64,000 nucleotides of DNA from Pseudomonadota bacterium (GTDB lineage: Bacteria > Pseudomonadota > Gammaproteobacteria > Acidiferrobacterales > UBA6901). Below the pieces are notes generated by a model. It was not told the DNA's origin, searched no databases, and saw only the letters and a list, made by a program, of their open reading frames with translations. Made by a program: the position numbers and the translations under genes. Below, piece by piece: positions 1 to 64,000 of this stretch. Location: positions 17,623 through 81,622 of the forward strand of contig JAKASJ010000015.1 of NCBI GenBank assembly GCA_021819085.1, written 5' to 3'. The stretch's first letter is position 1, and each line of letters opens with the position of its first letter.

Positions 1-53
1 TAGCCAGGTTTGTAGGTCCAGATGCATGATTGCCTCCTGAGGTGCGGATTCGG

Positions 54-296
54 TCAGTCGACGCCGGCAACTGCACCGGGGCCGGCGGAGCCCTTGTAGT
101 TGCGTACCAGCGTGTTCACGTTGAGTGGCTTGCCGTCGACCGGATTGATCACCGGCGGCGTGAAGTACGGCACGCCGTCCCGTGTAGCACGCAGACTGGC
201 GGGTGGTTTTGCGAACAGATAGACAAACGAACCCACGGTGGTCGCAGCAGCGACCAGCGCGAGGATCATCATCTGTATCTGGGCTTTGGGCATCAT
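54..296 (-). CDS. small single-TM hypothetical protein, last gene of the YeeE/TusA operon
   Basis: 80-aa ORF, hydrophobic N-terminus (MMILALVAAATTVGSFVYLF), directly downstream of the TusA-like gene on the same strand. Confidence 0.6.
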   Translation of the reverse strand: MMPKAQIQMMILALVAAATTVGSFVYLFAKPPASLRATRDGVPYFTPPVINPVDGKPLNVNTLVRNYKGSAGPGAVAGVD

Positions 297-302
297 GGCC
301 TC

Positions 303-608
303 CTAGTTCTTGCGCACAAACACGCGCCAGTAGCGTTCCGCCTTGAGCGTGCCCAAATGGGAGCCGTTGAGTTCCGGCATCATCGGCGGAATAGCCTCCA
401 TGGAAGTCGGATTGTCCACCATGACCTCGATGACCGCCCCCGGGGCCGCCTTGCTGAGCGCCTTCTTGGTCATGAGCTGCGGCCTCGGGCAGGAGTCGCC
501 CAAGACATCAACCACCTGGCTCACCGTGTAGGTCTGATTACCGAGCGTAATCGTAGCGGTTGCCTGTGTACTCGGTTCCTCGCTTTTTTTGCTGCCGAAC
601 AGGCCCAT
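303..608 (-). CDS. TusA-family sulfurtransferase
   Basis: TusA fold signature with GDSCPRPQLMTKKAL (CPxP) motif; adjacent to YeeE/YedE genes. Confidence 0.88.
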   Translation of the reverse strand: MGLFGSKKSEEPSTQATATITLGNQTYTVSQVVDVLGDSCPRPQLMTKKALSKAAPGAVIEVMVDNPTSMEAIPPMMPELNGSHLGTLKAERYWRVFVRKN

Positions 609-611
609 GGA

Positions 612-1328
612 TCATGCCTCCTCTTGGTAAGAACCGCTCGCGCCCGCACCACCGGCCATGACCGCGCCGATTGCCGGCTCCGGCATGGCAGCGTCCACTT
701 GCGGCGAGGACTTCGCGGCTTCAGGTTGAACTTGCCCCCGCGCGGTCTGTATCGCACGCTCCTTGCGCAGAATCAGGCGATACAGTCCGAACAGTGCGGC
801 GAACTGGATCAGGCCGAATACGATCGCCGGAATCCCGGTCTTCTGTTGCAGCGTCAACGCATCGGCAAAACCGAACTGCAGTGCTGCCAGGTTCGGCTGA
901 CCGGTCATGGTCGCCGGGGCCGGAGGCCAGTACGTGAACGACCACAACAACGAGGACACGAACAGTCCGATGATCAGAAACAGCAGCGCCCACAGCGCCC
1001 CGATATTGCCCTCACCGGTCTTCACCCAGGACGAGACTGTGCAGGCACCAGCCAGCACCATGCCGATGCCGAACAGAAAAAGTCCGATGAACTGATTGAT
1101 CCCGACGTCGAAGCGCATGGGATTGCCGTTGCCGACGCTGATGAAGCCCGTGAACCCGAGCGTGAGGATCATCATGGCCACCAGCAGCGCCTTGGTATTG
1201 CGATAGTTCTTGAACAGCATGGCATCGCGCAACGCCGAAGTGTTGCACCAGCGAGAGCGCTGTACCAGCAGACCCACAGTGCTGCCGAATATGAACGCCG
1301 CGACGCATTGGCCCGTCACCGTAATCAT
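612..1328 (-). CDS. YeeE/YedE family (sulfur compound transporter) subunit
   Basis: Multi-TM protein with RSRWCNTSALRD and GAGACTVSSWVKTGEGN cysteine motifs. Confidence 0.85.
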   Translation of the reverse strand: MITVTGQCVAAFIFGSTVGLLVQRSRWCNTSALRDAMLFKNYRNTKALLVAMMILTLGFTGFISVGNGNPMRFDVGINQFIGLFLFGIGMVLAGACTVSSWVKTGEGNIGALWALLFLIIGLFVSSLLWSFTYWPPAPATMTGQPNLAALQFGFADALTLQQKTGIPAIVFGLIQFAALFGLYRLILRKERAIQTARGQVQPEAAKSSPQVDAAMPEPAIGAVMAGGAGASGSYQEEA

Positions 1329-1332
1329 ATGC

Positions 1333-1827
1333 TCATGCCTCCAGAACCTTCTTGTAGATAAAACTTCCGACCCAGGCGCCCGCCACGATGCCGCTCACGG
1401 CGAGATACCCGCCGAGATTCATCTCAGGAGTCAGACCGAAGAACGTGCTTACGTTGCAGACGAAGGACAGGCGTATGCCTATACCCATGAGCAGTCCGCC
1501 GATGGTGATCATCACCCATTCCGACAGATGGCGCGGAACACGCCAGTAGAATTCTTTGCTGAGCACCGCGGCCACAAACGCGCCGAAGCCCATGCCAAGA
1601 CTGATGTAGATCTTCCAGTAGGCCCAGGTCGGCGTGAACACCAGGGTCCAGAACGGAATGCGCGCCAGGGTCTTGGCGCCAAGCACGTATTTCGCGACCA
1701 GGCCGGCAAGCATGGTTTCGCCGCCGCCCACGGTCCAGGCCCCGACGATCACGAACAGGAACACGTCGAGCAGCGCGATGATGGCAAGCGCGATGATTGG
1801 GTCAAGGGTCTTCTTGAACAGATCCAT
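1333..1827 (-). CDS. YeeE/YedE family subunit (second half-transporter)
   Basis: Multi-TM protein; ATG at 1827 preceded by GGGAGAG; ORF-track start at 1845 is an upstream TTG. Confidence 0.8.
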   Translation of the reverse strand: MDLFKKTLDPIIALAIIALLDVFLFVIVGAWTVGGGETMLAGLVAKYVLGAKTLARIPFWTLVFTPTWAYWKIYISLGMGFGAFVAAVLSKEFYWRVPRHLSEWVMITIGGLLMGIGIRLSFVCNVSTFFGLTPEMNLGGYLAVSGIVAGAWVGSFIYKKVLEA

Positions 1828-1895
1828 GCATGCTCTCCCGGGCAATAACCGCCTTGGCGGGTAACGGGCTCGTGCCCCCCGCTGCCGTTCCTAGA

Positions 1896-1910
1896 GCAAT
1901 TTCGATGCCA
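1896..1910 (-). promoter_or_regulatory. candidate sigma-54 (-24/-12) promoter for the YeeE/TusA operon
   Basis: Minus strand TGGCATCGAAATTGC (GG-N10-GC spacing), followed by T; about 70 bp upstream of the ATG at 1827. Confidence 0.7.
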
Positions 1911-1936
1911 TTGGCAAAACCGCATCGACAAAGAGA

Positions 1937-1969
1937 TATTTCGTAATTACACCAGTCTCTTACGAAATA
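1937..1969. promoter_or_regulatory. inverted repeat, candidate enhancer site for the sigma-54 activator
   Basis: Perfect 10-bp arms TATTTCGTAA-N13-TTACGAAATA just upstream of the -24/-12 element. Confidence 0.6.
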
Positions 1970-2030
1970 ACAGGGCAAACCAGACCAGCCTGAAATGGCC
2001 GATTTTGCGACACGTCTGTAGCGAAGTGAT

Positions 2031-3365
2031 TCAGTCCGGTTCCTCAAGCTTGCGTCGCAGCGTGGATCGGCTGATGCCGAGTACCCGCGCTGCCACGACC
2101 TGGTTTCCGCCATGGGCCGCGAGCACCCGGCGGATGTGGCGCGACTCCACTTCCGTAAGGCTGAGGCGTGTCTCGTCCTCCCTGGCCGCCGCGCCTGCCG
2201 GGATCGGCCCGAAGGCGATCTCGTCGGCATCCAGTACCGGTTTAGCGTGGAGCGCGAAGCTGCGCTCGATGATGTTCTCGAGCTGGCGCACGTTTCCCGG
2301 CCAGTCGTACCCGACCAGCTTGCGGCGCGCCGCCTCTGTCAGGGAAAGATCGTCGCGGCCGCGACTCTTGCGCAACTGCGTCAGGAAGTGTTCTACCAGC
2401 AGCGCAATGTCCTCGCGCCGTTCGCGCAGCGGCGGCAGAGCGATCGGCAGCACGTTGAGTCGGAACAGGAGGTCGCTGCGGAAGCTGCCCTCCGCCACCA
2501 TGGCGTCAAGGTCGCGGTTGGTCGCGACGATCACACGCACGTCCACCTTGACCTCTGATTCGCCGCCTACCGGACGCACTTCACCCTCCTGCAGTACCCG
2601 CAAGAGCTTCGCCTGCAGCCGTGGACTGATGTCGCCGATCTCATCCAGGAACAACGTGCCCCCGTGGGCCCGCTGGAACAGACCGCGCATGTTCGCGGTG
2701 GCGCCGGTAAACGCTCCTTTGACATGACCGAACAATTCAGAATCGAGCAGTTCCTCGGGCAAGGCGCAGCAGTTGACAGCGATGAACGGTCCGCGCGCAC
2801 GCCGGCTTGTTGAATGGATGGCACGGGCAATGACCTCTTTTCCGGTGCCGGTCTCGCCCGTGACCAGTACCGGGATGTCCTGGTTGCGGATGCGTTCGAC
2901 CAGATCGAGGATCCCGCACATCGCCGGACTGCCCGCGATGATTTTGGACAGCTGGTCGCGTCCCGAAAGCTTCTCGCGCAAGCGAGTCACCTCCTCGCGC
3001 AGCGACTTCTTTTCAAGCACCTTGTTGATGCGCAGCATCAGCTCGTCAGGGTTGATCGGCTTCGTCAGGTAGTCGTAAGCACCCAGCCGCATCGCCTCGA
3101 CTGCAGTTTCAATCGACGCATAGGCGGTCATCACGATGCTTTCAGCGGGATTCGCGCTCGCACCGAGCTGAGCGAGCAGCGACATGCCGTTGGCATCACC
3201 CAGACGCAGGTCGAGGACGACCAGATCCACCTGGTTGCGCTCGAGCGCGGCCCCGGCAGCTTCCAGCCCGTCCGCTTCGAGCGCCACATGACCCTCTGAG
3301 CGCAGCAGCATGCTCAGCGTCTTGCGGATGGAGGACTCGTCGTCGACGATCAGAATCGTGGCCAT
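2031..3365 (-). CDS. sigma-54-dependent NtrC-family response regulator
   Basis: Receiver domain (ILIVDDESSIRKT), AAA+ GETGTGKE, GAFTGA motif, Fis-type HTH at the C-terminus. Confidence 0.96.
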   Translation of the reverse strand: MATILIVDDESSIRKTLSMLLRSEGHVALEADGLEAAGAALERNQVDLVVLDLRLGDANGMSLLAQLGASANPAESIVMTAYASIETAVEAMRLGAYDYLTKPINPDELMLRINKVLEKKSLREEVTRLREKLSGRDQLSKIIAGSPAMCGILDLVERIRNQDIPVLVTGETGTGKEVIARAIHSTSRRARGPFIAVNCCALPEELLDSELFGHVKGAFTGATANMRGLFQRAHGGTLFLDEIGDISPRLQAKLLRVLQEGEVRPVGGESEVKVDVRVIVATNRDLDAMVAEGSFRSDLLFRLNVLPIALPPLRERREDIALLVEHFLTQLRKSRGRDDLSLTEAARRKLVGYDWPGNVRQLENIIERSFALHAKPVLDADEIAFGPIPAGAAAREDETRLSLTEVESRHIRRVLAAHGGNQVVAARVLGISRSTLRRKLEEPD

Positions 3366-3370
3366 CGGAT

Positions 3371-4813
3371 TCAGACGGCCTCCAGATCGAAACTGATCTC
3401 GGTGCCCACGTTCACGTGGCTGACGATCGACAGCGAGGTGCCGTGCTGCATCAGAATCCGCTGCGCGATCGAGAGCCCCAGGCCGGTACCGTGTTTGCGG
3501 CCGGTCACGAACGGCCGCACGATCTTGTCGAGCAGGTGATCCGGTATGCCGCAGCCGTTGTCGGCAATGCTGATTCTGACAATGCGTCCGGCGCGTTCGA
3601 CCCGGACGTGAAGGTTGCCACCCTCGGGCATGGCCTGAACCGCGTTGAGCATCAGGTTCCAGAGCACCTGACGCAAATGATCGGGATCATGACGCGCACG
3701 GCACGGACATGCATCGCACTCCACCTCGACCCGCACCGCTGCCGCCTGCGGGTTCTGGCGAATCAGGCTTGCGACCTCCTCGATCAACGCGCATACATCG
3801 TCTTCCAGCAGCCGCGACTCGCGTATCCGTGCGAAATCCAGGAAATCATTCAGGATGCGCTGCAGCCGCAGCGACTCGGTATTAAGGATCGCGATCGCCT
3901 GAGCGCGGTCGCTTACCGGCAGGTTCGCCCGGTCGAGCAGCTTCACCGAGTTGATCACCGCCGACAGCGGATTGCGTATCTCGTGGGCGATGCTGGCCGA
4001 TAGCTCGCCCACACAGGCCAGCCGCTCGGCGTCGGTGCGTTTCTCGTGTTCGCTGCGCACCTGCTCGGAGATTCGCTGCAACGACTCGGCCATGGCGTTG
4101 AATGCCCCGCCCAGCAGGCCCACCTCGTCGCGCGCTTGCAGCTCTACGCGCACGCCCAGATTGCCGCCGCCGATCTTGCGCACCGCCGCCATCAGTGTGT
4201 ACAGATTGCGCGTAATGAGAACCGACAGTACCCATGCGGCGACGCTGCCCACCACCAGGGCCAGCAGAATGAACAGCAGACCCTCATTGCGCGTGGCGGC
4301 CAATTCGGATTTCAGATGGCGCGTAGACATTTCCAGAAACACCGTGCCAACACGCTGACCGGCCACCCGGATCTGTTCGTGCAGGCGCAGTCTGTTGCGT
4401 CTGTGTACCACAACTCCATCCGGCGGCGCCGGCAATCGATGGCCAACCTGATGTGGGTCGGTGCTCGCCAGCACGTCACCGCGCACGTCGACGATCGCGC
4501 CCTCGGTAACGTCGGGCTGTTGCTTCACACGCTCGGTAACCTCGGCCAGCGAACCCAGGTCCTCGGCCAACAGGGCATTGGTGCTGGCCACCGCCATGAG
4601 CGTAATGAGGGAGTGCGCACGGTTATGGAGCTCGGCGCGGATCGCCTCGGACTGCTTGTTCACTGCCGACCAGACGAACGCACCCATCAGCACGGCATGC
4701 ACGAGCGCGACTGACAGTACCAGCCGGAACCGCAGCGTCCGGAAGAAAGACAGTCTCGGCGACTGCTGCTCCGCGGCGACAGTCTGCCCTCGATCGAGTT
4801 CGATGACGCTCAT
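3371..4813 (-). CDS. membrane sensor histidine kinase (HAMP-HisKA-HATPase)
   Basis: HEIRNPLSAVINS H-box, GCGIPDHLLDKI and GTGLGLSIAQRI ATPase motifs; ATGA overlap with the PhnD-like gene. Confidence 0.95.
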   Translation of the reverse strand: MSVIELDRGQTVAAEQQSPRLSFFRTLRFRLVLSVALVHAVLMGAFVWSAVNKQSEAIRAELHNRAHSLITLMAVASTNALLAEDLGSLAEVTERVKQQPDVTEGAIVDVRGDVLASTDPHQVGHRLPAPPDGVVVHRRNRLRLHEQIRVAGQRVGTVFLEMSTRHLKSELAATRNEGLLFILLALVVGSVAAWVLSVLITRNLYTLMAAVRKIGGGNLGVRVELQARDEVGLLGGAFNAMAESLQRISEQVRSEHEKRTDAERLACVGELSASIAHEIRNPLSAVINSVKLLDRANLPVSDRAQAIAILNTESLRLQRILNDFLDFARIRESRLLEDDVCALIEEVASLIRQNPQAAAVRVEVECDACPCRARHDPDHLRQVLWNLMLNAVQAMPEGGNLHVRVERAGRIVRISIADNGCGIPDHLLDKIVRPFVTGRKHGTGLGLSIAQRILMQHGTSLSIVSHVNVGTEISFDLEAV

Positions 4814-5649
4814 GGTTTCACACCGTCGTACTCGCTGTTGTGTGCGACCACGAACCCCCGGCTGAATCCAAGATGCCTGAGCACCGTGCGTCCGCTGGCC
4901 GTCGCCGTCAGGTGCGTCAACAGCTTCCTGATCTGGTCGGTTTCATGTGCCGGCATGTCGTCGAGAACCGCAATCGGCATCTGTGGCTGAGGCGGCGTCT
5001 GGGCAATCACCCGCAGTTCCCGCTGAACGCGCGGCGGCATGGAGCGCAGCGACGGCAACCAGGTGCCCGCCATGCCTACCATCCCGTAATATACCGCCAT
5101 CAGCGCCGAGTCCTGGGACCCGAAATACTTCACTTTCAGGTCCCGGTTGACGTGAATGCCGCGCGTCTCCATGTACTGCCGGGTCATGATCGTGGCGGCG
5201 TAGGCATTGGGATCCGGGAAGCCGACACGCAGACCCGGCGGCAGGACATGCGGTCCGAGCGCGTGGATCGGACTGTTGCGGCGCACGACCAGGATACCGG
5301 CAAAGGGCTCGCCCGCGACCTTGACAATGACGTGGTAGCCCCACCGGCGGGCGCGGGTGTACAGCAGCGGATTCAGGTAGATGATGTCGTACTCGCGGCG
5401 CCGGACACGACGCATGAAGGCCGCGAAATTGGGTGCGGTCACAAACTGCACCGGCCGGTGCAGCGCATGCTGCAGAGCATCGGTCAGCGGCAGAAACATC
5501 CCGGCCAGCATGGTCGGGCTTTGCAAAGGAAGCACACCGAAGCGCAGGTAATGCGGTCGGCGCGCGACGGCTGCGCCGCTGGCGGCGATCAGCGCGACCG
5601 CCGTCAGCCAGCACAGCACCGATTGCGGCCGCCTGATCAACTGAAACAT
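4810..5649 (-). CDS. PhnD-like periplasmic substrate-binding protein
   Basis: Signal peptide then RFGVLPLQSPTMLAGMFLPLTDAL...YDIIYLNPLLYTRA; internal ATG at 5649 gives a proper signal peptide. Confidence 0.85.
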   Translation of the reverse strand: MFQLIRRPQSVLCWLTAVALIAASGAAVARRPHYLRFGVLPLQSPTMLAGMFLPLTDALQHALHRPVQFVTAPNFAAFMRRVRRREYDIIYLNPLLYTRARRWGYHVIVKVAGEPFAGILVVRRNSPIHALGPHVLPPGLRVGFPDPNAYAATIMTRQYMETRGIHVNRDLKVKYFGSQDSALMAVYYGMVGMAGTWLPSLRSMPPRVQRELRVIAQTPPQPQMPIAVLDDMPAHETDQIRKLLTHLTATASGRTVLRHLGFSRGFVVAHNSEYDGVKP

Positions 5650-5848
5650 GTCTTGCACCCATGGCGGGTCGACCCGCATCGGACAACCCGCTGAACCTGA
5701 CACCCGCAACGCATATCGCCGTCCGCGGTTCTCCACAACCGGGGCCGCACCTGCTGCCGGTCCCCATTCACCGGGCGCGCGCCCTGACCCATCGTCGACA
5801 GTGTAGCCCAGGCGCGTGACCGCCGCGAGACGGCCCGCAGTGCGCAGC

Positions 5849-7589
5849 TCAACGGACCGCGGATTCCCGGTTCCATTCCAGGCGGCGGTGGCGTGCCAGG
5901 TGAAGCGGCGTCCAGGAATGCGGAATGCGGTGTACGAAGTGGTAGCGGGCGACATGGTAGCTCGGGTCGAATCCGTAGAAATTCATCCGCAGCCGCTCAA
6001 GCTCCTCATCCCTATAGGACTGCAGCGGCCGTTCGGCTTCGTCCCGGGTGCGGCACCGGTTCTTCTCGGCCAGCGCGCAGCGGAACGCATCATCGCCCGC
6101 CAGATCACGCGCCAGCATCCGCACGCGCAGCTCAAACTCCTCCACGGTGGTCGCGAAATGATCGTCGATGAGTCCGAGGCGCTTGGCCGCGTGCACCCCG
6201 AGCGGCAGCCGATTTTCCGTGATCGTCTCGGCCCGCTCCCGGCCGACGCGCCTCGGCAGCAGGTAAGTCCAGTATTCGGAACCGAAAAGATTGCCCATGC
6301 CCTTGTAGTGCGGATTCAGGATGATACCGGTGCGTGCGCAGACACGGTCCGCAGCCAGCGCCAGGAATACGCCCCCGGCTCCGGCATTGCCGCGCATGCC
6401 CGCCACCGTCAGGTGCGTCCGGGTCGTGATGATTGCATGCGCCAGATCGTTCATCGCGTTGATGTTGCGCCAGGACTCGTCAGCCGGGCTTTCCGCCGAT
6501 TCGATGATATTGAGATGGATGCCGTTCGACCAGAAATCCCTGCCGCCCAGAAGCACGATGACGCGCGTCGGGCGTGTGCAGGCATGGCGGTAGGCGTACA
6601 GCAGCCGCGTACATTGCTCTGTGCTCATCGCCCCGTTGTAGAAATCAAAATACAGATAGCCGACACGCCCCTCCTCCGCATACCGGATCTCCCGGTAGGT
6701 CGTCACATCTTCCGGCGTGTCCAGGGACAGCGGCGACTCGGGCACGCTGCCTGCCTGCGGGCCGAGAGCGGTGACGGCTGGAAGCTTGAAGGTCTTCCCG
6801 TGCGTATCGATCCTGCGCAGATGCCCGATCCACACCGCGCCGTCGATTGTGGCACGGCAGATCGCGCCATCGCGCCGGGCGACTATTTCGCCGGGGCGGC
6901 CACCCAATTCCGTCTCCCCACAAGCATCGAACAGCAGATACGGCTGACCGAGGATTTCGTCCTCGACACCCGGGGCTCCGTCGGCCGATCTGATTTTCCG
7001 CAGGATTGCGGCGCTGTCGTCGTTCAGCCAATCTATCCGGCGCTGCGCCTGGGGCATGAGCGGCCGTGCACGGCCGTGCACGGCCGGATCCCGGTCGTCC
7101 AGCACCTGCGGCACGAACGAGCCGGAAGTGAAACGCTCTACGGCGGCAAGAAGCGCGTCGGCCGCGGCCTCGGTCACTTCGTTGCGATAAAGACTGCTCT
7201 TGCGCGCGGAGCGCATCGGAAAGTCCGCCGATGCCCAGATGTCGCCGCCATCAAGCTGCGCGTTCGCCTGCAAAACCGTGACGCCCCATTTTGCTTCGCC
7301 ATCGATTATTGCCCAATCAAGCGCGGAAGGGCCGCGGTCGCCCCGGATTCCCGGATGCACCACCAGACACACATGCTGCCGCCAGACCTCCTCCGGTATG
7401 GCACGTCGCAGATAAGGCGCGACGACCAGATCCGGCCGGTAGAGCCTCACGGCATCGGCCGTGACCGCGTCGTTGATGTCGAATTCGACCGAGACCTCGT
7501 GGCCGCGTTCCGACAGTTCGACGTACAAGCGCTGGGTCAGGCTGTTGAAGCTGTGGCTCAGGAACAGGATCCGGAGCGGTCTACTCATT
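5849..7589 (-). CDS. hypX: HypX/HoxX hydrogenase maturation protein (formyltransferase + enoyl-CoA hydratase-like)
   Basis: MSRPLRILFLSHSFNSLTQRLYVELSERGHEVSVEFD...VVHPGIRGDRGPSALDWAI plus crotonase-like C-terminal half. Confidence 0.93.
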
Positions 7590-8753
7590 ATTGCCCGCCT
7601 GCAGCACGGGCGCGTCGTTGCGCCGCCGGAACTTGTAATAGGCCGCGCATGCGCCCTCCGAGGACACCATGCACGACCCGATCGGATTGCGCGGCGTGCA
7701 GACGGTACCGAAGATCCTGCAGTCATGCGGCTTCTTGACCCCGCGCAGTATCGCGCCGCATTCGCAGGCTTTGTTCTCGGCGACCGGACGCGGCTGCACC
7801 GCAAAACGCACTTCGGCATCGTACCGGGCATACTGCTTCTTGATGCGCAGTCCGCTGTACGGAACCACCCCCAGTCCGCGCCACTCGAACGTGCGACGCA
7901 ACTCGAACACATCGGCCACCAGCGCCTGGGCCTTGGTATTGCCGGTGCGGGTCACCCCGCGGCTGAACTGGTTTTCGACCTCGGCGCGGTGCTCATTCAG
8001 CTGACGCACCAGCATGAGTATCCCCTGCAGCACATCCAGCGGCTCGAACCCGGATATGACCACCGGACGCTGGTACTCGCGCGCAAAGTACTCGTAGGCA
8101 CGACTGCCTATGATCGTGCTCACATGCGAGGGACCGATGAATCCATCCACGCGCACACTGCCGATCTGGCGCACATCGGGCGAGTTCAGGATGCTCTGGA
8201 TCGCCGAGGGCGTCAGCACATGGTTGCAGAACACGCTGAAATTCGGCAAGCCCAGGCGGTGCGCCTCCCTGATTGCCACCGCCGTGGGCGGCGTGGTTGT
8301 CTCGAAGCCGATTGCGAAAAACACCACCTCCTTCTCCGGATTATCGACCGCGAGCCGGATGGCCTCGGCGCACGAATAGACCATGCGAACGTCGCGCCCC
8401 TCGGCTCTGGCCTTGAGCAGACTGCGCTTGCGCGAACCCGGCACCCGCAGCATGTCCCCATAGCTGCACAGCATGACGTTCGGGATCCCAGCCAGTTCGA
8501 TTGCGCTGTCCAGGCGACCTATGGGCAGCACGCAAACCGGGCAGCCTGGACCATGAACCAACCGGATGCTGGCCGGCAGCAGATCCTGGATGCCGTAGCG
8601 GAAAATCGCATGCGTGTGACCGCCACAGAACTCCATCAAGTGGTAGTCGCGTGCCGGATCAGCTTCGCGTGCGATGGCAGCGGCGATGGCCGAAGCAACG
8701 CGTCCGTCGCGAAACTCGCTAATGTATTTCACCGGATGATCCCTCGTGCTCAT
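7581..8753 (-). CDS. hypD: HypD hydrogenase maturation protein
   Basis: CGGHTHAIFRYGIQDLLP, GPGCPVCVLP, cysteine-rich C-terminal part. Confidence 0.97.
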   Translation of the reverse strand: MSTRDHPVKYISEFRDGRVASAIAAAIAREADPARDYHLMEFCGGHTHAIFRYGIQDLLPASIRLVHGPGCPVCVLPIGRLDSAIELAGIPNVMLCSYGDMLRVPGSRKRSLLKARAEGRDVRMVYSCAEAIRLAVDNPEKEVVFFAIGFETTTPPTAVAIREAHRLGLPNFSVFCNHVLTPSAIQSILNSPDVRQIGSVRVDGFIGPSHVSTIIGSRAYEYFAREYQRPVVISGFEPLDVLQGILMLVRQLNEHRAEVENQFSRGVTRTGNTKAQALVADVFELRRTFEWRGLGVVPYSGLRIKKQYARYDAEVRFAVQPRPVAENKACECGAILRGVKKPHDCRIFGTVCTPRNPIGSCMVSSEGACAAYYKFRRRNDAPVLQAGNNE

Positions 8754-8964
8754 TCACCATCTGCGCGAACAGGGCGAGCGTCCGGTCCGCCTCATCCGCA
8801 TCCAGACGCGCGATCGCATAACCGACGTGGACGATGACGTAATCGCCCACAGCGACATCCTCGACCAGGCCCAACGAGATTTCGTTGTGCACGCCGCCCA
8901 CGTCGATCAGCGCCTTGTCATCATCCAGAAGCCGGACTACTCGGGCAGGTATGGCCAGACACAT
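8719..8964 (-). CDS. hypC: HypC/HupF hydrogenase maturation chaperone
   Basis: Starts MCLAIPARVV; typical about 80-aa HypC. Confidence 0.95.
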   Translation of the reverse strand: MCLAIPARVVRLLDDDKALIDVGGVHNEISLGLVEDVAVGDYVIVHVGYAIARLDADEADRTLALFAQMVNEHEGSSGEIH

Positions 8965-8966
8965 TT

Positions 8967-10061
8967 CTACAGGTCCTCCGCAGGGGCCGGTTCGACGATC
9001 ACCTCGTGCGCCACGCACGGATCCAGTGCGACGACCAGCATGGCCACGCGGCGCCGAAGTTCCTGCGCGCCCGTAACCGGCAGGGCGAGGAGCGCGTGCA
9101 CCAGCGCCCCGTCGGGATGAAAATTCCACTCGGTCGGCGCCACGATCCGGTAACGCTCAACGATACCGCCGCGCAGATTCACACGATGTACCAGCCAGCC
9201 GCGCGCGGTCTCGACAAGCCCTGTGCCGGATTGCGTGGCCGATGCCCCGCTGCCGCGCACCGGACGCCGTCCGGTGCCACCGTGCATCACCTGCAGACAG
9301 CGCCTCATTCGGCGCGGCAAAGATGCGAGTTCCGTCAGGCGCGCCACAAGCCGCGTCATCAAACCATTTCCCTGCCGCCGCTGCAGCTCGGCTACCAGGC
9401 TGCGCCGGCCCTGGCGCGCAAGAGGACCGGTCTCGCAGGCCCGTCCGTTCCATACCGGCCGGGCGGTGAACCCGTCGGCCGTATCCGCATCCAGGACCGC
9501 CGAAAACGCGCCCGGCGTGATGCGCGGCAGAACTCCGACACTGCTGCGACCGAGTTCTGCCAGCCCACAGTCCTCAACTGCTCTCAAAGTGCGCGCGGCG
9601 ACGGTTGTCGCACGGCGATACCATTCCCGCAATGCGGCCCCGTCGCGAATCTGCAGCCAATGGTCTGCGGACATGGCGAAGATGCCGTGCGCAAGCACCG
9701 CGTCGATCTCGGACAATTGGTCGCTGGCAACGCCCAGGTCCATATCTGGCGGCACTCCACCGGCCGTGGCCTGCCATATTCCGCCACCGAGCGCGCGCCG
9801 CAGGGCGACCACGCTTCGGCGCAGAACGGCGAGTTCCTCGATCCGGGGCGAGGCATCGATGAACAGCCCCGGCCAGTCGAGCAGCAGCCGGCCGGCATGC
9901 TCCTGAACGGATTCGGCGGCGACCAGAAGGCTGCGCCGCGCACGCTCAGCCGCCGTCGCCGCAATACCCTGGGCTTGCTCGCACGCCGCCATGCCGGCGC
10001 TCGCCTGGGCAACTCCGCAGATGCTGAACAGCAGGGGCAACGCCTGCAACGCCTCGTTCAC
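8967..10061 (-). CDS. hupK: HupK/HoxV-like hydrogenase expression protein (large-subunit-like)
   Basis: ALPLLFSICGVAQASAGMAACEQAQG; immediately upstream of hypC. Conserved-looking reading frame continues to about 10206 without a canonical start. Confidence 0.75.
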   Translation of the reverse strand: MNEALQALPLLFSICGVAQASAGMAACEQAQGIAATAAERARRSLLVAAESVQEHAGRLLLDWPGLFIDASPRIEELAVLRRSVVALRRALGGGIWQATAGGVPPDMDLGVASDQLSEIDAVLAHGIFAMSADHWLQIRDGAALREWYRRATTVAARTLRAVEDCGLAELGRSSVGVLPRITPGAFSAVLDADTADGFTARPVWNGRACETGPLARQGRRSLVAELQRRQGNGLMTRLVARLTELASLPRRMRRCLQVMHGGTGRRPVRGSGASATQSGTGLVETARGWLVHRVNLRGGIVERYRIVAPTEWNFHPDGALVHALLALPVTGAQELRRRVAMLVVALDPCVAHEVIVEPAPAEDL

Positions 10062-10277
10062 CGGCCGACCTTCCAGGATGCGGCTGGCATTCGTCCGCCT
10101 GGTCGACTCTACCCTGACTGCCGCTACCCTGTCTAAATCGACGGAAACGCGAATCCGTAACCGTCCTTCGATGTCTTGCGCGGTTGCGATGATCTTCTCC
10201 GCAGTCTGACCGCCGGGTCCTGACCCCGGTCCCGGATTTCAATGCCGACACGGCAACACAAGCCGAAACCGGCGGCC

Positions 10278-10291
10278 TTGACTCAAATCAA
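10278..10291 (-). promoter_or_regulatory. candidate FNR/ANR box upstream of the hupK-hypCDX cluster
   Basis: TTGATTTGAGTCAA on the minus strand (TTGAT-N4-rTCAA; one deviation from TTGAT-N4-ATCAA). Confidence 0.5.
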
Positions 10292-10391
10292 AATACCCGC
10301 TGACCGCGTTACGATTCGGCATATAGGGTACGCGGACCGTATCTGTGCCATGTCATAATGTTGAATTAACTTTATAAATACATTACAAGTA

Positions 10392-10409
10392 TTTATTATT
10401 AATAATAAA
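10392..10409. repeat. 18-bp perfect AT palindrome in an AT-rich intergenic island
   Basis: TTTATTATTAATAATAAA. Confidence 0.8.
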
Positions 10410-11172
10410 ACATACCACTCAGGATGATGGCGCGGGCGAAAGCACTGCCCGGCGGCGGTCGGGCTGCGGGAAGCTCCGGCCACAGGCGAGCCTGTCCTTG
10501 CCGCACCATCGCACGAGCGCCGGGCTTGTCTGGCGCTGTGCGTCGACCCTGTCGGCCATCCGGCACGGCCACCTGCCGCAAAGGCAGCGTTCGGGCTCCG
10601 GGTGCCACGTCCCGGGCGGGAGCACCCTCTTGATATTCTGAAGAACGTCAGTCAGCAGCGTGCGTTGCCAGTTGCGCATGCGCCCCGGATTCGGTATCCG
10701 CCAGCAGCTGCGATGGCAACCGACACCGGGCATGGGAATGCCGGGGCAGACCGGATGGGTGCTGACGCCACGGGTTCGTTCATGACTGGCTCCCTCCTCC
10801 CTCCCATACAGACCATGTCATTCGCAATACGCATTATACGGCGGGAACCGCGTGGTCCGGCCGCTTTCCGATGGCTGTTTTTTTTACCCACCTGCTAACC
10901 CGAGGAGCCTTTTTTATTGGAGGGCTCGATCCAGAAGCCTTGACCCGCGGGGCACAGGCGTAAAAAATGGAGTCCTTGCGGTGGCCATCGAACTGCCGGG
11001 CACGTGTCGGACGCCCTGCCTCGCCGGAACGGAGCGGTCTTGCGGTTGCCCGGTCTGCCGGGTGTGGACCGGCGCATCGGCAGCGCCGCAGCCCAACACG
11101 GGCCTGCGGACGAGATCGACCCATCGCACCGCGCACAGCCGGGCGGCAGCCGGCACCCAACTGAGCCAGCCG

Positions 11173-12039
11173 ATGCCCCCTGAGTTTGCCGCGACGCATG
11201 TCGCACTGACCACCGGACAGCACATTCTGTCCGTGATTTCGGGCTTCGCGGTCGGCTTTTCCCTTAGCCTCATCGGCGGCGGAGGATCCATCCTGGCCGT
11301 GCCGCTGCTCCTGTATCTGGTCGGCTATCCCAAGCCACATGTCGTCATCGGCACCACCGCACTGGCGGTATCGGCAAACGCATTCCTCAACCTAGTGCCG
11401 CACGCGTACGCGGGCAACGTGCGCTGGAAGGAAGCGATACTGTTCGCAATTGTCGGCGCCATCGCGGCATTCGCCGGCTCCACGGCCGGCAAGGCGGTGG
11501 GATCGGAGAAACTGCTTTTTCTGTTCGCCATCCTGATGCTCGTGATCGCTGGCCTGATGTTGCGCCGCGGCAGACCCGCCGATCGCCAGGCACCGGCGAC
11601 AACCCCCCCGCCGGAAAAGAAACGCAAAACGCTGAAGCTGGTCGTCGCCGCCTGTGCCGTGGGGCTTCTGTCGGGATTTTTCGGGATCGGTGGCGGATTC
11701 CTGATCGTTCCGGGTCTGGTGTTTCCGACAGGAATGTCGATGATCTCCGCCATCGGATCCTCGCTGGTGTCGGTGGGGACTTTCGGGCTGGTCACGGCGC
11801 TGAACTATGCCCGCTCCGGTCTGCTGGATTGGCGGGTGGCAGGACTATACCTCGCTGGAGGCGCTGTCGGCGGCTGGATCGGCTCGCGGCTGGCCACCCG
11901 CCTCGGCCGCAGCAGCAAGGGCACACTCAACGTGATCTTCTCTGCAGTGGTGGCACTTGTGGCACTGTACATCCTGTACCGGAACCTCTCCGCCTTCGCG
12001 CCCCCGCTGCGCGACCTTTCGCCGGGAGGTCATACCTGA
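11173..12039 (+). CDS. TSUP (TauE/SafE) family sulfite exporter/permease
   Basis: Multi-TM, GFSLSLIGGGGSILAVPLLLYLVG and GLLSGFFGIGGGFLIVPGLV duplicated TSUP motifs. Confidence 0.92.
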   Translation: MPPEFAATHVALTTGQHILSVISGFAVGFSLSLIGGGGSILAVPLLLYLVGYPKPHVVIGTTALAVSANAFLNLVPHAYAGNVRWKEAILFAIVGAIAAFAGSTAGKAVGSEKLLFLFAILMLVIAGLMLRRGRPADRQAPATTPPPEKKRKTLKLVVAACAVGLLSGFFGIGGGFLIVPGLVFPTGMSMISAIGSSLVSVGTFGLVTALNYARSGLLDWRVAGLYLAGGAVGGWIGSRLATRLGRSSKGTLNVIFSAVVALVALYILYRNLSAFAPPLRDLSPGGHT

Positions 12040-12100
12040 GAGTCACACCGGCCGCAGCAGCTCCCGCCCAGGGGCGTGAATCGCAGCGCGCGCCGCGGGA

Positions 12101-13138
12101 TCAGTCGGTGTGCAGCCCGGCCAGCTCTTCGACTGCCTGGATTATGTTCTTTGTCCCGGGAATGGACGCGCGCTCCAGTTCCGCGTTGTACGGAGTCGGC
12201 ACGTCGCTGGCGGCCAGTCTGCGCACCGGCGATGCCAGATCCGGGTGCGCAACCTCACCCAGCGTCGCGGCGATTTCAGCGCCGACGCCACCAAACCGGC
12301 AGTCCTCTTCGACCACGATCGCGTGGCGCGTCTTGCTTACCGACTCGCGCAGCAGCGGCAAATCGATCGGACGCAGACTGCGCAGATCGATGACTTCCAC
12401 CTCGATGCCGCGCGTGGAGAGCTGTGCCGCGGCTTCCATGGCAAGAGATACCATGCGGTGCCAGGCAACCAGGGTCACGTCACGCCCTTCCCGCCGTACT
12501 GCCGCAGCATGCATGGCAGGCGGCGGGGCATCCGGGTCGAACGGTCCCTTGGTGAAGTACAGCAGTTCGTGTTCCAGTACAATGATCGGGTCATCGGCGA
12601 CGATCGCCTGTGACAGCTGCCAGTAGGAATCCTGCGGCGTTGCGGGCACAACAACTCGCAAACCCGGCACGTTGACCAAAGTATGCTCCAGCCGCTGTGA
12701 ATGCTGGGCTCCGAGCTGCTTCGCCACGCCTCCCGGCATGCGTATCACCAGGGGTACCTGCAGCTGCCCGCCGGACATGTAGCGCAGCTTGGCTGCCATG
12801 TTGATGATCGAATCCAGGGCAAGCAGCGCGAAGTTGATGGTCATGATTTCGACCACGGGCCGTCCGCCGGCCAATGCCGCTCCCACGCCGATGCCGACGA
12901 AGCTGTTTTCAGAGATCGGCGTGTCGCGCACGCGCCATTCGCCGTATTTCGCGTAAAGGCCCTGGGTCACGCGGTAGCTTCCGCCGAACAGGCCCACGTC
13001 CTCACCAAGAATGAACACACTGCTGTCGCGCTCCATGGCACGGTCCAACGCTATGTTCAGGGCCTGCCAGACCTCCAGTTCCGGTGCCGGGCGTGCCGTC
13101 CCGATGATACCGACGTTGTCGTTGCGCTGCCGGGTCAT
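12101..13138 (-). CDS. pdhB: pyruvate/2-oxo acid dehydrogenase E1 component, beta subunit
   Basis: ALNIALDRAMERDSSVFILGEDVGLFGG, typical transketolase-like beta subunit. Confidence 0.93.
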   Translation of the reverse strand: MTRQRNDNVGIIGTARPAPELEVWQALNIALDRAMERDSSVFILGEDVGLFGGSYRVTQGLYAKYGEWRVRDTPISENSFVGIGVGAALAGGRPVVEIMTINFALLALDSIINMAAKLRYMSGGQLQVPLVIRMPGGVAKQLGAQHSQRLEHTLVNVPGLRVVVPATPQDSYWQLSQAIVADDPIIVLEHELLYFTKGPFDPDAPPPAMHAAAVRREGRDVTLVAWHRMVSLAMEAAAQLSTRGIEVEVIDLRSLRPIDLPLLRESVSKTRHAIVVEEDCRFGGVGAEIAATLGEVAHPDLASPVRRLAASDVPTPYNAELERASIPGTKNIIQAVEELAGLHTD

Positions 13139-14112
13139 GGCCGCCCGCCGTACAGATCCAGAGGCTCGCTGTAAACGCCCTTTCCGAGATCCGTCGGCTG
13201 CGGGCTTTCGGCAGCGAAGCGCACGGCCTCTGCAACCACTTCCGCAACCGTCTTTTCAGCTTCCTGGCAGTCGGTCTCGTTCAGCCACCCCTGCCCAAGA
13301 GCACGCTCGCGGAAGATCTCCAGCGGGTCGCGCGCCCGCAGTTCCGCGAGCTCCAGTGCCGAGCGATAGGCCCCCGGGTCCGCCATGGAATGCCCGCGAT
13401 AGCGATAGGTCTCGCACTCGATCAGATATGGTCCGTTGCCCGACCGCACATGCTGCACCGCGGCACGGGTCGCTTCGTGAACCGCTACCACATCCATGCC
13501 GTCGACATGGCGGCCGTCTATGCCATACGCGGACGCATGACGGTAGATATCGGGCACTGCCGAATGCCGATGGATTTCGGTTCCGATCTGGTAGTGGTTA
13601 TTTTCGCAGATGAACAGCACCGGCAGCTTCCATAGCGCCGCCATGTTGAGCGTCTCGTGGAACGTTCCCTGGTTGGCAGCACCGTCTCCGAAATAACACA
13701 ACACAATCTGCGTGGAATCGTTCAGGCGCAGCCAGTACCCGACACCGGCCGCGATCGCGAACGTCTCTCCGACGATGGCATAGCCCCCGAGAAATCTGCG
13801 GCTGACATCGTAGAGATGCATGGAGCCGCCGTAGCCGCCTGAGCAGCCGGTGGCCCGCCCGAACAGTTCCGCCATCACCGCCGAGGGACTCACGCCCCAG
13901 ACCATCGCGTGCACATGCTCGCGATAGGTGCTGACCACGTAATCACCGGGCTCGGCGGCATGCAGGCTGCCGACCGCCACCGCTTCCTCTCCGGGATACA
14001 GGTGCAGAAATCCACCGATGTTTCCCTGCATGTACTGCTCCGCAGCGGCCTGCTCGAACTGACGTGCAAGCGTCATGTCGTAAAAAAACTGCCGTGCGAG
14101 TTTACGTTGCAT
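13135..14112 (-). CDS. pdhA: pyruvate dehydrogenase E1 component, alpha subunit
   Basis: TPP motif GDGAANQGTFHETLNMAALWKLPVLFICENN; 4-bp overlap with the beta subunit gene. Confidence 0.93.
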   Translation of the reverse strand: MQRKLARQFFYDMTLARQFEQAAAEQYMQGNIGGFLHLYPGEEAVAVGSLHAAEPGDYVVSTYREHVHAMVWGVSPSAVMAELFGRATGCSGGYGGSMHLYDVSRRFLGGYAIVGETFAIAAGVGYWLRLNDSTQIVLCYFGDGAANQGTFHETLNMAALWKLPVLFICENNHYQIGTEIHRHSAVPDIYRHASAYGIDGRHVDGMDVVAVHEATRAAVQHVRSGNGPYLIECETYRYRGHSMADPGAYRSALELAELRARDPLEIFRERALGQGWLNETDCQEAEKTVAEVVAEAVRFAAESPQPTDLGKGVYSEPLDLYGGRP

Positions 14113-14433
14113 CGACAATCCCCCGGCACCTGATACCGCACCGGCGTGAATTCGGAATTTCCGGCGGCGACGCACGCTATCCAGGTCCGTCGCAAGACCG
14201 TAAACGGCTATATGCCGCTCACCCGGCATGGGCACAGCCGTGTGGCACGCCTACTTCATAGCACGCGAATGCCGCAGCAGACATTGACACGCATCAAAAC
14301 GCGTTACCCGCGGGGTATTCTCCCTACCGCCTTTGCGTCACGCCGGTCGCAACACCATGGACATCCGCCGCCGGGCGGCCTGCGTCCCGCAGAGACCACA
14401 TTCCGCCTGGCGCCCACGCGGTGCGCGCGCCGC

Positions 14434-16083
14434 TCAGTTCCCTGCGGTCTGCCGCCGGGCAAGAAACCGGTCCGCAGACAGCGCCGCCTGGGCACCATCC
14501 CCGACGGCAATGGTGATCTGCTTGTCGCGCTGGTCGGTGACATCTCCGGCCGCAAACAGTCCTGGCACGATGGTCGACTGATCCCGGCTCACTGGAATCT
14601 CTCCGGCACTGTTCAAGGCGAGCAGCCGGCTTACCGGCCCGGTATTCGGGACCAGACCCACTTCGAGAAATACACCGTCCACCCGCAAGTCATACCGCTC
14701 CTTTCCATCGACCGATGCCAGACGCACCCCGGAGAGCGCCTCCTTGCCCAGAAATTCCCGAACTTCCATGCGCATATGCACGGTCACATTGGGTGCCGCG
14801 CGCACTTCGTCGACCAGGACCTGGTCGGCCTGGAACTGATCGAGCATGTGGATGAGGTGGATTTCGCGCGCGTACCCGCGCAGGTCGCGCACGGCGGTGA
14901 GGGCGGAATTGCCGCCACCGACTACCGCCACCGGCTTGTCCTTGAAAAGCGGCGCGTCGCAGGTGGCGCAGAATGCGATGCCGTGACCGATGAAGCGTGA
15001 TTCCCCTGGGACATTCAGCCGCCGATACTGCTTGCCGGCCGCGTAAATCACGCTGCGGGCATGGTAGATGGCTCCGTCGTCTGCCTGAACCTCGAATGCG
15101 ACACCCGAGCTGCGCACCTCGGTCACGCGCGCATGCATGCGCTCAGCGACCGGGTAACTCTCAAGATGATGACGGAACATCTCGGCAAGTTCGCTGCCGC
15201 CGATTTCCATCATTCCGAGATAATTATCGACGACCGCCGTGTCGGTGATCTGCCCGCCGGGATGCACTCCGAGGACTGCGACCCGCCGGCCCTTGCGCAC
15301 CGCATAAAGCGCCGCAGCCATGGCTGCCGGTCCGGCACCCACGATCAACAGGTCGTACTCCTGCTCCGCCCCCGCCTCGGTCGCTTTACGCTGCCCCTGC
15401 GCCGTGCGCAGCGCCGCATCGACCACCTCATAGGTTTGCGGGTCGGCCAGCTTGAGGATTTCCATGACCGCCGCCGGTGGGGGCAACGCCCCTTCGAACG
15501 CAGGTCGTTCGTTGACTACGGTACGAGGAACGCCCTGCACTCCGTAGCGCTGCGTCAATGCCGGAAATTCCGCAGCATCAATCATGTCGGCGCGAATCCC
15601 GGCGTTGACAAACGACAGCTGATGCGCCAGACGCACCATGTTCGGGCAGTACGGGCAGGTAAGGGTCACCATGATCTCGAGATGCACCGGCACGACGATG
15701 CGCTGCGCGAGCGCTTCGACCTGCGGATCGAGTCCGGACTCGCCGGTCGACACCATCGAGACCGCCTCGAGCAGTGAACCGAATTCGTATCCCCCGGTCA
15801 GTCCGTAGAAACGGATGCCGTAGTCCCGGTCCCCGAGAACGACGGTCGCCGGTACCTTGTCGATGCCGTAGCGCTTTGCCTCGGCGGCGTCGGCAATGAA
15901 TTCCCGAACTTCCAGGGCCAGCCTGGGCGAAAGCGCGGCGAACTCTTCCAGCAGCTGCTGCTGCTCGCGGCATGCACCGCAGGCATTCTTCTGCGTGAAA
16001 AAAACGAGCCGCACCGGCCTGTTCATGCCGGCAAGGTGTGTATGCGTCTCTTTTTTTACCGCGTCAGTAAGGAATGTTGCCAT
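14434..16083 (-). CDS. thioredoxin reductase/AhpF-like flavoprotein with N-terminal tandem thioredoxin folds
   Basis: N-terminal CGAC and CPYC motifs, Rossmann GAGPAAMAA, reductase CATC motif. Confidence 0.9.
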   Translation of the reverse strand: MATFLTDAVKKETHTHLAGMNRPVRLVFFTQKNACGACREQQQLLEEFAALSPRLALEVREFIADAAEAKRYGIDKVPATVVLGDRDYGIRFYGLTGGYEFGSLLEAVSMVSTGESGLDPQVEALAQRIVVPVHLEIMVTLTCPYCPNMVRLAHQLSFVNAGIRADMIDAAEFPALTQRYGVQGVPRTVVNERPAFEGALPPPAAVMEILKLADPQTYEVVDAALRTAQGQRKATEAGAEQEYDLLIVGAGPAAMAAALYAVRKGRRVAVLGVHPGGQITDTAVVDNYLGMMEIGGSELAEMFRHHLESYPVAERMHARVTEVRSSGVAFEVQADDGAIYHARSVIYAAGKQYRRLNVPGESRFIGHGIAFCATCDAPLFKDKPVAVVGGGNSALTAVRDLRGYAREIHLIHMLDQFQADQVLVDEVRAAPNVTVHMRMEVREFLGKEALSGVRLASVDGKERYDLRVDGVFLEVGLVPNTGPVSRLLALNSAGEIPVSRDQSTIVPGLFAAGDVTDQRDKQITIAVGDGAQAALSADRFLARRQTAGN

Positions 16084-16265
16084 GACGACCTCCGGGGCTG
16101 TCCACCCTGCTTGATCCGTGCTTGGATTGCGCGGAGGCTGCGCCGACCCGGCCTGGTCACGGCATATTGCTGTATCAGTTTTTCATTCGTAGCACGCGCG
16201 GCACCGTGTGGATGCACCGGATCGAAGCATCCGCTCCATACAGTCTATGGGGGTCACTTTGGCAT

Positions 16266-17102
16266 TCAAAAGAGCAGACCCAGACCAGCTCCGGTATAGT
16301 GGGTAAACCCTCCGAGCTGCCCGTGCAGCCGCACCCCCTCCTCCACATCCACCTCCCACCGGGGCGTAATCAGGTACTGCACGCCCCCGTCCGCGTTGAA
16401 GCCGGCTCCCTGACCGGGACCGATACGGCTTTGCCCGTACACTTCCAGGTAATACTGCAGATTCCAGCGCGGATCCCAGGTGAACGTGAGCAGTGGATTG
16501 AAGCTCGTGTACCGGGCCCCGCCCGCCAGCGAGGGATTGGTCTGGGTACTGACTCCGGCCTGGAGAGAGATCCCGGTCGTACTGCTGGGGGCATAGGCGA
16601 CGATACCGTTTACGGCGGCACCGGTACGTGCGCTGCCGTAGGCGGCGCTGCCCGATGATGGCGTGACCAGACCCTCGACCGCGCCCAGCCAACGGCGCGT
16701 ATAACCGAGTTCGTGTTTGATCCCCACGGTCGTGGACGACCATCCGCTGAGTGTGCCCACCGCACCGTACTGACGAGTGAAATTCGGGGGAAGCAGAACC
16801 AGCTCGTTGTGTCCGGGCAGACCGAACCGCAATTCCAGTTCGGGAAGATTGTCGGCGGAACCGCCCGCCCCGGTGAGCGCGGCATGCTCGTAACCGGCTT
16901 CCGCGATCACCCGCCCCTGCGGCACCACGCAGGCACTGTCGGAAACCGTTGGTCGGTCGAGCTGGGCCAGCAGCCCAGAACGTCCCGAACAGGGATCGGA
17001 GACCGCAGACGCACCCTGCGCCAGGGCAGTGCGCTCGCTGAGAAGAAGAACTCCATTCAGCACCCAGGCCAGCCATCGCTTATTGCCATGCCAACTCATC
17101 AT
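16266..17102 (-). CDS. outer-membrane beta-barrel-like protein, putative transporter
   Basis: Signal peptide, alternating aromatic beta-strand pattern, C-terminal GAGLGLLF; divergent from the znuA-like gene across the Zur-type palindrome. Confidence 0.6.
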   Translation of the reverse strand: MMSWHGNKRWLAWVLNGVLLLSERTALAQGASAVSDPCSGRSGLLAQLDRPTVSDSACVVPQGRVIAEAGYEHAALTGAGGSADNLPELELRFGLPGHNELVLLPPNFTRQYGAVGTLSGWSSTTVGIKHELGYTRRWLGAVEGLVTPSSGSAAYGSARTGAAVNGIVAYAPSSTTGISLQAGVSTQTNPSLAGGARYTSFNPLLTFTWDPRWNLQYYLEVYGQSRIGPGQGAGFNADGGVQYLITPRWEVDVEEGVRLHGQLGGFTHYTGAGLGLLF

Positions 17103-17195
17103 CGGGATCCTCGCGCAGTGGCGGGAAGAACTGATCAGCGTTCAGGGGAGGTGCGCGGTCGCCTATCGGGAACTGATGACACCACGGCCTTTTTT

Positions 17196-17211
17196 CAATG
17201 TTATAACATTG
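17196..17211. promoter_or_regulatory. Zur-type operator
   Basis: Perfect 16-bp palindrome CAATGTTATAACATTG between the divergent barrel gene and znuA-like gene. Confidence 0.8.
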
Positions 17212-17327
17212 CATCAGGGCCGACAAGAATGTACGATGGCGCGCACATCGCAGGGCGCACGTGTCTCCGGGTTCCGGAAACGGAGACCGTCGAATCCCCA
17301 GGAAAAAGCCGGCTCGGGAAAACCCGC

Positions 17328-18200
17328 ATGAAGCGACTACTGTTGCTCGCTGTCACCCTGATTCTCGCCGCCCCGGCGCTGGCCGCTGCTGCGGGGCGGA
17401 TTGACATTGTCGCGGCCGAGAATTTCTACGGCGATGTCGCGGGGCAGATCGGCGGCTCGCGGGTCGAAGTATCGAGCATTCTCAACAACCCCGCCATGAA
17501 TCCGCACCTTTTCGAAGTGAGCCCGTCCGTGGCGCGCGCCGTCTCGCGCGCGCAGATCGTCATCTACAACGGAATTGACTATGACCCCTGGATGCCGAAG
17601 CTGCTGGCCGCCGCCCGGAATACCCGCCGCACGGCCATCGACGTTGCCGCGCTTGCAGACAGGCACCCGGGCGACAATCCGCACATCTGGTACGATACGA
17701 ATACGATGCTCGCCATGGCCAGGGCGCTGGCGCAGGCCCTCGCCGGCGCCGATCCCGCCCACCAGGCCGGATACCTGCGGCGTCTGGCGCAATTTCAGCG
17801 CTCCATGCAGCCGATCCAGGCAAGGATCTCCGCTCTGCGCACACGCCTGGCTGGCATGCCAGTCACTGCGACCGAGCCGGTCTTCGGCTACATGTTCGAA
17901 GCGCTCGGAATGCAGGTGCGCAATCACTCATTTCAGCTTGCCGTCATGAACGGCACGGAACCGGGCGCGTCCGAAGTCGCTGCCTTCGAAAATGACCTCA
18001 GGAAGCACCGGGTACGGTTGCTGGTTTATAATGGCCAGACGTCGGACCCGCTGACCGATCGCATGCGCCGTCTGGCAAAGGCATCCGGTATTCCGGTGCT
18101 GGCGGTGAGCGAGACCGAACCGCCGGACACGACCTACCAGACCTGGATAATGAGCGAACTGGATGCGGTCGACCGCGCGCTGGGAGTCAGTCACCGGTGA
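17328..18200 (+). CDS. znuA: zinc/metal ABC transporter periplasmic binding protein (ZnuA-like)
   Basis: Signal peptide, IVAAENFYGDVAGQIGG...NPHLFEVSPS, DNPHIWYD; ATG at 17328. Confidence 0.9.
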   Translation: MKRLLLLAVTLILAAPALAAAAGRIDIVAAENFYGDVAGQIGGSRVEVSSILNNPAMNPHLFEVSPSVARAVSRAQIVIYNGIDYDPWMPKLLAAARNTRRTAIDVAALADRHPGDNPHIWYDTNTMLAMARALAQALAGADPAHQAGYLRRLAQFQRSMQPIQARISALRTRLAGMPVTATEPVFGYMFEALGMQVRNHSFQLAVMNGTEPGASEVAAFENDLRKHRVRLLVYNGQTSDPLTDRMRRLAKASGIPVLAVSETEPPDTTYQTWIMSELDAVDRALGVSHR

Positions 18201-19030
18201 ATGCAGTCGAACTTCGAAACGTCTCGTTGACCCTGGGCGACCGGACCATCCTGACCGGCATCGGCCTCGATATCGCAATGGGGGAATTCATCGGCGTGCT
18301 CGGGCCAAACGGCTCCGGCAAGACCACACTGATGCGCGCCATCCTCGGTCTGGTGCCGCCGAGCCACGGCAGCATTCATGTCCTGGGGCGGCCGGCCACA
18401 CGTGGCAATCCCGCCATCGGTTACATGCCGCAGGCCCGTCATTTCGCTTCGGATCTGCGCCTGAGCGGACGCGATTTCGTGGCGAGCGTGTCCAATGGCC
18501 ATCGCCTCGGCCTCCCCGTTCAGGGCCGGACCGCCCGCGCGGAGATGGAGCACGCGCTGCGGCTGGTCGGGGCACAGGAACTTGCCCGCCGCCCGCTTGC
18601 CGAGCTCTCGGGCGGTGAGCGCCAGCGCCTGCTGCTGGCGCAGGCGCTCATCGGCAAGCCACAGCTGCTGCTGCTCGATGAACCGCTGATCAGTCTCGAC
18701 CCGCACCGTCAGCAGGAGGTCGTTGATCTGGTGAGAACCCTGAAGGCCGATCTCGGAATCGCCGTGCTGTTCAGCGCCCACGATGTGAACGCTCTGCTCG
18801 GCGCCATCGACAAGGTTCTATACCTCGGGAGCGGCCAGGCAGCGCTCGGGACAAGCGACGAAGTCATCACCGGGCCGGTCCTGTCACGCCTGTACGGATC
18901 GCACATCGACGTCGTGCGCGCAGGTGGCCGCATTTTCGTTATGTCCGGCAGCTGCTGTGCGGAGGCCGAGGAGCATCGGCACGAGTCCGCACCGACCGGC
19001 CGGCAGCCGAGGCACTCGGGCCATGCTTGA
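18197..19030 (+). CDS. znuC: metal ABC transporter ATP-binding protein (ZnuC-like)
   Basis: Walker A GPNGSGKTTLM, LSGGERQRLLLAQAL, LLLLDEPL. Confidence 0.95.
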   Translation: MNAVELRNVSLTLGDRTILTGIGLDIAMGEFIGVLGPNGSGKTTLMRAILGLVPPSHGSIHVLGRPATRGNPAIGYMPQARHFASDLRLSGRDFVASVSNGHRLGLPVQGRTARAEMEHALRLVGAQELARRPLAELSGGERQRLLLAQALIGKPQLLLLDEPLISLDPHRQQEVVDLVRTLKADLGIAVLFSAHDVNALLGAIDKVLYLGSGQAALGTSDEVITGPVLSRLYGSHIDVVRAGGRIFVMSGSCCAEAEEHRHESAPTGRQPRHSGHA

Positions 19031-19844
19031 GATGCTCCGGTATGACTTCATGCGCAATGCCTTCGCCGCAGCAGCAGTCGTTGCGATCGTTGCCGGCACG
19101 GTCGGATACTTCCTGGTTCTGCGCGGCCAGACCTTTGCCGGTCACGCCCTGGCGCACGTCGGTTTTACTGGTGCCACGGGCGCCGTGCTTCTCGGCATCG
19201 CCCCGATCTGGGGCCTGGTGCTCGCCACCGTGGCCGCGGGAGTCGGTATGGGCTTCATGGGCGAACGGCTGGCGCAGCGGGATGTCGCCATCGGGCTCGT
19301 ACTGGCGCTCGCGCTCGGTCTCGGATTGCTGTTCCTGCATTTCTTCACAGCATTCGCGACCCAGGCAACGACTTTGCTGTTCGGAAACGTGCTCGCGGTC
19401 GATATGCGCACCGTCTGGGTGCTGCTGGCCCTGGGCTCGGTAAGCCTCGCGACCCTGGCAGTCATCTCCCGTCCGCTGCTGTTCGCCAGCCTGCATCCGG
19501 AGCTGGCCGAGGCAAAGGGGGTGTCGTTGCGGCTCTATTCGGTACTGTTTCTGGCTGTCGTAGCGCTCGCGACGGCGGAATGCGCACAGATCGTCGGCGT
19601 ACTGCTGGTCTTTGCGCTCATGGTGGGGCCGGCCGCAGCCGCCCAACGCCTTACGAGCGCCATGGCGGCAGGCGTCCTGCTCTCCGCCGTGCTGGCGCTG
19701 CTCGAAGCGTGGTCCGGCATCGCACTCGCCTACTACACTGATTGGCCGAGCAGCTTCTGGATCACCGCGCTGAGTGCGGCCGTCTATCTCATCACAACCC
19801 TTCCCCGGCCGATGGACAGGCTGGCATCCGCGGCACCGCGCTAG
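19023..19844 (+). CDS. znuB: metal ABC transporter permease (ZnuB-like)
   Basis: ABC-3 family multi-TM permease, ALAHVGFTGATGAVLLGI; overlaps znuC end. Confidence 0.92.
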   Translation: MLEMLRYDFMRNAFAAAAVVAIVAGTVGYFLVLRGQTFAGHALAHVGFTGATGAVLLGIAPIWGLVLATVAAGVGMGFMGERLAQRDVAIGLVLALALGLGLLFLHFFTAFATQATTLLFGNVLAVDMRTVWVLLALGSVSLATLAVISRPLLFASLHPELAEAKGVSLRLYSVLFLAVVALATAECAQIVGVLLVFALMVGPAAAAQRLTSAMAAGVLLSAVLALLEAWSGIALAYYTDWPSSFWITALSAAVYLITTLPRPMDRLASAAPR

Positions 19845-20089
19845 CGATTCCAAAGAAATCGGCACCCGCGTTCGCCCGGATCTGAATCCGGCATCGTTGC
19901 ACCCGGGATGGTTCCCTTGCCGCATCGATTTCCCGATAATTTGCGCGACCGCAAAAAACCGGACAGCCCGCACCGGGAATTGCCGGGAGCAAAGCGCCAC
20001 ACTTCGAGCGCGCACGCTGCAGGACCGCTCCTCGGCGGGACGGTTAATCGGGTACACTGTACCGGATTCCCGCTCTCCAGGAGATCGCA

Positions 20090-20809
20090 ATGAAGAACGC
20101 GCTTGTGGATTACCGGCACGATAACACCGAGCTTGAGGGATATGCCGCCTGGGATGGCGCGAACGAGAAACGGCGCCCGGGGGTACTCGTCATCCATGAA
20201 TGGATGGGGATCGGACCTCACGAACGTCACAGTTGTGATGAGCTTGCCCATGCAGGTTATCTCGGGTTCGCAGCAGATATCTTCGGCAAGCACGACCGGC
20301 CGAAGAACGTGAACCAGGCGGTCGAATATGCAACGCGCTACCGCGCGGGCGAGCGCGCCCTGCTTCGCGCCCGGGCCCAGGCGGGGCTTGCGGCGCTGCG
20401 CGCACAACCCCAGTGCGATCCTGACCGGCTTGCCGTGATCGGGTTCTGCTTTGGTGGAACTGCGGCACTCGAGCTCGCACGCAGCGGTGCCGCCGTGCGC
20501 GCAACCGTGAGTTTCCACGGAGGTCTCGGTACCGAAAGGCCAGGAGATGCGCGCCAGATCCGGGGTGCGGTTCTGGCATTGCATGGTGCCGATGATCCGT
20601 TCGTTCCCAAGGCCGAGGTCGATGCCTTCGAAGAGGAGATGCGGCAGGGGAAGGTCGACTGGCGGCTTGTGAAATACGGCAGCGCGGTCCACAGCTTTAC
20701 CAACCCCCAGGCCGGGAACGACGTATCGAAGGGGGCCGCCTATGACCGACGCGCGGCCGAGCGCGGTTGGCGCGCGATGCTGGATCTCTTTAGCGAGGTT
20801 TTCGCATAG
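20090..20809 (+). CDS. dienelactone hydrolase family protein
   Basis: VLVIHEWMGIGPHERHSCDELAHAGYLGFAADIFG, GFCFGGTAALELA nucleophile motif. Confidence 0.92.
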   Translation: MKNALVDYRHDNTELEGYAAWDGANEKRRPGVLVIHEWMGIGPHERHSCDELAHAGYLGFAADIFGKHDRPKNVNQAVEYATRYRAGERALLRARAQAGLAALRAQPQCDPDRLAVIGFCFGGTAALELARSGAAVRATVSFHGGLGTERPGDARQIRGAVLALHGADDPFVPKAEVDAFEEEMRQGKVDWRLVKYGSAVHSFTNPQAGNDVSKGAAYDRRAAERGWRAMLDLFSEVFA

Positions 20810-20983
20810 CGGGTGTGATGCCGGGCGGGCTGGCACCGCCAGCGCAGCATGCATGAAGCGGCAGACTGCGGGCCGCGTCACCCGGTCCGGATGGCCAGTG
20901 CGATGTTTTCATCCGGCGGGCTGTTCGCACTGGGTGCGCTCGCCGATAGCTGCCGCAACGCGGCCAGCGCGGGCAGGTTGGTC

Positions 20984-21442
20984 CTAGGACGGGCGGAAGC
21001 AGGCCGCGCAGACTCCCTCGATCTCGACAACAGTATTGCGCGGACGGAATCCTTCCCGTTCGGCGGCATGTTCCAGTGCGTTAGCAGCCGCACGGTTCTC
21101 TATCTCCGAAACGACACCGCATTGGCAGCAGATCAGGAATTGCGCTGGATGCCGGTGGCCCGCTTCCACGCACGGAATGAAGGCATTCAGCCGTTCGATC
21201 TTGTGGATCAGGTGCTGTTCCATCAGAAAATCGAGTGCACGATAGATCGTCGGCGGTGCAGCGCCTTTGTGGGTCAGCTTGAGCCTGTCGAGGAGCTGGT
21301 AGGCGGTCAGAGGGGCGCCCGCCTCCAGAATCAGGCCGAGAACATGCCGGCGCAATGGGGTGAGTTGCGCACCGTGCCGTGCGCATACCTGCGCCGCCCT
21401 GTCCATCTGGGCGGTCATGCGGCGGCGGGCTTTCACGCTCAT
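20984..21442 (-). CDS. zur: Fur-family transcriptional regulator, Zur-like
   Basis: LTPLRRHVLGLILEAGAPLTAYQLLDRL...PTIYRALDFL, CCQCGVV and CAAC metal motifs; GGAGGT before ATG at 21442. Confidence 0.88.
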   Translation of the reverse strand: MSVKARRRMTAQMDRAAQVCARHGAQLTPLRRHVLGLILEAGAPLTAYQLLDRLKLTHKGAAPPTIYRALDFLMEQHLIHKIERLNAFIPCVEAGHRHPAQFLICCQCGVVSEIENRAAANALEHAAEREGFRPRNTVVEIEGVCAACFRPS

Positions 21443-21474
21443 CCCCGGACCTCCGAGAATCATTACCTTTTGAA

Positions 21475-21491
21475 GCAATATTATATCATAC
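21475..21491 (-). promoter_or_regulatory. candidate Zur box upstream of zur
   Basis: GTATGATATAATATTGC; 13/17 match to the CAATGTTATAACATTGC site in front of znuA. Confidence 0.5.
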
Positions 21492-21576
21492 CGGACGGCG
21501 ACCTCCCCGGGCCCGGTCAGCTGTCGCAGTCAAAGACCATCGCTAACGGCCGGCACAGCGACAATGTCGCCCGGAT

Positions 21577-24086
<2,510 letters not shown>

Positions 24087-24121
24087 GGTCGATTCGCCCT
24101 GGATCCGGATAAGGTTGATGG

Positions 24122-24319
24122 TCAGCGGTTCACGATATACAGCAACACCAGCCCGAGCAACATGCTGGTTATGCCGATGAATCGCAATTGCTGGTCTCCC
24201 ATGTTGTCAACCAGCCGCAGGATCCTGCGCAGGCGCTCGGGACTGAGAAACGGCAGGATCCCCTCCAGCACCAGCAACAGGGCGAGCGCCGCGCCCAGGT
24301 CATGCCATCTTATCATCAT
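24122..24319 (-). CDS. DUF2065 family small membrane protein
   Basis: LLLVLEGILPFLSPERLRRILR; conserved position after hflC. Confidence 0.85.
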   Translation of the reverse strand: MMIRWHDLGAALALLLVLEGILPFLSPERLRRILRLVDNMGDQQLRFIGITSMLLGLVLLYIVNR

Positions 24320-24365
24320 GCCCGCCGCAGGCTCCGTCCACGGTCGATGGAACACACCACCCGGT

Positions 24366-25235
24366 TCACTGCCGCGGGTTTTTCAGGTACTTGAAGAAGG
24401 CCGCGCTCGGGTCGACGACCATCACGTCATGCTTGCTCTTGAAGCTCTTGCGGTAGGCATTCATGCTCCCGTAGAAAGAGTAGAACCGCGGGTTCACACG
24501 GTACGCGCGCGCGTAGATTTCCGCTGCCTTGGCATCGCCCTCACCGCGTATGCGCTGCGCATCGCGGTAGGCATCAGCCAGGATAATCTCACGCTCCCGG
24601 TCGGCTTTGGCGCGGATCTTCTCGGCCGCCTCTGCGCCCTTGGCCCGCAGCTGCGCGGCAATGCGCGTGCGCTCCGCCCGCATCCTCTGGTATACGGACT
24701 CGCTCACCTGCTTGGGCAGATCTACGCGGTCGATGCGCACGTCCAGCACCTTGATGCCGTACTCGCCCGCTTCCTTGTCGGTAGCGGTGGTAATGACGTG
24801 CATGATCTTGCTGCGGTCGCTGGAGACGACCTCCTGCACCGTATGCTTGCCGAACTGGTTGCGCAGGCCACTGTTGACCAGCTGAACGAGGCGCTCGCGC
24901 GCCTGCAGCTCGTTGCCACCAACCGAGACATAGAATTTCAGAAGATCCGCAATCTGCCACTTGACGTAGGAATCGACGACGACGCTCTTCTTCTCCACCG
25001 TCAGGAACGTCTCCGGTTCGGTGTCGAGCGTCTGTACCCGTCCGTCGTAGTAATGCACGGCCTCGACAAACGGCGTCTTGAAATGCAGGCCCGGCTGATC
25101 GCTGTACCGGATCACCTGGCCAAACCGGGTCACGATCGCCTTCTGGCCCTCGTTGACGGTGTAGACCGACCCATTGGCGACGATGAACAGCAGAACAACA
25201 ATGCCGACCAGCGCGAGCACTTTGTTGTGAGTCAT
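24366..25235 (-). CDS. hflC: HflC, SPFH protease modulator
   Basis: SPFH domain, VNEGQKAIVTRFGQV, adjacent to hflK. Confidence 0.96.
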   Translation of the reverse strand: MTHNKVLALVGIVVLLFIVANGSVYTVNEGQKAIVTRFGQVIRYSDQPGLHFKTPFVEAVHYYDGRVQTLDTEPETFLTVEKKSVVVDSYVKWQIADLLKFYVSVGGNELQARERLVQLVNSGLRNQFGKHTVQEVVSSDRSKIMHVITTATDKEAGEYGIKVLDVRIDRVDLPKQVSESVYQRMRAERTRIAAQLRAKGAEAAEKIRAKADREREIILADAYRDAQRIRGEGDAKAAEIYARAYRVNPRFYSFYGSMNAYRKSFKSKHDVMVVDPSAAFFKYLKNPRQ

Positions 25236-25237
25236 GT

Positions 25238-26431
25238 CTATCTCCCCCTGCCGCGCAGCGAATCGTTGATGCTGCTCTGGCCGGGGCTTCCCGGCTGTAC
25301 CGCGGTACCCGGCTCCGGCAGAGGTTGCGGCGTGCCGGCCGACCCGGCGGCAGTGCCGGATTTGCCCACGATTTTGTTGAGCGGCAGATAAATCACGTTG
25401 TTCCCGCGGGGCAGATCGACAAACACCTTGGTGGTGTCGCCGAGAACCTTCTGCATGGTCTGCAGATACAGCCGTTCGCGCGTGACCTCCGGCGCCTTGT
25501 CATACTGGGTCACAATCTGACCGAAGCGGCTGGCATCGCCCTCGGCGCGGGCGATCACGCTTGCCTGGTAACCCTGGGCCTCGAGCACCAGGCGCGCCGC
25601 TGCACCCTTGGCGCGCGGAATGACGTCGTTCGCATAGGCCTGCGCCTCGTCTTTCAGCCGCTGCTCGTCCTCACGCGCCTTGACCGCATCCTCGAACGCG
25701 GCGGTCACCTGTTGCGGCGGCCTCGCATCCTGCATCCGCACGGTCACGATGTGAATGCCCGTATGGTATTTGTCCAGAATCTTTTGCAGCAGCGTCTGCG
25801 TGTCCTGGGCAACGACGTTGCGTCCGTCGGTGAGCACAAAATTCATCTTGTTCTGGCCCACCACCTCGCGCACCGCAGACTGTGCACCCTGGATGATGGT
25901 CTCGGTCGGATCGCGGACATTGAACAGGTAATCGGCAGGATCCTTGATCTTGTACTGGATGGCGAGTTCTATATCTACGATATTCTCGTCCGAAGTGAGC
26001 ATCTGGGACTCGTCCGGGACCTTGCGCGACCCCCCGGCACGGTCGCTGCTGCGGTATCCGATCTGCACGACATACACCCGCTGGACGTTGACTTTGTCCA
26101 CCTTCTCGACGGGAAACGGAATATGCCAGTGAAGGCCTGCCTGGGTCACTTGCACACTGCGTCCGAATTCGAGCACCACACCGCGCTCGCCTTGCCGGAT
26201 CATGTAGAAACCGCTGACCAACCACAGGACGGCCGCGGCAATCAGAATGGCGCTGAAACTGAAACGGCCCATGTGTCCGCCACCCGCGCCCCCGGAACCG
26301 CCCCCGAAAACCTTGCCGAGCCGTCGCTGGATGTTCCTGACTATCTGATCCAGATCAGGTGGTCCCTGGTCTTTCTTGCGCTGCCCCCAGGGATCTTTTC
26401 CCCCCGAGCCGCCGGGTTCGTTCCAAGCCAC
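25238..26431 (-). CDS. hflK: HflK, SPFH protease modulator
   Basis: MAWNEPGGSGGKDPWGQRKKDQGPPDLD...; RQGERGVVLEFGR. Confidence 0.96.
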   Translation of the reverse strand: MAWNEPGGSGGKDPWGQRKKDQGPPDLDQIVRNIQRRLGKVFGGGSGGAGGGHMGRFSFSAILIAAAVLWLVSGFYMIRQGERGVVLEFGRSVQVTQAGLHWHIPFPVEKVDKVNVQRVYVVQIGYRSSDRAGGSRKVPDESQMLTSDENIVDIELAIQYKIKDPADYLFNVRDPTETIIQGAQSAVREVVGQNKMNFVLTDGRNVVAQDTQTLLQKILDKYHTGIHIVTVRMQDARPPQQVTAAFEDAVKAREDEQRLKDEAQAYANDVIPRAKGAAARLVLEAQGYQASVIARAEGDASRFGQIVTQYDKAPEVTRERLYLQTMQKVLGDTTKVFVDLPRGNNVIYLPLNKIVGKSGTAAGSAGTPQPLPEPGTAVQPGSPGQSSINDSLRGRGR

Positions 26432-26563
26432 GATCTACCCCTCATTTGTTATGCGTCGTGCACCAGATGCGCACGCCCGCGGCATTTTAACAGGACGCAA
26501 GAAAACTTCACCCGGGGCACGGCATTTTCCCGATGCACCGCCTTGCCGGGCCGGAAGCAGCGT

Positions 26564-27931
26564 TCAGAGCGCAGTCTCTGCCCGTTCCTCGGGCTGGGCG
26601 TGCACGAGATACTCCGGGAAGAAATCGGCCTGCTGCACGAGCCAGTCGAAATCCGACTGGCCGAGTTCCACCTGCATCTGCCACTGCCCGCCGGGCAACA
26701 CCCGCTCATCGGTGACATGCAATCTGGCGTGGATGAGGGCATGAAGTCTGCCTGCGGCCGTAGGCAGCAGCAGCCGGCGCGTGATGCGGTGACGACGGTA
26801 GTGCTCAGCGAGTGCTTCCAGCAGCAGCGGCACGCCGGCGCCGGTGGCTGCCGACAGCCAAACCTTCCTGACCGCGCCGCTCGCATCGCGCTCCACACGC
26901 GGCGGCTCGTTCACCAGGTCGATCTTGTTGAAAATCGTGATGCGCTCGACGTGCTCGGCGTGAATTTCCGCGAGAACCTCATCTACCTGCTGCGCCTGGT
27001 CACGCCGTTCGGGGTGGGCCGTATCGACCACGTGCAGCAACAGGTCGGCTTCCGCCACCTCCTCGAGCGTGGACTTGAAAGCCTCGACCAGCTTGTGGGG
27101 GAGATGGCGGATGAACCCGACAGTATCCGCAAGAATGATGCTGGCGCGACCAGGAAGCTCGATCCGGCGCATGGTCGGGTCAAGCGTCGCAAACAGTTGG
27201 TCGGCAGCATATACCTGGGCTCCGGTCAGCCGGTTGAACAGCGAGGACTTGCCGGCATTGGTATAACCCACCAACGACACCGTCGGTATGGGGATCTTGT
27301 TGCGTGCCTTGCGCCGCCCCTCCCTCTGGCCGCGTACCTTATCCAGCCGCCGGTTGAGGTGCTTGACACGTTCGCGGATCAGCCGGCGGTCTGTTTCGAG
27401 CTGGGTCTCGCCGGGACCCCGCAGGCCGATGCCGCCCTTTTGCCGCTCCAGATGCGTCCAGCCGCGCACAAGACGACTGGCGAGATGGTCGAGCTGCGCC
27501 AGTTCGACCTGCAGCTTGCCCTCGTGGCTGCGCGCGCGCTGCGCAAAGATATCGAGAATCAGGCCGGTGCGATCGAGCACGCGGGAGTCCGTGATTTTCT
27601 CGAGATTGCGCTCCTGGGCTGGTGAAAGATCGTGATTGACCAGAATCAGATCTGCCTCCTGCCGCGCCACGGCCGCGCGGACCTCATCCGCCTTGCCCTT
27701 GCCGAGGTAGGTCGCAGCGTCCGGCCGCTGGCGATTGCCCAGCACCACCTCGCACACCTCGGCACCCGCGGATTGGGCCAGCAGTTTCAGCTCCGCTACC
27801 TCGTTTTCCGCATCGCTGCCGGGGAAACACAGATGTACCAGTACGGCGCGCTCTGCGCCGCGGCGCGCAGCGCGCTGCCGCGCCGGACTATTCGTTTCCT
27901 GGGGCTTTTTCGTTGTCGTCGGAATGCTCAA
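26564..27931 (-). CDS. hflX: GTPase HflX
   Basis: [35 protein letters not shown]. Confidence 0.96.
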
Positions 27932-28151
27932 TGGAGAACTTCACCGGCCGGCTCGGCACAACCGTGGAAATAGCATGCTTGTAGATCATCTGGCTGACGG
28001 AATTCTTCAGCAACACAACAAACTGATCGAAAGATTCGATTTGTCCCTGCAGCTTGATTCCATTGACCAGAAAAATCGACACTGGAACCCGTTCCTTTCT
28101 CAGTACATTTAAGTAAGGGTCTTGTAGCGCCTGCCCTCTCTGCTGACTCAT
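27888..28151 (-). CDS. hfq: RNA chaperone Hfq
   Basis: [40 protein letters not shown]. Confidence 0.98.
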
Positions 28152-28245
28152 GACAGTTCTCCTGTTCTTATCATGCGTGCCGACTTCGGCACTCTAGTTC
28201 GGATAATCCCGGGGATCCGCGCCGGGCCCAGTGAAATTATACCCT

Positions 28246-29187
28246 TTAAGGCCACAAACTTCCGGACAAATGACCGGCGACCGCACGTTCGAATCCGTTT
28301 TGACTGCTGTCAAACCACTTTATATCCCGGATGGCACGCAACCACGTCAGCTGGCGCTTCGCAAGCTGACGTGTGGAGATAATACCCCTTTCAACCATTT
28401 CTTGGTAGTTGACGTTCCCGCTCAGGTATCCCCAGACCTGGCGATAGCCCACCGTGCGTACCGACGGCAGTTCCGGCGACAAGTCTCCACGCCGCCACAG
28501 TGCTTCGACCTCGGCGACGAATCCCTGTTGCAACATATTATGGAAGCGCGCGGCAATGCGCCGATGCAGCTCGGACCGCTCCCCCGGACAGGCAGCCAGC
28601 CTGATCGCACGATAGGGGAAGTCCGGGAGCGGGCTCGTCGCAAGTTCGCTCAGGGGCCGGCCGCTGACTTCGATCACCTCCAGGGCCCGCTGAATGCGTT
28701 GTGCATCGTGCGGATCGATGCGTCGGGCGGCGACCGGATCGCACCGGCGCAAACGATCATGCAGTGCCGGCCAACCGGCGCGCGTGGCCTCGCCGGCAAG
28801 CCGGCGGCGCACTGCCGGATCGGCCGAAGGCAGCGGCGACAATCCCTTCTCCAGCGCCCGAAAGTAGAACATCGTGCCGCCGGCAAGCAGCGGTATGCGG
28901 CCGGCGGCGGTGACTTCGGCCATTTCCCGCAAGGCATCAGCGCGGAACTCCGCCGCTGAATAGGACTGCGCCGGATCGCGGATGTCAATCAGCCGATGGA
29001 CGGCGCGCGCCTGCTCCTCAAGACTCGGCTTGGCGGTGCCGATATCCATGCCGCGGTATACCTGGGAGGAATCGACGCTGATGATTTCCAGCGGCAGCCA
29101 GTCGTGCAGGGCCAGCGCGAGCCTGGTCTTGCCGGCCGCAGTCGGCCCCATAAGGAAGATGGCCGGCGGCAAGGTCTCATAACTCAT
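28246..29187 (-). CDS. miaA: tRNA dimethylallyltransferase
   Basis: [36 protein letters not shown]. Confidence 0.97.
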
Positions 29188-29344
29188 GGGAAAAATTATG
29201 CCATGCGCGGCCGGTTTCACAACCGCACTGCCGGCTGGCCGGCGATCGTCTATGCTTCATAGAAGCTCCCGGCATCCGAACGCGACCAGTCGGCCGTACC
29301 CAGGCGGGAAACCGGACTGACACTAACAAGAGGCAAAGGATAAC

Positions 29345-30184
29345 GTGCAGACATCCATCGATCACTTCGTTTCCACTCTGCTGGACGACATCCGCCACCA
29401 CCGGCTCAAGCTGCCGATCCTTCCGGAAGTTGCTCTCAAGGTCCGCGAAGCGGTTTCCGACAGCAACGCCCCCGCGGCTCGCATCGCCAAGATCGTCAGC
29501 GCCGATACGGCGCTGAGCGCACGCCTGATCCAGGTAGCAAACAGCCCGCTGTTCCGCGGCACCAACCGCATCGAGAGCGTGCAGACTGCGATCGCACGCC
29601 TTGGGGTACCGCAGGTGCGCAGCCTCGTCACCAGCCTGATCATGCAGCAGATGTACCGGACCCAGGTGCCGGCCCTCAGGCAACGCATGAAGCAGCTGTG
29701 GGAGCACAGCACCGACGTGGCCGCAATCAGTCACGCGCTGGCACGCAAATTCACGACGCTCAAGCCCGACGAGGCGCTGCTTGCCGGCCTGGTCCACGAC
29801 ATCGGCGCCCTCCCCATCCTGGCGCGCTCCGAGGACGTTCCCGAGCTTGCAGGCGATCCGTGCGCACTCGACGAAGTCATCGACAAACTGCATGCGTCGG
29901 TGGGAAGGGTCATACTGGAAGCGTGGAAGTTTCCGCCCGAGCTGGTGGACGTCGCGGCCCAGCACGAAGACCTGATGCGCATTCCCGACAAGATCGCGTA
30001 TGTCGACGTCGTGCTCGTAGCCAACCTGCACAGCTACCTTGGTACGGACCACCGTCTTACCCGAATCGACTGGAGAACAATCCCGGCCTTCACCGTCCTC
30101 GGTCTCACCCCGGATCAGAGTATCGCAGCGCTGGAGGAGGCGCGCGCCGACGTCAACGAGATGAAGAATCTGCTGGCCGCATAA
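29345..30184 (+). CDS. HDOD domain protein
   Basis: LPILPEVALKVREAVSDSNAPAARIAKIVSADTALSARLIQVANSPLF; HDOD core without GGDEF/EAL. Confidence 0.92.
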   Translation: MQTSIDHFVSTLLDDIRHHRLKLPILPEVALKVREAVSDSNAPAARIAKIVSADTALSARLIQVANSPLFRGTNRIESVQTAIARLGVPQVRSLVTSLIMQQMYRTQVPALRQRMKQLWEHSTDVAAISHALARKFTTLKPDEALLAGLVHDIGALPILARSEDVPELAGDPCALDEVIDKLHASVGRVILEAWKFPPELVDVAAQHEDLMRIPDKIAYVDVVLVANLHSYLGTDHRLTRIDWRTIPAFTVLGLTPDQSIAALEEARADVNEMKNLLAA

Positions 30185-30198
30185 GGGCCTGCCGCGCC

Positions 30199-31731
30199 TC
30201 AGCTTCCCCCGGATTCCGGACGCATGTGCGGAAACAGGATCACGTCGCGTATGCTCGGTGAATCCGTGAACAGCATCACCAGCCGGTCGACCCCTATGCC
30301 CTCGCCAGCCGTCGGCGGCATTCCGTGCTCGAGCGCACGTATGTAGTCGGCATCGAAATGCATGGCTTCCTCGTCGCCGGCCTCCTTCTCCTGGACCTGC
30401 CTGCGGAAGCGCTCGGCCTGGTCCTCGGCATCGTTCAGCTCCGAGAAGCCGTTGGCAATCTCGCGTCCGCCCACGAAGAACTCGAAGCGGTCGGTCACGG
30501 ACGGATCACGGTCGTTGCGCCGCGCCAGCGGTGAGACCTCGGTCGGATAGGCCGTGATGAACGTCGGGTTCCTGAGCTTCGGCTCGACCGTCTTCTCGAA
30601 GATCTCGATCTGGACCTTGCCGAGCCCATAGCTGTCCTTGAGCGGGAGGTGCAGGCCCGCCGCGACGCGCCGCGCGGCCTCCAGCGTCTCGAGGTCCGCG
30701 GGTGCGACCCCGGGATTGAAGTACAGGATCGACTCCGTGACGGTCATGCGCGCAAACGGTCTGGCAAAATCGTACTCCTCACCCTGGTAGGACAACGTGC
30801 TCGCGCTGATGACTTCCTGCGCCAGCGCACGCAGCATCTCTTCGGTCAGGTTCATCAGGTCGTGGTAATCCGCGTAGGCCTGGTAGAACTCCAGCATCGT
30901 GAACTCCGGGTTATGTCGCGTGGACAGCCCCTCGTTGCGGAAATTGCGGTTGATCTCGAAAACCTTCTCGAATCCGCCCACAACCAGGCGCTTGAGATAG
31001 AGTTCCGGCGCGATGCGCAAAAACAGCTGCATGTCGAGGGCGTGATGATGGGTGACGAACGGCCGCGCCGTGGCGCCGCCCGGTATCGCCTGCATCATCG
31101 GTGTCTCGACCTCCATGAAGTCGCGCTCGATCAGAAAGCGGCGCAGGAAGCCGACGACATCGGAGCGCACGCGGAAGGTCTTGCGCGCCACCTCGTTCAT
31201 GATCAGATCGAGGTAGCGACGCCGGTAGCGTGTTTCCTGATCGGCCAGGCCGTGAAACTTCTCCGGCAGCGGCCGCAGCGCCTTGGTAAGAAGCCTCATT
31301 GCGTCGACCCTGACAGAGAGCTCCCCGGACTTGGTCTTGAACAGCACCCCCTCGGCCCCGAGGATATCGCCGATATCCCATTTCCTGAACTCCTCGTAAA
31401 CCGCCTCGCCCAGCGCGTCGCGCTGCACATAGAGCTGGATGCGACCGGACATGTCCTGCAGATGCGCAAAGCTTGCCTTGCCCATGATGCGGCGCGTCAT
31501 GAGGCGACCCGCCACCCGCACGCGCAGCGGCCGCGCTTCGAGCGCCGCGGCGTCGTGCCCGCCGTACTCGGCGTGCAGCTCACCCGCGACGACGTTGCGG
31601 CGGAAATCGTTGGGAAATGCCAGTCCCCGTTCACGCAGCTCCGCAAGCTTGGCACGGCGCTGGGCAATCTGGGCGTTCTCGTCCGACTGGGGCCGGGGCG
31701 TATCGTCTTCGGGGATCGCGGTCATGGTCAT
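30199..31731 (-). CDS. lysS: lysyl-tRNA synthetase (class II)
   Basis: [66 protein letters not shown]. Confidence 0.98.
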
Positions 31732-31811
31732 GTGCTGGCGGCTGATGTTATGGGGCACACCGGCAGCGGGCATGCGCGGCGCGCGCCGGAAGCAGAGTGT
31801 GGTTGCATGTT

Positions 31812-32910
31812 CTAAAGTCCGCTCTTCAGGCTGGCTTCGATGAAGCGGTCGAGATCACCGTCGAGCACCGCCTGAGTATTCGCGATCTCCACGCCGGTGC
31901 GCAAGTCCTTGATGCGCGACTGGTCGAGCACGTAGGAGCGGATCTGGCTGCCCCAGCTGATGTCGGACTTGGTCTCCTCCAGTTTCTGCTGAGTCTCGCG
32001 TTTGCGGCGCAGCTCCGCCTCATACAGGCGTGCCTTGAGCATGGCCATCGCGGCCGAACGGTTCTTGTGCTGGGACCGGTCGCTTTGGCACTGGACCACG
32101 ATGCCGGTGGGAACATGGGTAATGCGTATGGCCGATTCGGTGCGATTCACATGCTGGCCGCCGGCACCGCTGGCACGGTAGGTGTCTACGCGCAGATCTG
32201 CAGGATTGATATCGATGGCGATGTCTTCGTCCACCTCCGGGTACACGAACACCGAGGCGAACGAGGTATGCCGCCGGTTGCCGGAATCGAACGGGGACTT
32301 GCGCACCAGACGGTGGACACCGGTCTCGGTGCGAAGCCAGCCGTAAGCGTGGTCGGCGCTGAATTTAACGGTCGCACTTTTGATTCCGGCCACTTCGCCG
32401 TCGGACTGTTCGATCAGCTCGGTACGAAAACCCCGCCGCTCGCCCCAGCGCAGGTACATGCGCAGCAGCATCGCCGCCCAGTCCTGGGCCTCGGTTCCGC
32501 CCGAACCGGCCTGGATGTCGAGATACGCATTGGCATGATCCATTTCACCGGAAAACATCCGCTCGAACTCAAGCTCGGCCAGCCGCCGATCGAGCCCTTC
32601 GATATCGTGCGCGACCGATGCAAGTACCGCCTCATCGCGCTCTTCGCGTGCAAGCTGCAGCAGCTCATCGGCCTCGTTGAGTCCTGCGTCGAGGCGCAGC
32701 AGAGTGGCAACCACGTTTTCCAGGCGTGCCCGTTCACGACCGAGTTCCTGCGCGCGTTCCGGACTGGACCAGATGTTTGGCTGCTCCAGCTCCCTCACCA
32801 CCTCCGCGAGACGTTCCTGCTTGCCAGCGAAGTCAAAGATACCCCCTGAGCGCATCAGCACGCTGGCGAAGATCGTCGAGTTTATGCAACAGCGGATTGA
32901 TGTCTTCCAT
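31812..32910 (-). CDS. prfB: peptide chain release factor 2, programmed +1 frameshift
   Basis: GGQ motif ([16 protein letters not shown]); upstream ATG at 32910 ([25 protein letters not shown]) joined by AGGGGGTATCTTTGAC. Confidence 0.96.
32832..32847 (-). promoter_or_regulatory. prfB +1 programmed frameshift site
   Basis: AGGGGGTATCTTTGAC; SD-like AGGGGG upstream of CTT-TGA-C; TGA at 32833-32835. Confidence 0.95.
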
Positions 32911-33000
32911 ATGGTCTCGAGCCTTCCGCCCTGGTGATTCGGTCAGCAGGGAAAAATGGCCAATTTAATTATTTAAAAACAAACTATTATATATTATAAT

Positions 33001-33579
33001 TCAGGTCTTACTTGAATTTCCAGGCACGGGCACGCCCAGGACCTCACCGATCACGCGCTTGACCGTCTTGATCGCCTCCGGCGCTTCGATTTCCATGATG
33101 TGTTCGATGACCCAGCGGTTATCGGTAACCGCCATCACTTCCGCTGCCTTCTCGCCGAGATAGCGCAGAAAACCGTAACCCGGACCGCCATCCCCGAATT
33201 CAAACTCTGCGTAGTCGCAGGCACGTTCGTTGAGCGTGGCGATGAATGGCCCGACATGATCGCCGGGGCCCAGGAAGTCGACCAGATTCGAATCCATGGT
33301 TTTGGCCAGGTGCTGGCCCAGCGCATTCATGAACGTCGCGCGGTCCTCTTCGTTCAGTTGACCATACACGATCCGGTCCGTGATCTGGAGCAGGAACGCG
33401 ATGAGCTCCGTGAGCAGCGCGGTATACTGGGCATCCGAGCTGATCCGGAATTCCTCCTTCTCCATGTGCCGGCCCACTTCGTGCGCCACACGCCAGATGG
33501 TCACACCCACGACACTGGCGCGATCCCCTAGGGTTTTCGGACCCTTCGATCGCCACCGCGTGTTGACTCGTATCGCCAT
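33001..33579 (-). CDS. conserved hypothetical protein (192 aa)
   Basis: MAIRVNTRWRSKGPKTLGDRASVVGVTIWRVAHEVGRHMEKEEFRI...; GGAGGTTC ahead of ATG at 33579. Confidence 0.75.
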   Translation of the reverse strand: MAIRVNTRWRSKGPKTLGDRASVVGVTIWRVAHEVGRHMEKEEFRISSDAQYTALLTELIAFLLQITDRIVYGQLNEEDRATFMNALGQHLAKTMDSNLVDFLGPGDHVGPFIATLNERACDYAEFEFGDGGPGYGFLRYLGEKAAEVMAVTDNRWVIEHIMEIEAPEAIKTVKRVIGEVLGVPVPGNSSKT

Positions 33580-33738
33580 CGAACCTCCGCGAACTCGCAA
33601 ACCGCCATTATAGAGGGATAGTCGTCCGAGCAGAATCCTCAAAGCATCTGATGACAGCCGGTTTGCGATTCGCCGCCGGCCGGCCGCTCTGATAGAGTAA
33701 CGGCTGTTTGGCAAAATCACAGCAGGCAGGATTAATCC

Positions 33739-34170
33739 ATGTCCGGACTCGATATCGAAATGGCAAGCGGAATGGCGGCATTCGAGGCCAAGGAATTTGC
33801 GCGCGCGTGGCAGCTGCTCAAGCCGATTGCCGAACAGGGCGACGCGCAGGCGCAGCATCGCATGGCCATCATGTGCCAGAACGGGCTCGGAATGGTCAAG
33901 AACGACCTGATGGCGTTCAAATGGATGCAGGCCGCTGCCGATCAGGGCTACGCGTTGGCGCAGCACGGTCTCGGCTTCATGTATCTCTACGGCGAATGCG
34001 TCGAGAAGGATCCGCTCAAAGCCATCGAATGGCTGCGCCGCGCCGCCGAACAGGGGATGACGGGATCACAGATGACGCTGGGGATGATCTACGAACAGGG
34101 GCTGGGCGTCGAGAAGGATGAGGCGCAGGCCCGTCGGTGGTACCAGATGGCGGACGCAACCGCACGCTGA
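33739..34170 (+). CDS. Sel1-like repeat protein
   Basis: Repeats GDAQAQHRMAIMCQNGLGMVKNDLMAFKWMQAAADQGYALAQHGLGFMYLYGECVEKD... Confidence 0.92.
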   Translation: MSGLDIEMASGMAAFEAKEFARAWQLLKPIAEQGDAQAQHRMAIMCQNGLGMVKNDLMAFKWMQAAADQGYALAQHGLGFMYLYGECVEKDPLKAIEWLRRAAEQGMTGSQMTLGMIYEQGLGVEKDEAQARRWYQMADATAR

Positions 34171-34235
34171 CCGGCCCGCCGCCACTTAATGCTGTCCCGG
34201 GCCTGCCCGTCCCTGGGCGCCCGGCGCCGCAACCG

Positions 34236-34433
34236 CTACTTCTTTGCCCAAGCCTTGAAGCCGTCGGTTTTCTGGGCAACACCATCGTTGTAACCGGCAT
34301 CGTAGGCCTCGTTGACGCGCTGCTCTTCGCGCTTGGGATTGTGCAGATAGCCACACGCCCAGCCATTGACGTAGTCCTTGTCCACACCGGTCTTCTCCAT
34401 CTTGGTGAGGGTATCGTAGTAGACATTAGTCAT
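34236..34433 (-). CDS. small hypothetical protein with duplicated YxxG(W/Y)xxG motif
   Basis: 65-aa MTNVYYDTLTKMEKTGVDKDYVNGWACGYLHNPKREEQRVNEAYDAGYNDGVAQKTDGFKAWAKK. Confidence 0.65.
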   Translation of the reverse strand: MTNVYYDTLTKMEKTGVDKDYVNGWACGYLHNPKREEQRVNEAYDAGYNDGVAQKTDGFKAWAKK

Positions 34434-35327
34434 GAATCTCTGATCCTCTTTCAAAAAATGTGGTTTACCGCCGCCATCATGGCGAGCCCGGGCCGATATA
34501 TTACTCAGGCGGGCCGGGTTTTCAACCACAAGGCCCTGACGTCCCGGGTCAAACCGCTGCCCGGCCCGCGGGAATGGCACGATAGCACCGGAAATGGCTT
34601 CCGGCGCCGAAAAGGCACCGCTGCTGAAGACGACGAGGCAAGGCACAGGGTACGGGCGACGGGGCGTTGCCCAACGCACCCTGCCCGTGCAAAAACGGTC
34701 TATGTGCCACCGACAGGATCCGCTGCGAATTCCGTCCTCCACGGAAGCCTGCAACAGGCCACGCCCGATGGGCCGCACGCACAATACCGCCGCTCCAGGC
34801 CGCAGTTCCGGCACCTGCAATTCGGCTCTGATTCGACCCTTGGGCAAAAGGGATCAATGTGGCCCGCAACCGGGGTCGGGAAATTGCGGAGGTCGTGCTC
34901 AAGGACCAAAGCCCCGGATCAGGGACGGTTCGTCCTATCGCCACACAGGCAAGCAACATCGATCTGCCACCCAGGCCTTGATCGCGAAAACATTGCGAGT
35001 CGGTCCGCTATCCGGTCGGCAGTGAAGAAGAGGTCTGCAGTACAGGCCGGTAACGGGCCGCGGCCCGGGGATCGCCGTTGCCATCGCCGCTGAATCCACC
35101 GGGAACATTTCTCCTGCAACATCACTGCGCTATCGCATATAAAGAGCCAATGGCCGGCGGCTGGCAAGACAGCGCTTGCACTGGTAGGTTATTCTTCCGG
35201 TTTTGTCGTTGAGAATACAGAGGCTCTGGCGTCGGATCGAGTCCGGCTCGCCAGACTGAAGTTAAGGCCCAAGCAGCTGTCCCCGAAAAAATAGCTGTGC
35301 ACCCTGACCTGCGTGTCGCCGGAACCC

Positions 35328-36293
35328 ATGACTGGACCTGACTGCGCTCGGCGCTTTTTCACCATTATCGTCAACTACAACGGTGGCTGCATGTTGTCAG
35401 AATGCCTGCGTTCAGTACTGAACCAGGGCGTGCCGGCAGAGCAGATCGTGGTCATCGACAATGGCAGTCGGGATGATTCCGTGGATCTGGCGGAACGGGA
35501 GGCGCCTGCTATAAACCTGATCCGCAATGACTGTAACGCAGGATTTGCCCGTGCCGTCAACCAAGGGCTGGAATTGGCAAACAGCGATTTTGTATTGCTT
35601 CTCAACAACGATGCGCAACTGCAGGCAGGCAGCCTGCGCGCCTTCGCCGAGGTCTTTGACGAGATTCCCACGGTGCTCATCGCTGGGGGGCAGCTGTATT
35701 ACCCGGACGGGCATCCGCAAAACTCGGTTGCGGCGATTCCGAGCCTCGCCGGCGAACTCCTGCCGAAGTTCCTGCAGAAATCGCGCAAGTCATGGCCGCT
35801 ACACGGCAAATCGCAGGGCTCCAGCCCGGTAGCAGTAGAAAGCGTGATAGGCGCCTGCCTGGCGATGCGTCGCTCCGGCCTCGCGGATCTCGGAAATTTG
35901 GACGAGGATTATTTCTTTTTTCTCGAGGAAACCGAGTGGTGCCAGCGCGCACGGCGTCTCGGTTTCCAGGTCTATCACGTTCCAGCGGCGCACGCGCTGC
36001 ACGCCCAGGGACAAACTGCGAAGCGCTTTCGCAGCGCCGCCCGTATCGAATTTCAGCGATCGAAGCTGATTTTCTTTCGTAAAACTCAGGGCCGTCTTGC
36101 CTATCTGCTTGTATCCGCGGTCCTGCCGGCAAAAGCAGTCGTGAACGCGCTCTCCAACAGCCTTGCCTGCATGTTAACCTTGTGCCAATCGGGCACGCAG
36201 CGCAGTCGCACGCTCGGTTACTGGCGAATCGTCCTTTGGCATATCCTCGGGCGCCCGAAAAGCTGGGGGTTGCCGGATAAATGCCGCCCTTAA
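35328..36293 (+). CDS. family 2 glycosyltransferase
   Basis: FTIIVNYNGGCMLSECLRSVLNQ...VVIDNGSRDDSVDLAE, FVLLLNNDAQL. Confidence 0.92.
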   Translation: MTGPDCARRFFTIIVNYNGGCMLSECLRSVLNQGVPAEQIVVIDNGSRDDSVDLAEREAPAINLIRNDCNAGFARAVNQGLELANSDFVLLLNNDAQLQAGSLRAFAEVFDEIPTVLIAGGQLYYPDGHPQNSVAAIPSLAGELLPKFLQKSRKSWPLHGKSQGSSPVAVESVIGACLAMRRSGLADLGNLDEDYFFFLEETEWCQRARRLGFQVYHVPAAHALHAQGQTAKRFRSAARIEFQRSKLIFFRKTQGRLAYLLVSAVLPAKAVVNALSNSLACMLTLCQSGTQRSRTLGYWRIVLWHILGRPKSWGLPDKCRP

Positions 36294-36343
36294 AGCAACT
36301 ATGGTCTAATCAAGCTCTTGATGGCCAAAACGAAGACACCGCC

Positions 36344-37126
36344 ATGCCAGCCCTGAGTGTTGTCTATATTACCTGTAATGCCGCACGCTGTTTCGACGAG
36401 AGTTTGAAAAGCGTCACCGGTCTGACTGACGACATCGTGGTCATAGATTCGGGGAGCACCGATGACACGCTTGCCATCGCTGCCCGCCATGGTGCGCGAA
36501 TCGTGGTACGTGATTGGCGAGGTTTCGGACCGCAGAAGCAATTTGCCGTCGAACACGCAAATCACGACTGGGTATTGATCCTGGATGCCGACGAAATCTT
36601 GCTGTCGCCGGCCGTTATATCGATCCGGAATGCCCTGACCGCTGCCACCCTTCCTGCCGGCTTTACGCTGCGGCGGCACAATTTTTTTCATGGCAAGCGC
36701 ATACGCTTCGGGGACTGGGGAAAAGATGAGGTACTGCGCCTGGTCGATCGGCGGCGTGGTCGATTTTCAAACGATGCGGTCCACGAGCGATGGCTCACCG
36801 ACGGCTCGGTTTGCCGACTCAGTGCTGCAATCGGCCACCATTCGTTCGAAAGCTACAAGGCCATGTTGGCAAAGCTTGACCTCTATTCAGATCTGAATGC
36901 ACGCGGTCTGATGGCACGTGGCCGCACGATCAGCCGCTATGACCCCCCGCTGCACGCGCTCGCTGCCTTCCTGAAAGGCTACGTCTTCCGCCTCGGATTC
37001 CTGGACGGCAGCGATGGTGTCGGCATTGCCCTTGCCACAGCCCTGGGATCATTCATGAAATATGCCAAGGCACTGGAATTGCGACAGGCGGCAGCGCCCA
37101 TCGATCCAGCCAAGCCCAATCGATAG
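36344..37126 (+). CDS. family 2 glycosyltransferase, LPS core WaaE-like
   Basis: LSVVYITCNAARCFDESLKSVTGLTDDIVVIDSGSTDDTLAIA...WVLILDADE. Confidence 0.9.
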   Translation: MPALSVVYITCNAARCFDESLKSVTGLTDDIVVIDSGSTDDTLAIAARHGARIVVRDWRGFGPQKQFAVEHANHDWVLILDADEILLSPAVISIRNALTAATLPAGFTLRRHNFFHGKRIRFGDWGKDEVLRLVDRRRGRFSNDAVHERWLTDGSVCRLSAAIGHHSFESYKAMLAKLDLYSDLNARGLMARGRTISRYDPPLHALAAFLKGYVFRLGFLDGSDGVGIALATALGSFMKYAKALELRQAAAPIDPAKPNR

Positions 37127-37131
37127 CTCAC

Positions 37132-38250
37132 GTGACACAGCCTCCAAAAAACGTGCTGGTGGTCGCCACCCAACGCATTGGCGATGTGCTGCTCACTACA
37201 CCGCTGATTCGGTCCCTGCACCGGGCCTGGCCGGCCGCACACATCGACGTATTAGTTTTCGCAAATACCGAAGGCATATTGCGCGGCAATCCCGACATCC
37301 ACCGCATACTCACGGTACCCCGGCAGCGCGGTTTCTGGAGCAATCTGGAGTTTCTCATCCAGCTATTCCGCAAATACGATGTGGCGGTAACTACCCAGAC
37401 GGGTGACCGTCCCGTCCTGTATACCTGGCTGGCCGGAAAACAGCGCGCCGGTCTGTACGCGCAACGCAAGAAGGAGCCGTTGAAGATGCGCATGCTGACG
37501 CGTTCAGCGCCACTCGACGGTGTCAACACCCACACGGTGCTGATGAATCTGGCAATCGCCGATCTGCTAGGCATACCGCGCTGCCCTGAGGTGGTTGTAT
37601 CCTGGACCACCGAGGACGAAGCCTCGCTTGATACCCAATTGCCGTTTGATAGCCGGGTTCGGCCCTTTGCCTTGCTCCATGTCTATCCTAAGTTTCCCTA
37701 TAAGATGTGGACCCAGGAGGGTTGGCGCAATCTCGCGCACTGGTTGCACGCGCAAGGTCTGCGGATCGTACTGTCCGGCAGCAGCGACATCGAGGAACTG
37801 AACTACGTGCAAGCCCTGTCCGAAGACCTGCCGGCAGACACCGTAAACGTGGCGGGCAAGTGGAATCTCGGACAAATCGCCTGCCTTACCAGCAGGGCCA
37901 GCCTCTATGTTGGCCCAGACACTGCGCTTACTCATGTGGCCGCAGCACTCGGCACCCCGACAATCGCCTTGTACGGCCCTTCCAGTCCCGTCAAGTGGGG
38001 ACCTTGGCCGGCGCATTACCGCGGCCAGACCAACCCCTACTCGATGCGAGGCAGCCAGCGGGTCGGAAATGTGCTGTTGCTGCAGGGACCAGGACGGTGC
38101 GTGCCCTGCCTGGAAGAGGGCTGCGACCGCCACACCCGCAGCCTCAGCGATTGCCTGCAAAAACTGCAGGCGAGCACCGTCATCGATGCAGCAAAATGCA
38201 TGCTGGCCACGGCAGACCCAGTGCAAACAGATCGGCCCGGGATCGATTGA
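37132..38250 (+). CDS. family 9 glycosyltransferase (heptosyltransferase)
   Basis: NVLVVATQRIGDVLLTTPLIRSLHRAWP, YVGPDTALTHVAAALGTPTIALYGPSSP. Confidence 0.93.
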   Translation: MTQPPKNVLVVATQRIGDVLLTTPLIRSLHRAWPAAHIDVLVFANTEGILRGNPDIHRILTVPRQRGFWSNLEFLIQLFRKYDVAVTTQTGDRPVLYTWLAGKQRAGLYAQRKKEPLKMRMLTRSAPLDGVNTHTVLMNLAIADLLGIPRCPEVVVSWTTEDEASLDTQLPFDSRVRPFALLHVYPKFPYKMWTQEGWRNLAHWLHAQGLRIVLSGSSDIEELNYVQALSEDLPADTVNVAGKWNLGQIACLTSRASLYVGPDTALTHVAAALGTPTIALYGPSSPVKWGPWPAHYRGQTNPYSMRGSQRVGNVLLLQGPGRCVPCLEEGCDRHTRSLSDCLQKLQASTVIDAAKCMLATADPVQTDRPGID

Positions 38251-38693
38251 TTACAACAGCCGGACAGGGAAGAGGTTTGCCAGCTGTGCAGGAACGGGTG
38301 CGCTTCAACGGCAAGGACATTGGCCCGATACGGTGGGACTGCGAGGCGGGTCCCGGATGCTTTGCCAGACATGCGGTAATTCCTCTGTCCCGGCCGGAAT
38401 GATCAAACGTCGGAAAGCTGTCCAGCACGGCTGCCCCGGTACGCCATGGATCGGTGAATATGGGCGACATACATGACTGGGCAATACGTTTCAGATAATT
38501 CATCCGGATGGTGATTCTTCGGAATATAATGGCGCTGCGACCAGTCTCCTGAAGCCGGGGCCGCAACCAATGGACAAAAGTGAAAGACAGCATTCGTCTG
38601 CCTCGCGACCTGCAGCTCGATATGTGTACCATCATTTGCATCGCTGCCCTGCCATTCGCATCAAAATTTTCGCGGCGTGTAACCAGGCCACCC

Positions 38694-39707
38694 ATGTCTG
38701 AAGCCAATGTTTCCATGCCACAATCCGTTAACGACCGGCCGCTCGTGTCGATATTACTGATTGCGTATAACCAGGAGGGGTTTGTTGCAGAGGCCGTTCG
38801 CGCCGCGCTTAACCAGACGTACCAGCCTCTGGAAATAATCATTTCCGACGACGCATCCAGCGATGGAACGTTCGCGGCCATCGAGGATGCCGTGCGTGCC
38901 TATTCCGGACCACATCGTGTAATCGTACGTCGCAATGGCACCAATCTGGGGATAGGCGCGCACCTGTCGCTGCTTGCACAGCTGGCGAGTGGCGAATTGC
39001 TGGTTGTTGCTGCGGGCGATGACATTTCCCTGCCTAACCGATGCGAGCTCGTAGTGAAGTGCTGGATTGATCATGGACGCAGACCCGATCTCATCGCGTC
39101 TGCGTTAACCGATATGGATGATTCGGGCATTACACATGGACGGATCACGCCAACCGATCTTGGAACATACCGGAGTTTCGAGGACTGGGCAGCGCGCCAA
39201 CCATGGGTCATTGGCGCTTCACACGTCTGGACGCGACGTCTTTTTCATCAATTCGGACCAATCATGCAGGGCGCAATGGCGGAAGACCAAATTATGACGT
39301 TGCGCGCGATTGTCGCCGGCGGTGCGATCAGCCTGGGTGACCCCCTGGTGAACTACAGACGCGGAGGTTCATCTCATAAACGCGTGTTCAGGTCGGTCAC
39401 GGAGAAGGTCGCCCAAATGCGGCGCAGCAACCGGCATGGGCTGATTGAGCTATCTCAACTGCAGCGTGATGCGCACCGGGCCGGGATCGCCGATAAGATG
39501 CGGTCTGTGCTGGCACCGAAATTCGCACGCGAACAATTCACTCTTGCGATGTTCGAGTCGGACAGCATTCGCCACCGCCTGGTTATCATGCTTCGCAGTC
39601 ATGGCGTAAAATGGGGACATCGATTGCGCATTTTCTCATATACGACGTTCCCGCTGTTCTATGCTCCGTTGTTTCAGCTGAAATGGATATTGCGCCACAA
39701 CCGGTGA
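38694..39707 (+). CDS. family 2 glycosyltransferase
   Basis: LVSILLIAYNQEGFVAEAVRAALNQTYQPLEIIISDDASSDGT. Confidence 0.9.
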   Translation: MSEANVSMPQSVNDRPLVSILLIAYNQEGFVAEAVRAALNQTYQPLEIIISDDASSDGTFAAIEDAVRAYSGPHRVIVRRNGTNLGIGAHLSLLAQLASGELLVVAAGDDISLPNRCELVVKCWIDHGRRPDLIASALTDMDDSGITHGRITPTDLGTYRSFEDWAARQPWVIGASHVWTRRLFHQFGPIMQGAMAEDQIMTLRAIVAGGAISLGDPLVNYRRGGSSHKRVFRSVTEKVAQMRRSNRHGLIELSQLQRDAHRAGIADKMRSVLAPKFAREQFTLAMFESDSIRHRLVIMLRSHGVKWGHRLRIFSYTTFPLFYAPLFQLKWILRHNR

Positions 39708-40758
39708 CTGGCGGGCACCCTTGTCGGCACCGGAACCTGGCGGGCATACAGGACAGAGTGTACGGGGTTACTGGCGAAGCGCGTCTTCCGGGACCGGGCA
39801 TTGAATTTTAGCCAGCGATGACGTGTCGCGTCCGGATGGCTTTTCCGCGCAGGGGCACCCGAGGTACGGCAGCTGTTTCCTGTCCGCCCGAACGCATGGT
39901 TCATCGCGCACTATTGGTGATGGGGTATCGAATTCCGCGCGTTGATGGCCAAAGAAAGTGTGCGCTATTGACATAATAACGCAATCGGCTGGAGGGCTTG
40001 TCCGGGATCACGGATCGCGCTGCGGCACCGAACAGTCCGCTGACTGCTCAACGGCCGGAATCCGGGCACTGCCGCCTTGATTGTGTAGTGCGTATCGAAG
40101 AAGATGTGCACCCGATCGGGTAACGGACACTTTGAAGCCCCGGGGCGCGGCAGGTACGCAATGGGCCAAGGAGGCAGGTACAAGATCGCAGGCATCACGT
40201 CAGCGGCAAGCACCGGAAGTCGAAACTGTGTCTGAGGCCCATCGCTTCGATCACAGCGTGGTGCTGGCCCATGGCATAAATGCAAGCCTGGCGCATAACC
40301 GGATTGCCAGTTGCCCCATCAGGGCGTATGACCGGACCGAGACATCGCCCCTGCCTGTCACCGCAGCACAGCGATCCGTCTGCACCACTCCCTGAGCCTT
40401 CAACATCCGCGGCTTTACGCACGCCAATTTTACTCAAAATACATAGTTGAAGCCTATAATCCGCGAACGAAGCGTCCTCATGCAAACCCGGATCGGGCAT
40501 GAACCAGGGATGGAAGAATGAATGATCGTGATGCCTGAAAGTTGACCCGCATGATGACCGTAGAGCGCAACCCCCGGACGGGCGGGATCCTTGCAAGAGT
40601 GCACGCACGAGTCATTATGGAAGACCGGCGACAAGTCCATCCGGTTCGTCCGGATTTCCGGCATCTGTCTTCAGCCCATATTGCCGAATTATGAGTACAG
40701 ATGTTGATATCTCCGGACTGCGATCACAAAAAAACTAGTTCTCTCTTGAGGGTAGACC

Positions 40759-41877
40759 TTGTCCCTGTATTCATCGGATGTTGAATATCCCGCGGGCCAA
40801 TCCGGCATCGAGATTGGCATTGCCCTGAATGCGTTCCGTCACGGAGGAGGGATTGAGCGGTACGCAATGGATCTGGTGCGCGCGCTGGGCACGCTGGGAA
40901 TTTCTCCGCATGTCTACGCCAACCGTATCGATCAGGACCTGCCGGAAACCGCTGCAATCAAACCCCATGTTCTGGGATCACCCCTGATTCCGCGCCGGCT
41001 GAAACCGTACTATTTATCAGCGCGGCTTCGCCATGTTCGCACCCGCGACAATCTGTCTTGCCTTATCGGGTGTTCCCGCAATCGGGCGAGCGACCTTGCG
41101 ATTTGCGGCGGAACGCATATCGGATTCCTGCGGAGCACCGGCAAGAAGGCCGGCATAATGGACCGGCTGGAGCTGAAGCTGGAGCGGGATTTCTATGCCC
41201 GAAGCCTTGCTGTCGTCGCTCACTCTCGTCTGATGCAGACCGAACTTGAACAGATCTATGGCATTGTGCCATCAAAAATACATGTCATTTATCCTCCCGT
41301 ATCCTCGCAGAGTTTTTTCCCCCTGGCGCCCGGCGAGCGAGAAATGCTGCGGGAGCGTCTCAATTTTCCAAAAGACGAATTGCTATTTCTGTTCGTCTCT
41401 ACCGGCCACAAGCGCAAGGGATTTGATCTGCTCCGGCAGTATTTCGAGGCTGCCCGCGCCCCTTTTCGTTTGCTCGTGGCTGGTCGCCCGATCACTTCCA
41501 CGAGTTCGCGCATAAGCCATATCGGATATCGCAATGACCTCGGAGATGTCTACCGGGCGGTCGATTTCACCATCCATCCGTCTTATTACGAGCCGTTCGG
41601 TCTGGCGTGCGTTGAGTCTCTAAAATGCGGCACCCCGGTCATCATAAGCGATCGCGTAGGCGCGGGTGAGGTCATCGCGGACGAAGCCAAGGTAGTTATG
41701 CCTACGCTTGACGGCAAGGGACTCGCGCAAGCCATCGAAGAGGCGGCTCAGCGGCATAACTCCCTAAAAGAGAGATCCCGTTCCGAGTCCATTCGGTATA
41801 ACGATGACCCGATCCATCACATCCAGGCACTCCTTCGTCTTTGCCGATCAGTTCATCCCGCGCCCGGCACCCGATAG
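40759..41877 (+). CDS. family 4 glycosyltransferase (WaaG-like)
   Basis: HGGGIERYAMDLVRAL..., HPSYYEPFGLACVESLKCGTPVIISDRVGAGEVI. Confidence 0.92.
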   Translation: MSLYSSDVEYPAGQSGIEIGIALNAFRHGGGIERYAMDLVRALGTLGISPHVYANRIDQDLPETAAIKPHVLGSPLIPRRLKPYYLSARLRHVRTRDNLSCLIGCSRNRASDLAICGGTHIGFLRSTGKKAGIMDRLELKLERDFYARSLAVVAHSRLMQTELEQIYGIVPSKIHVIYPPVSSQSFFPLAPGEREMLRERLNFPKDELLFLFVSTGHKRKGFDLLRQYFEAARAPFRLLVAGRPITSTSSRISHIGYRNDLGDVYRAVDFTIHPSYYEPFGLACVESLKCGTPVIISDRVGAGEVIADEAKVVMPTLDGKGLAQAIEEAAQRHNSLKERSRSESIRYNDDPIHHIQALLRLCRSVHPAPGTR

Positions 41878-42237
41878 GGGCAGGACAACCATGAGATTCT
41901 CCCGTGTCCGGAGATGCCGGATCGGACAACCGTCCATGACAGCGCGAGGCGCCTTGTTGCGGGAATCGCCAGGGAGATCAAAACCAGCCATGAATCAGTC
42001 CGGGCCGACCGACGCCGATGCTGCTTCGATCACCCGATGTGCAGCGCTTGGCGTCAGCAATGGTGAAGTCTGCCATTCACCGGCACCCTGTCAGGCGCCT
42101 CGTGACGGGGATGTCCAGTTATCCGTAACGTTTCAAATGCGCGTGCACGCAGCCGACGGCGGATCCAAAAGAGCACATCACCTGTCTCGTATCCTGTTTT
42201 AATATTAAAATAAAAAGGTTACTTAGAGGTTTCTTCG

Positions 42238-43548
42238 ATGCAAAAATTAAGTGCCCTGCTTCAAAGGCTCGAAATCAGCAGGTCTTCGGCTCCAGGCGTC
42301 CTCGATACTTCTCTATTTTTGCTGTCAGCACTTCTGCCAGCGGCTTACCTGACCGTAAGAAATCCCAATCTCCTTGGACTTCTGGGAATTCTCATTCTGC
42401 TGGCTTCACTGATCGTCCTTTGGCGCGAAAAATCGATTCGTAAGCAAATATCCGAAATATATAAATTGCGACTGGTTCTTGTATCAATGGCGCTTCCCAC
42501 GATAGCGCTTCTTATCGCGGAACCCTTGAGACTCGATTTCCATTTGCGGGATTTTGACGGCCCCTCAAGAATGTTGATGGTCATTCCCATCTTATTCGCG
42601 CTGTACATACGAAGAATCGACTTTTCCAAAGCAATACTGCTGGCCTTGCCTTTGGATCTCATCGCAACTCTTATCTATGCCATATCCCAGGGTTACGAAT
42701 TAGCAGGCCGACTCACCGTCAAACACATGAACCCAATTCTCTGGGGGGACTCGGCCATGGTGTTTGGGTTCATGTGCCTGTATGGCATTCGTTCAACGGA
42801 TTCAATCGCCAGGAAGACATACCTGCTTGTCGGGCTGGTTGTGGGTGTTTTCATGTCCATTCTTTCCCAATCCAGGGGGGGATGGGTCGCCGGGGGCGTC
42901 CTTTTATTGCTCTGGGGATGGCTTCACCGCAAGACGATGTCCCGGCGTCAGCTGATGGCCGTCACGGCCGGAATGATCGCGACAGGAATTTTGCTGTATT
43001 TTTTTTCTGCAATTGTCCATTACCGGGTTGACACCGCATACAGAGGTCTATATGGCTGGATAACAGGCAGCGATACCCAGACCCCGACTGGCCTTCGATT
43101 GACCATGTGGAAAATCGGGCTTTACTTGTTCTTGAAACATCCGCTTCTTGGGTATGGCGATCATCAACTGATGCCCTATTTGAATGATCCGTATATCCGC
43201 TCGTTTGCTGATCCTGTATCTATTCATGGTATCCAGTGTTGTGGCCCCCATAACGAAATCATCGCGCAGCTGCTCCGTTCCGGAGTTTTCGGGATTCTGA
43301 GCCTTGCCGGAACTTACTTTATCCCTATATATTATTTTGGAAAGATTTATTCCGAATCGAGGAGAACGAATGTAGCTGCAGCTCAGGCAATCTGTTTGAT
43401 CATCGGCTATTTTGTCAGCGCTCTGACCATTGAAATGCTTACCCTTAAAGTTGCATGGACATTTTATGCTCTTTTCATGGCGGGTCTGATATCGGATGTC
43501 GCATGGCAGCGCGCAAAAAGTTCCGCTTTCAGCATGGCATCAGCATGA
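42238..43548 (+). CDS. O-antigen ligase/polymerase family (WaaL-like)
   Basis: Multi-TM with SQSRGGWVAGGVLLLLWG and late loop GYGDHQLMPYL...CCGPHNEIIAQLLRSGVFG. Confidence 0.87.
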   Translation: MQKLSALLQRLEISRSSAPGVLDTSLFLLSALLPAAYLTVRNPNLLGLLGILILLASLIVLWREKSIRKQISEIYKLRLVLVSMALPTIALLIAEPLRLDFHLRDFDGPSRMLMVIPILFALYIRRIDFSKAILLALPLDLIATLIYAISQGYELAGRLTVKHMNPILWGDSAMVFGFMCLYGIRSTDSIARKTYLLVGLVVGVFMSILSQSRGGWVAGGVLLLLWGWLHRKTMSRRQLMAVTAGMIATGILLYFFSAIVHYRVDTAYRGLYGWITGSDTQTPTGLRLTMWKIGLYLFLKHPLLGYGDHQLMPYLNDPYIRSFADPVSIHGIQCCGPHNEIIAQLLRSGVFGILSLAGTYFIPIYYFGKIYSESRRTNVAAAQAICLIIGYFVSALTIEMLTLKVAWTFYALFMAGLISDVAWQRAKSSAFSMASA

Positions 43549-43830
43549 AGAACTGGTCCTTCAGCCGAGTCTTCACCTTTCAGTGCGCACTTTACGGCGA
43601 ATCCCCGGGTTTCGCGGTATACTTGCCGTTCGGTATCCCGAAACACCTGTTCATCCGGTTGCGACAATGCCCACTGCTTACCGCTGGAAGACGAAATTCA
43701 AAGGGACGCCCGGCCGAGCAAATCTCCTGCATCGGGCCCTCTATGATCGTTCCGGGCTAACCTCTAAGTCAGCGCCACCGGGTTTGGGACAATGACCGGG
43801 CCGGCCCGCGACCAAGACTGAACTCTCTCC

Positions 43831-44871
43831 ATGTGGAACCTCGGCAAACTCACGAGCACGGTTCAGCACAACTGCCACATCTCTGATGCACAGCACGCCG
43901 GCGACTTCACACTGTGCATCTATCTGCTGAGAATGCGTGAGTTCTATCGCTGGGAACACGAGATTCCGCTCTCTGGCCCGCTGCCCAACGATGAAGTGGG
44001 TGCCTGGCTCGAAGAGCGGGAACGCCTGTGGGATCAGCTGGCATCCAGTTCCTACGAAGCGCTCCCTCTCGGCGACACCCTGACGGATCCCTTCGATTCG
44101 GCCGCGGTCAACCGTGAGCTTGCGCCGCGCGGCTATATCTACAGTGCTGGCTACGGACGCTACAACAAGCCTCATTTCTTTCTCGGCGCGCTTGCCCGTG
44201 CCGAGACACGCTCGGGCTTCGCGGTCTATACCTCATCGTGCGAATATGCCCGCGACCTGGTGGCGCCGCCGGCAATGCTGCAGGACAGGAACATCTTCGT
44301 GTGCCGGGAATCGGTGCGGCGCTTCCTGTGGGAGAAAATCGAGGAATGGCGCTGGAACCGCAAGAACGAAGCCATGGGGCGAGCGCTCGCCGAATCCGGC
44401 TTCGATACCGAGGTACACCGCGGGCTCGAGCGCATGACGGACGAGCAGACCGAATCGATGATCCTCCACGAGCTTGGCGAGGGCATGGCAGGAGCCCTGC
44501 TCGGCGAGGACTGGAACGCGATGCTGCTCACGCTCTCGCGTTCCAAGGCAGAGATCATGGCACGCGCCGTGCGCGACCTGCTCGCTGACTGCCTTTCGAC
44601 CCTGCCCGTCCTGCTGGACGACGGTAACGTCGCCGCCCTGCACTTCTATTTCGCGACCTTCTCTGGCATGCGCAGACATCTGTATCCCGAGGTGCTCGAA
44701 GCCTACCGCCTGTGGGCATCGGACCACGATCCGCAGCCACTGCGGCGTGCGATCGACGACGGCACGGATCGCTGGCTGACGGCTGCCCAGGCGATACTCG
44801 ATCTCTATCGCCGCACCGGGTCGCTGGCCGGCGATGCCATCGAAAACCTTCTGGAAGCGGCTCCCTACTGA
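43831..44871 (+). CDS. conserved hypothetical protein (Sfum_1244-like)
   Basis: MWNLGKLTSTVQHNCHISDAQHAGDFTLCIYLLRMREFYRWE...; family name recalled, not searched. Confidence 0.7.
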   Translation: MWNLGKLTSTVQHNCHISDAQHAGDFTLCIYLLRMREFYRWEHEIPLSGPLPNDEVGAWLEERERLWDQLASSSYEALPLGDTLTDPFDSAAVNRELAPRGYIYSAGYGRYNKPHFFLGALARAETRSGFAVYTSSCEYARDLVAPPAMLQDRNIFVCRESVRRFLWEKIEEWRWNRKNEAMGRALAESGFDTEVHRGLERMTDEQTESMILHELGEGMAGALLGEDWNAMLLTLSRSKAEIMARAVRDLLADCLSTLPVLLDDGNVAALHFYFATFSGMRRHLYPEVLEAYRLWASDHDPQPLRRAIDDGTDRWLTAAQAILDLYRRTGSLAGDAIENLLEAAPY

Positions 44872-44973
44872 ATCGCGGGCCCGGGCTTCCCGCTGCCGGC
44901 CAGTCCTGATAATGTGGTCGCCAGCCGGCGCCCGGAGGGCGCGTGTACGCGCCGGCATCAACACGAGGCAGGC

Positions 44974-45567
44974 ATGAAGCTCAAGATCATCGTCGACGAC
45001 AGCGTACGGGAAATAGACGTGCCGCAGGACCTGCTGGCGAGCGCGGAAGATTTTTTCCGGAAGATGGACAGCGACATGGACCGCGGCTGGCGCATGGGTC
45101 CCGAATTCATCGACAACCCCGACCAGACCAACCGCTGCCAGATCGCCGCCGACAAGCTGCTCGCCTCTATCAGCACCGGCAACTCCAGCCTGGCTATGCT
45201 GATGGCCGGATACATCCTCAAACGCCAGCCGGGCGTTACCGGCGTGCGTATCGACACCGGCGGGGAACCGCTCGGCACCGAGCTCATCTTCGGATCCGAT
45301 GGCTCCGGCGTACCGCCGCATACCGGCGCGCCTTCGGGCGAAAAGACCGTCTCCACCGGCATGGCACGCGCGGACGCCATCGCCCTCGCCGAAAAGGAAG
45401 TGACCCAGGTATACCGTGTCGGACAGGCATACCGCTTCGCCGCGCGCGATCCCGGGACAGGCCGGTGGATCGAGTCGCCGCTCATGTCGAGCCTTGAGGA
45501 AGCACAGCAGCAGCGGATGGAAGCCTTCGATGAGCGCTTCGAGCAACTGACGGGCTGCACACGCTGA
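44974..45567 (+). CDS. hypothetical protein
   Basis: MKLKIIVDDSVREIDVPQDLLASAEDFFRKMDSDMDRGWRMG; strong codon bias, same orientation as neighbours. Confidence 0.7.
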   Translation: MKLKIIVDDSVREIDVPQDLLASAEDFFRKMDSDMDRGWRMGPEFIDNPDQTNRCQIAADKLLASISTGNSSLAMLMAGYILKRQPGVTGVRIDTGGEPLGTELIFGSDGSGVPPHTGAPSGEKTVSTGMARADAIALAEKEVTQVYRVGQAYRFAARDPGTGRWIESPLMSSLEEAQQQRMEAFDERFEQLTGCTR

Positions 45568-45626
45568 AGGCCGCGCAGCGGCAGCGATAATCCACCACGG
45601 CCGGGCTGGACCCGCCTCCGATAGAA

Positions 45627-46199
45627 ATGATCGAAGTCAAACCCCACAGCTTCATCTACGAAATCCGGGGCGCGCTCGCCGCCGACGTGTGCCGGGAGAT
45701 GATCCGGCGCTTCGAAGCCAATCCGGAACAGCAGTACGCCGGACGCATCGGCCAGGCTGCCGGTCTGGAACAGTCGATAAAGAAATCCACCGACCTGCGC
45801 ATCAGCGGCCGCACGGACTGGAAGGACATTGACGGCATACTGGTGCGCTCCCTGATGCAGAACTTCCGGGTCCTGGCAGCCCGGTTTCCATTTTTCGCCG
45901 CCAATTCCTTCAAGGACATGGGTTACAACCTGCAGCGCACCCTGCCCGGAGAGTACTACCACTGGCACGTGGACGGAGGACCGGGCGAGTTCAGCCAGCG
46001 CCAGCTGGTCGCAATCTGGTACCTCAATGAGGTTGCCGGTCCCGGGGGCGAAACCGAGTTTCTGTCCCAGGACGTCAGAATTCGGCCCGAGGAAGGCAAG
46101 CTGCTTCTGTTTCCACCCTTCTGGACCCACGGTCATCGCGGCGTCACCCTGCAGCAAGGCGTCAAGTACATCGCGACCACCTGGGTCTGCTTCGCCTGA
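45627..46199 (+). CDS. 2OG-Fe(II) oxygenase, prolyl 4-hydroxylase-like
   Basis: YYHWHVDGGPGEFSQRQLVAIWYLNEVAGPGGETEFLSQ...FWTHGHRG. Confidence 0.88.
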   Translation: MIEVKPHSFIYEIRGALAADVCREMIRRFEANPEQQYAGRIGQAAGLEQSIKKSTDLRISGRTDWKDIDGILVRSLMQNFRVLAARFPFFAANSFKDMGYNLQRTLPGEYYHWHVDGGPGEFSQRQLVAIWYLNEVAGPGGETEFLSQDVRIRPEEGKLLLFPPFWTHGHRGVTLQQGVKYIATTWVCFA

Positions 46200-46223
46200 T
46201 CCATTGCACTGCACCGTCATCTC

Positions 46224-46946
46224 GTGACCGCCGCCCCCGTCCCGCTCGTCGTCACACTGGTCTGCGCGTTCACCTATTCCATCGAGATCGTCTTCGGGCT
46301 CGCCGGGACCATTCTGATGCTCGCCGTGCTCACCTTGTTCTACAGCGCCAAGACCCTGGTGGTCTACTCGGTCCTGCCGCAGACCCTGGTCGGCATCATC
46401 GGCCTCGCGCGCTCACCACGCACCGTGCGCATCGGGTTCCTCGGCGGCATGCTTGCGTTCGCCACACTCGGGGGCGGCCTCGGCTTCTTTCTCTTCTACC
46501 GCGTCCCGGCGCATGTCTTCCGCTACCTCCTGGCAACGATCATCACCCTGGCCGGCCTTCATCTGGTTGCAGGCCCTCGTCGCCTGCGCCTGCACGCGGC
46601 CGGCGGCCGTGTACTGGACACCCTGGCGGGGATGTCGCAGGCGCTGTTCGGCATCAGCGGCCCGATCGCCATAACCCGGCTGCTCGGTACCTTCAGTGAC
46701 AAGACCACCGTGCGCAATTATGCGCTTGCGTTCTTCCTGGCACTCAACATCCTGCGCACAACCGGCTACCTGCTTGCCCACACGATCACCCCTCAGATCG
46801 GCCGGCTTATGCTCGATTCCGGGCCGTTCGTGGCGGTGGCGCTTTGGTTCAGCAACCACCTGCACTTCCGGGTCAACGAGACGCTGTTTCGCCGCGTAGT
46901 GGCGTGGATCATCCTGGCCAGCGGACTGTCGATGTTCTTTCACTGA
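46224..46946 (+). CDS. TSUP family membrane transporter
   Basis: Multi-TM TauE/SafE-like, about 240 aa. Confidence 0.75.
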   Translation: MTAAPVPLVVTLVCAFTYSIEIVFGLAGTILMLAVLTLFYSAKTLVVYSVLPQTLVGIIGLARSPRTVRIGFLGGMLAFATLGGGLGFFLFYRVPAHVFRYLLATIITLAGLHLVAGPRRLRLHAAGGRVLDTLAGMSQALFGISGPIAITRLLGTFSDKTTVRNYALAFFLALNILRTTGYLLAHTITPQIGRLMLDSGPFVAVALWFSNHLHFRVNETLFRRVVAWIILASGLSMFFH

Positions 46947-47011
46947 ACCGGCGGCTTGGTTGTGCCGCATCCGGATGTATAATCCGGTAGTTACAACACC
47001 TGCGAATACCC

Positions 47012-47326
47012 ATGAAAACCAAGTTCATCAAAGCGGCTTCGGCACGCACCCTCCGGCCCGGAACAATGCAGCGGGTCGATCTGGACGGCAGCAGGATCCT
47101 CATCGCCAATGTCGACGGCAGCTACTACGCGGTGGATGATACCTGTTCGCATGAAGACGCCTCGCTCGCCACCGGATCGCTCAAAGGCGAACTCGTGAAA
47201 TGCCCCTTGCATGGCAGCCGCTTCAATGTGCGTACTGGCGAGGCGATGGAGGAGCCTGCGCAGGAGAACCTGCGCACCTATATAGTCCGTGTGGAGGGTG
47301 ATGACATTCTGGTCGGTCTCGGCTGA
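47012..47326 (+). CDS. Rieske-type [2Fe-2S] ferredoxin
   Basis: CSHEDASLATGSLKGELVKCPLHGSRFNVRTG. Confidence 0.94.
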   Translation: MKTKFIKAASARTLRPGTMQRVDLDGSRILIANVDGSYYAVDDTCSHEDASLATGSLKGELVKCPLHGSRFNVRTGEAMEEPAQENLRTYIVRVEGDDILVGLG

Positions 47327-47447
47327 ACAGCAGCGCCGCCAGCACAAGTCGGTGCCGGCCCTGTATGGCGCTGGCGCCGCGATTGTATAATCGGACACCC
47401 CGCTAATCGCCACCGCCAGGACCGGGACCACTCCAGGAGTTTTCCTC

Positions 47448-48563
47448 ATGACCAAGTCCGCCAACGCCGTACCTAGCCACGAAACGTCCCTCAGTTCCGT
47501 GATCCAGCGCATCGCCACCGGTCCGGAGCTCAGCAAGGACATTTCGCAGGAAGAGGCACACAGCGCCATGCGCCAGATCCTCGAGAAGCGTGCAGATCCG
47601 GTTCAGGCCGGGGTGTTCCTCATCGCGCTGCGCATGAAGCGCGAGACCGACGAGGAGAACCTGGGCATCCTCGATGCGCTGCGCGAGAAGACCCTGACAG
47701 TCACCGCGGCGGTCGATGAAGTCGTGGACATTGGCGATCCCTACGATGGCTACGCGCGCTCGCTGCCGGCATCGCCCTTTCTGCCAGCGCTCCTTGCCGC
47801 CTGCGGCGTACCTGCGGTCTCGCACGGCGTGGAGAGCATCGGCCCCAAGTACGGTGTGACCCATCATCAGGTTCTGCGTGCTGCCGGCGTCCCGGTGGAT
47901 CTCACACCCGGGCAGGCGGCAGCGCGCGTGGCGGATCCGGCGGTCGGCTGGTCGTATGTGGACCAGAGTGCGTTCTGTCCGTCGTTGCACGATCTCACCG
48001 GCTTGCGCCGGCTTATCGTCAAGCGTCCGGTACTTACGACCATCGAAACGCTTCTCGGACCCATCCGCGGCCGGCGGAGCACGCATCTGATAACCGGCTA
48101 CGTGCACAAACCCTACGCGCGCGTCTATGCCATGCTCGCGCGCCATTCCGGCTTCGATACAGCGCTGCTCGTGCGCGGCGTCGAGGGCGGCGTCATCCCG
48201 TCTCTGCGTCAGGCCGGAAAGCTTTATTTCTACCATGACCGCGGCGAAGAGCAGTCCCTGGACCTCGACCCGCTCGCGCTCGGCATCGACCAGGCGCAGC
48301 GCGCCGCGCCTCTGCCGCCCGAGCTCGCCTTGCCGGAAGGTGTCGAGAATGCGCGGCTCGACACCGCCGCCGTAGCCGCGGCTGCGGCGCAGGCCGGTGC
48401 TGCGGCGCTCGGTGGCGCGGCTGGACCGGTGCGCGACAGCCTGATCTATGCGGCGTCGATCTGCCTGTGGCACCTCGGGCGCCACGACTCCCTCGCCGCC
48501 GCCGCACAGCAAGTGCGGCATGTGCTCGACTCGGGCGCGGCACGCGCACGTCTGCAGTCCTGA
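47448..48563 (+). CDS. anthranilate phosphoribosyltransferase-like (TrpD2/YbiB-type) protein
   Basis: TrpD-like N-terminal helical domain (AHSAMRQILEKRADPVQAGVFLIALRMKRET) and SHGVESIGPKYGVTHHQVLRAAG. Confidence 0.82.
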   Translation: MTKSANAVPSHETSLSSVIQRIATGPELSKDISQEEAHSAMRQILEKRADPVQAGVFLIALRMKRETDEENLGILDALREKTLTVTAAVDEVVDIGDPYDGYARSLPASPFLPALLAACGVPAVSHGVESIGPKYGVTHHQVLRAAGVPVDLTPGQAAARVADPAVGWSYVDQSAFCPSLHDLTGLRRLIVKRPVLTTIETLLGPIRGRRSTHLITGYVHKPYARVYAMLARHSGFDTALLVRGVEGGVIPSLRQAGKLYFYHDRGEEQSLDLDPLALGIDQAQRAAPLPPELALPEGVENARLDTAAVAAAAAQAGAAALGGAAGPVRDSLIYAASICLWHLGRHDSLAAAAQQVRHVLDSGAARARLQS

Positions 48564-48573
48564 GGCCACGCCC

Positions 48574-49248
48574 ATGATGCTTCGCATCCCGTCGGTCCTC
48601 GCCCCGGATGAACTCGCTGCCGCCACCCACATCCTCGCCGCGGCGCGCTTCGTCGATGGCCGCCTGTCGGCCGGCTCGGCCGCGCGCCGGGTGAAGAACA
48701 ACGAAGAAGCCGACAGAACCTCGCGCGAACTGACTCAGCTCGACAATCTGGTGATGGGAAAACTCGTACAGCATCCCCTGTACCGCAACGGCGCACTGCC
48801 CCTGAGGGTCGCCGCACCCTTCTATGCTCGCTACCTGCCGGGACGGGCCTACGGCGATCATGTGGACGACCCGGTGATGGGCGCGGACGGAACGCTGTAC
48901 CGTTCGGACATCGCCATCACGATTTTTCTCAATGACCCGGCGCACTACGATGGCGGCGAGCTCGAAATTCGCACACCTTTCGGAAGCAACAGCGTCAAGC
49001 TGCCGGCGGGCGATGCCGTGCTGTACCCCGCGTCCAGCCTGCACCGCGTCGCGCCGGTGACGCGCGGTGAGCGCCTGGTGGCCGTGACCTGGGCGCAAAG
49101 CCTGGTACGCGACCCGGCGCGGCGCGAACTGCTGTATGAGCTCAACCAGGCGCGCGAAGCCCTGCTCGAAAAATCCCCGGATGCACCCGAGACCGCACGC
49201 GTCAATACGGCCTACGTCAACCTGGTGCGCATGTGGAGTGAATTCTGA
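48574..49248 (+). CDS. PKHD-type Fe(II)/2OG hydroxylase (PiuC/YbiX-like)
   Basis: [11 protein letters not shown]...[21 protein letters not shown]...[17 protein letters not shown]. Confidence 0.93.
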
Positions 49249-49283
49249 TCGTGCACGACACGGTTCGTGCAAGGGAGGATGCC

Positions 49284-49694
49284 ATGGATACAAAAGTGCT
49301 CAGAAGCGATGCCGAATGGCGGGAGCAGCTCACCCCCGAGCAGTACCGCGTGACCCGCGAAAAAGGCACGGAACGCGCCTTCACCGGGCAGTACCACGCC
49401 TGCAAGGACGACGGCGTTTACCGCTGCGTCTGCTGCGGCGCGGAGTTGTTCGATTCGCAGGCCAAGTTCGACTCCGGCACCGGCTGGCCGAGCTTCTGGC
49501 AGCCGCTCGCCCGGGAAAATGTCGCGACCGAAGAGGACCGGAACCTGTTCATGAAACGCGTCGAGGTCCACTGCAGCCGCTGCCAGGCGCATCTCGGTCA
49601 CCTGTTCGAAGATGGACCTGCACCGACCGGCCTGCGCTACTGCATCAACTCCGCTTCGCTGCGTCTGGACCGCAAACGCCAGCCGCCGGGGTAA
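49284..49694 (+). CDS. msrB: peptide-methionine (R)-S-oxide reductase
   Basis: [60 protein letters not shown]. Confidence 0.97.
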
Positions 49695-49701
49695 CGCGAA
49701 C

Positions 49702-50118
49702 ATGCAGAACCCGTTCCATTACGCCTTCCCGGTACACGATCTTGGCGCCGCACGCGCCTTCTATGGGGGCGTGCTCGGATGCCCCGAGGGACGCAGCGAC
49801 CGGACCTGGGTGGACTTCAATCTCTTCGGGCATCAGATCGTTGCCCATCTCGATCCGCGCACCGAGCCGGTGCGGATCCACAATGCCGTCGATGGCGACG
49901 ATGTCCCCGTGCCGCATTTCGGGGTCGTGCTTGCCATGGCCCAGTGGCGGGATCTCGTCGCACGGCTGCGCGCGGCCGACATGAAGTTCATCATCGAGCC
50001 CGGGATCCGTTTCCGCGGTCAGGTCGGCGAGCAGGCTACTGTCTTCCTGCTGGACCCGAGCGGCAATGCCCTGGAGTTCAAGGCGTTCGCCGATCCCGAT
50101 CGTCTGTTCGCGAAGTAG
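49702..50118 (+). CDS. VOC/glyoxalase family protein
   Basis: [27 protein letters not shown]...[16 protein letters not shown]. Confidence 0.92.
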
Positions 50119-50413
50119 CGTCTCTCCCTTCCCGGCGGTTGCACTCATCCGCATGTCTGTGTATTTATATATCGCTTTGCGATACTATTTAACGGATGTT
50201 CAGATGCTGCAAGCGGAATTTCCCTGCCGTGACCTCATCCGGGGTACGCCCCGGTCTGCCGCACTGTCCGCGCGGAACCTGGTCCGATGACCATTCCAGC
50301 GCTGCCCGTGCGATCGCGCCACCTGCGCCTGGGACGCAGCCACGGCGGCGGGAAACGATATCCGTACCCGTTCCAGCCGCGGGCTTCCCTCCTGCATACG
50401 GACCGTCCCTGAC

Positions 50414-52201
50414 ATGGCGACGAATGCCGGAAGAATCGCTCTGAAAAAGGACGAACTGTCCGACTTCACCCGCGACGTCCGCGTGCTGCTGCTCGCGGCG
50501 ATGGCAACGTTGATCGGGGCGGCGGGCGCGGGAACCGCCTACGTCCTGGTCAGGCTCATCGGCGTGATCACCAATCTCGCCTTCTACGCGCGCTTTTCGT
50601 CCGCGTTCGTTTCCCCGACCGCAAGCGTCTTCGGCTTCTGGATCGTGCTGGTTCCGGTGGCGGGCGGGCTGATCGTCGGACTCATGGCACGCTACGGCTC
50701 GGAAAAGATTCGCGGACACGGAATCCCCGAGGCACTGGAGGCGATATTGATCGGCGGCAGCCGCATGGAAGCCAGGGTGGCGTTGCTCAAGCCCCTGGCC
50801 TCCGCGATATCCATCGGCACTGGCGGTCCATTCGGCGCAGAGGGACCGATCATCATGACCGGAGGGGCATTCGGTTCGCTGTTCGCGCAGCTGTTCCGGC
50901 TTTCTGCGGCAGAGCGCAAAACCCTCCTCGTCGCCGGCGCCGCCGCCGGCATGGCGGCAATCTTCGCCACGCCCGTCGCCGCCGTGCTCATCGCGGTCGA
51001 ACTGCTGCTGTTCGAGTGGAAGCCGCGCAGCTTCATTCCCGTGGCGATAGCGGCCGCAGTTGCCGCATCCCTGCGCCCCTTCCTGCTGGGCAGCGGCCCC
51101 ATGTTTCCAGTCGCGCCCCATCCGGCTCCCGGACTGCACGGCATGCTGGTCGCTTTCGCCGTCGGCATCGGCGCAGGCCTCGCCTCAAGCCTCCTGACTC
51201 TTCTCGTATACGCAGTGGAAGACCTGTTTGGCCGCATTCCGCTCCACTGGATGTGGTGGCCCGCGATCGGCGGGCTGTTCGTCGGCATCGGTGGCGCATT
51301 CAATCCGCAGATCCTCGGGGTCGGCTACGACACGATTCGCGCGCTGCTCGGCGGAACCCTCGTCGGCCGGGCCCTGCTGGAACTGCTGGTCGGGAAAACC
51401 CTCATCTGGTGCATTGCACTCGGCTCCGGCACGTCCGGAGGCGTCCTGGCGCCCCTGCTCATCATCGGCGGCGCGCTGGGCGCACTTGAGGCGCACTGGA
51501 TCCCGATCGGCGATCCGAGCCTGTGGGCGATGATCAGCATGGCCGCCATCATGGGTGGAACCATGCGTGCCCCCTTCACGGCCATCGTGTTCATCCTGGA
51601 GTTGACCCACGACGTGAACGTCATGCCGGCACTTCTGGTCGGCTGCATTGCATCCCATGCGGTCACCGTGCTGCTCATGCGCCGCTCCATCCTGACCGAG
51701 AAGATCGCGCGGCGCGGTCACCACATAGCACGCGAATACAGCGTCGACGCCCTGGAAAGGCTGCGCGTGCGCGATGTCATGGACCCGGATCCCGCGACCG
51801 TTCCGGCGAGCATGCCGGTAGCCGACCTGGCCAGCAGAATCGCGCGCGGTGACCCGGCGCTCACGCATCATCATGCCCTGCCGATCGTGGATGAAGACGG
51901 GAGCCTGGCGGGCATCATCACACGCAGCGATATCTTGCGCTCTTTGGGCACCACCGAGCGTACGGCGCTGGAAGCCGGAAGCCGTGAACTCATCGTTGCC
52001 TATGCGGACGAGACGCTGGGCAGTGCCACCGCCCGCATGCTGCGGCGCAATGTCGGACGGCTGCCTGTCGTAAACCGCGATGCCCCGCAGGAAATCGTGG
52101 GCTATCTGGGGCGCCCGAACATACTGGCGGCACGGCTGCGGGAACTCGACGAGGAACAGCTGCGGGAGGCGGGCTGGCCTTCCCGTCCGGGCCGGCACTG
52201 A
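50414..52201 (+). CDS. ClC-type chloride channel/transporter with C-terminal CBS pair
   Basis: GTGGPFGAEGPIIMTGGAFGSL, GSGTSGGVLAPLLIIGG, CBS domains at the C-terminus. Confidence 0.96.
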   Translation: MATNAGRIALKKDELSDFTRDVRVLLLAAMATLIGAAGAGTAYVLVRLIGVITNLAFYARFSSAFVSPTASVFGFWIVLVPVAGGLIVGLMARYGSEKIRGHGIPEALEAILIGGSRMEARVALLKPLASAISIGTGGPFGAEGPIIMTGGAFGSLFAQLFRLSAAERKTLLVAGAAAGMAAIFATPVAAVLIAVELLLFEWKPRSFIPVAIAAAVAASLRPFLLGSGPMFPVAPHPAPGLHGMLVAFAVGIGAGLASSLLTLLVYAVEDLFGRIPLHWMWWPAIGGLFVGIGGAFNPQILGVGYDTIRALLGGTLVGRALLELLVGKTLIWCIALGSGTSGGVLAPLLIIGGALGALEAHWIPIGDPSLWAMISMAAIMGGTMRAPFTAIVFILELTHDVNVMPALLVGCIASHAVTVLLMRRSILTEKIARRGHHIAREYSVDALERLRVRDVMDPDPATVPASMPVADLASRIARGDPALTHHHALPIVDEDGSLAGIITRSDILRSLGTTERTALEAGSRELIVAYADETLGSATARMLRRNVGRLPVVNRDAPQEIVGYLGRPNILAARLRELDEEQLREAGWPSRPGRH

Positions 52202-52263
52202 CGAAAACCTGCGGCAGAACCGCCCTGCGGGGACCCGGGCCCGGAAAGCCGGGCACGCGCGGC

Positions 52264-53136
52264 CTAGCGGCCGGCGCCGGGCATCCCCTCGTCCCCGTTT
52301 AACGCCACCGGCCGGAGCGGGTCCGTGATCCACTCGCTCCAGGAGCCGGCGTAGAGCCTTGCTCCGTGCAGACCGGCGTGTTCCATGGCAAGCAGGTTAT
52401 GGCAAGCCGTCACGCCCGAGCCACACATCTGAACGACGCGATCGGGTGGCAGATCATTGATGAACGTATGGTACAGCGAACGCAGCGCTTCGGGCGGCAG
52501 GAACTCCCCGCCCAGATCGAGGTTGTCCTCGAACGGCAGGTTCACCGCCCCGGGAACATGGCCGGCGACCGGGTCGAGCGGTTCGACATCCCCGCAGAAC
52601 CGCTCCTCGGAGCGCGCATCCATCAGCAGGCATTCGCGCCGCGCCACGGCACGGCGCACGAACTCGCTGTCGACCCACAGGCTGTCGTCGCGATGCGCTT
52701 CGAACTGCACGGGACGCGGTGCGGGCACGGCTGCGGCAACGGGTCGCCCCTCGCGCCGCCATTTCGCAAAACCGCCGTCGAGCAGCGCCACCGCATCGTG
52801 CCCGAGCCAGCGCAGCAACCACCAGAGACGTGCCGCAATGGCGCCGAAGCTGTCGTCGTAGACCACGACCTGTTTGCCCGCCCCGATGCCCCATTCCCCG
52901 AGCGTCCGCGCCAACACTGCGGAATCCGGCAGCGGGTGGCGGCCCGTCCCCGGTGCAACCGGAGCAGCCAGATCCCGATCGAGGTGTGCATAGCGCGCCC
53001 CCGGAACATGTCCGGCGGCATAGGCCCGACCTCCGGCCTCCGTGTCGGTCAGCGTGAACCGGCAGTCCACGATGACCCACTGCGGGTCATCCAGGAATCC
53101 GGACAGCGTCGCGGTATCGATTAGGGTTTTGAACAT
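52264..53136 (-). CDS. tandem-rhodanese thiosulfate/3-mercaptopyruvate sulfurtransferase
   Basis: Two rhodanese domains, active-site MCGSGVTACHNLLAMEHAG. Confidence 0.94.
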   Translation of the reverse strand: MFKTLIDTATLSGFLDDPQWVIVDCRFTLTDTEAGGRAYAAGHVPGARYAHLDRDLAAPVAPGTGRHPLPDSAVLARTLGEWGIGAGKQVVVYDDSFGAIAARLWWLLRWLGHDAVALLDGGFAKWRREGRPVAAAVPAPRPVQFEAHRDDSLWVDSEFVRRAVARRECLLMDARSEERFCGDVEPLDPVAGHVPGAVNLPFEDNLDLGGEFLPPEALRSLYHTFINDLPPDRVVQMCGSGVTACHNLLAMEHAGLHGARLYAGSWSEWITDPLRPVALNGDEGMPGAGR

Positions 53137-53173
53137 TCCTTCTGGAGCCAGCCCGGGACAGCGAGAGCATAAT

Positions 53174-53200
53174 GCTCCCGACCCGGTCCGGGTCGGGAGC
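53174..53200. terminator. strong hairpin between the DsrC-like gene and the rhodanese gene
   Basis: GCTCCCGACCCGG-T-CCGGGTCGGGAGC, 13-bp arms; weak T-tract. Confidence 0.55.
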
Positions 53201-53221
53201 GCATGCCGTACCGGATGTCTC

Positions 53222-53563
53222 TCAATATCCGCCCTTTCGCATGCTTTCAGGCAGACCTGCGATCTTGCCGGCCTGTTTGGAGGGATTTCCAGGAAACAGA
53301 TCGAACAACATCTTCGAATCGACCTTGCGATCGGACCACTTCTCCTGCATCCCCTTGACGATGTGGCGATTGTTCGGCAATTCCCCGTTGTGATTGAAGT
53401 ACTGATCGCGCAGATATTCGATCACATCCCAATGGTCCTGGCTCAGCGCCAGCCCTTCGGACTGCGCGATCACTTCGGCCACGCCCTTGTCCCAATCGTC
53501 CTGATTGACAAGATAGCCGGTCGCGGTTGCTTCCAGCGACTTTCCATTTACCTCATAGCTCAT
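53222..53563 (-). CDS. DsrC/TusE-family protein lacking both C-terminal cysteines
   Basis: MSYEVNGKSLEATATGYLVNQDDWDKGVAEVIAQSEGLALSQDHWDVIEYLRDQYF...LFPGNPSKQAGKIAGLPESMRKGGY; no Cys in the protein. Confidence 0.93.
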   Translation of the reverse strand: MSYEVNGKSLEATATGYLVNQDDWDKGVAEVIAQSEGLALSQDHWDVIEYLRDQYFNHNGELPNNRHIVKGMQEKWSDRKVDSKMLFDLFPGNPSKQAGKIAGLPESMRKGGY

Positions 53564-53674
53564 AAGGTTTCCCCCTTTATTTTCAGAGTTTCACAGCAAA
53601 ACCAACGGTCAGGATTTCGATCGCCATCGGGCGCTGGCATGGGTACCGAGGCACTTATGCAGCTGATGCCGCGG

Positions 53675-54358
53675 TCAACGCTCGGCTCCTTTCACCTCAT
53701 CGACATCCTTGTGCGGAATGAACAACCCGCACCCGAGCAGACGCGCCGGCCCCAGACCGCACTGCTGAAGCCGCACCGATTCCTCAACCGTCAGGTCGGC
53801 CAGCATCAGGCTGCGCGTGCGCACTCCTCCCTGCGGCGTGGCAATCGTCTTCTCCATGCCGCACAACGCCTTTTTCGGGTGTATGTCCATGTCACCGAGC
53901 CGCTTCACCATCGCGGCCAGAAACGCCTGCTCGTCGGCCTCCGCGCCGATGACGACATGACGTGCGAAGATGGTGGTGATCGGGCTGAGCAGGCGTACCG
54001 TGCTGTCACCGACCGAAAGCCGATGTCCGGCTATCTCGACGACTCTGCCGTTCAGAGCCCCGGCGTCATCAAGGCGATGCCGGGGCAGACGCAGGGTCAG
54101 TTTCGTGCGGCGCGACAGGTACAGCAGGTCATCGGGATTTTCCGGACGCATCCAGCCGTTGCCTGATTCGGCACCATGCACCGGATGGATGCCGGCGCTC
54201 TCTTCGTCCGCGAGCCACGGCAGTGCCTCCTGCAGGGCGTGGCGCAGGGCGTGCGCATGATCTACCGGCAGACAGCGGCAAGAAATCGCGTACGCCACGT
54301 CCACGACGTCGTCGGTAATACGGAAACTCTCGGCCGGATTGTGTTCGCTCCAATACAT
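53675..54358 (-). CDS. Cas6/Cmx6-like (MYXAN-type) RAMP-fold protein, orphan
   Basis: FRITDDVVDVAYAISCRCLPVDHAHALRHAL, GIHPVHGAESGNGWMRP, LYLSRRTKLTLRLP, ESVRLQQCGLGPARLLGCGLFIPHK (GxGx5GxG G-rich loop). Confidence 0.75.
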   Translation of the reverse strand: MYWSEHNPAESFRITDDVVDVAYAISCRCLPVDHAHALRHALQEALPWLADEESAGIHPVHGAESGNGWMRPENPDDLLYLSRRTKLTLRLPRHRLDDAGALNGRVVEIAGHRLSVGDSTVRLLSPITTIFARHVVIGAEADEQAFLAAMVKRLGDMDIHPKKALCGMEKTIATPQGGVRTRSLMLADLTVEESVRLQQCGLGPARLLGCGLFIPHKDVDEVKGAER

Positions 54359-54361
54359 GGT

Positions 54362-55078
54362 TCAGTGAACAGGAAGCTTTTTCTGCAGTTCCTCGCGATC
54401 GATCCACCACTCGTCCTGCACCAGTACATCGACGACATTGCGCATCCGCGGCAGGAACAGGGCCGGATCATTCAGCTCCAGGCGCCGGAACCAGGCATCG
54501 AAGGCCTGCTGGTCGTCGACGTCGCTGTGACGCCGTGCCACGGTAGCGAGCATCTGGTTGGTGTAGAATTCGAGGTCCTCGCGCTGCCGGTCCTGCGCGC
54601 GCATGTCAACCAGATAGCGCGCCACCACGGCCGCCACTGCAGCACCATCGGAATCAGGTGGCGTCTCGTCGATCACATGCTGAAGCATCGCTACCGACAA
54701 CTCCGGATCCATCGGGAAGGTGATGGTCAACCACAGCCCCTGCCCGAGCGCCGCCAGGGATTCCGGCCGGTCGGCCTGGAACATGACATCACAGGCCTGG
54801 ACCGCTCCTTCCCAGGACTCCGCCGATGCGTACAGGTCAAAGGCGGCGCGGCCCCTTTCCCAGGCCTCCTCGCCCCGGCCGAGTTCCACCAGCAGGCGCC
54901 CCGCGTCGAGCAGCAGATCGGCACGGGCGAGCACGTCAACGTCGTTCGCCTTCAGCGTCCGCAATCGTTCAAGGACCTCGCTCAGGCGTTGCTCTACCAG
55001 CAGCATCGAACCCAGCGTGTCTTCGCTGCCGTCGGCGTCCATGACGCCCATTTGATCCTTCAGATATTTCATCCGCAC
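54362..55078 (-). CDS. hypothetical helical (TPR-like) protein
   Basis: 238-aa ORF, 4-bp gap to the Cas6-like gene; Ala/Leu-rich helical repeats. Confidence 0.75.
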   Translation of the reverse strand: MRMKYLKDQMGVMDADGSEDTLGSMLLVEQRLSEVLERLRTLKANDVDVLARADLLLDAGRLLVELGRGEEAWERGRAAFDLYASAESWEGAVQACDVMFQADRPESLAALGQGLWLTITFPMDPELSVAMLQHVIDETPPDSDGAAVAAVVARYLVDMRAQDRQREDLEFYTNQMLATVARRHSDVDDQQAFDAWFRRLELNDPALFLPRMRNVVDVLVQDEWWIDREELQKKLPVH

Positions 55079-55139
55079 TGATCTCCGCGGGGACAGCAGA
55101 GGATGCCTGTCGATGGATACATTCCGGTCTGCGCGGCGC

Positions 55140-55340
55140 TCAGCGCGTAACGGAGTTGACGCCGACGAACGCCCCCTCCAACCGGTCTTCCCAGTTTGGA
55201 GGGGTATCGGAAAACTGGGGCTTCACGTCGATCCGGAAGAAAATCTCCCCGCCCTGGGCACGCTGAGATACCACCCCCAGCAGTTCCTCAAAGCTGTCTA
55301 TGTCATGGTTCTGGATCAGAATCTCGCTCAGATAAAGCAT
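55140..55340 (-). CDS. small hypothetical protein (66 aa)
   Basis: MLYLSEILIQNHDIDSFEELLGVVSQRAQGGEIFFRIDVKPQFSDTPPNWEDRLEGAFVGVNSVTR; 10 bp after the TauD-like gene. Confidence 0.65.
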   Translation of the reverse strand: MLYLSEILIQNHDIDSFEELLGVVSQRAQGGEIFFRIDVKPQFSDTPPNWEDRLEGAFVGVNSVTR

Positions 55341-55349
55341 GGTGCCGCC

Positions 55350-56306
55350 TTAACCATAGATCGTGTCGAGTTCGGTACCGGCAACCCGGTCAAAAAACCG
55401 CGCCCGGTACAGCAGTCTACTTTTACTGCGCTCCGCGCAATCTGTAAAGCCGCTGCGATTATGCAGCACGTTGTTGCACAGCAGGCCCTGGCCGGCAGCA
55501 AGCCGGTGGTGGAACACATACGGCGATCCGTCTTCCAAAAGCCGCTCCAGGAACTGCACCGCATCCCGGGTGACGGAATCCTGCTTCCAGACGATGCTGC
55601 GCGTCCTCGCCGTGTAGCGCATGAGCAGGCTCGCACTTCGGCTGCTGACCGCAAACACGGGGCCGCTCTGGACCGCCCGTACCTCGCTGCCGCCTTCGGT
55701 ATTTGCCGGGATGGTCATGGCATCGTCCGCCATGAGGGCGCGCACGTATTGCGGCGCCGCGTCACGCATCAGGATGTAGACGATTTCGTGATCGAGAAGG
55801 GCATTTTCGCCTCCGGTCGCTGCGGGGCGAACACAGTGCAAGACCATCCCTTCGATTGCCCGCGCGGGCGGATTGTAATAGCCGTCGGTATGCCACAGCA
55901 ACCGGCGGTCAGAATACGGTATGTAGCCGCGGCCGGATTTCCCAGGCACAACCTGCAGCGAGCTGATACCGTCGTCATCGGCCAGGGAGTTGGCATCCAG
56001 GCGGTGCATGCCGAACTTTTCGCCAAGCACCCGGGGGATAGCCTTATCCGCTTCTTCGCCTACACGGCTGGCGTAGATCACCATATTGGTTTTGGCGCAC
56101 ACACGCCGCAGCTCGGACTCCTCGGCCCGCGTCAGGGCGCGCGGATCTCCGACTTCGACAATCAGCGCGTCGGCCCTGGCGGGGTAGCCCTCGAGCTTCC
56201 ATGCCCGCCAACGCTGGTAGGCCGCCTCGTCGTCGAATGAAAACGGTCCGGAACGCGTAAGCGTCCCACCATGGCCGGCGCCGGACGGCTGGAATGAATT
56301 ATTCAA
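55350..56306 (-). CDS. TauD/TfdA-family Fe(II)/2OG dioxygenase
   Basis: GYIPYSDRRLLWHTDGYYNPP (HxD), C-terminal LLCNNVLHNRSGFTD...RLLYRARFF. Confidence 0.88.
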   Translation of the reverse strand: MNNSFQPSGAGHGGTLTRSGPFSFDDEAAYQRWRAWKLEGYPARADALIVEVGDPRALTRAEESELRRVCAKTNMVIYASRVGEEADKAIPRVLGEKFGMHRLDANSLADDDGISSLQVVPGKSGRGYIPYSDRRLLWHTDGYYNPPARAIEGMVLHCVRPAATGGENALLDHEIVYILMRDAAPQYVRALMADDAMTIPANTEGGSEVRAVQSGPVFAVSSRSASLLMRYTARTRSIVWKQDSVTRDAVQFLERLLEDGSPYVFHHRLAAGQGLLCNNVLHNRSGFTDCAERSKSRLLYRARFFDRVAGTELDTIYG

Positions 56307-56863
56307 GAGAACTCCAGGGCTCCAAAGCTGGAAACACGGGCCTGCCCCGCAGGCCGCCAGCAGAGATTGGGCGGCATTCTACGAGAAATCCGGGCTTCGC
56401 GGGCATCATTTCTGCAATAAATGGCGACTGCCGGCGACGCTCCTATATCTCTTATGGATAGGTACATAAAATTCGGCACATTATATAAGGTATTGTTTAC
56501 GTGAATAAACCCTCGCGGCCTGCCTTTGTTCAAGGCAGCGATATCCTGTTTCCCTATCCCTATTGGTAGGTAATTCAGGTTCTTTTACCCCCCCAATGAA
56601 GGATGTATTTGAAACAAGCCCCCCAACTAGACTCGCTCCCCGAACTGAGCTTGCGCCATGGAAGCTACGGAATGGCCCATGCTGAACTCAGATCGCGGAT
56701 CGGGCATGCAGGGCATCCGATCCGGGAACCCGGACACCGGAATGCGGCGCCTGCCCGTGAGAGAACCGTTGTCGCGAGACGAGTGAAATGATGCTGAGCC
56801 TGCATCGCAAAAAGCGGGCCAGCCAATGCAAGTCCTTGCCGTACGCACAGGAGGCAGTCAACG

Positions 56864-58159
56864 ATGCAAAACGCACCAAAAAACCCTCAGAAGCATGCGA
56901 CTTTTGTTCCTAAGGAAAAAAAGTCGACCAAGCCATTCCACGAAACGCCGATGCTCGACCAGCTCGAGAGCGGTCCATGGCCCAGTTTCGTTACCGGCCT
57001 CAAGCGGCTAGCTCATGAAAACAACATGATGGTGGATCTGCTGGGGCAGCTGGAACATTCCTATAAGACGCGGACCGGCTACTGGAAGGGTGGGACCGTG
57101 AGCGTATTCGGCTACGGGGGCGGCATCATTCCGCGCTTCTCCGAAGTCGCCAAGATGTTTCCCGAATCGAAGGAATTCCACACGCTCCGCGTCCAGCCGC
57201 CCGCCGGCAACCATTACACGACCAAGATCCTGCGCCAGCTCTCCGATTCCTGGAACAAGTGGGGTTCCGGTCTGATCGCGTTCCATGGACAAACCGGCAA
57301 CATCATGTTCATCGGATCCACGAGCGACAACGTGCAGCACTTTTTCGACGAGATCAACGAATACGGATTCGATCTCGGCGGCGCCGGCCCGTGCGTGCGC
57401 ACGGCGATGTCGTGCGTGGGTGCTGCCCGCTGCGAGCAGTCCAACTGCAACGAGCAGAAAATCCACCGTCTGCTGGTCAACAACTTCATCGATGACATGC
57501 ATCGCCCGGCGCTGCCGTACAAGTTCAAGTTCAAAGTCTCGGGCTGCCCGAACGACTGCATGAACTCGATCCAGCGCTCGGACATGGCGGTAATCGGCAC
57601 CTGGCGTGACGACATGCAGGTGGACCAGAAAGAAGTCCAGGCATTCGTGGCCAGCAGGGGCCGCAAGTATGTCATCGACAACGTCGTCAGCCGCTGCCCC
57701 ACGCAGGCTTTGTCGCTCAACGACGACGATACGCTCGACGTGGACAACCGCAACTGCGTTCGCTGCATGCATTGCATCAACGTCATGACCAAGGCGCTTT
57801 CGCCCGGCAAGGACAAGGGCGTCACCGTCCTGATCGGTGGCAAGCGTACGCTGAAGATCGGCGACACCATGGGCACCGTAATCGTTCCGTTCATGAAACT
57901 CGAGAACGACGACGACTACGAAAAGCTCAAGGAAATCGCCGTCAACACGATCGATTTCTGGGCTGAGAACGGCCTGGAGCACGAGCGCTGCGGCGAGATG
58001 ATAGAGCGCATCGGACTTGTCAATTTCCTCGAAGGCATCGGATTGGATGTCGATCCCAACATGATCAACCATCCCCGTACGATCTCGTACATCCGCACGG
58101 ACGAGTGGGACAAGGAAGCTGAAAAGTGGTTCGAACGCAAGAAACAGGCAGCCGGCTGA
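56864..58159 (+). CDS. dsrA: dissimilatory (reverse-type) sulfite reductase alpha subunit
   Basis: TVSVFGYGGGIIPRFSE, CVGAARCEQSNCNEQ, KVSGCPNDCMNSIQRSD, ferredoxin CVRCMHCINVM. Confidence 0.97.
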   Translation: MQNAPKNPQKHATFVPKEKKSTKPFHETPMLDQLESGPWPSFVTGLKRLAHENNMMVDLLGQLEHSYKTRTGYWKGGTVSVFGYGGGIIPRFSEVAKMFPESKEFHTLRVQPPAGNHYTTKILRQLSDSWNKWGSGLIAFHGQTGNIMFIGSTSDNVQHFFDEINEYGFDLGGAGPCVRTAMSCVGAARCEQSNCNEQKIHRLLVNNFIDDMHRPALPYKFKFKVSGCPNDCMNSIQRSDMAVIGTWRDDMQVDQKEVQAFVASRGRKYVIDNVVSRCPTQALSLNDDDTLDVDNRNCVRCMHCINVMTKALSPGKDKGVTVLIGGKRTLKIGDTMGTVIVPFMKLENDDDYEKLKEIAVNTIDFWAENGLEHERCGEMIERIGLVNFLEGIGLDVDPNMINHPRTISYIRTDEWDKEAEKWFERKKQAAG

Positions 58160-58242
58160 AACGGCGTCAGGCACAGATGGCACATGCCCGTGCGACGGGC
58201 GTGAACCGAACGACATGCTGAAAGTGACAGATTGGAGGTTCC

Positions 58243-59322
58243 ATGGCTGAACAGGCCGCAATGCGTCAACCGATTGAAAGCGGATGCCCGGACGGGTTCC
58301 AGTACATGCATCCGCTCATGATCAAGAACTACGGCAACTGGAAATATCACGATCGTCCGCGCCCCGGCGTCCTGCACCACGTGGCGCACGGCGGCGACGA
58401 GATCTGGACGGTGCGCGCCGGCACCCAGCGCCAGCTCGGGCCTTACGAGATCAATCTGCTGTGTGACATCATCGACAAGTATGCGGACGGCTACGTACGC
58501 TTCACCATCCGCAGCAATCTCGAAATCATGGTCGACAAGCTCGAAAAGGTTGAGCCGCTGATCCAGGCGCTGACCGATGCCGGCTATCCGGTCGGCGGCA
58601 CCGGCAACTCGGTGACCATGATTTCCCACACCCAGGGCTGGCTGCACTGTGATATTCCCGGCACCGATGCCTCGGGGGTGGTGAAGTCGCTGATGGACGA
58701 GCTCTATGAAGAGTTCATCCACGAGGAAATGCCGAACCGGGTGCATATCACGACCTCGTGCTGCCAGATCAACTGCGGCGGCCAGGGCGATATCGCCATC
58801 AACATCCAGCACACCAAGCCGCCGAAGATCAATCACGATCTCGTGGCCAACATCTGCGAACGGCCCTCGGTGGTGGCACGCTGTCCGGTGGCGGCCATCC
58901 GCCCGGCGATGGTCAACGGCAAGCCCTCGCTCGAAGTCGATGAGAAGAAGTGCATCTGCTGCGGGGCCTGCTATCCGCCCTGCCCGCCGATGCAGATCAA
59001 CGACCCGGAGCATTCGAAGATCGCGATCTGGGTGGGCGGCAAGAACTCCAACGCCCGCTCCAAGCCGATGTTCCACAAGCTCGTGGCGGCCGGCATTCCC
59101 AACAACCCGCCACGCTGGCCCGAGGCCGCGGCGATCGTGAAGAATATCCTGCGCGTCTACAAGGAAGACGCCAAGGACTGGGAGCGAATGGGTGAGTGGG
59201 TGGAGCGCATCGGCTGGCCGCGCTTCTTCGAGCTGACCGGTCTGCCGTTCACGAAATTCCACATCGACAACTGGCGTGGCTCGCGTGCAAGTCTGAATTC
59301 GTCGACCCATATCCGCTTCTAG
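58243..59322 (+). CDS. dsrB: dissimilatory (reverse-type) sulfite reductase beta subunit
   Basis: GTGNSVTMISHTQGWLHCDIP, CCQINCGGQGDIAINIQHT, CICCGACYPPCPPM. Confidence 0.97.
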   Translation: MAEQAAMRQPIESGCPDGFQYMHPLMIKNYGNWKYHDRPRPGVLHHVAHGGDEIWTVRAGTQRQLGPYEINLLCDIIDKYADGYVRFTIRSNLEIMVDKLEKVEPLIQALTDAGYPVGGTGNSVTMISHTQGWLHCDIPGTDASGVVKSLMDELYEEFIHEEMPNRVHITTSCCQINCGGQGDIAINIQHTKPPKINHDLVANICERPSVVARCPVAAIRPAMVNGKPSLEVDEKKCICCGACYPPCPPMQINDPEHSKIAIWVGGKNSNARSKPMFHKLVAAGIPNNPPRWPEAAAIVKNILRVYKEDAKDWERMGEWVERIGWPRFFELTGLPFTKFHIDNWRGSRASLNSSTHIRF

Positions 59323-59428
59323 CGGAGGAGGTCGGGTCTCCGGTACTGACCCGGTTGCCGGATTTTGGGGCGGACGCAGGCACGATGACCTGCGGAGCGG
59401 CTCCGTGGTGATGAGGTTTCCTGTGCGT

Positions 59429-59455
59429 ACGGTGCAAGGATGCACCGTTTTTTTT
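59429..59455 (+). terminator. rho-independent terminator after dsrB
   Basis: ACGGTGCA-AGGA-TGCACCGT followed by a T8 run. Confidence 0.92.
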
Positions 59456-59785
59456 CCCTGACCGACATTCTGGTGCGGGACCTGGTCGCGGGCCCCGCAG
59501 TTTCGTGCGTCTGCGTCGGCTTCCGCTTGCAATCACCCAGATGCCGACCGTCGTGGCGACGAAACCGCGGAATCGGGCGCCGAGCGGTGAATCTCCCGAC
59601 TACATCTGTTCTCAAACTCCCATAAAATCGTATCGGACAAAGAGCAAGCGCGGGCGGGGCGTGTTCATGCCTCCGACGGCCGATGTTCCAGGGGATGCAG
59701 ACCTGTGAAAGCCGGTATCTCTGTCTTAATGCGCCGCGCGCGGCGTGCGAACAGCAGTAAGCAATAGTGCATGGAGGTGTGCCTG

Positions 59786-60187
59786 ATGAAAAGGAATGCG
59801 AGCTACGAGCGGTTCGGCAGACGCGACGATGACGGTGGAAACTGGTTGGCGCGCATCGCCGGAGGTGCAGGCAGACCGGACCAGCGCCGCAGCCAGCGCA
59901 GGTCCATTACCATGGAAGTCACGCTCGGCCAGTGTCTGACCTGTTTCGGAAAGTGGACGATCCGTAACCTGAGTCTGCACGGGGCATTCCTCGTGGGGGC
60001 ACTGGAACCGGTGCCGGTCGGCACACTTCTGGATGTCGCTTTCCGCCACGCGCCCAGGGGTGTGCCGGTCATGCGTTACGTGGCGGCACGTGTTGTCCGG
60101 GTGGAATCGGAAGGTTTGGCGCTCAATTTCAGCAGATACGGCAAGGTGGTTTATACAGACCTTGTGGCGTTGCTGTGCCCGATGTAG
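59786..60187 (+). CDS. PilZ domain protein
   Basis: RRSQRRSITMEV...IRNLSLHGAFLVGALEPVPVGT...; GGAGGTG RBS ahead of ATG 59786. Confidence 0.82.
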   Translation: MKRNASYERFGRRDDDGGNWLARIAGGAGRPDQRRSQRRSITMEVTLGQCLTCFGKWTIRNLSLHGAFLVGALEPVPVGTLLDVAFRHAPRGVPVMRYVAARVVRVESEGLALNFSRYGKVVYTDLVALLCPM

Positions 60188-60209
60188 CGCCATGTCCGCC
60201 GGCGACTGT

Positions 60210-60230
60210 CCCCGCGCTTGACGCGCGGGG
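60210..60230. terminator. bidirectional hairpin between convergent pilZ-like and prk genes
   Basis: CCCCGCGC-TTGAC-GCGCGGGG, 8-bp perfect arms; no T-tract. Confidence 0.45.
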
Positions 60231-60235
60231 TGGGG

Positions 60236-61171
60236 TCACTTTTCGCACAACTGGTATATGAGTGGTGCGCAAATGACTTCGAGCGCATGCCCGATGTAGC
60301 TGCCAGGTATCACGAGGGTGTTGGGACGCGACATGAAAGAACCGTGGATCTTGCGCAACAACTCCGGAAAGTTGAAGCGGTACGGTTCGCGAAAGCGAAT
60401 GACAACGACGCTCTCGTTGTCCGTGGGAACGTCACGGGAGATAAAGGGATTTGACGTGTCCACAACGGGGACGCGCTGAAAATTGATGTCAGTGACGGAG
60501 AACTGAGGCACGATGAAATTCACGTAATCGCGCATGCGCCGCAATATCGTATCGGTCACCGCCTCCGCAGAGTAGCCCCGGGTGCGAGTATCACGATGTA
60601 TTTTCTGGATCCACTCAAGGTTGACAACCGGAACCACCCCGAGCAGCAGGTCGACATGCCGAGCGACATCCACCCCGTTACCGCTGTCGCTCCGGGTCGA
60701 TCGTCGTTCGATTACGATCGGATTGTGTGACGGGCTCATTTGCCGGCGGGTCCAGGCGCGCGCCATGACGCCGCCGTGCAGACCTTCGTAGAAAAGCAGA
60801 TCCGTCCCAGGAGGCAGCAGTTCCCAGGGCGTAAAGGTGCCCGGCTCCTGGCCAAGTTCCCTGCAGTTCTCCTCGGTGACGCTCTGCCTGATCCTTCCGC
60901 TGCCATTGCGGCCATATTCCGCGAACAGTGTCTCGAGCTGTTCGAACAGATTGGTGTCCGGCCCGAAGTGGCTCAGAGCCAGCCCGGCCACCTGTGCCTG
61001 GGCGATCACCTGCGCCATGGTTTCGCGGTCGTAGCGCTGAAAGCTCTCGCCTTCGACAAAAGCGGCAGAGATCCCCTGACGGTGGAATATGTCGCTGAAA
61101 GCGTGCCGGATCGTGGTCGTGCCTGCACCGGCAGATCCGGTAACCGCAACGATGGGATGCGCTTTCGACAT
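60236..61171 (-). CDS. prk: phosphoribulokinase
   Basis: MSKAHPIVAVTGSAGAGTTTIRHAFSDIF...FYEGLHGG. Confidence 0.97.
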   Translation of the reverse strand: MSKAHPIVAVTGSAGAGTTTIRHAFSDIFHRQGISAAFVEGESFQRYDRETMAQVIAQAQVAGLALSHFGPDTNLFEQLETLFAEYGRNGSGRIRQSVTEENCRELGQEPGTFTPWELLPPGTDLLFYEGLHGGVMARAWTRRQMSPSHNPIVIERRSTRSDSGNGVDVARHVDLLLGVVPVVNLEWIQKIHRDTRTRGYSAEAVTDTILRRMRDYVNFIVPQFSVTDINFQRVPVVDTSNPFISRDVPTDNESVVVIRFREPYRFNFPELLRKIHGSFMSRPNTLVIPGSYIGHALEVICAPLIYQLCEK

Positions 61172-61352
61172 AGGGGGCCATCCGCCATTCCAGTGAGGGG
61201 CCGGGTGGATCGCAACCGCTGCACCACAAAGGGGCAATGGCACTTCACCATATTGGGACGGGGTCCCGGGTATGTCAAACTCTGGATCGGTGGCAGGCTT
61301 CCATAACTGGTAGGGCGGGCGGTACCATGCAGTATGAAGTTAATTCGAGGCA

Positions 61353-61697
61353 ATGCGGATGGCAAAGAAGTGCTTGTATCGTGTGACGTTTCTCAATCAG
61401 GGCAAGGTTTACGAGCTTTATGCCAAGCGCGTGAGCCAGGGTGATCTGTATGGATTTATCGCGGTCGAGGGCATTACATTCGGGGAGAAATCCTCAGTGG
61501 TGATCGATCCGGGCGAGGAGCGTCTGAAAGCTGAATTCGACGGTGTTCAGGTTACGCGCATCCCCCTGCATGCGATCGTTCGCATCGACGAGGTGGCAAA
61601 ACAGGGTACTGCCAAAATCGTACCGATGAGCGGCAAGGCGGACGAAGCTTTGGCCTTGGTACGCCAGATCGGCCCGTTTGCCGAGACCCCGCCGTAA
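61353..61697 (+). CDS. DUF1820 family protein
   Basis: YRVTFLNQGKVYELYAKRVSQGDLYGFIAVEGITFGEKSSVVIDPGEERLKAEF. Confidence 0.88.
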   Translation: MRMAKKCLYRVTFLNQGKVYELYAKRVSQGDLYGFIAVEGITFGEKSSVVIDPGEERLKAEFDGVQVTRIPLHAIVRIDEVAKQGTAKIVPMSGKADEALALVRQIGPFAETPP

Positions 61698-61865
61698 GGC
61701 AAACCAGGATAGCCCGCCCTGCTTTCCGGCAGCCCGCCGCCATGCCGGGCTAGCCGGCAACCTGTTTTCCGGTCCATTTTCGGGTATCCCGACCGTCGGC
61801 GGCATGCTTCCCGCCACGGTATGCCAATACACCCTCTCAAAGGTCTGTCTCCGGGGTAGTTCTGC

Positions 61866-63998
61866 CTAGCCTGGATTTCCACGGCGGCGGATTGAGCTAA
61901 GAGCAAGGCCGTTTGCGCGGCTCACGCAGTCAAAACGAGCGGCCTATCGTTCCACCAGGGGACAGGGACGGGGGTGTTCATCAATCCGGAGGCTAGCACG
62001 ATGGGCAGGTGAGCACGACGGTGGAAGCGAACCTGCACCTGGTCTGCGGTGATGACAACGGTGGCCGGCATGTCGATGAGGTCGCGGAAGATCATTCGCG
62101 CCTGAGCGTCGGCGTAGCCACGCATGTTTTTGGCGAGCAACCGATACAGGCCGCTGGCGATAACGAGCAGCGACATGTCGAAGTCGACTTTGAGGCCGAC
62201 GGCTGAAGACAGTGCGTTCATATGGAAGAAGCGCACGGCGTCGGATAGCGCATTCTCGATGAGCATGCGCTGCGCGTAGCGGGTGATGAGTTTCGGTGCG
62301 GTACTTTTGCGGTCATTGGTCAGCAGGATCGTCGGTTCGTCGTGGCCCAGGTCCTGGATGAACAGTTGACGAAAGCTTGCGCCGGCCAGCGTGATGGTCT
62401 GCTCAAATACCCGGGGCGTGCGGAACTTGCGAGCCGGGACGTCGAGTTCGATGGTGCGCCACGCCGAACGCGGCAGCAGCATGACTTCCTTGAGCAGCGC
62501 CGCGGACCGTCGGCGCAGCGTCATGAAGGTGATGCCCATTGCATCGAGGCGGGCGAGATTGGCATAGGTAGTGAGCTGGGAGTCAAAGACCAGATGCCGG
62601 GGCTTCTCGCCATGGGATTTTTCCCAGAACGAGATAAACCGAAAGATCTCTTCGGCCTCCTCGCCCTTGCGCAAATCCGCGTTGGCGTAGCAGAAGGCGT
62701 GCCCGTCGGCATCTTGTGCCAGAAAGGTCAGGATGCTCGTCTGCCGGCGCGAGCGCATGGAGACGTAATGGCGCTCGATGACGGGGTCTTCACCGTAGTA
62801 CGGGACGGAGTGAAAGTCGAGGTTGAAGGAACGTCCCGGCAGCAGCTCGTCACCGGCGATCCGGTGTTGATAGGCCCCCAAGAGCGCGGTGTTCTGCGCA
62901 GGGGTGATATGGGAGGAATACTCCGACAGATAGCTCTTCTTCGGAAAAGCATTGAGGCCCGCAAACAGCGCAAGACCCTCATCGGCAACCAACGCCATGA
63001 CATGGCTTTTGCGTTCGATCGACCAGAGCTTCAGGGCGAGCGAGGCGCGTAGCGCATGGGGCGCCGGGATCATCTTCGAGCCGCGCAACCGCGCACTCTT
63101 GGCCAGCGTCTCCAGGGATAGCCGCACCAGATACGGAACGAACAAGAATAAGCCGCCGCAGCGGGTCTGGAACTCACGGGGCGCCAGGGCGAAGCGGCGC
63201 ACATCGGCCACCGCTTCGATCGTGGCGCGGGGCCGCTCGGGACGCTCCTCATCGCGCCGCCGTGGGAGCGGTGCGAATCCTTCGACCTTCAGCACTTCGC
63301 GCACCGCGGTCGGACTGAGTGACAGATTGCTCTCCTTCAGCGACTCGCTGATCTCGTAGACCGAATAGTTGCGCTTGCGCAGCGCCACGATCAGATCGCG
63401 CGCGGCGGACTTCTTCGGTTGATCCTTTGGCCCCGGGCGCGGGGAGACGAAGAACACCGGATCGGTCTCGCGCCGGAAGTGATGGCAGAGGACCTGGAAG
63501 GAGCCGGCGCTGTAGCCGAAGTCGCGGGCGACTTCGCGGGAGGGTCGTCCCTCGACGAAATAGGCGCGCAGCGCCTCGTATTGGCGCTGCTTGGCTGAGG
63601 CCGGGCTCAGGAAGAAGCGTCGGCAGCGACTTAGGTCTTTTGGTGCATCGTCCTGCACATATACACTTTACTACTACCATCCGTTGTGTCAAGCGTTGGA
63701 TATGAGATCAATCTATGGTTGTGAAGACAAAGGCTATAGATTCGGCCTAAATCGCCTTCTATCACTGGACTACTGATATTTGGAAACCGAGGGTGGTGGC
63801 AATATAGAAAATACAGTACATCTATCCCGATGCACTATACACACTAATGTTATACCCCAGAAGGACGGGCAAGCGGATGGGTCAATCCGGCATTTAGGCC
63901 GAGAAAACTGAAGGTTGGTAGATACATGGCCGACGCGCGCAAGCGACGCAGGCAGCCCAGCAATTAGCCGATCAGCGCGCCGTGGAAATCCAGGCTAG
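61866..63998 (-). mobile_element. insertion-sequence-like element with 21-bp terminal inverted repeats
   Basis: Left CTAGCCTGGATTTCCACGGCG (61866-61886) and right CGCCGTGGAAATCCAGGCTAG (63978-63998) flank the transposase ORF. Confidence 0.9.
61922..63658 (-). CDS. DDE-type transposase-like protein
   Basis: N-terminal HTH-like region (SREVARDFGYSAGSFQVLCHHF), LVFDSQLTTYANLARLDAMGITFMTLRRRS; located between the TIRs. Confidence 0.82.
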   Translation of the reverse strand: MQDDAPKDLSRCRRFFLSPASAKQRQYEALRAYFVEGRPSREVARDFGYSAGSFQVLCHHFRRETDPVFFVSPRPGPKDQPKKSAARDLIVALRKRNYSVYEISESLKESNLSLSPTAVREVLKVEGFAPLPRRRDEERPERPRATIEAVADVRRFALAPREFQTRCGGLFLFVPYLVRLSLETLAKSARLRGSKMIPAPHALRASLALKLWSIERKSHVMALVADEGLALFAGLNAFPKKSYLSEYSSHITPAQNTALLGAYQHRIAGDELLPGRSFNLDFHSVPYYGEDPVIERHYVSMRSRRQTSILTFLAQDADGHAFCYANADLRKGEEAEEIFRFISFWEKSHGEKPRHLVFDSQLTTYANLARLDAMGITFMTLRRRSAALLKEVMLLPRSAWRTIELDVPARKFRTPRVFEQTITLAGASFRQLFIQDLGHDEPTILLTNDRKSTAPKLITRYAQRMLIENALSDAVRFFHMNALSSAVGLKVDFDMSLLVIASGLYRLLAKNMRGYADAQARMIFRDLIDMPATVVITADQVQVRFHRRAHLPIVLASGLMNTPVPVPWWNDRPLVLTA

Positions 63999-64000
63999 CC

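Follow-up and report, generated by a model that had tools for sequence, protein, structure and literature searches.

A Cas6-family protein encoded at the reverse dsr locus of Gammaproteobacteria, with a possible role in RNA processing

What does a Cas6-type protein do beside the genes of a reverse dissimilatory sulfite reductase? The window, that is, the whole 64 kb stretch of DNA analysed here, carries at 53675..54358 (minus strand) a gene with an ATG start for a 227-aa Cas6/Cmx6-like RAMP protein (PF09559, TIGR02807), hereafter the cas6-like gene. A first-pass annotation had suggested that a Cas6-fold RNase or RNA-binding protein was recruited to sulfur oxidation, or else that the family was wrongly labelled as CRISPR-associated.

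We compared the protein with family models and with known structures. It matched Pfam PF09559 Cas6 at 218 bits (cut-off 26.7), NCBIfam TIGR02807 cas6_cmx6 at 134 bits (cut-off 98.85) and the PADLOC Cas6 model at 209 bits, the Pfam and NCBIfam matches being full-length and above the curated cut-offs. By phmmer, its sole significant sequence relative in the PDB was 8fcj_B, the Cas6 of a type I-B CAST (E=2e-9). The AlphaFold model (pLDDT 88.7, pTM 0.85) displayed the tandem ferredoxin-like (RAMP) fold with a G-rich loop, and its best structural match was again 8fcj_B (E 1.8e-15, TM 0.78/0.81), followed by other Cas6 proteins; the PDB matches were 8fcj_B, 5yi6, 3i4h and 3pkm. These results confirmed the Cas6/RAMP assignment of the first-pass annotation: two of the checks that it had named, an HMM search against TIGR02807/Cas6 and a structural comparison with Cas6 folds, gave strong similarity and not the refuting outcome, and all the blocks that it had quoted, including the G-rich loop GLGPARLLGCG and LFIPHK, are present. 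The source genome has one PF09559 protein, and the genus-level orthologues of its gene are under purifying selection (dN/dS 0.07-0.15).

The gene belongs to an operon on the minus strand, in the order tauD-like, 66-aa, TPR-like, cas6-like and DsrC paralogue, with dsrAB divergent from it. The tauD-like gene (55350..56306) encodes a TauD/TfdA-family (PF02668) Fe(II)/2-oxoglutarate dioxygenase that meets the family criterion, with the iron ligands HxD (H139, D141) and H282 and the 2-oxoglutarate residues R297/R301 conserved, and that has no sequence relative in the PDB. The small conserved 66-aa protein (55140..55340) was found in 52 of 61 genomes with the cas6-like gene and in none of 84 without it, among 145 relatives. 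The 238-aa TPR-like protein (54362..55078) is all-helical and of no known family, gave no significant structural relative, and was detected at 41 of 60 loci. Its gene ends 3 nt before the start of the cas6-like gene, a gap previously given as 4 bp; the reported closeness to a DsrC paralogue and to dsrAB was accurate, the former starting 111 nt downstream of the cas6-like gene and dsrA starting 2.5 kb away on the opposite strand. On the plus strand, dsrA, for the alpha subunit of the reverse dissimilatory sulfite reductase, occupies 56864..58159 and dsrB 58243..59322.

The DsrC-family paralogue (PF04358; 53222..53563, minus strand) has DsrC itself (1yx3) as its best PDB relative. Where DsrC has its Cys-containing end, the C-terminal arm of this protein and its orthologues carries a terminal RKGGY that is nearly invariant. 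It therefore does not meet the criterion for a DsrC sulfur carrier, namely C-terminal cysteines on a mobile arm, and meets that for a DsrC-family sequence without them; it may be of the Cys-less RspA type, and any regulatory role remains putative.

Several further observations concern the surroundings. No dsrE/F/H/C-like ORF was recognised between dsrB and the contig end (59323-64000), and most relatives have dsrEFHCMK after dsrB; an ORF at 59771-60187 looks PilZ-like by eye. A second dsrA of the source genome (G000:C3:415-1602, L188), about 71% identical, has no adjoining cas6-like operon, and many relatives also have two dsrA copies.

To describe the locus across genomes, we searched with the locus proteins by tblastn in stretches of up to 20 kb from 60 genomes; several of these stretches stop at contig ends. 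The gene order was nearly everywhere the same, down to about 36% identity, and dsrA and dsrB were found in 52 of the 60 stretches. Among the 145 relatives, the cas6-like protein was present in 61, a strong dsrA in 72 and both in 59, so that dsrA occurred in 59/61 genomes with the gene versus 13/84 without it (Fisher p=4e-25). With one genome per family the figures were 27/28 versus 2/60 (table 27/1/2/58; p=3e-19). An even sample of the class (n=369 genomes) contained PF09559 in 118, dsrA in 117 and both in 110 (Fisher p=1.5e-74). The eight PF09559 genomes of this sample without a detected dsrA have their operon partners, and their loci break off where dsrA would be expected or close to it; these apparent exceptions, including G123 (locus L081), are assembly breaks. 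All five PF09559 proteins in a phylum-wide sample (n=399 genomes) adjoin dsrAB, and in four more distant genomes of that sample the cas6-like and DsrC paralogue genes are immediate neighbours of dsrA, and tauD lies on the far side. The protein has at least 582 relatives in genomes of named species, the best 80 of which include Thiocystis, Allochromatium, Marithrix, Thioploca, Thiohalobacter, Thiogranum and Betaproteobacteria; of these 80 loci, 78 have one or more partner genes, and such genes also occurred at 28 of 29 further short loci. Small genomes of 1.0-1.5 Mb (94-100% completeness) keep the gene (G095, G555, G587, G694, G724, G760, G785), and two of them, G555 and G760, retain cas6 and dsrA far apart on one contig. 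Distances between the cas6-like proteins track those between the DsrA proteins (Mantel r=0.85). Near-perfect co-occurrence and a conserved gene order tie the cas6-like gene to dsrAB, and the homologues sampled in Pseudomonadota, whose linkage the first-pass annotation had proposed to survey, lie at dsr loci and none in a cas locus, so that its second refuting outcome, homologues mostly inside CRISPR-cas loci, did not occur either. Some genomes, mostly of one family (f4), have dsrAB but lack the gene, which is thus not absolutely required for Dsr. Separately, no relatives were found in viral contigs, and viral origin or carriage was rejected.

We next consider the residues on which RNA cleavage would depend. 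In the AlphaFold model, H34 lies after the first strand, at the start of helix 1, and the G-rich loop (G201-G211) is followed by H216-K217. In Cas6 proteins, the catalytic histidine follows the first strand or falls within helix 1 (PMC3652601, PMC3150331). H34 is about 97% conserved among members and is common to the dsr-linked proteins and the CRISPR-linked cyanobacterial Cas6; its catalytic role is inferred from its position. More than 90% of members keep H34, along with the G-rich loop and a number of basic residues. It is replaced by Asn in L079 and by Tyr in L099, and because it is absent from a few members, as in 8fcj, cleavage by the protein is not certain. In 45 sequences, P47, R84, R90, L102, E143, G167, G203, G209, G211 and K217 are invariant. 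Compared with CRISPR Cas6/Cmx6 proteins (the type I-B Cas6b of Synechocystis PCC 6714 and the CAST Cas6 8fcj), the protein is alike in family match, fold, G-rich loop and the His after the first strand, except that 8fcj has Asn there, but it has a shorter segment after residue 163 and adds an N-terminal MYW, an ESGNGWxRP insertion and a PHK end. R84, E143, H58, the insertion and the PHK end set the dsr clade apart from the aligned CRISPR-linked cyanobacterial sequences, with MYW as an extra conserved feature; H58 also occurs in 8fcj, and beta-type members lack the insertion.

The same residues bear on a reading without RNA cleavage, in which a non-catalytic RAMP scaffold, an RNA- or protein-binding module, would assemble or regulate Dsr proteins, for example by docking the Cys-less DsrC paralogue. 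The conserved residues of the dsr clade that lie outside the Cas6 core (MYW, ESGNGWxRP, R84, E143 and the PHK end) fit such a module, as do the occasional loss of H34, also seen in 8fcj, and the TPR-like and DsrC-like partners, which hint at protein-protein contacts; Cas6 enzymes are, moreover, slow and chaperone-like (PMC3652601). However, the wide retention of H34, the G-rich loop and the basic residues speaks against it, and we consider this explanation unlikely, though it deserves to be kept in mind.

A further alternative is a helper role in RNA modification: bound to a stable RNA, such as tRNA, the protein would take part, alongside the dioxygenase and the DsrC/TusE-like protein, in a modification tied to sulfur flux. 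TusE is part of the tRNA 2-thiouridine relay and belongs, by family match, to the DsrC family, and the dioxygenase retains its iron and 2-oxoglutarate ligands. Nevertheless, the DsrC paralogue lacks a C-terminal cysteine that could carry sulfur, tauD stands apart from cas6 in the beta-type order, and the operon contains no modification enzyme of any known RNA pathway, which leaves this explanation with little to recommend it.

The relation to CRISPR systems was assessed in the window, the source genome and its relatives. No direct-repeat array was found in the 64 kb, the cas1 of the source genome lies on another contig only, and PF01905 was absent, which agrees with the earlier statement that the window holds neither an array nor a cas gene (other cas families were not scanned). 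PF01905 is the cas7 family that accompanies cmx6 in a type I-B locus, where a Cst2/DevR cas7 is named; it was detected in 0/145 relatives, and two control genomes were positive. Likewise, cas1 was not associated with the cas6-like gene (15/61 genomes with it versus 22/84 without, p=0.85). The source genome has a CRISPR of its own on another contig (L187, G000:C38), with the 29-nt repeat CGGTTCATCCCCACGCGCGTGGGGAACAC at 61-nt spacing, and the sequence there reads as a putative type I-E system with its own Cas6e. The idea that the protein acts in trans, maturing the crRNAs of a CRISPR located elsewhere in the genome, to which its Cas6 family membership and the array in the host genome lend some support, was rejected as barely tenable, given the apparent type I-E array with its own Cas6e (arrays were not surveyed genome-wide), the lack of type I-B cas7 (PF01905) in every relative tested, the missing link to cas1, and synteny and co-occurrence that are with dsr.

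The cas6-like gene thus fails the criterion that a CRISPR array and cas genes be linked to it, and shows dsr synteny instead. The cas-linked PF09559 proteins that we found are encoded on cyanobacterial plasmids, beside cas3 and cas8, and form a separate clade on a long branch (support 0.99, FastTree); unlike CRISPR Cas6/Cmx6, the dsr-linked gene has no array and no cas7, cas8 or cas5 partner. For the proteobacterial clade, this supports the suggestion that the family had been wrongly labelled as CRISPR-associated. Because it matches the model "type I-MYXAN CRISPR-associated protein Cas6/Cmx6", the protein would be scored as CRISPR by automatic surveys. As a side observation, cmx6 on a Gloeobacter plasmid (L183, 3974-4765) forms an operon with a PAPS-reductase-family gene, with no cas3 or cas8 listed, a pairing that presumably resembles type IV-B with a CysH-like gene.

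Returning to a Cas6-type protein that acts on RNA of the dsr locus, we looked for a substrate. No Rfam family reached its gathering score in the window, and the gap between cas6 and the DsrC paralogue gene (dsrC2; median 82 nt) holds no shared or universal hairpin. A hairpin in the dsrA leader (56793..56823, plus strand), which lies 40-70 nt ahead of the dsrA start codon, covaries in five congeneric genomes: it is 98% paired within the genus, three pairs show double compensatory changes, and its covariation score was reached by 0/500 shuffles (with five sequences only, and with shared descent possible). A related family has a similarly placed hairpin, and the dsrA-leader hairpins are lineage-specific. 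Alifold z-scores that stemmed from near-zero shuffle variance were disregarded. Specificity tests were negative: the dsrA-leader structures of loci with the cas6-like gene were not more stable than those of loci without it or of second dsrA copies (p=0.17), and a hairpin at the ribosome site was commoner where the dsrA leader had no cas6-like gene beside it. The hairpin is an unproven candidate target, a lead and not a result.

The divergent intergenic region (56307..56863) contains conserved blocks, namely two dyads on the plus strand, TATCTCTTATGGATAGG at 56446 (block 56442-56462) and CCTATCCCTATTGGT at 56553 (block 56553-56570), and a TAGACT -10-like block. Dyads of the TATCYC-N4-GGGATA type upstream of dsrA are conserved across related genomes, and similar ones occur upstream of the second dsrA copy and at dsr loci without cas6; the strict pattern TATCYC-N4-GGGATA was not enriched. 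They are probably the site of a dsr regulator. The gap before the DsrC paralogue (53564-53674, minus strand) has a TTTGTATYAT block conserved in related genomes, perhaps a separate promoter.

Family, fold, linkage and purifying selection are established, as is the lack of a cognate type I-B effector among the relatives that were tested. Because its gene almost always keeps its place beside dsr in Gammaproteobacteria and no matching CRISPR system was found, the protein probably handles sulfur-linked RNA. The explanation that we favour, while rating it slightly short of an even chance, is that a Cas6-type RNA-binding protein or endoribonuclease has been domesticated and serves reverse-Dsr sulfur oxidation by acting on Dsr-regulon RNA, where RNA binding, cleavage and target are all inferred. 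A distinct Cas6 (RAMP) clade would have left CRISPR immunity and been inherited with the reverse-Dsr locus of Gammaproteobacteria (taken, as in GTDB, to include Betaproteobacteria). By inference, its members would still recognise a short RNA hairpin in the manner of Cas6 and would probably perform metal-independent cleavage through His34. The target may be a dsr or operon mRNA or an RNA encoded at the locus, and the effect may be to set the expression or stoichiometry of Dsr proteins, possibly in cooperation with the Cys-less and perhaps regulatory DsrC paralogue, the TPR-like adaptor and the 2-oxoglutarate dioxygenase. Of the recruitment to sulfur oxidation first proposed, the Cas6 fold (by HMM and model) and the dsr linkage stood, and RNA processing remains inferred. 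The stronger claim, that a dedicated RNA endonuclease domesticated from CRISPR controls a core energy metabolism, hundreds of bacteria relying on its Cas6-type processing of a dsr-linked RNA for reverse-Dsr sulfur oxidation, is possible but doubtful.

Binding of the A. vinosum DsrC protein to DNA upstream of the dsr cluster has been reported (as cited in PMC5944118), and dsr transcript levels vary along the operon (PMC11267869, PMC3397948). Both are compatible with layered control of dsr, and neither singles out the cas6-like protein. Set against the described reverse dsr cluster (dsrABEFHCMKLJOPNRS, Allochromatium vinosum type), the operon is divergent to dsrA and follows dsrA class-wide, yet 0/5 of its genes belong to the described set; the DsrC paralogue, in turn, matches PF04358 like DsrC, TusE and RspA-type proteins but ends without cysteine. 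In the open-access literature we found no Cas6 described at a dsr locus (subscription papers and supplements were outside the scope), and the open-access papers on sulfur oxidisers that name Cas6 with DsrC or dsrA concerned ordinary CRISPR where examined. What is new here is a Cas6-family clade in a non-CRISPR context.

Reverse-Dsr sulfur oxidisers are major organisms in sulfide-rich waters, sediments and animal symbioses. At minimum, matches to TIGR02807/PF09559 in Gammaproteobacteria should no longer count as evidence of CRISPR. If RNA processing proves true, the protein would clearly exemplify the recruitment of a Cas protein to metabolism, and it would offer a direct, testable way into the control of dsr expression.
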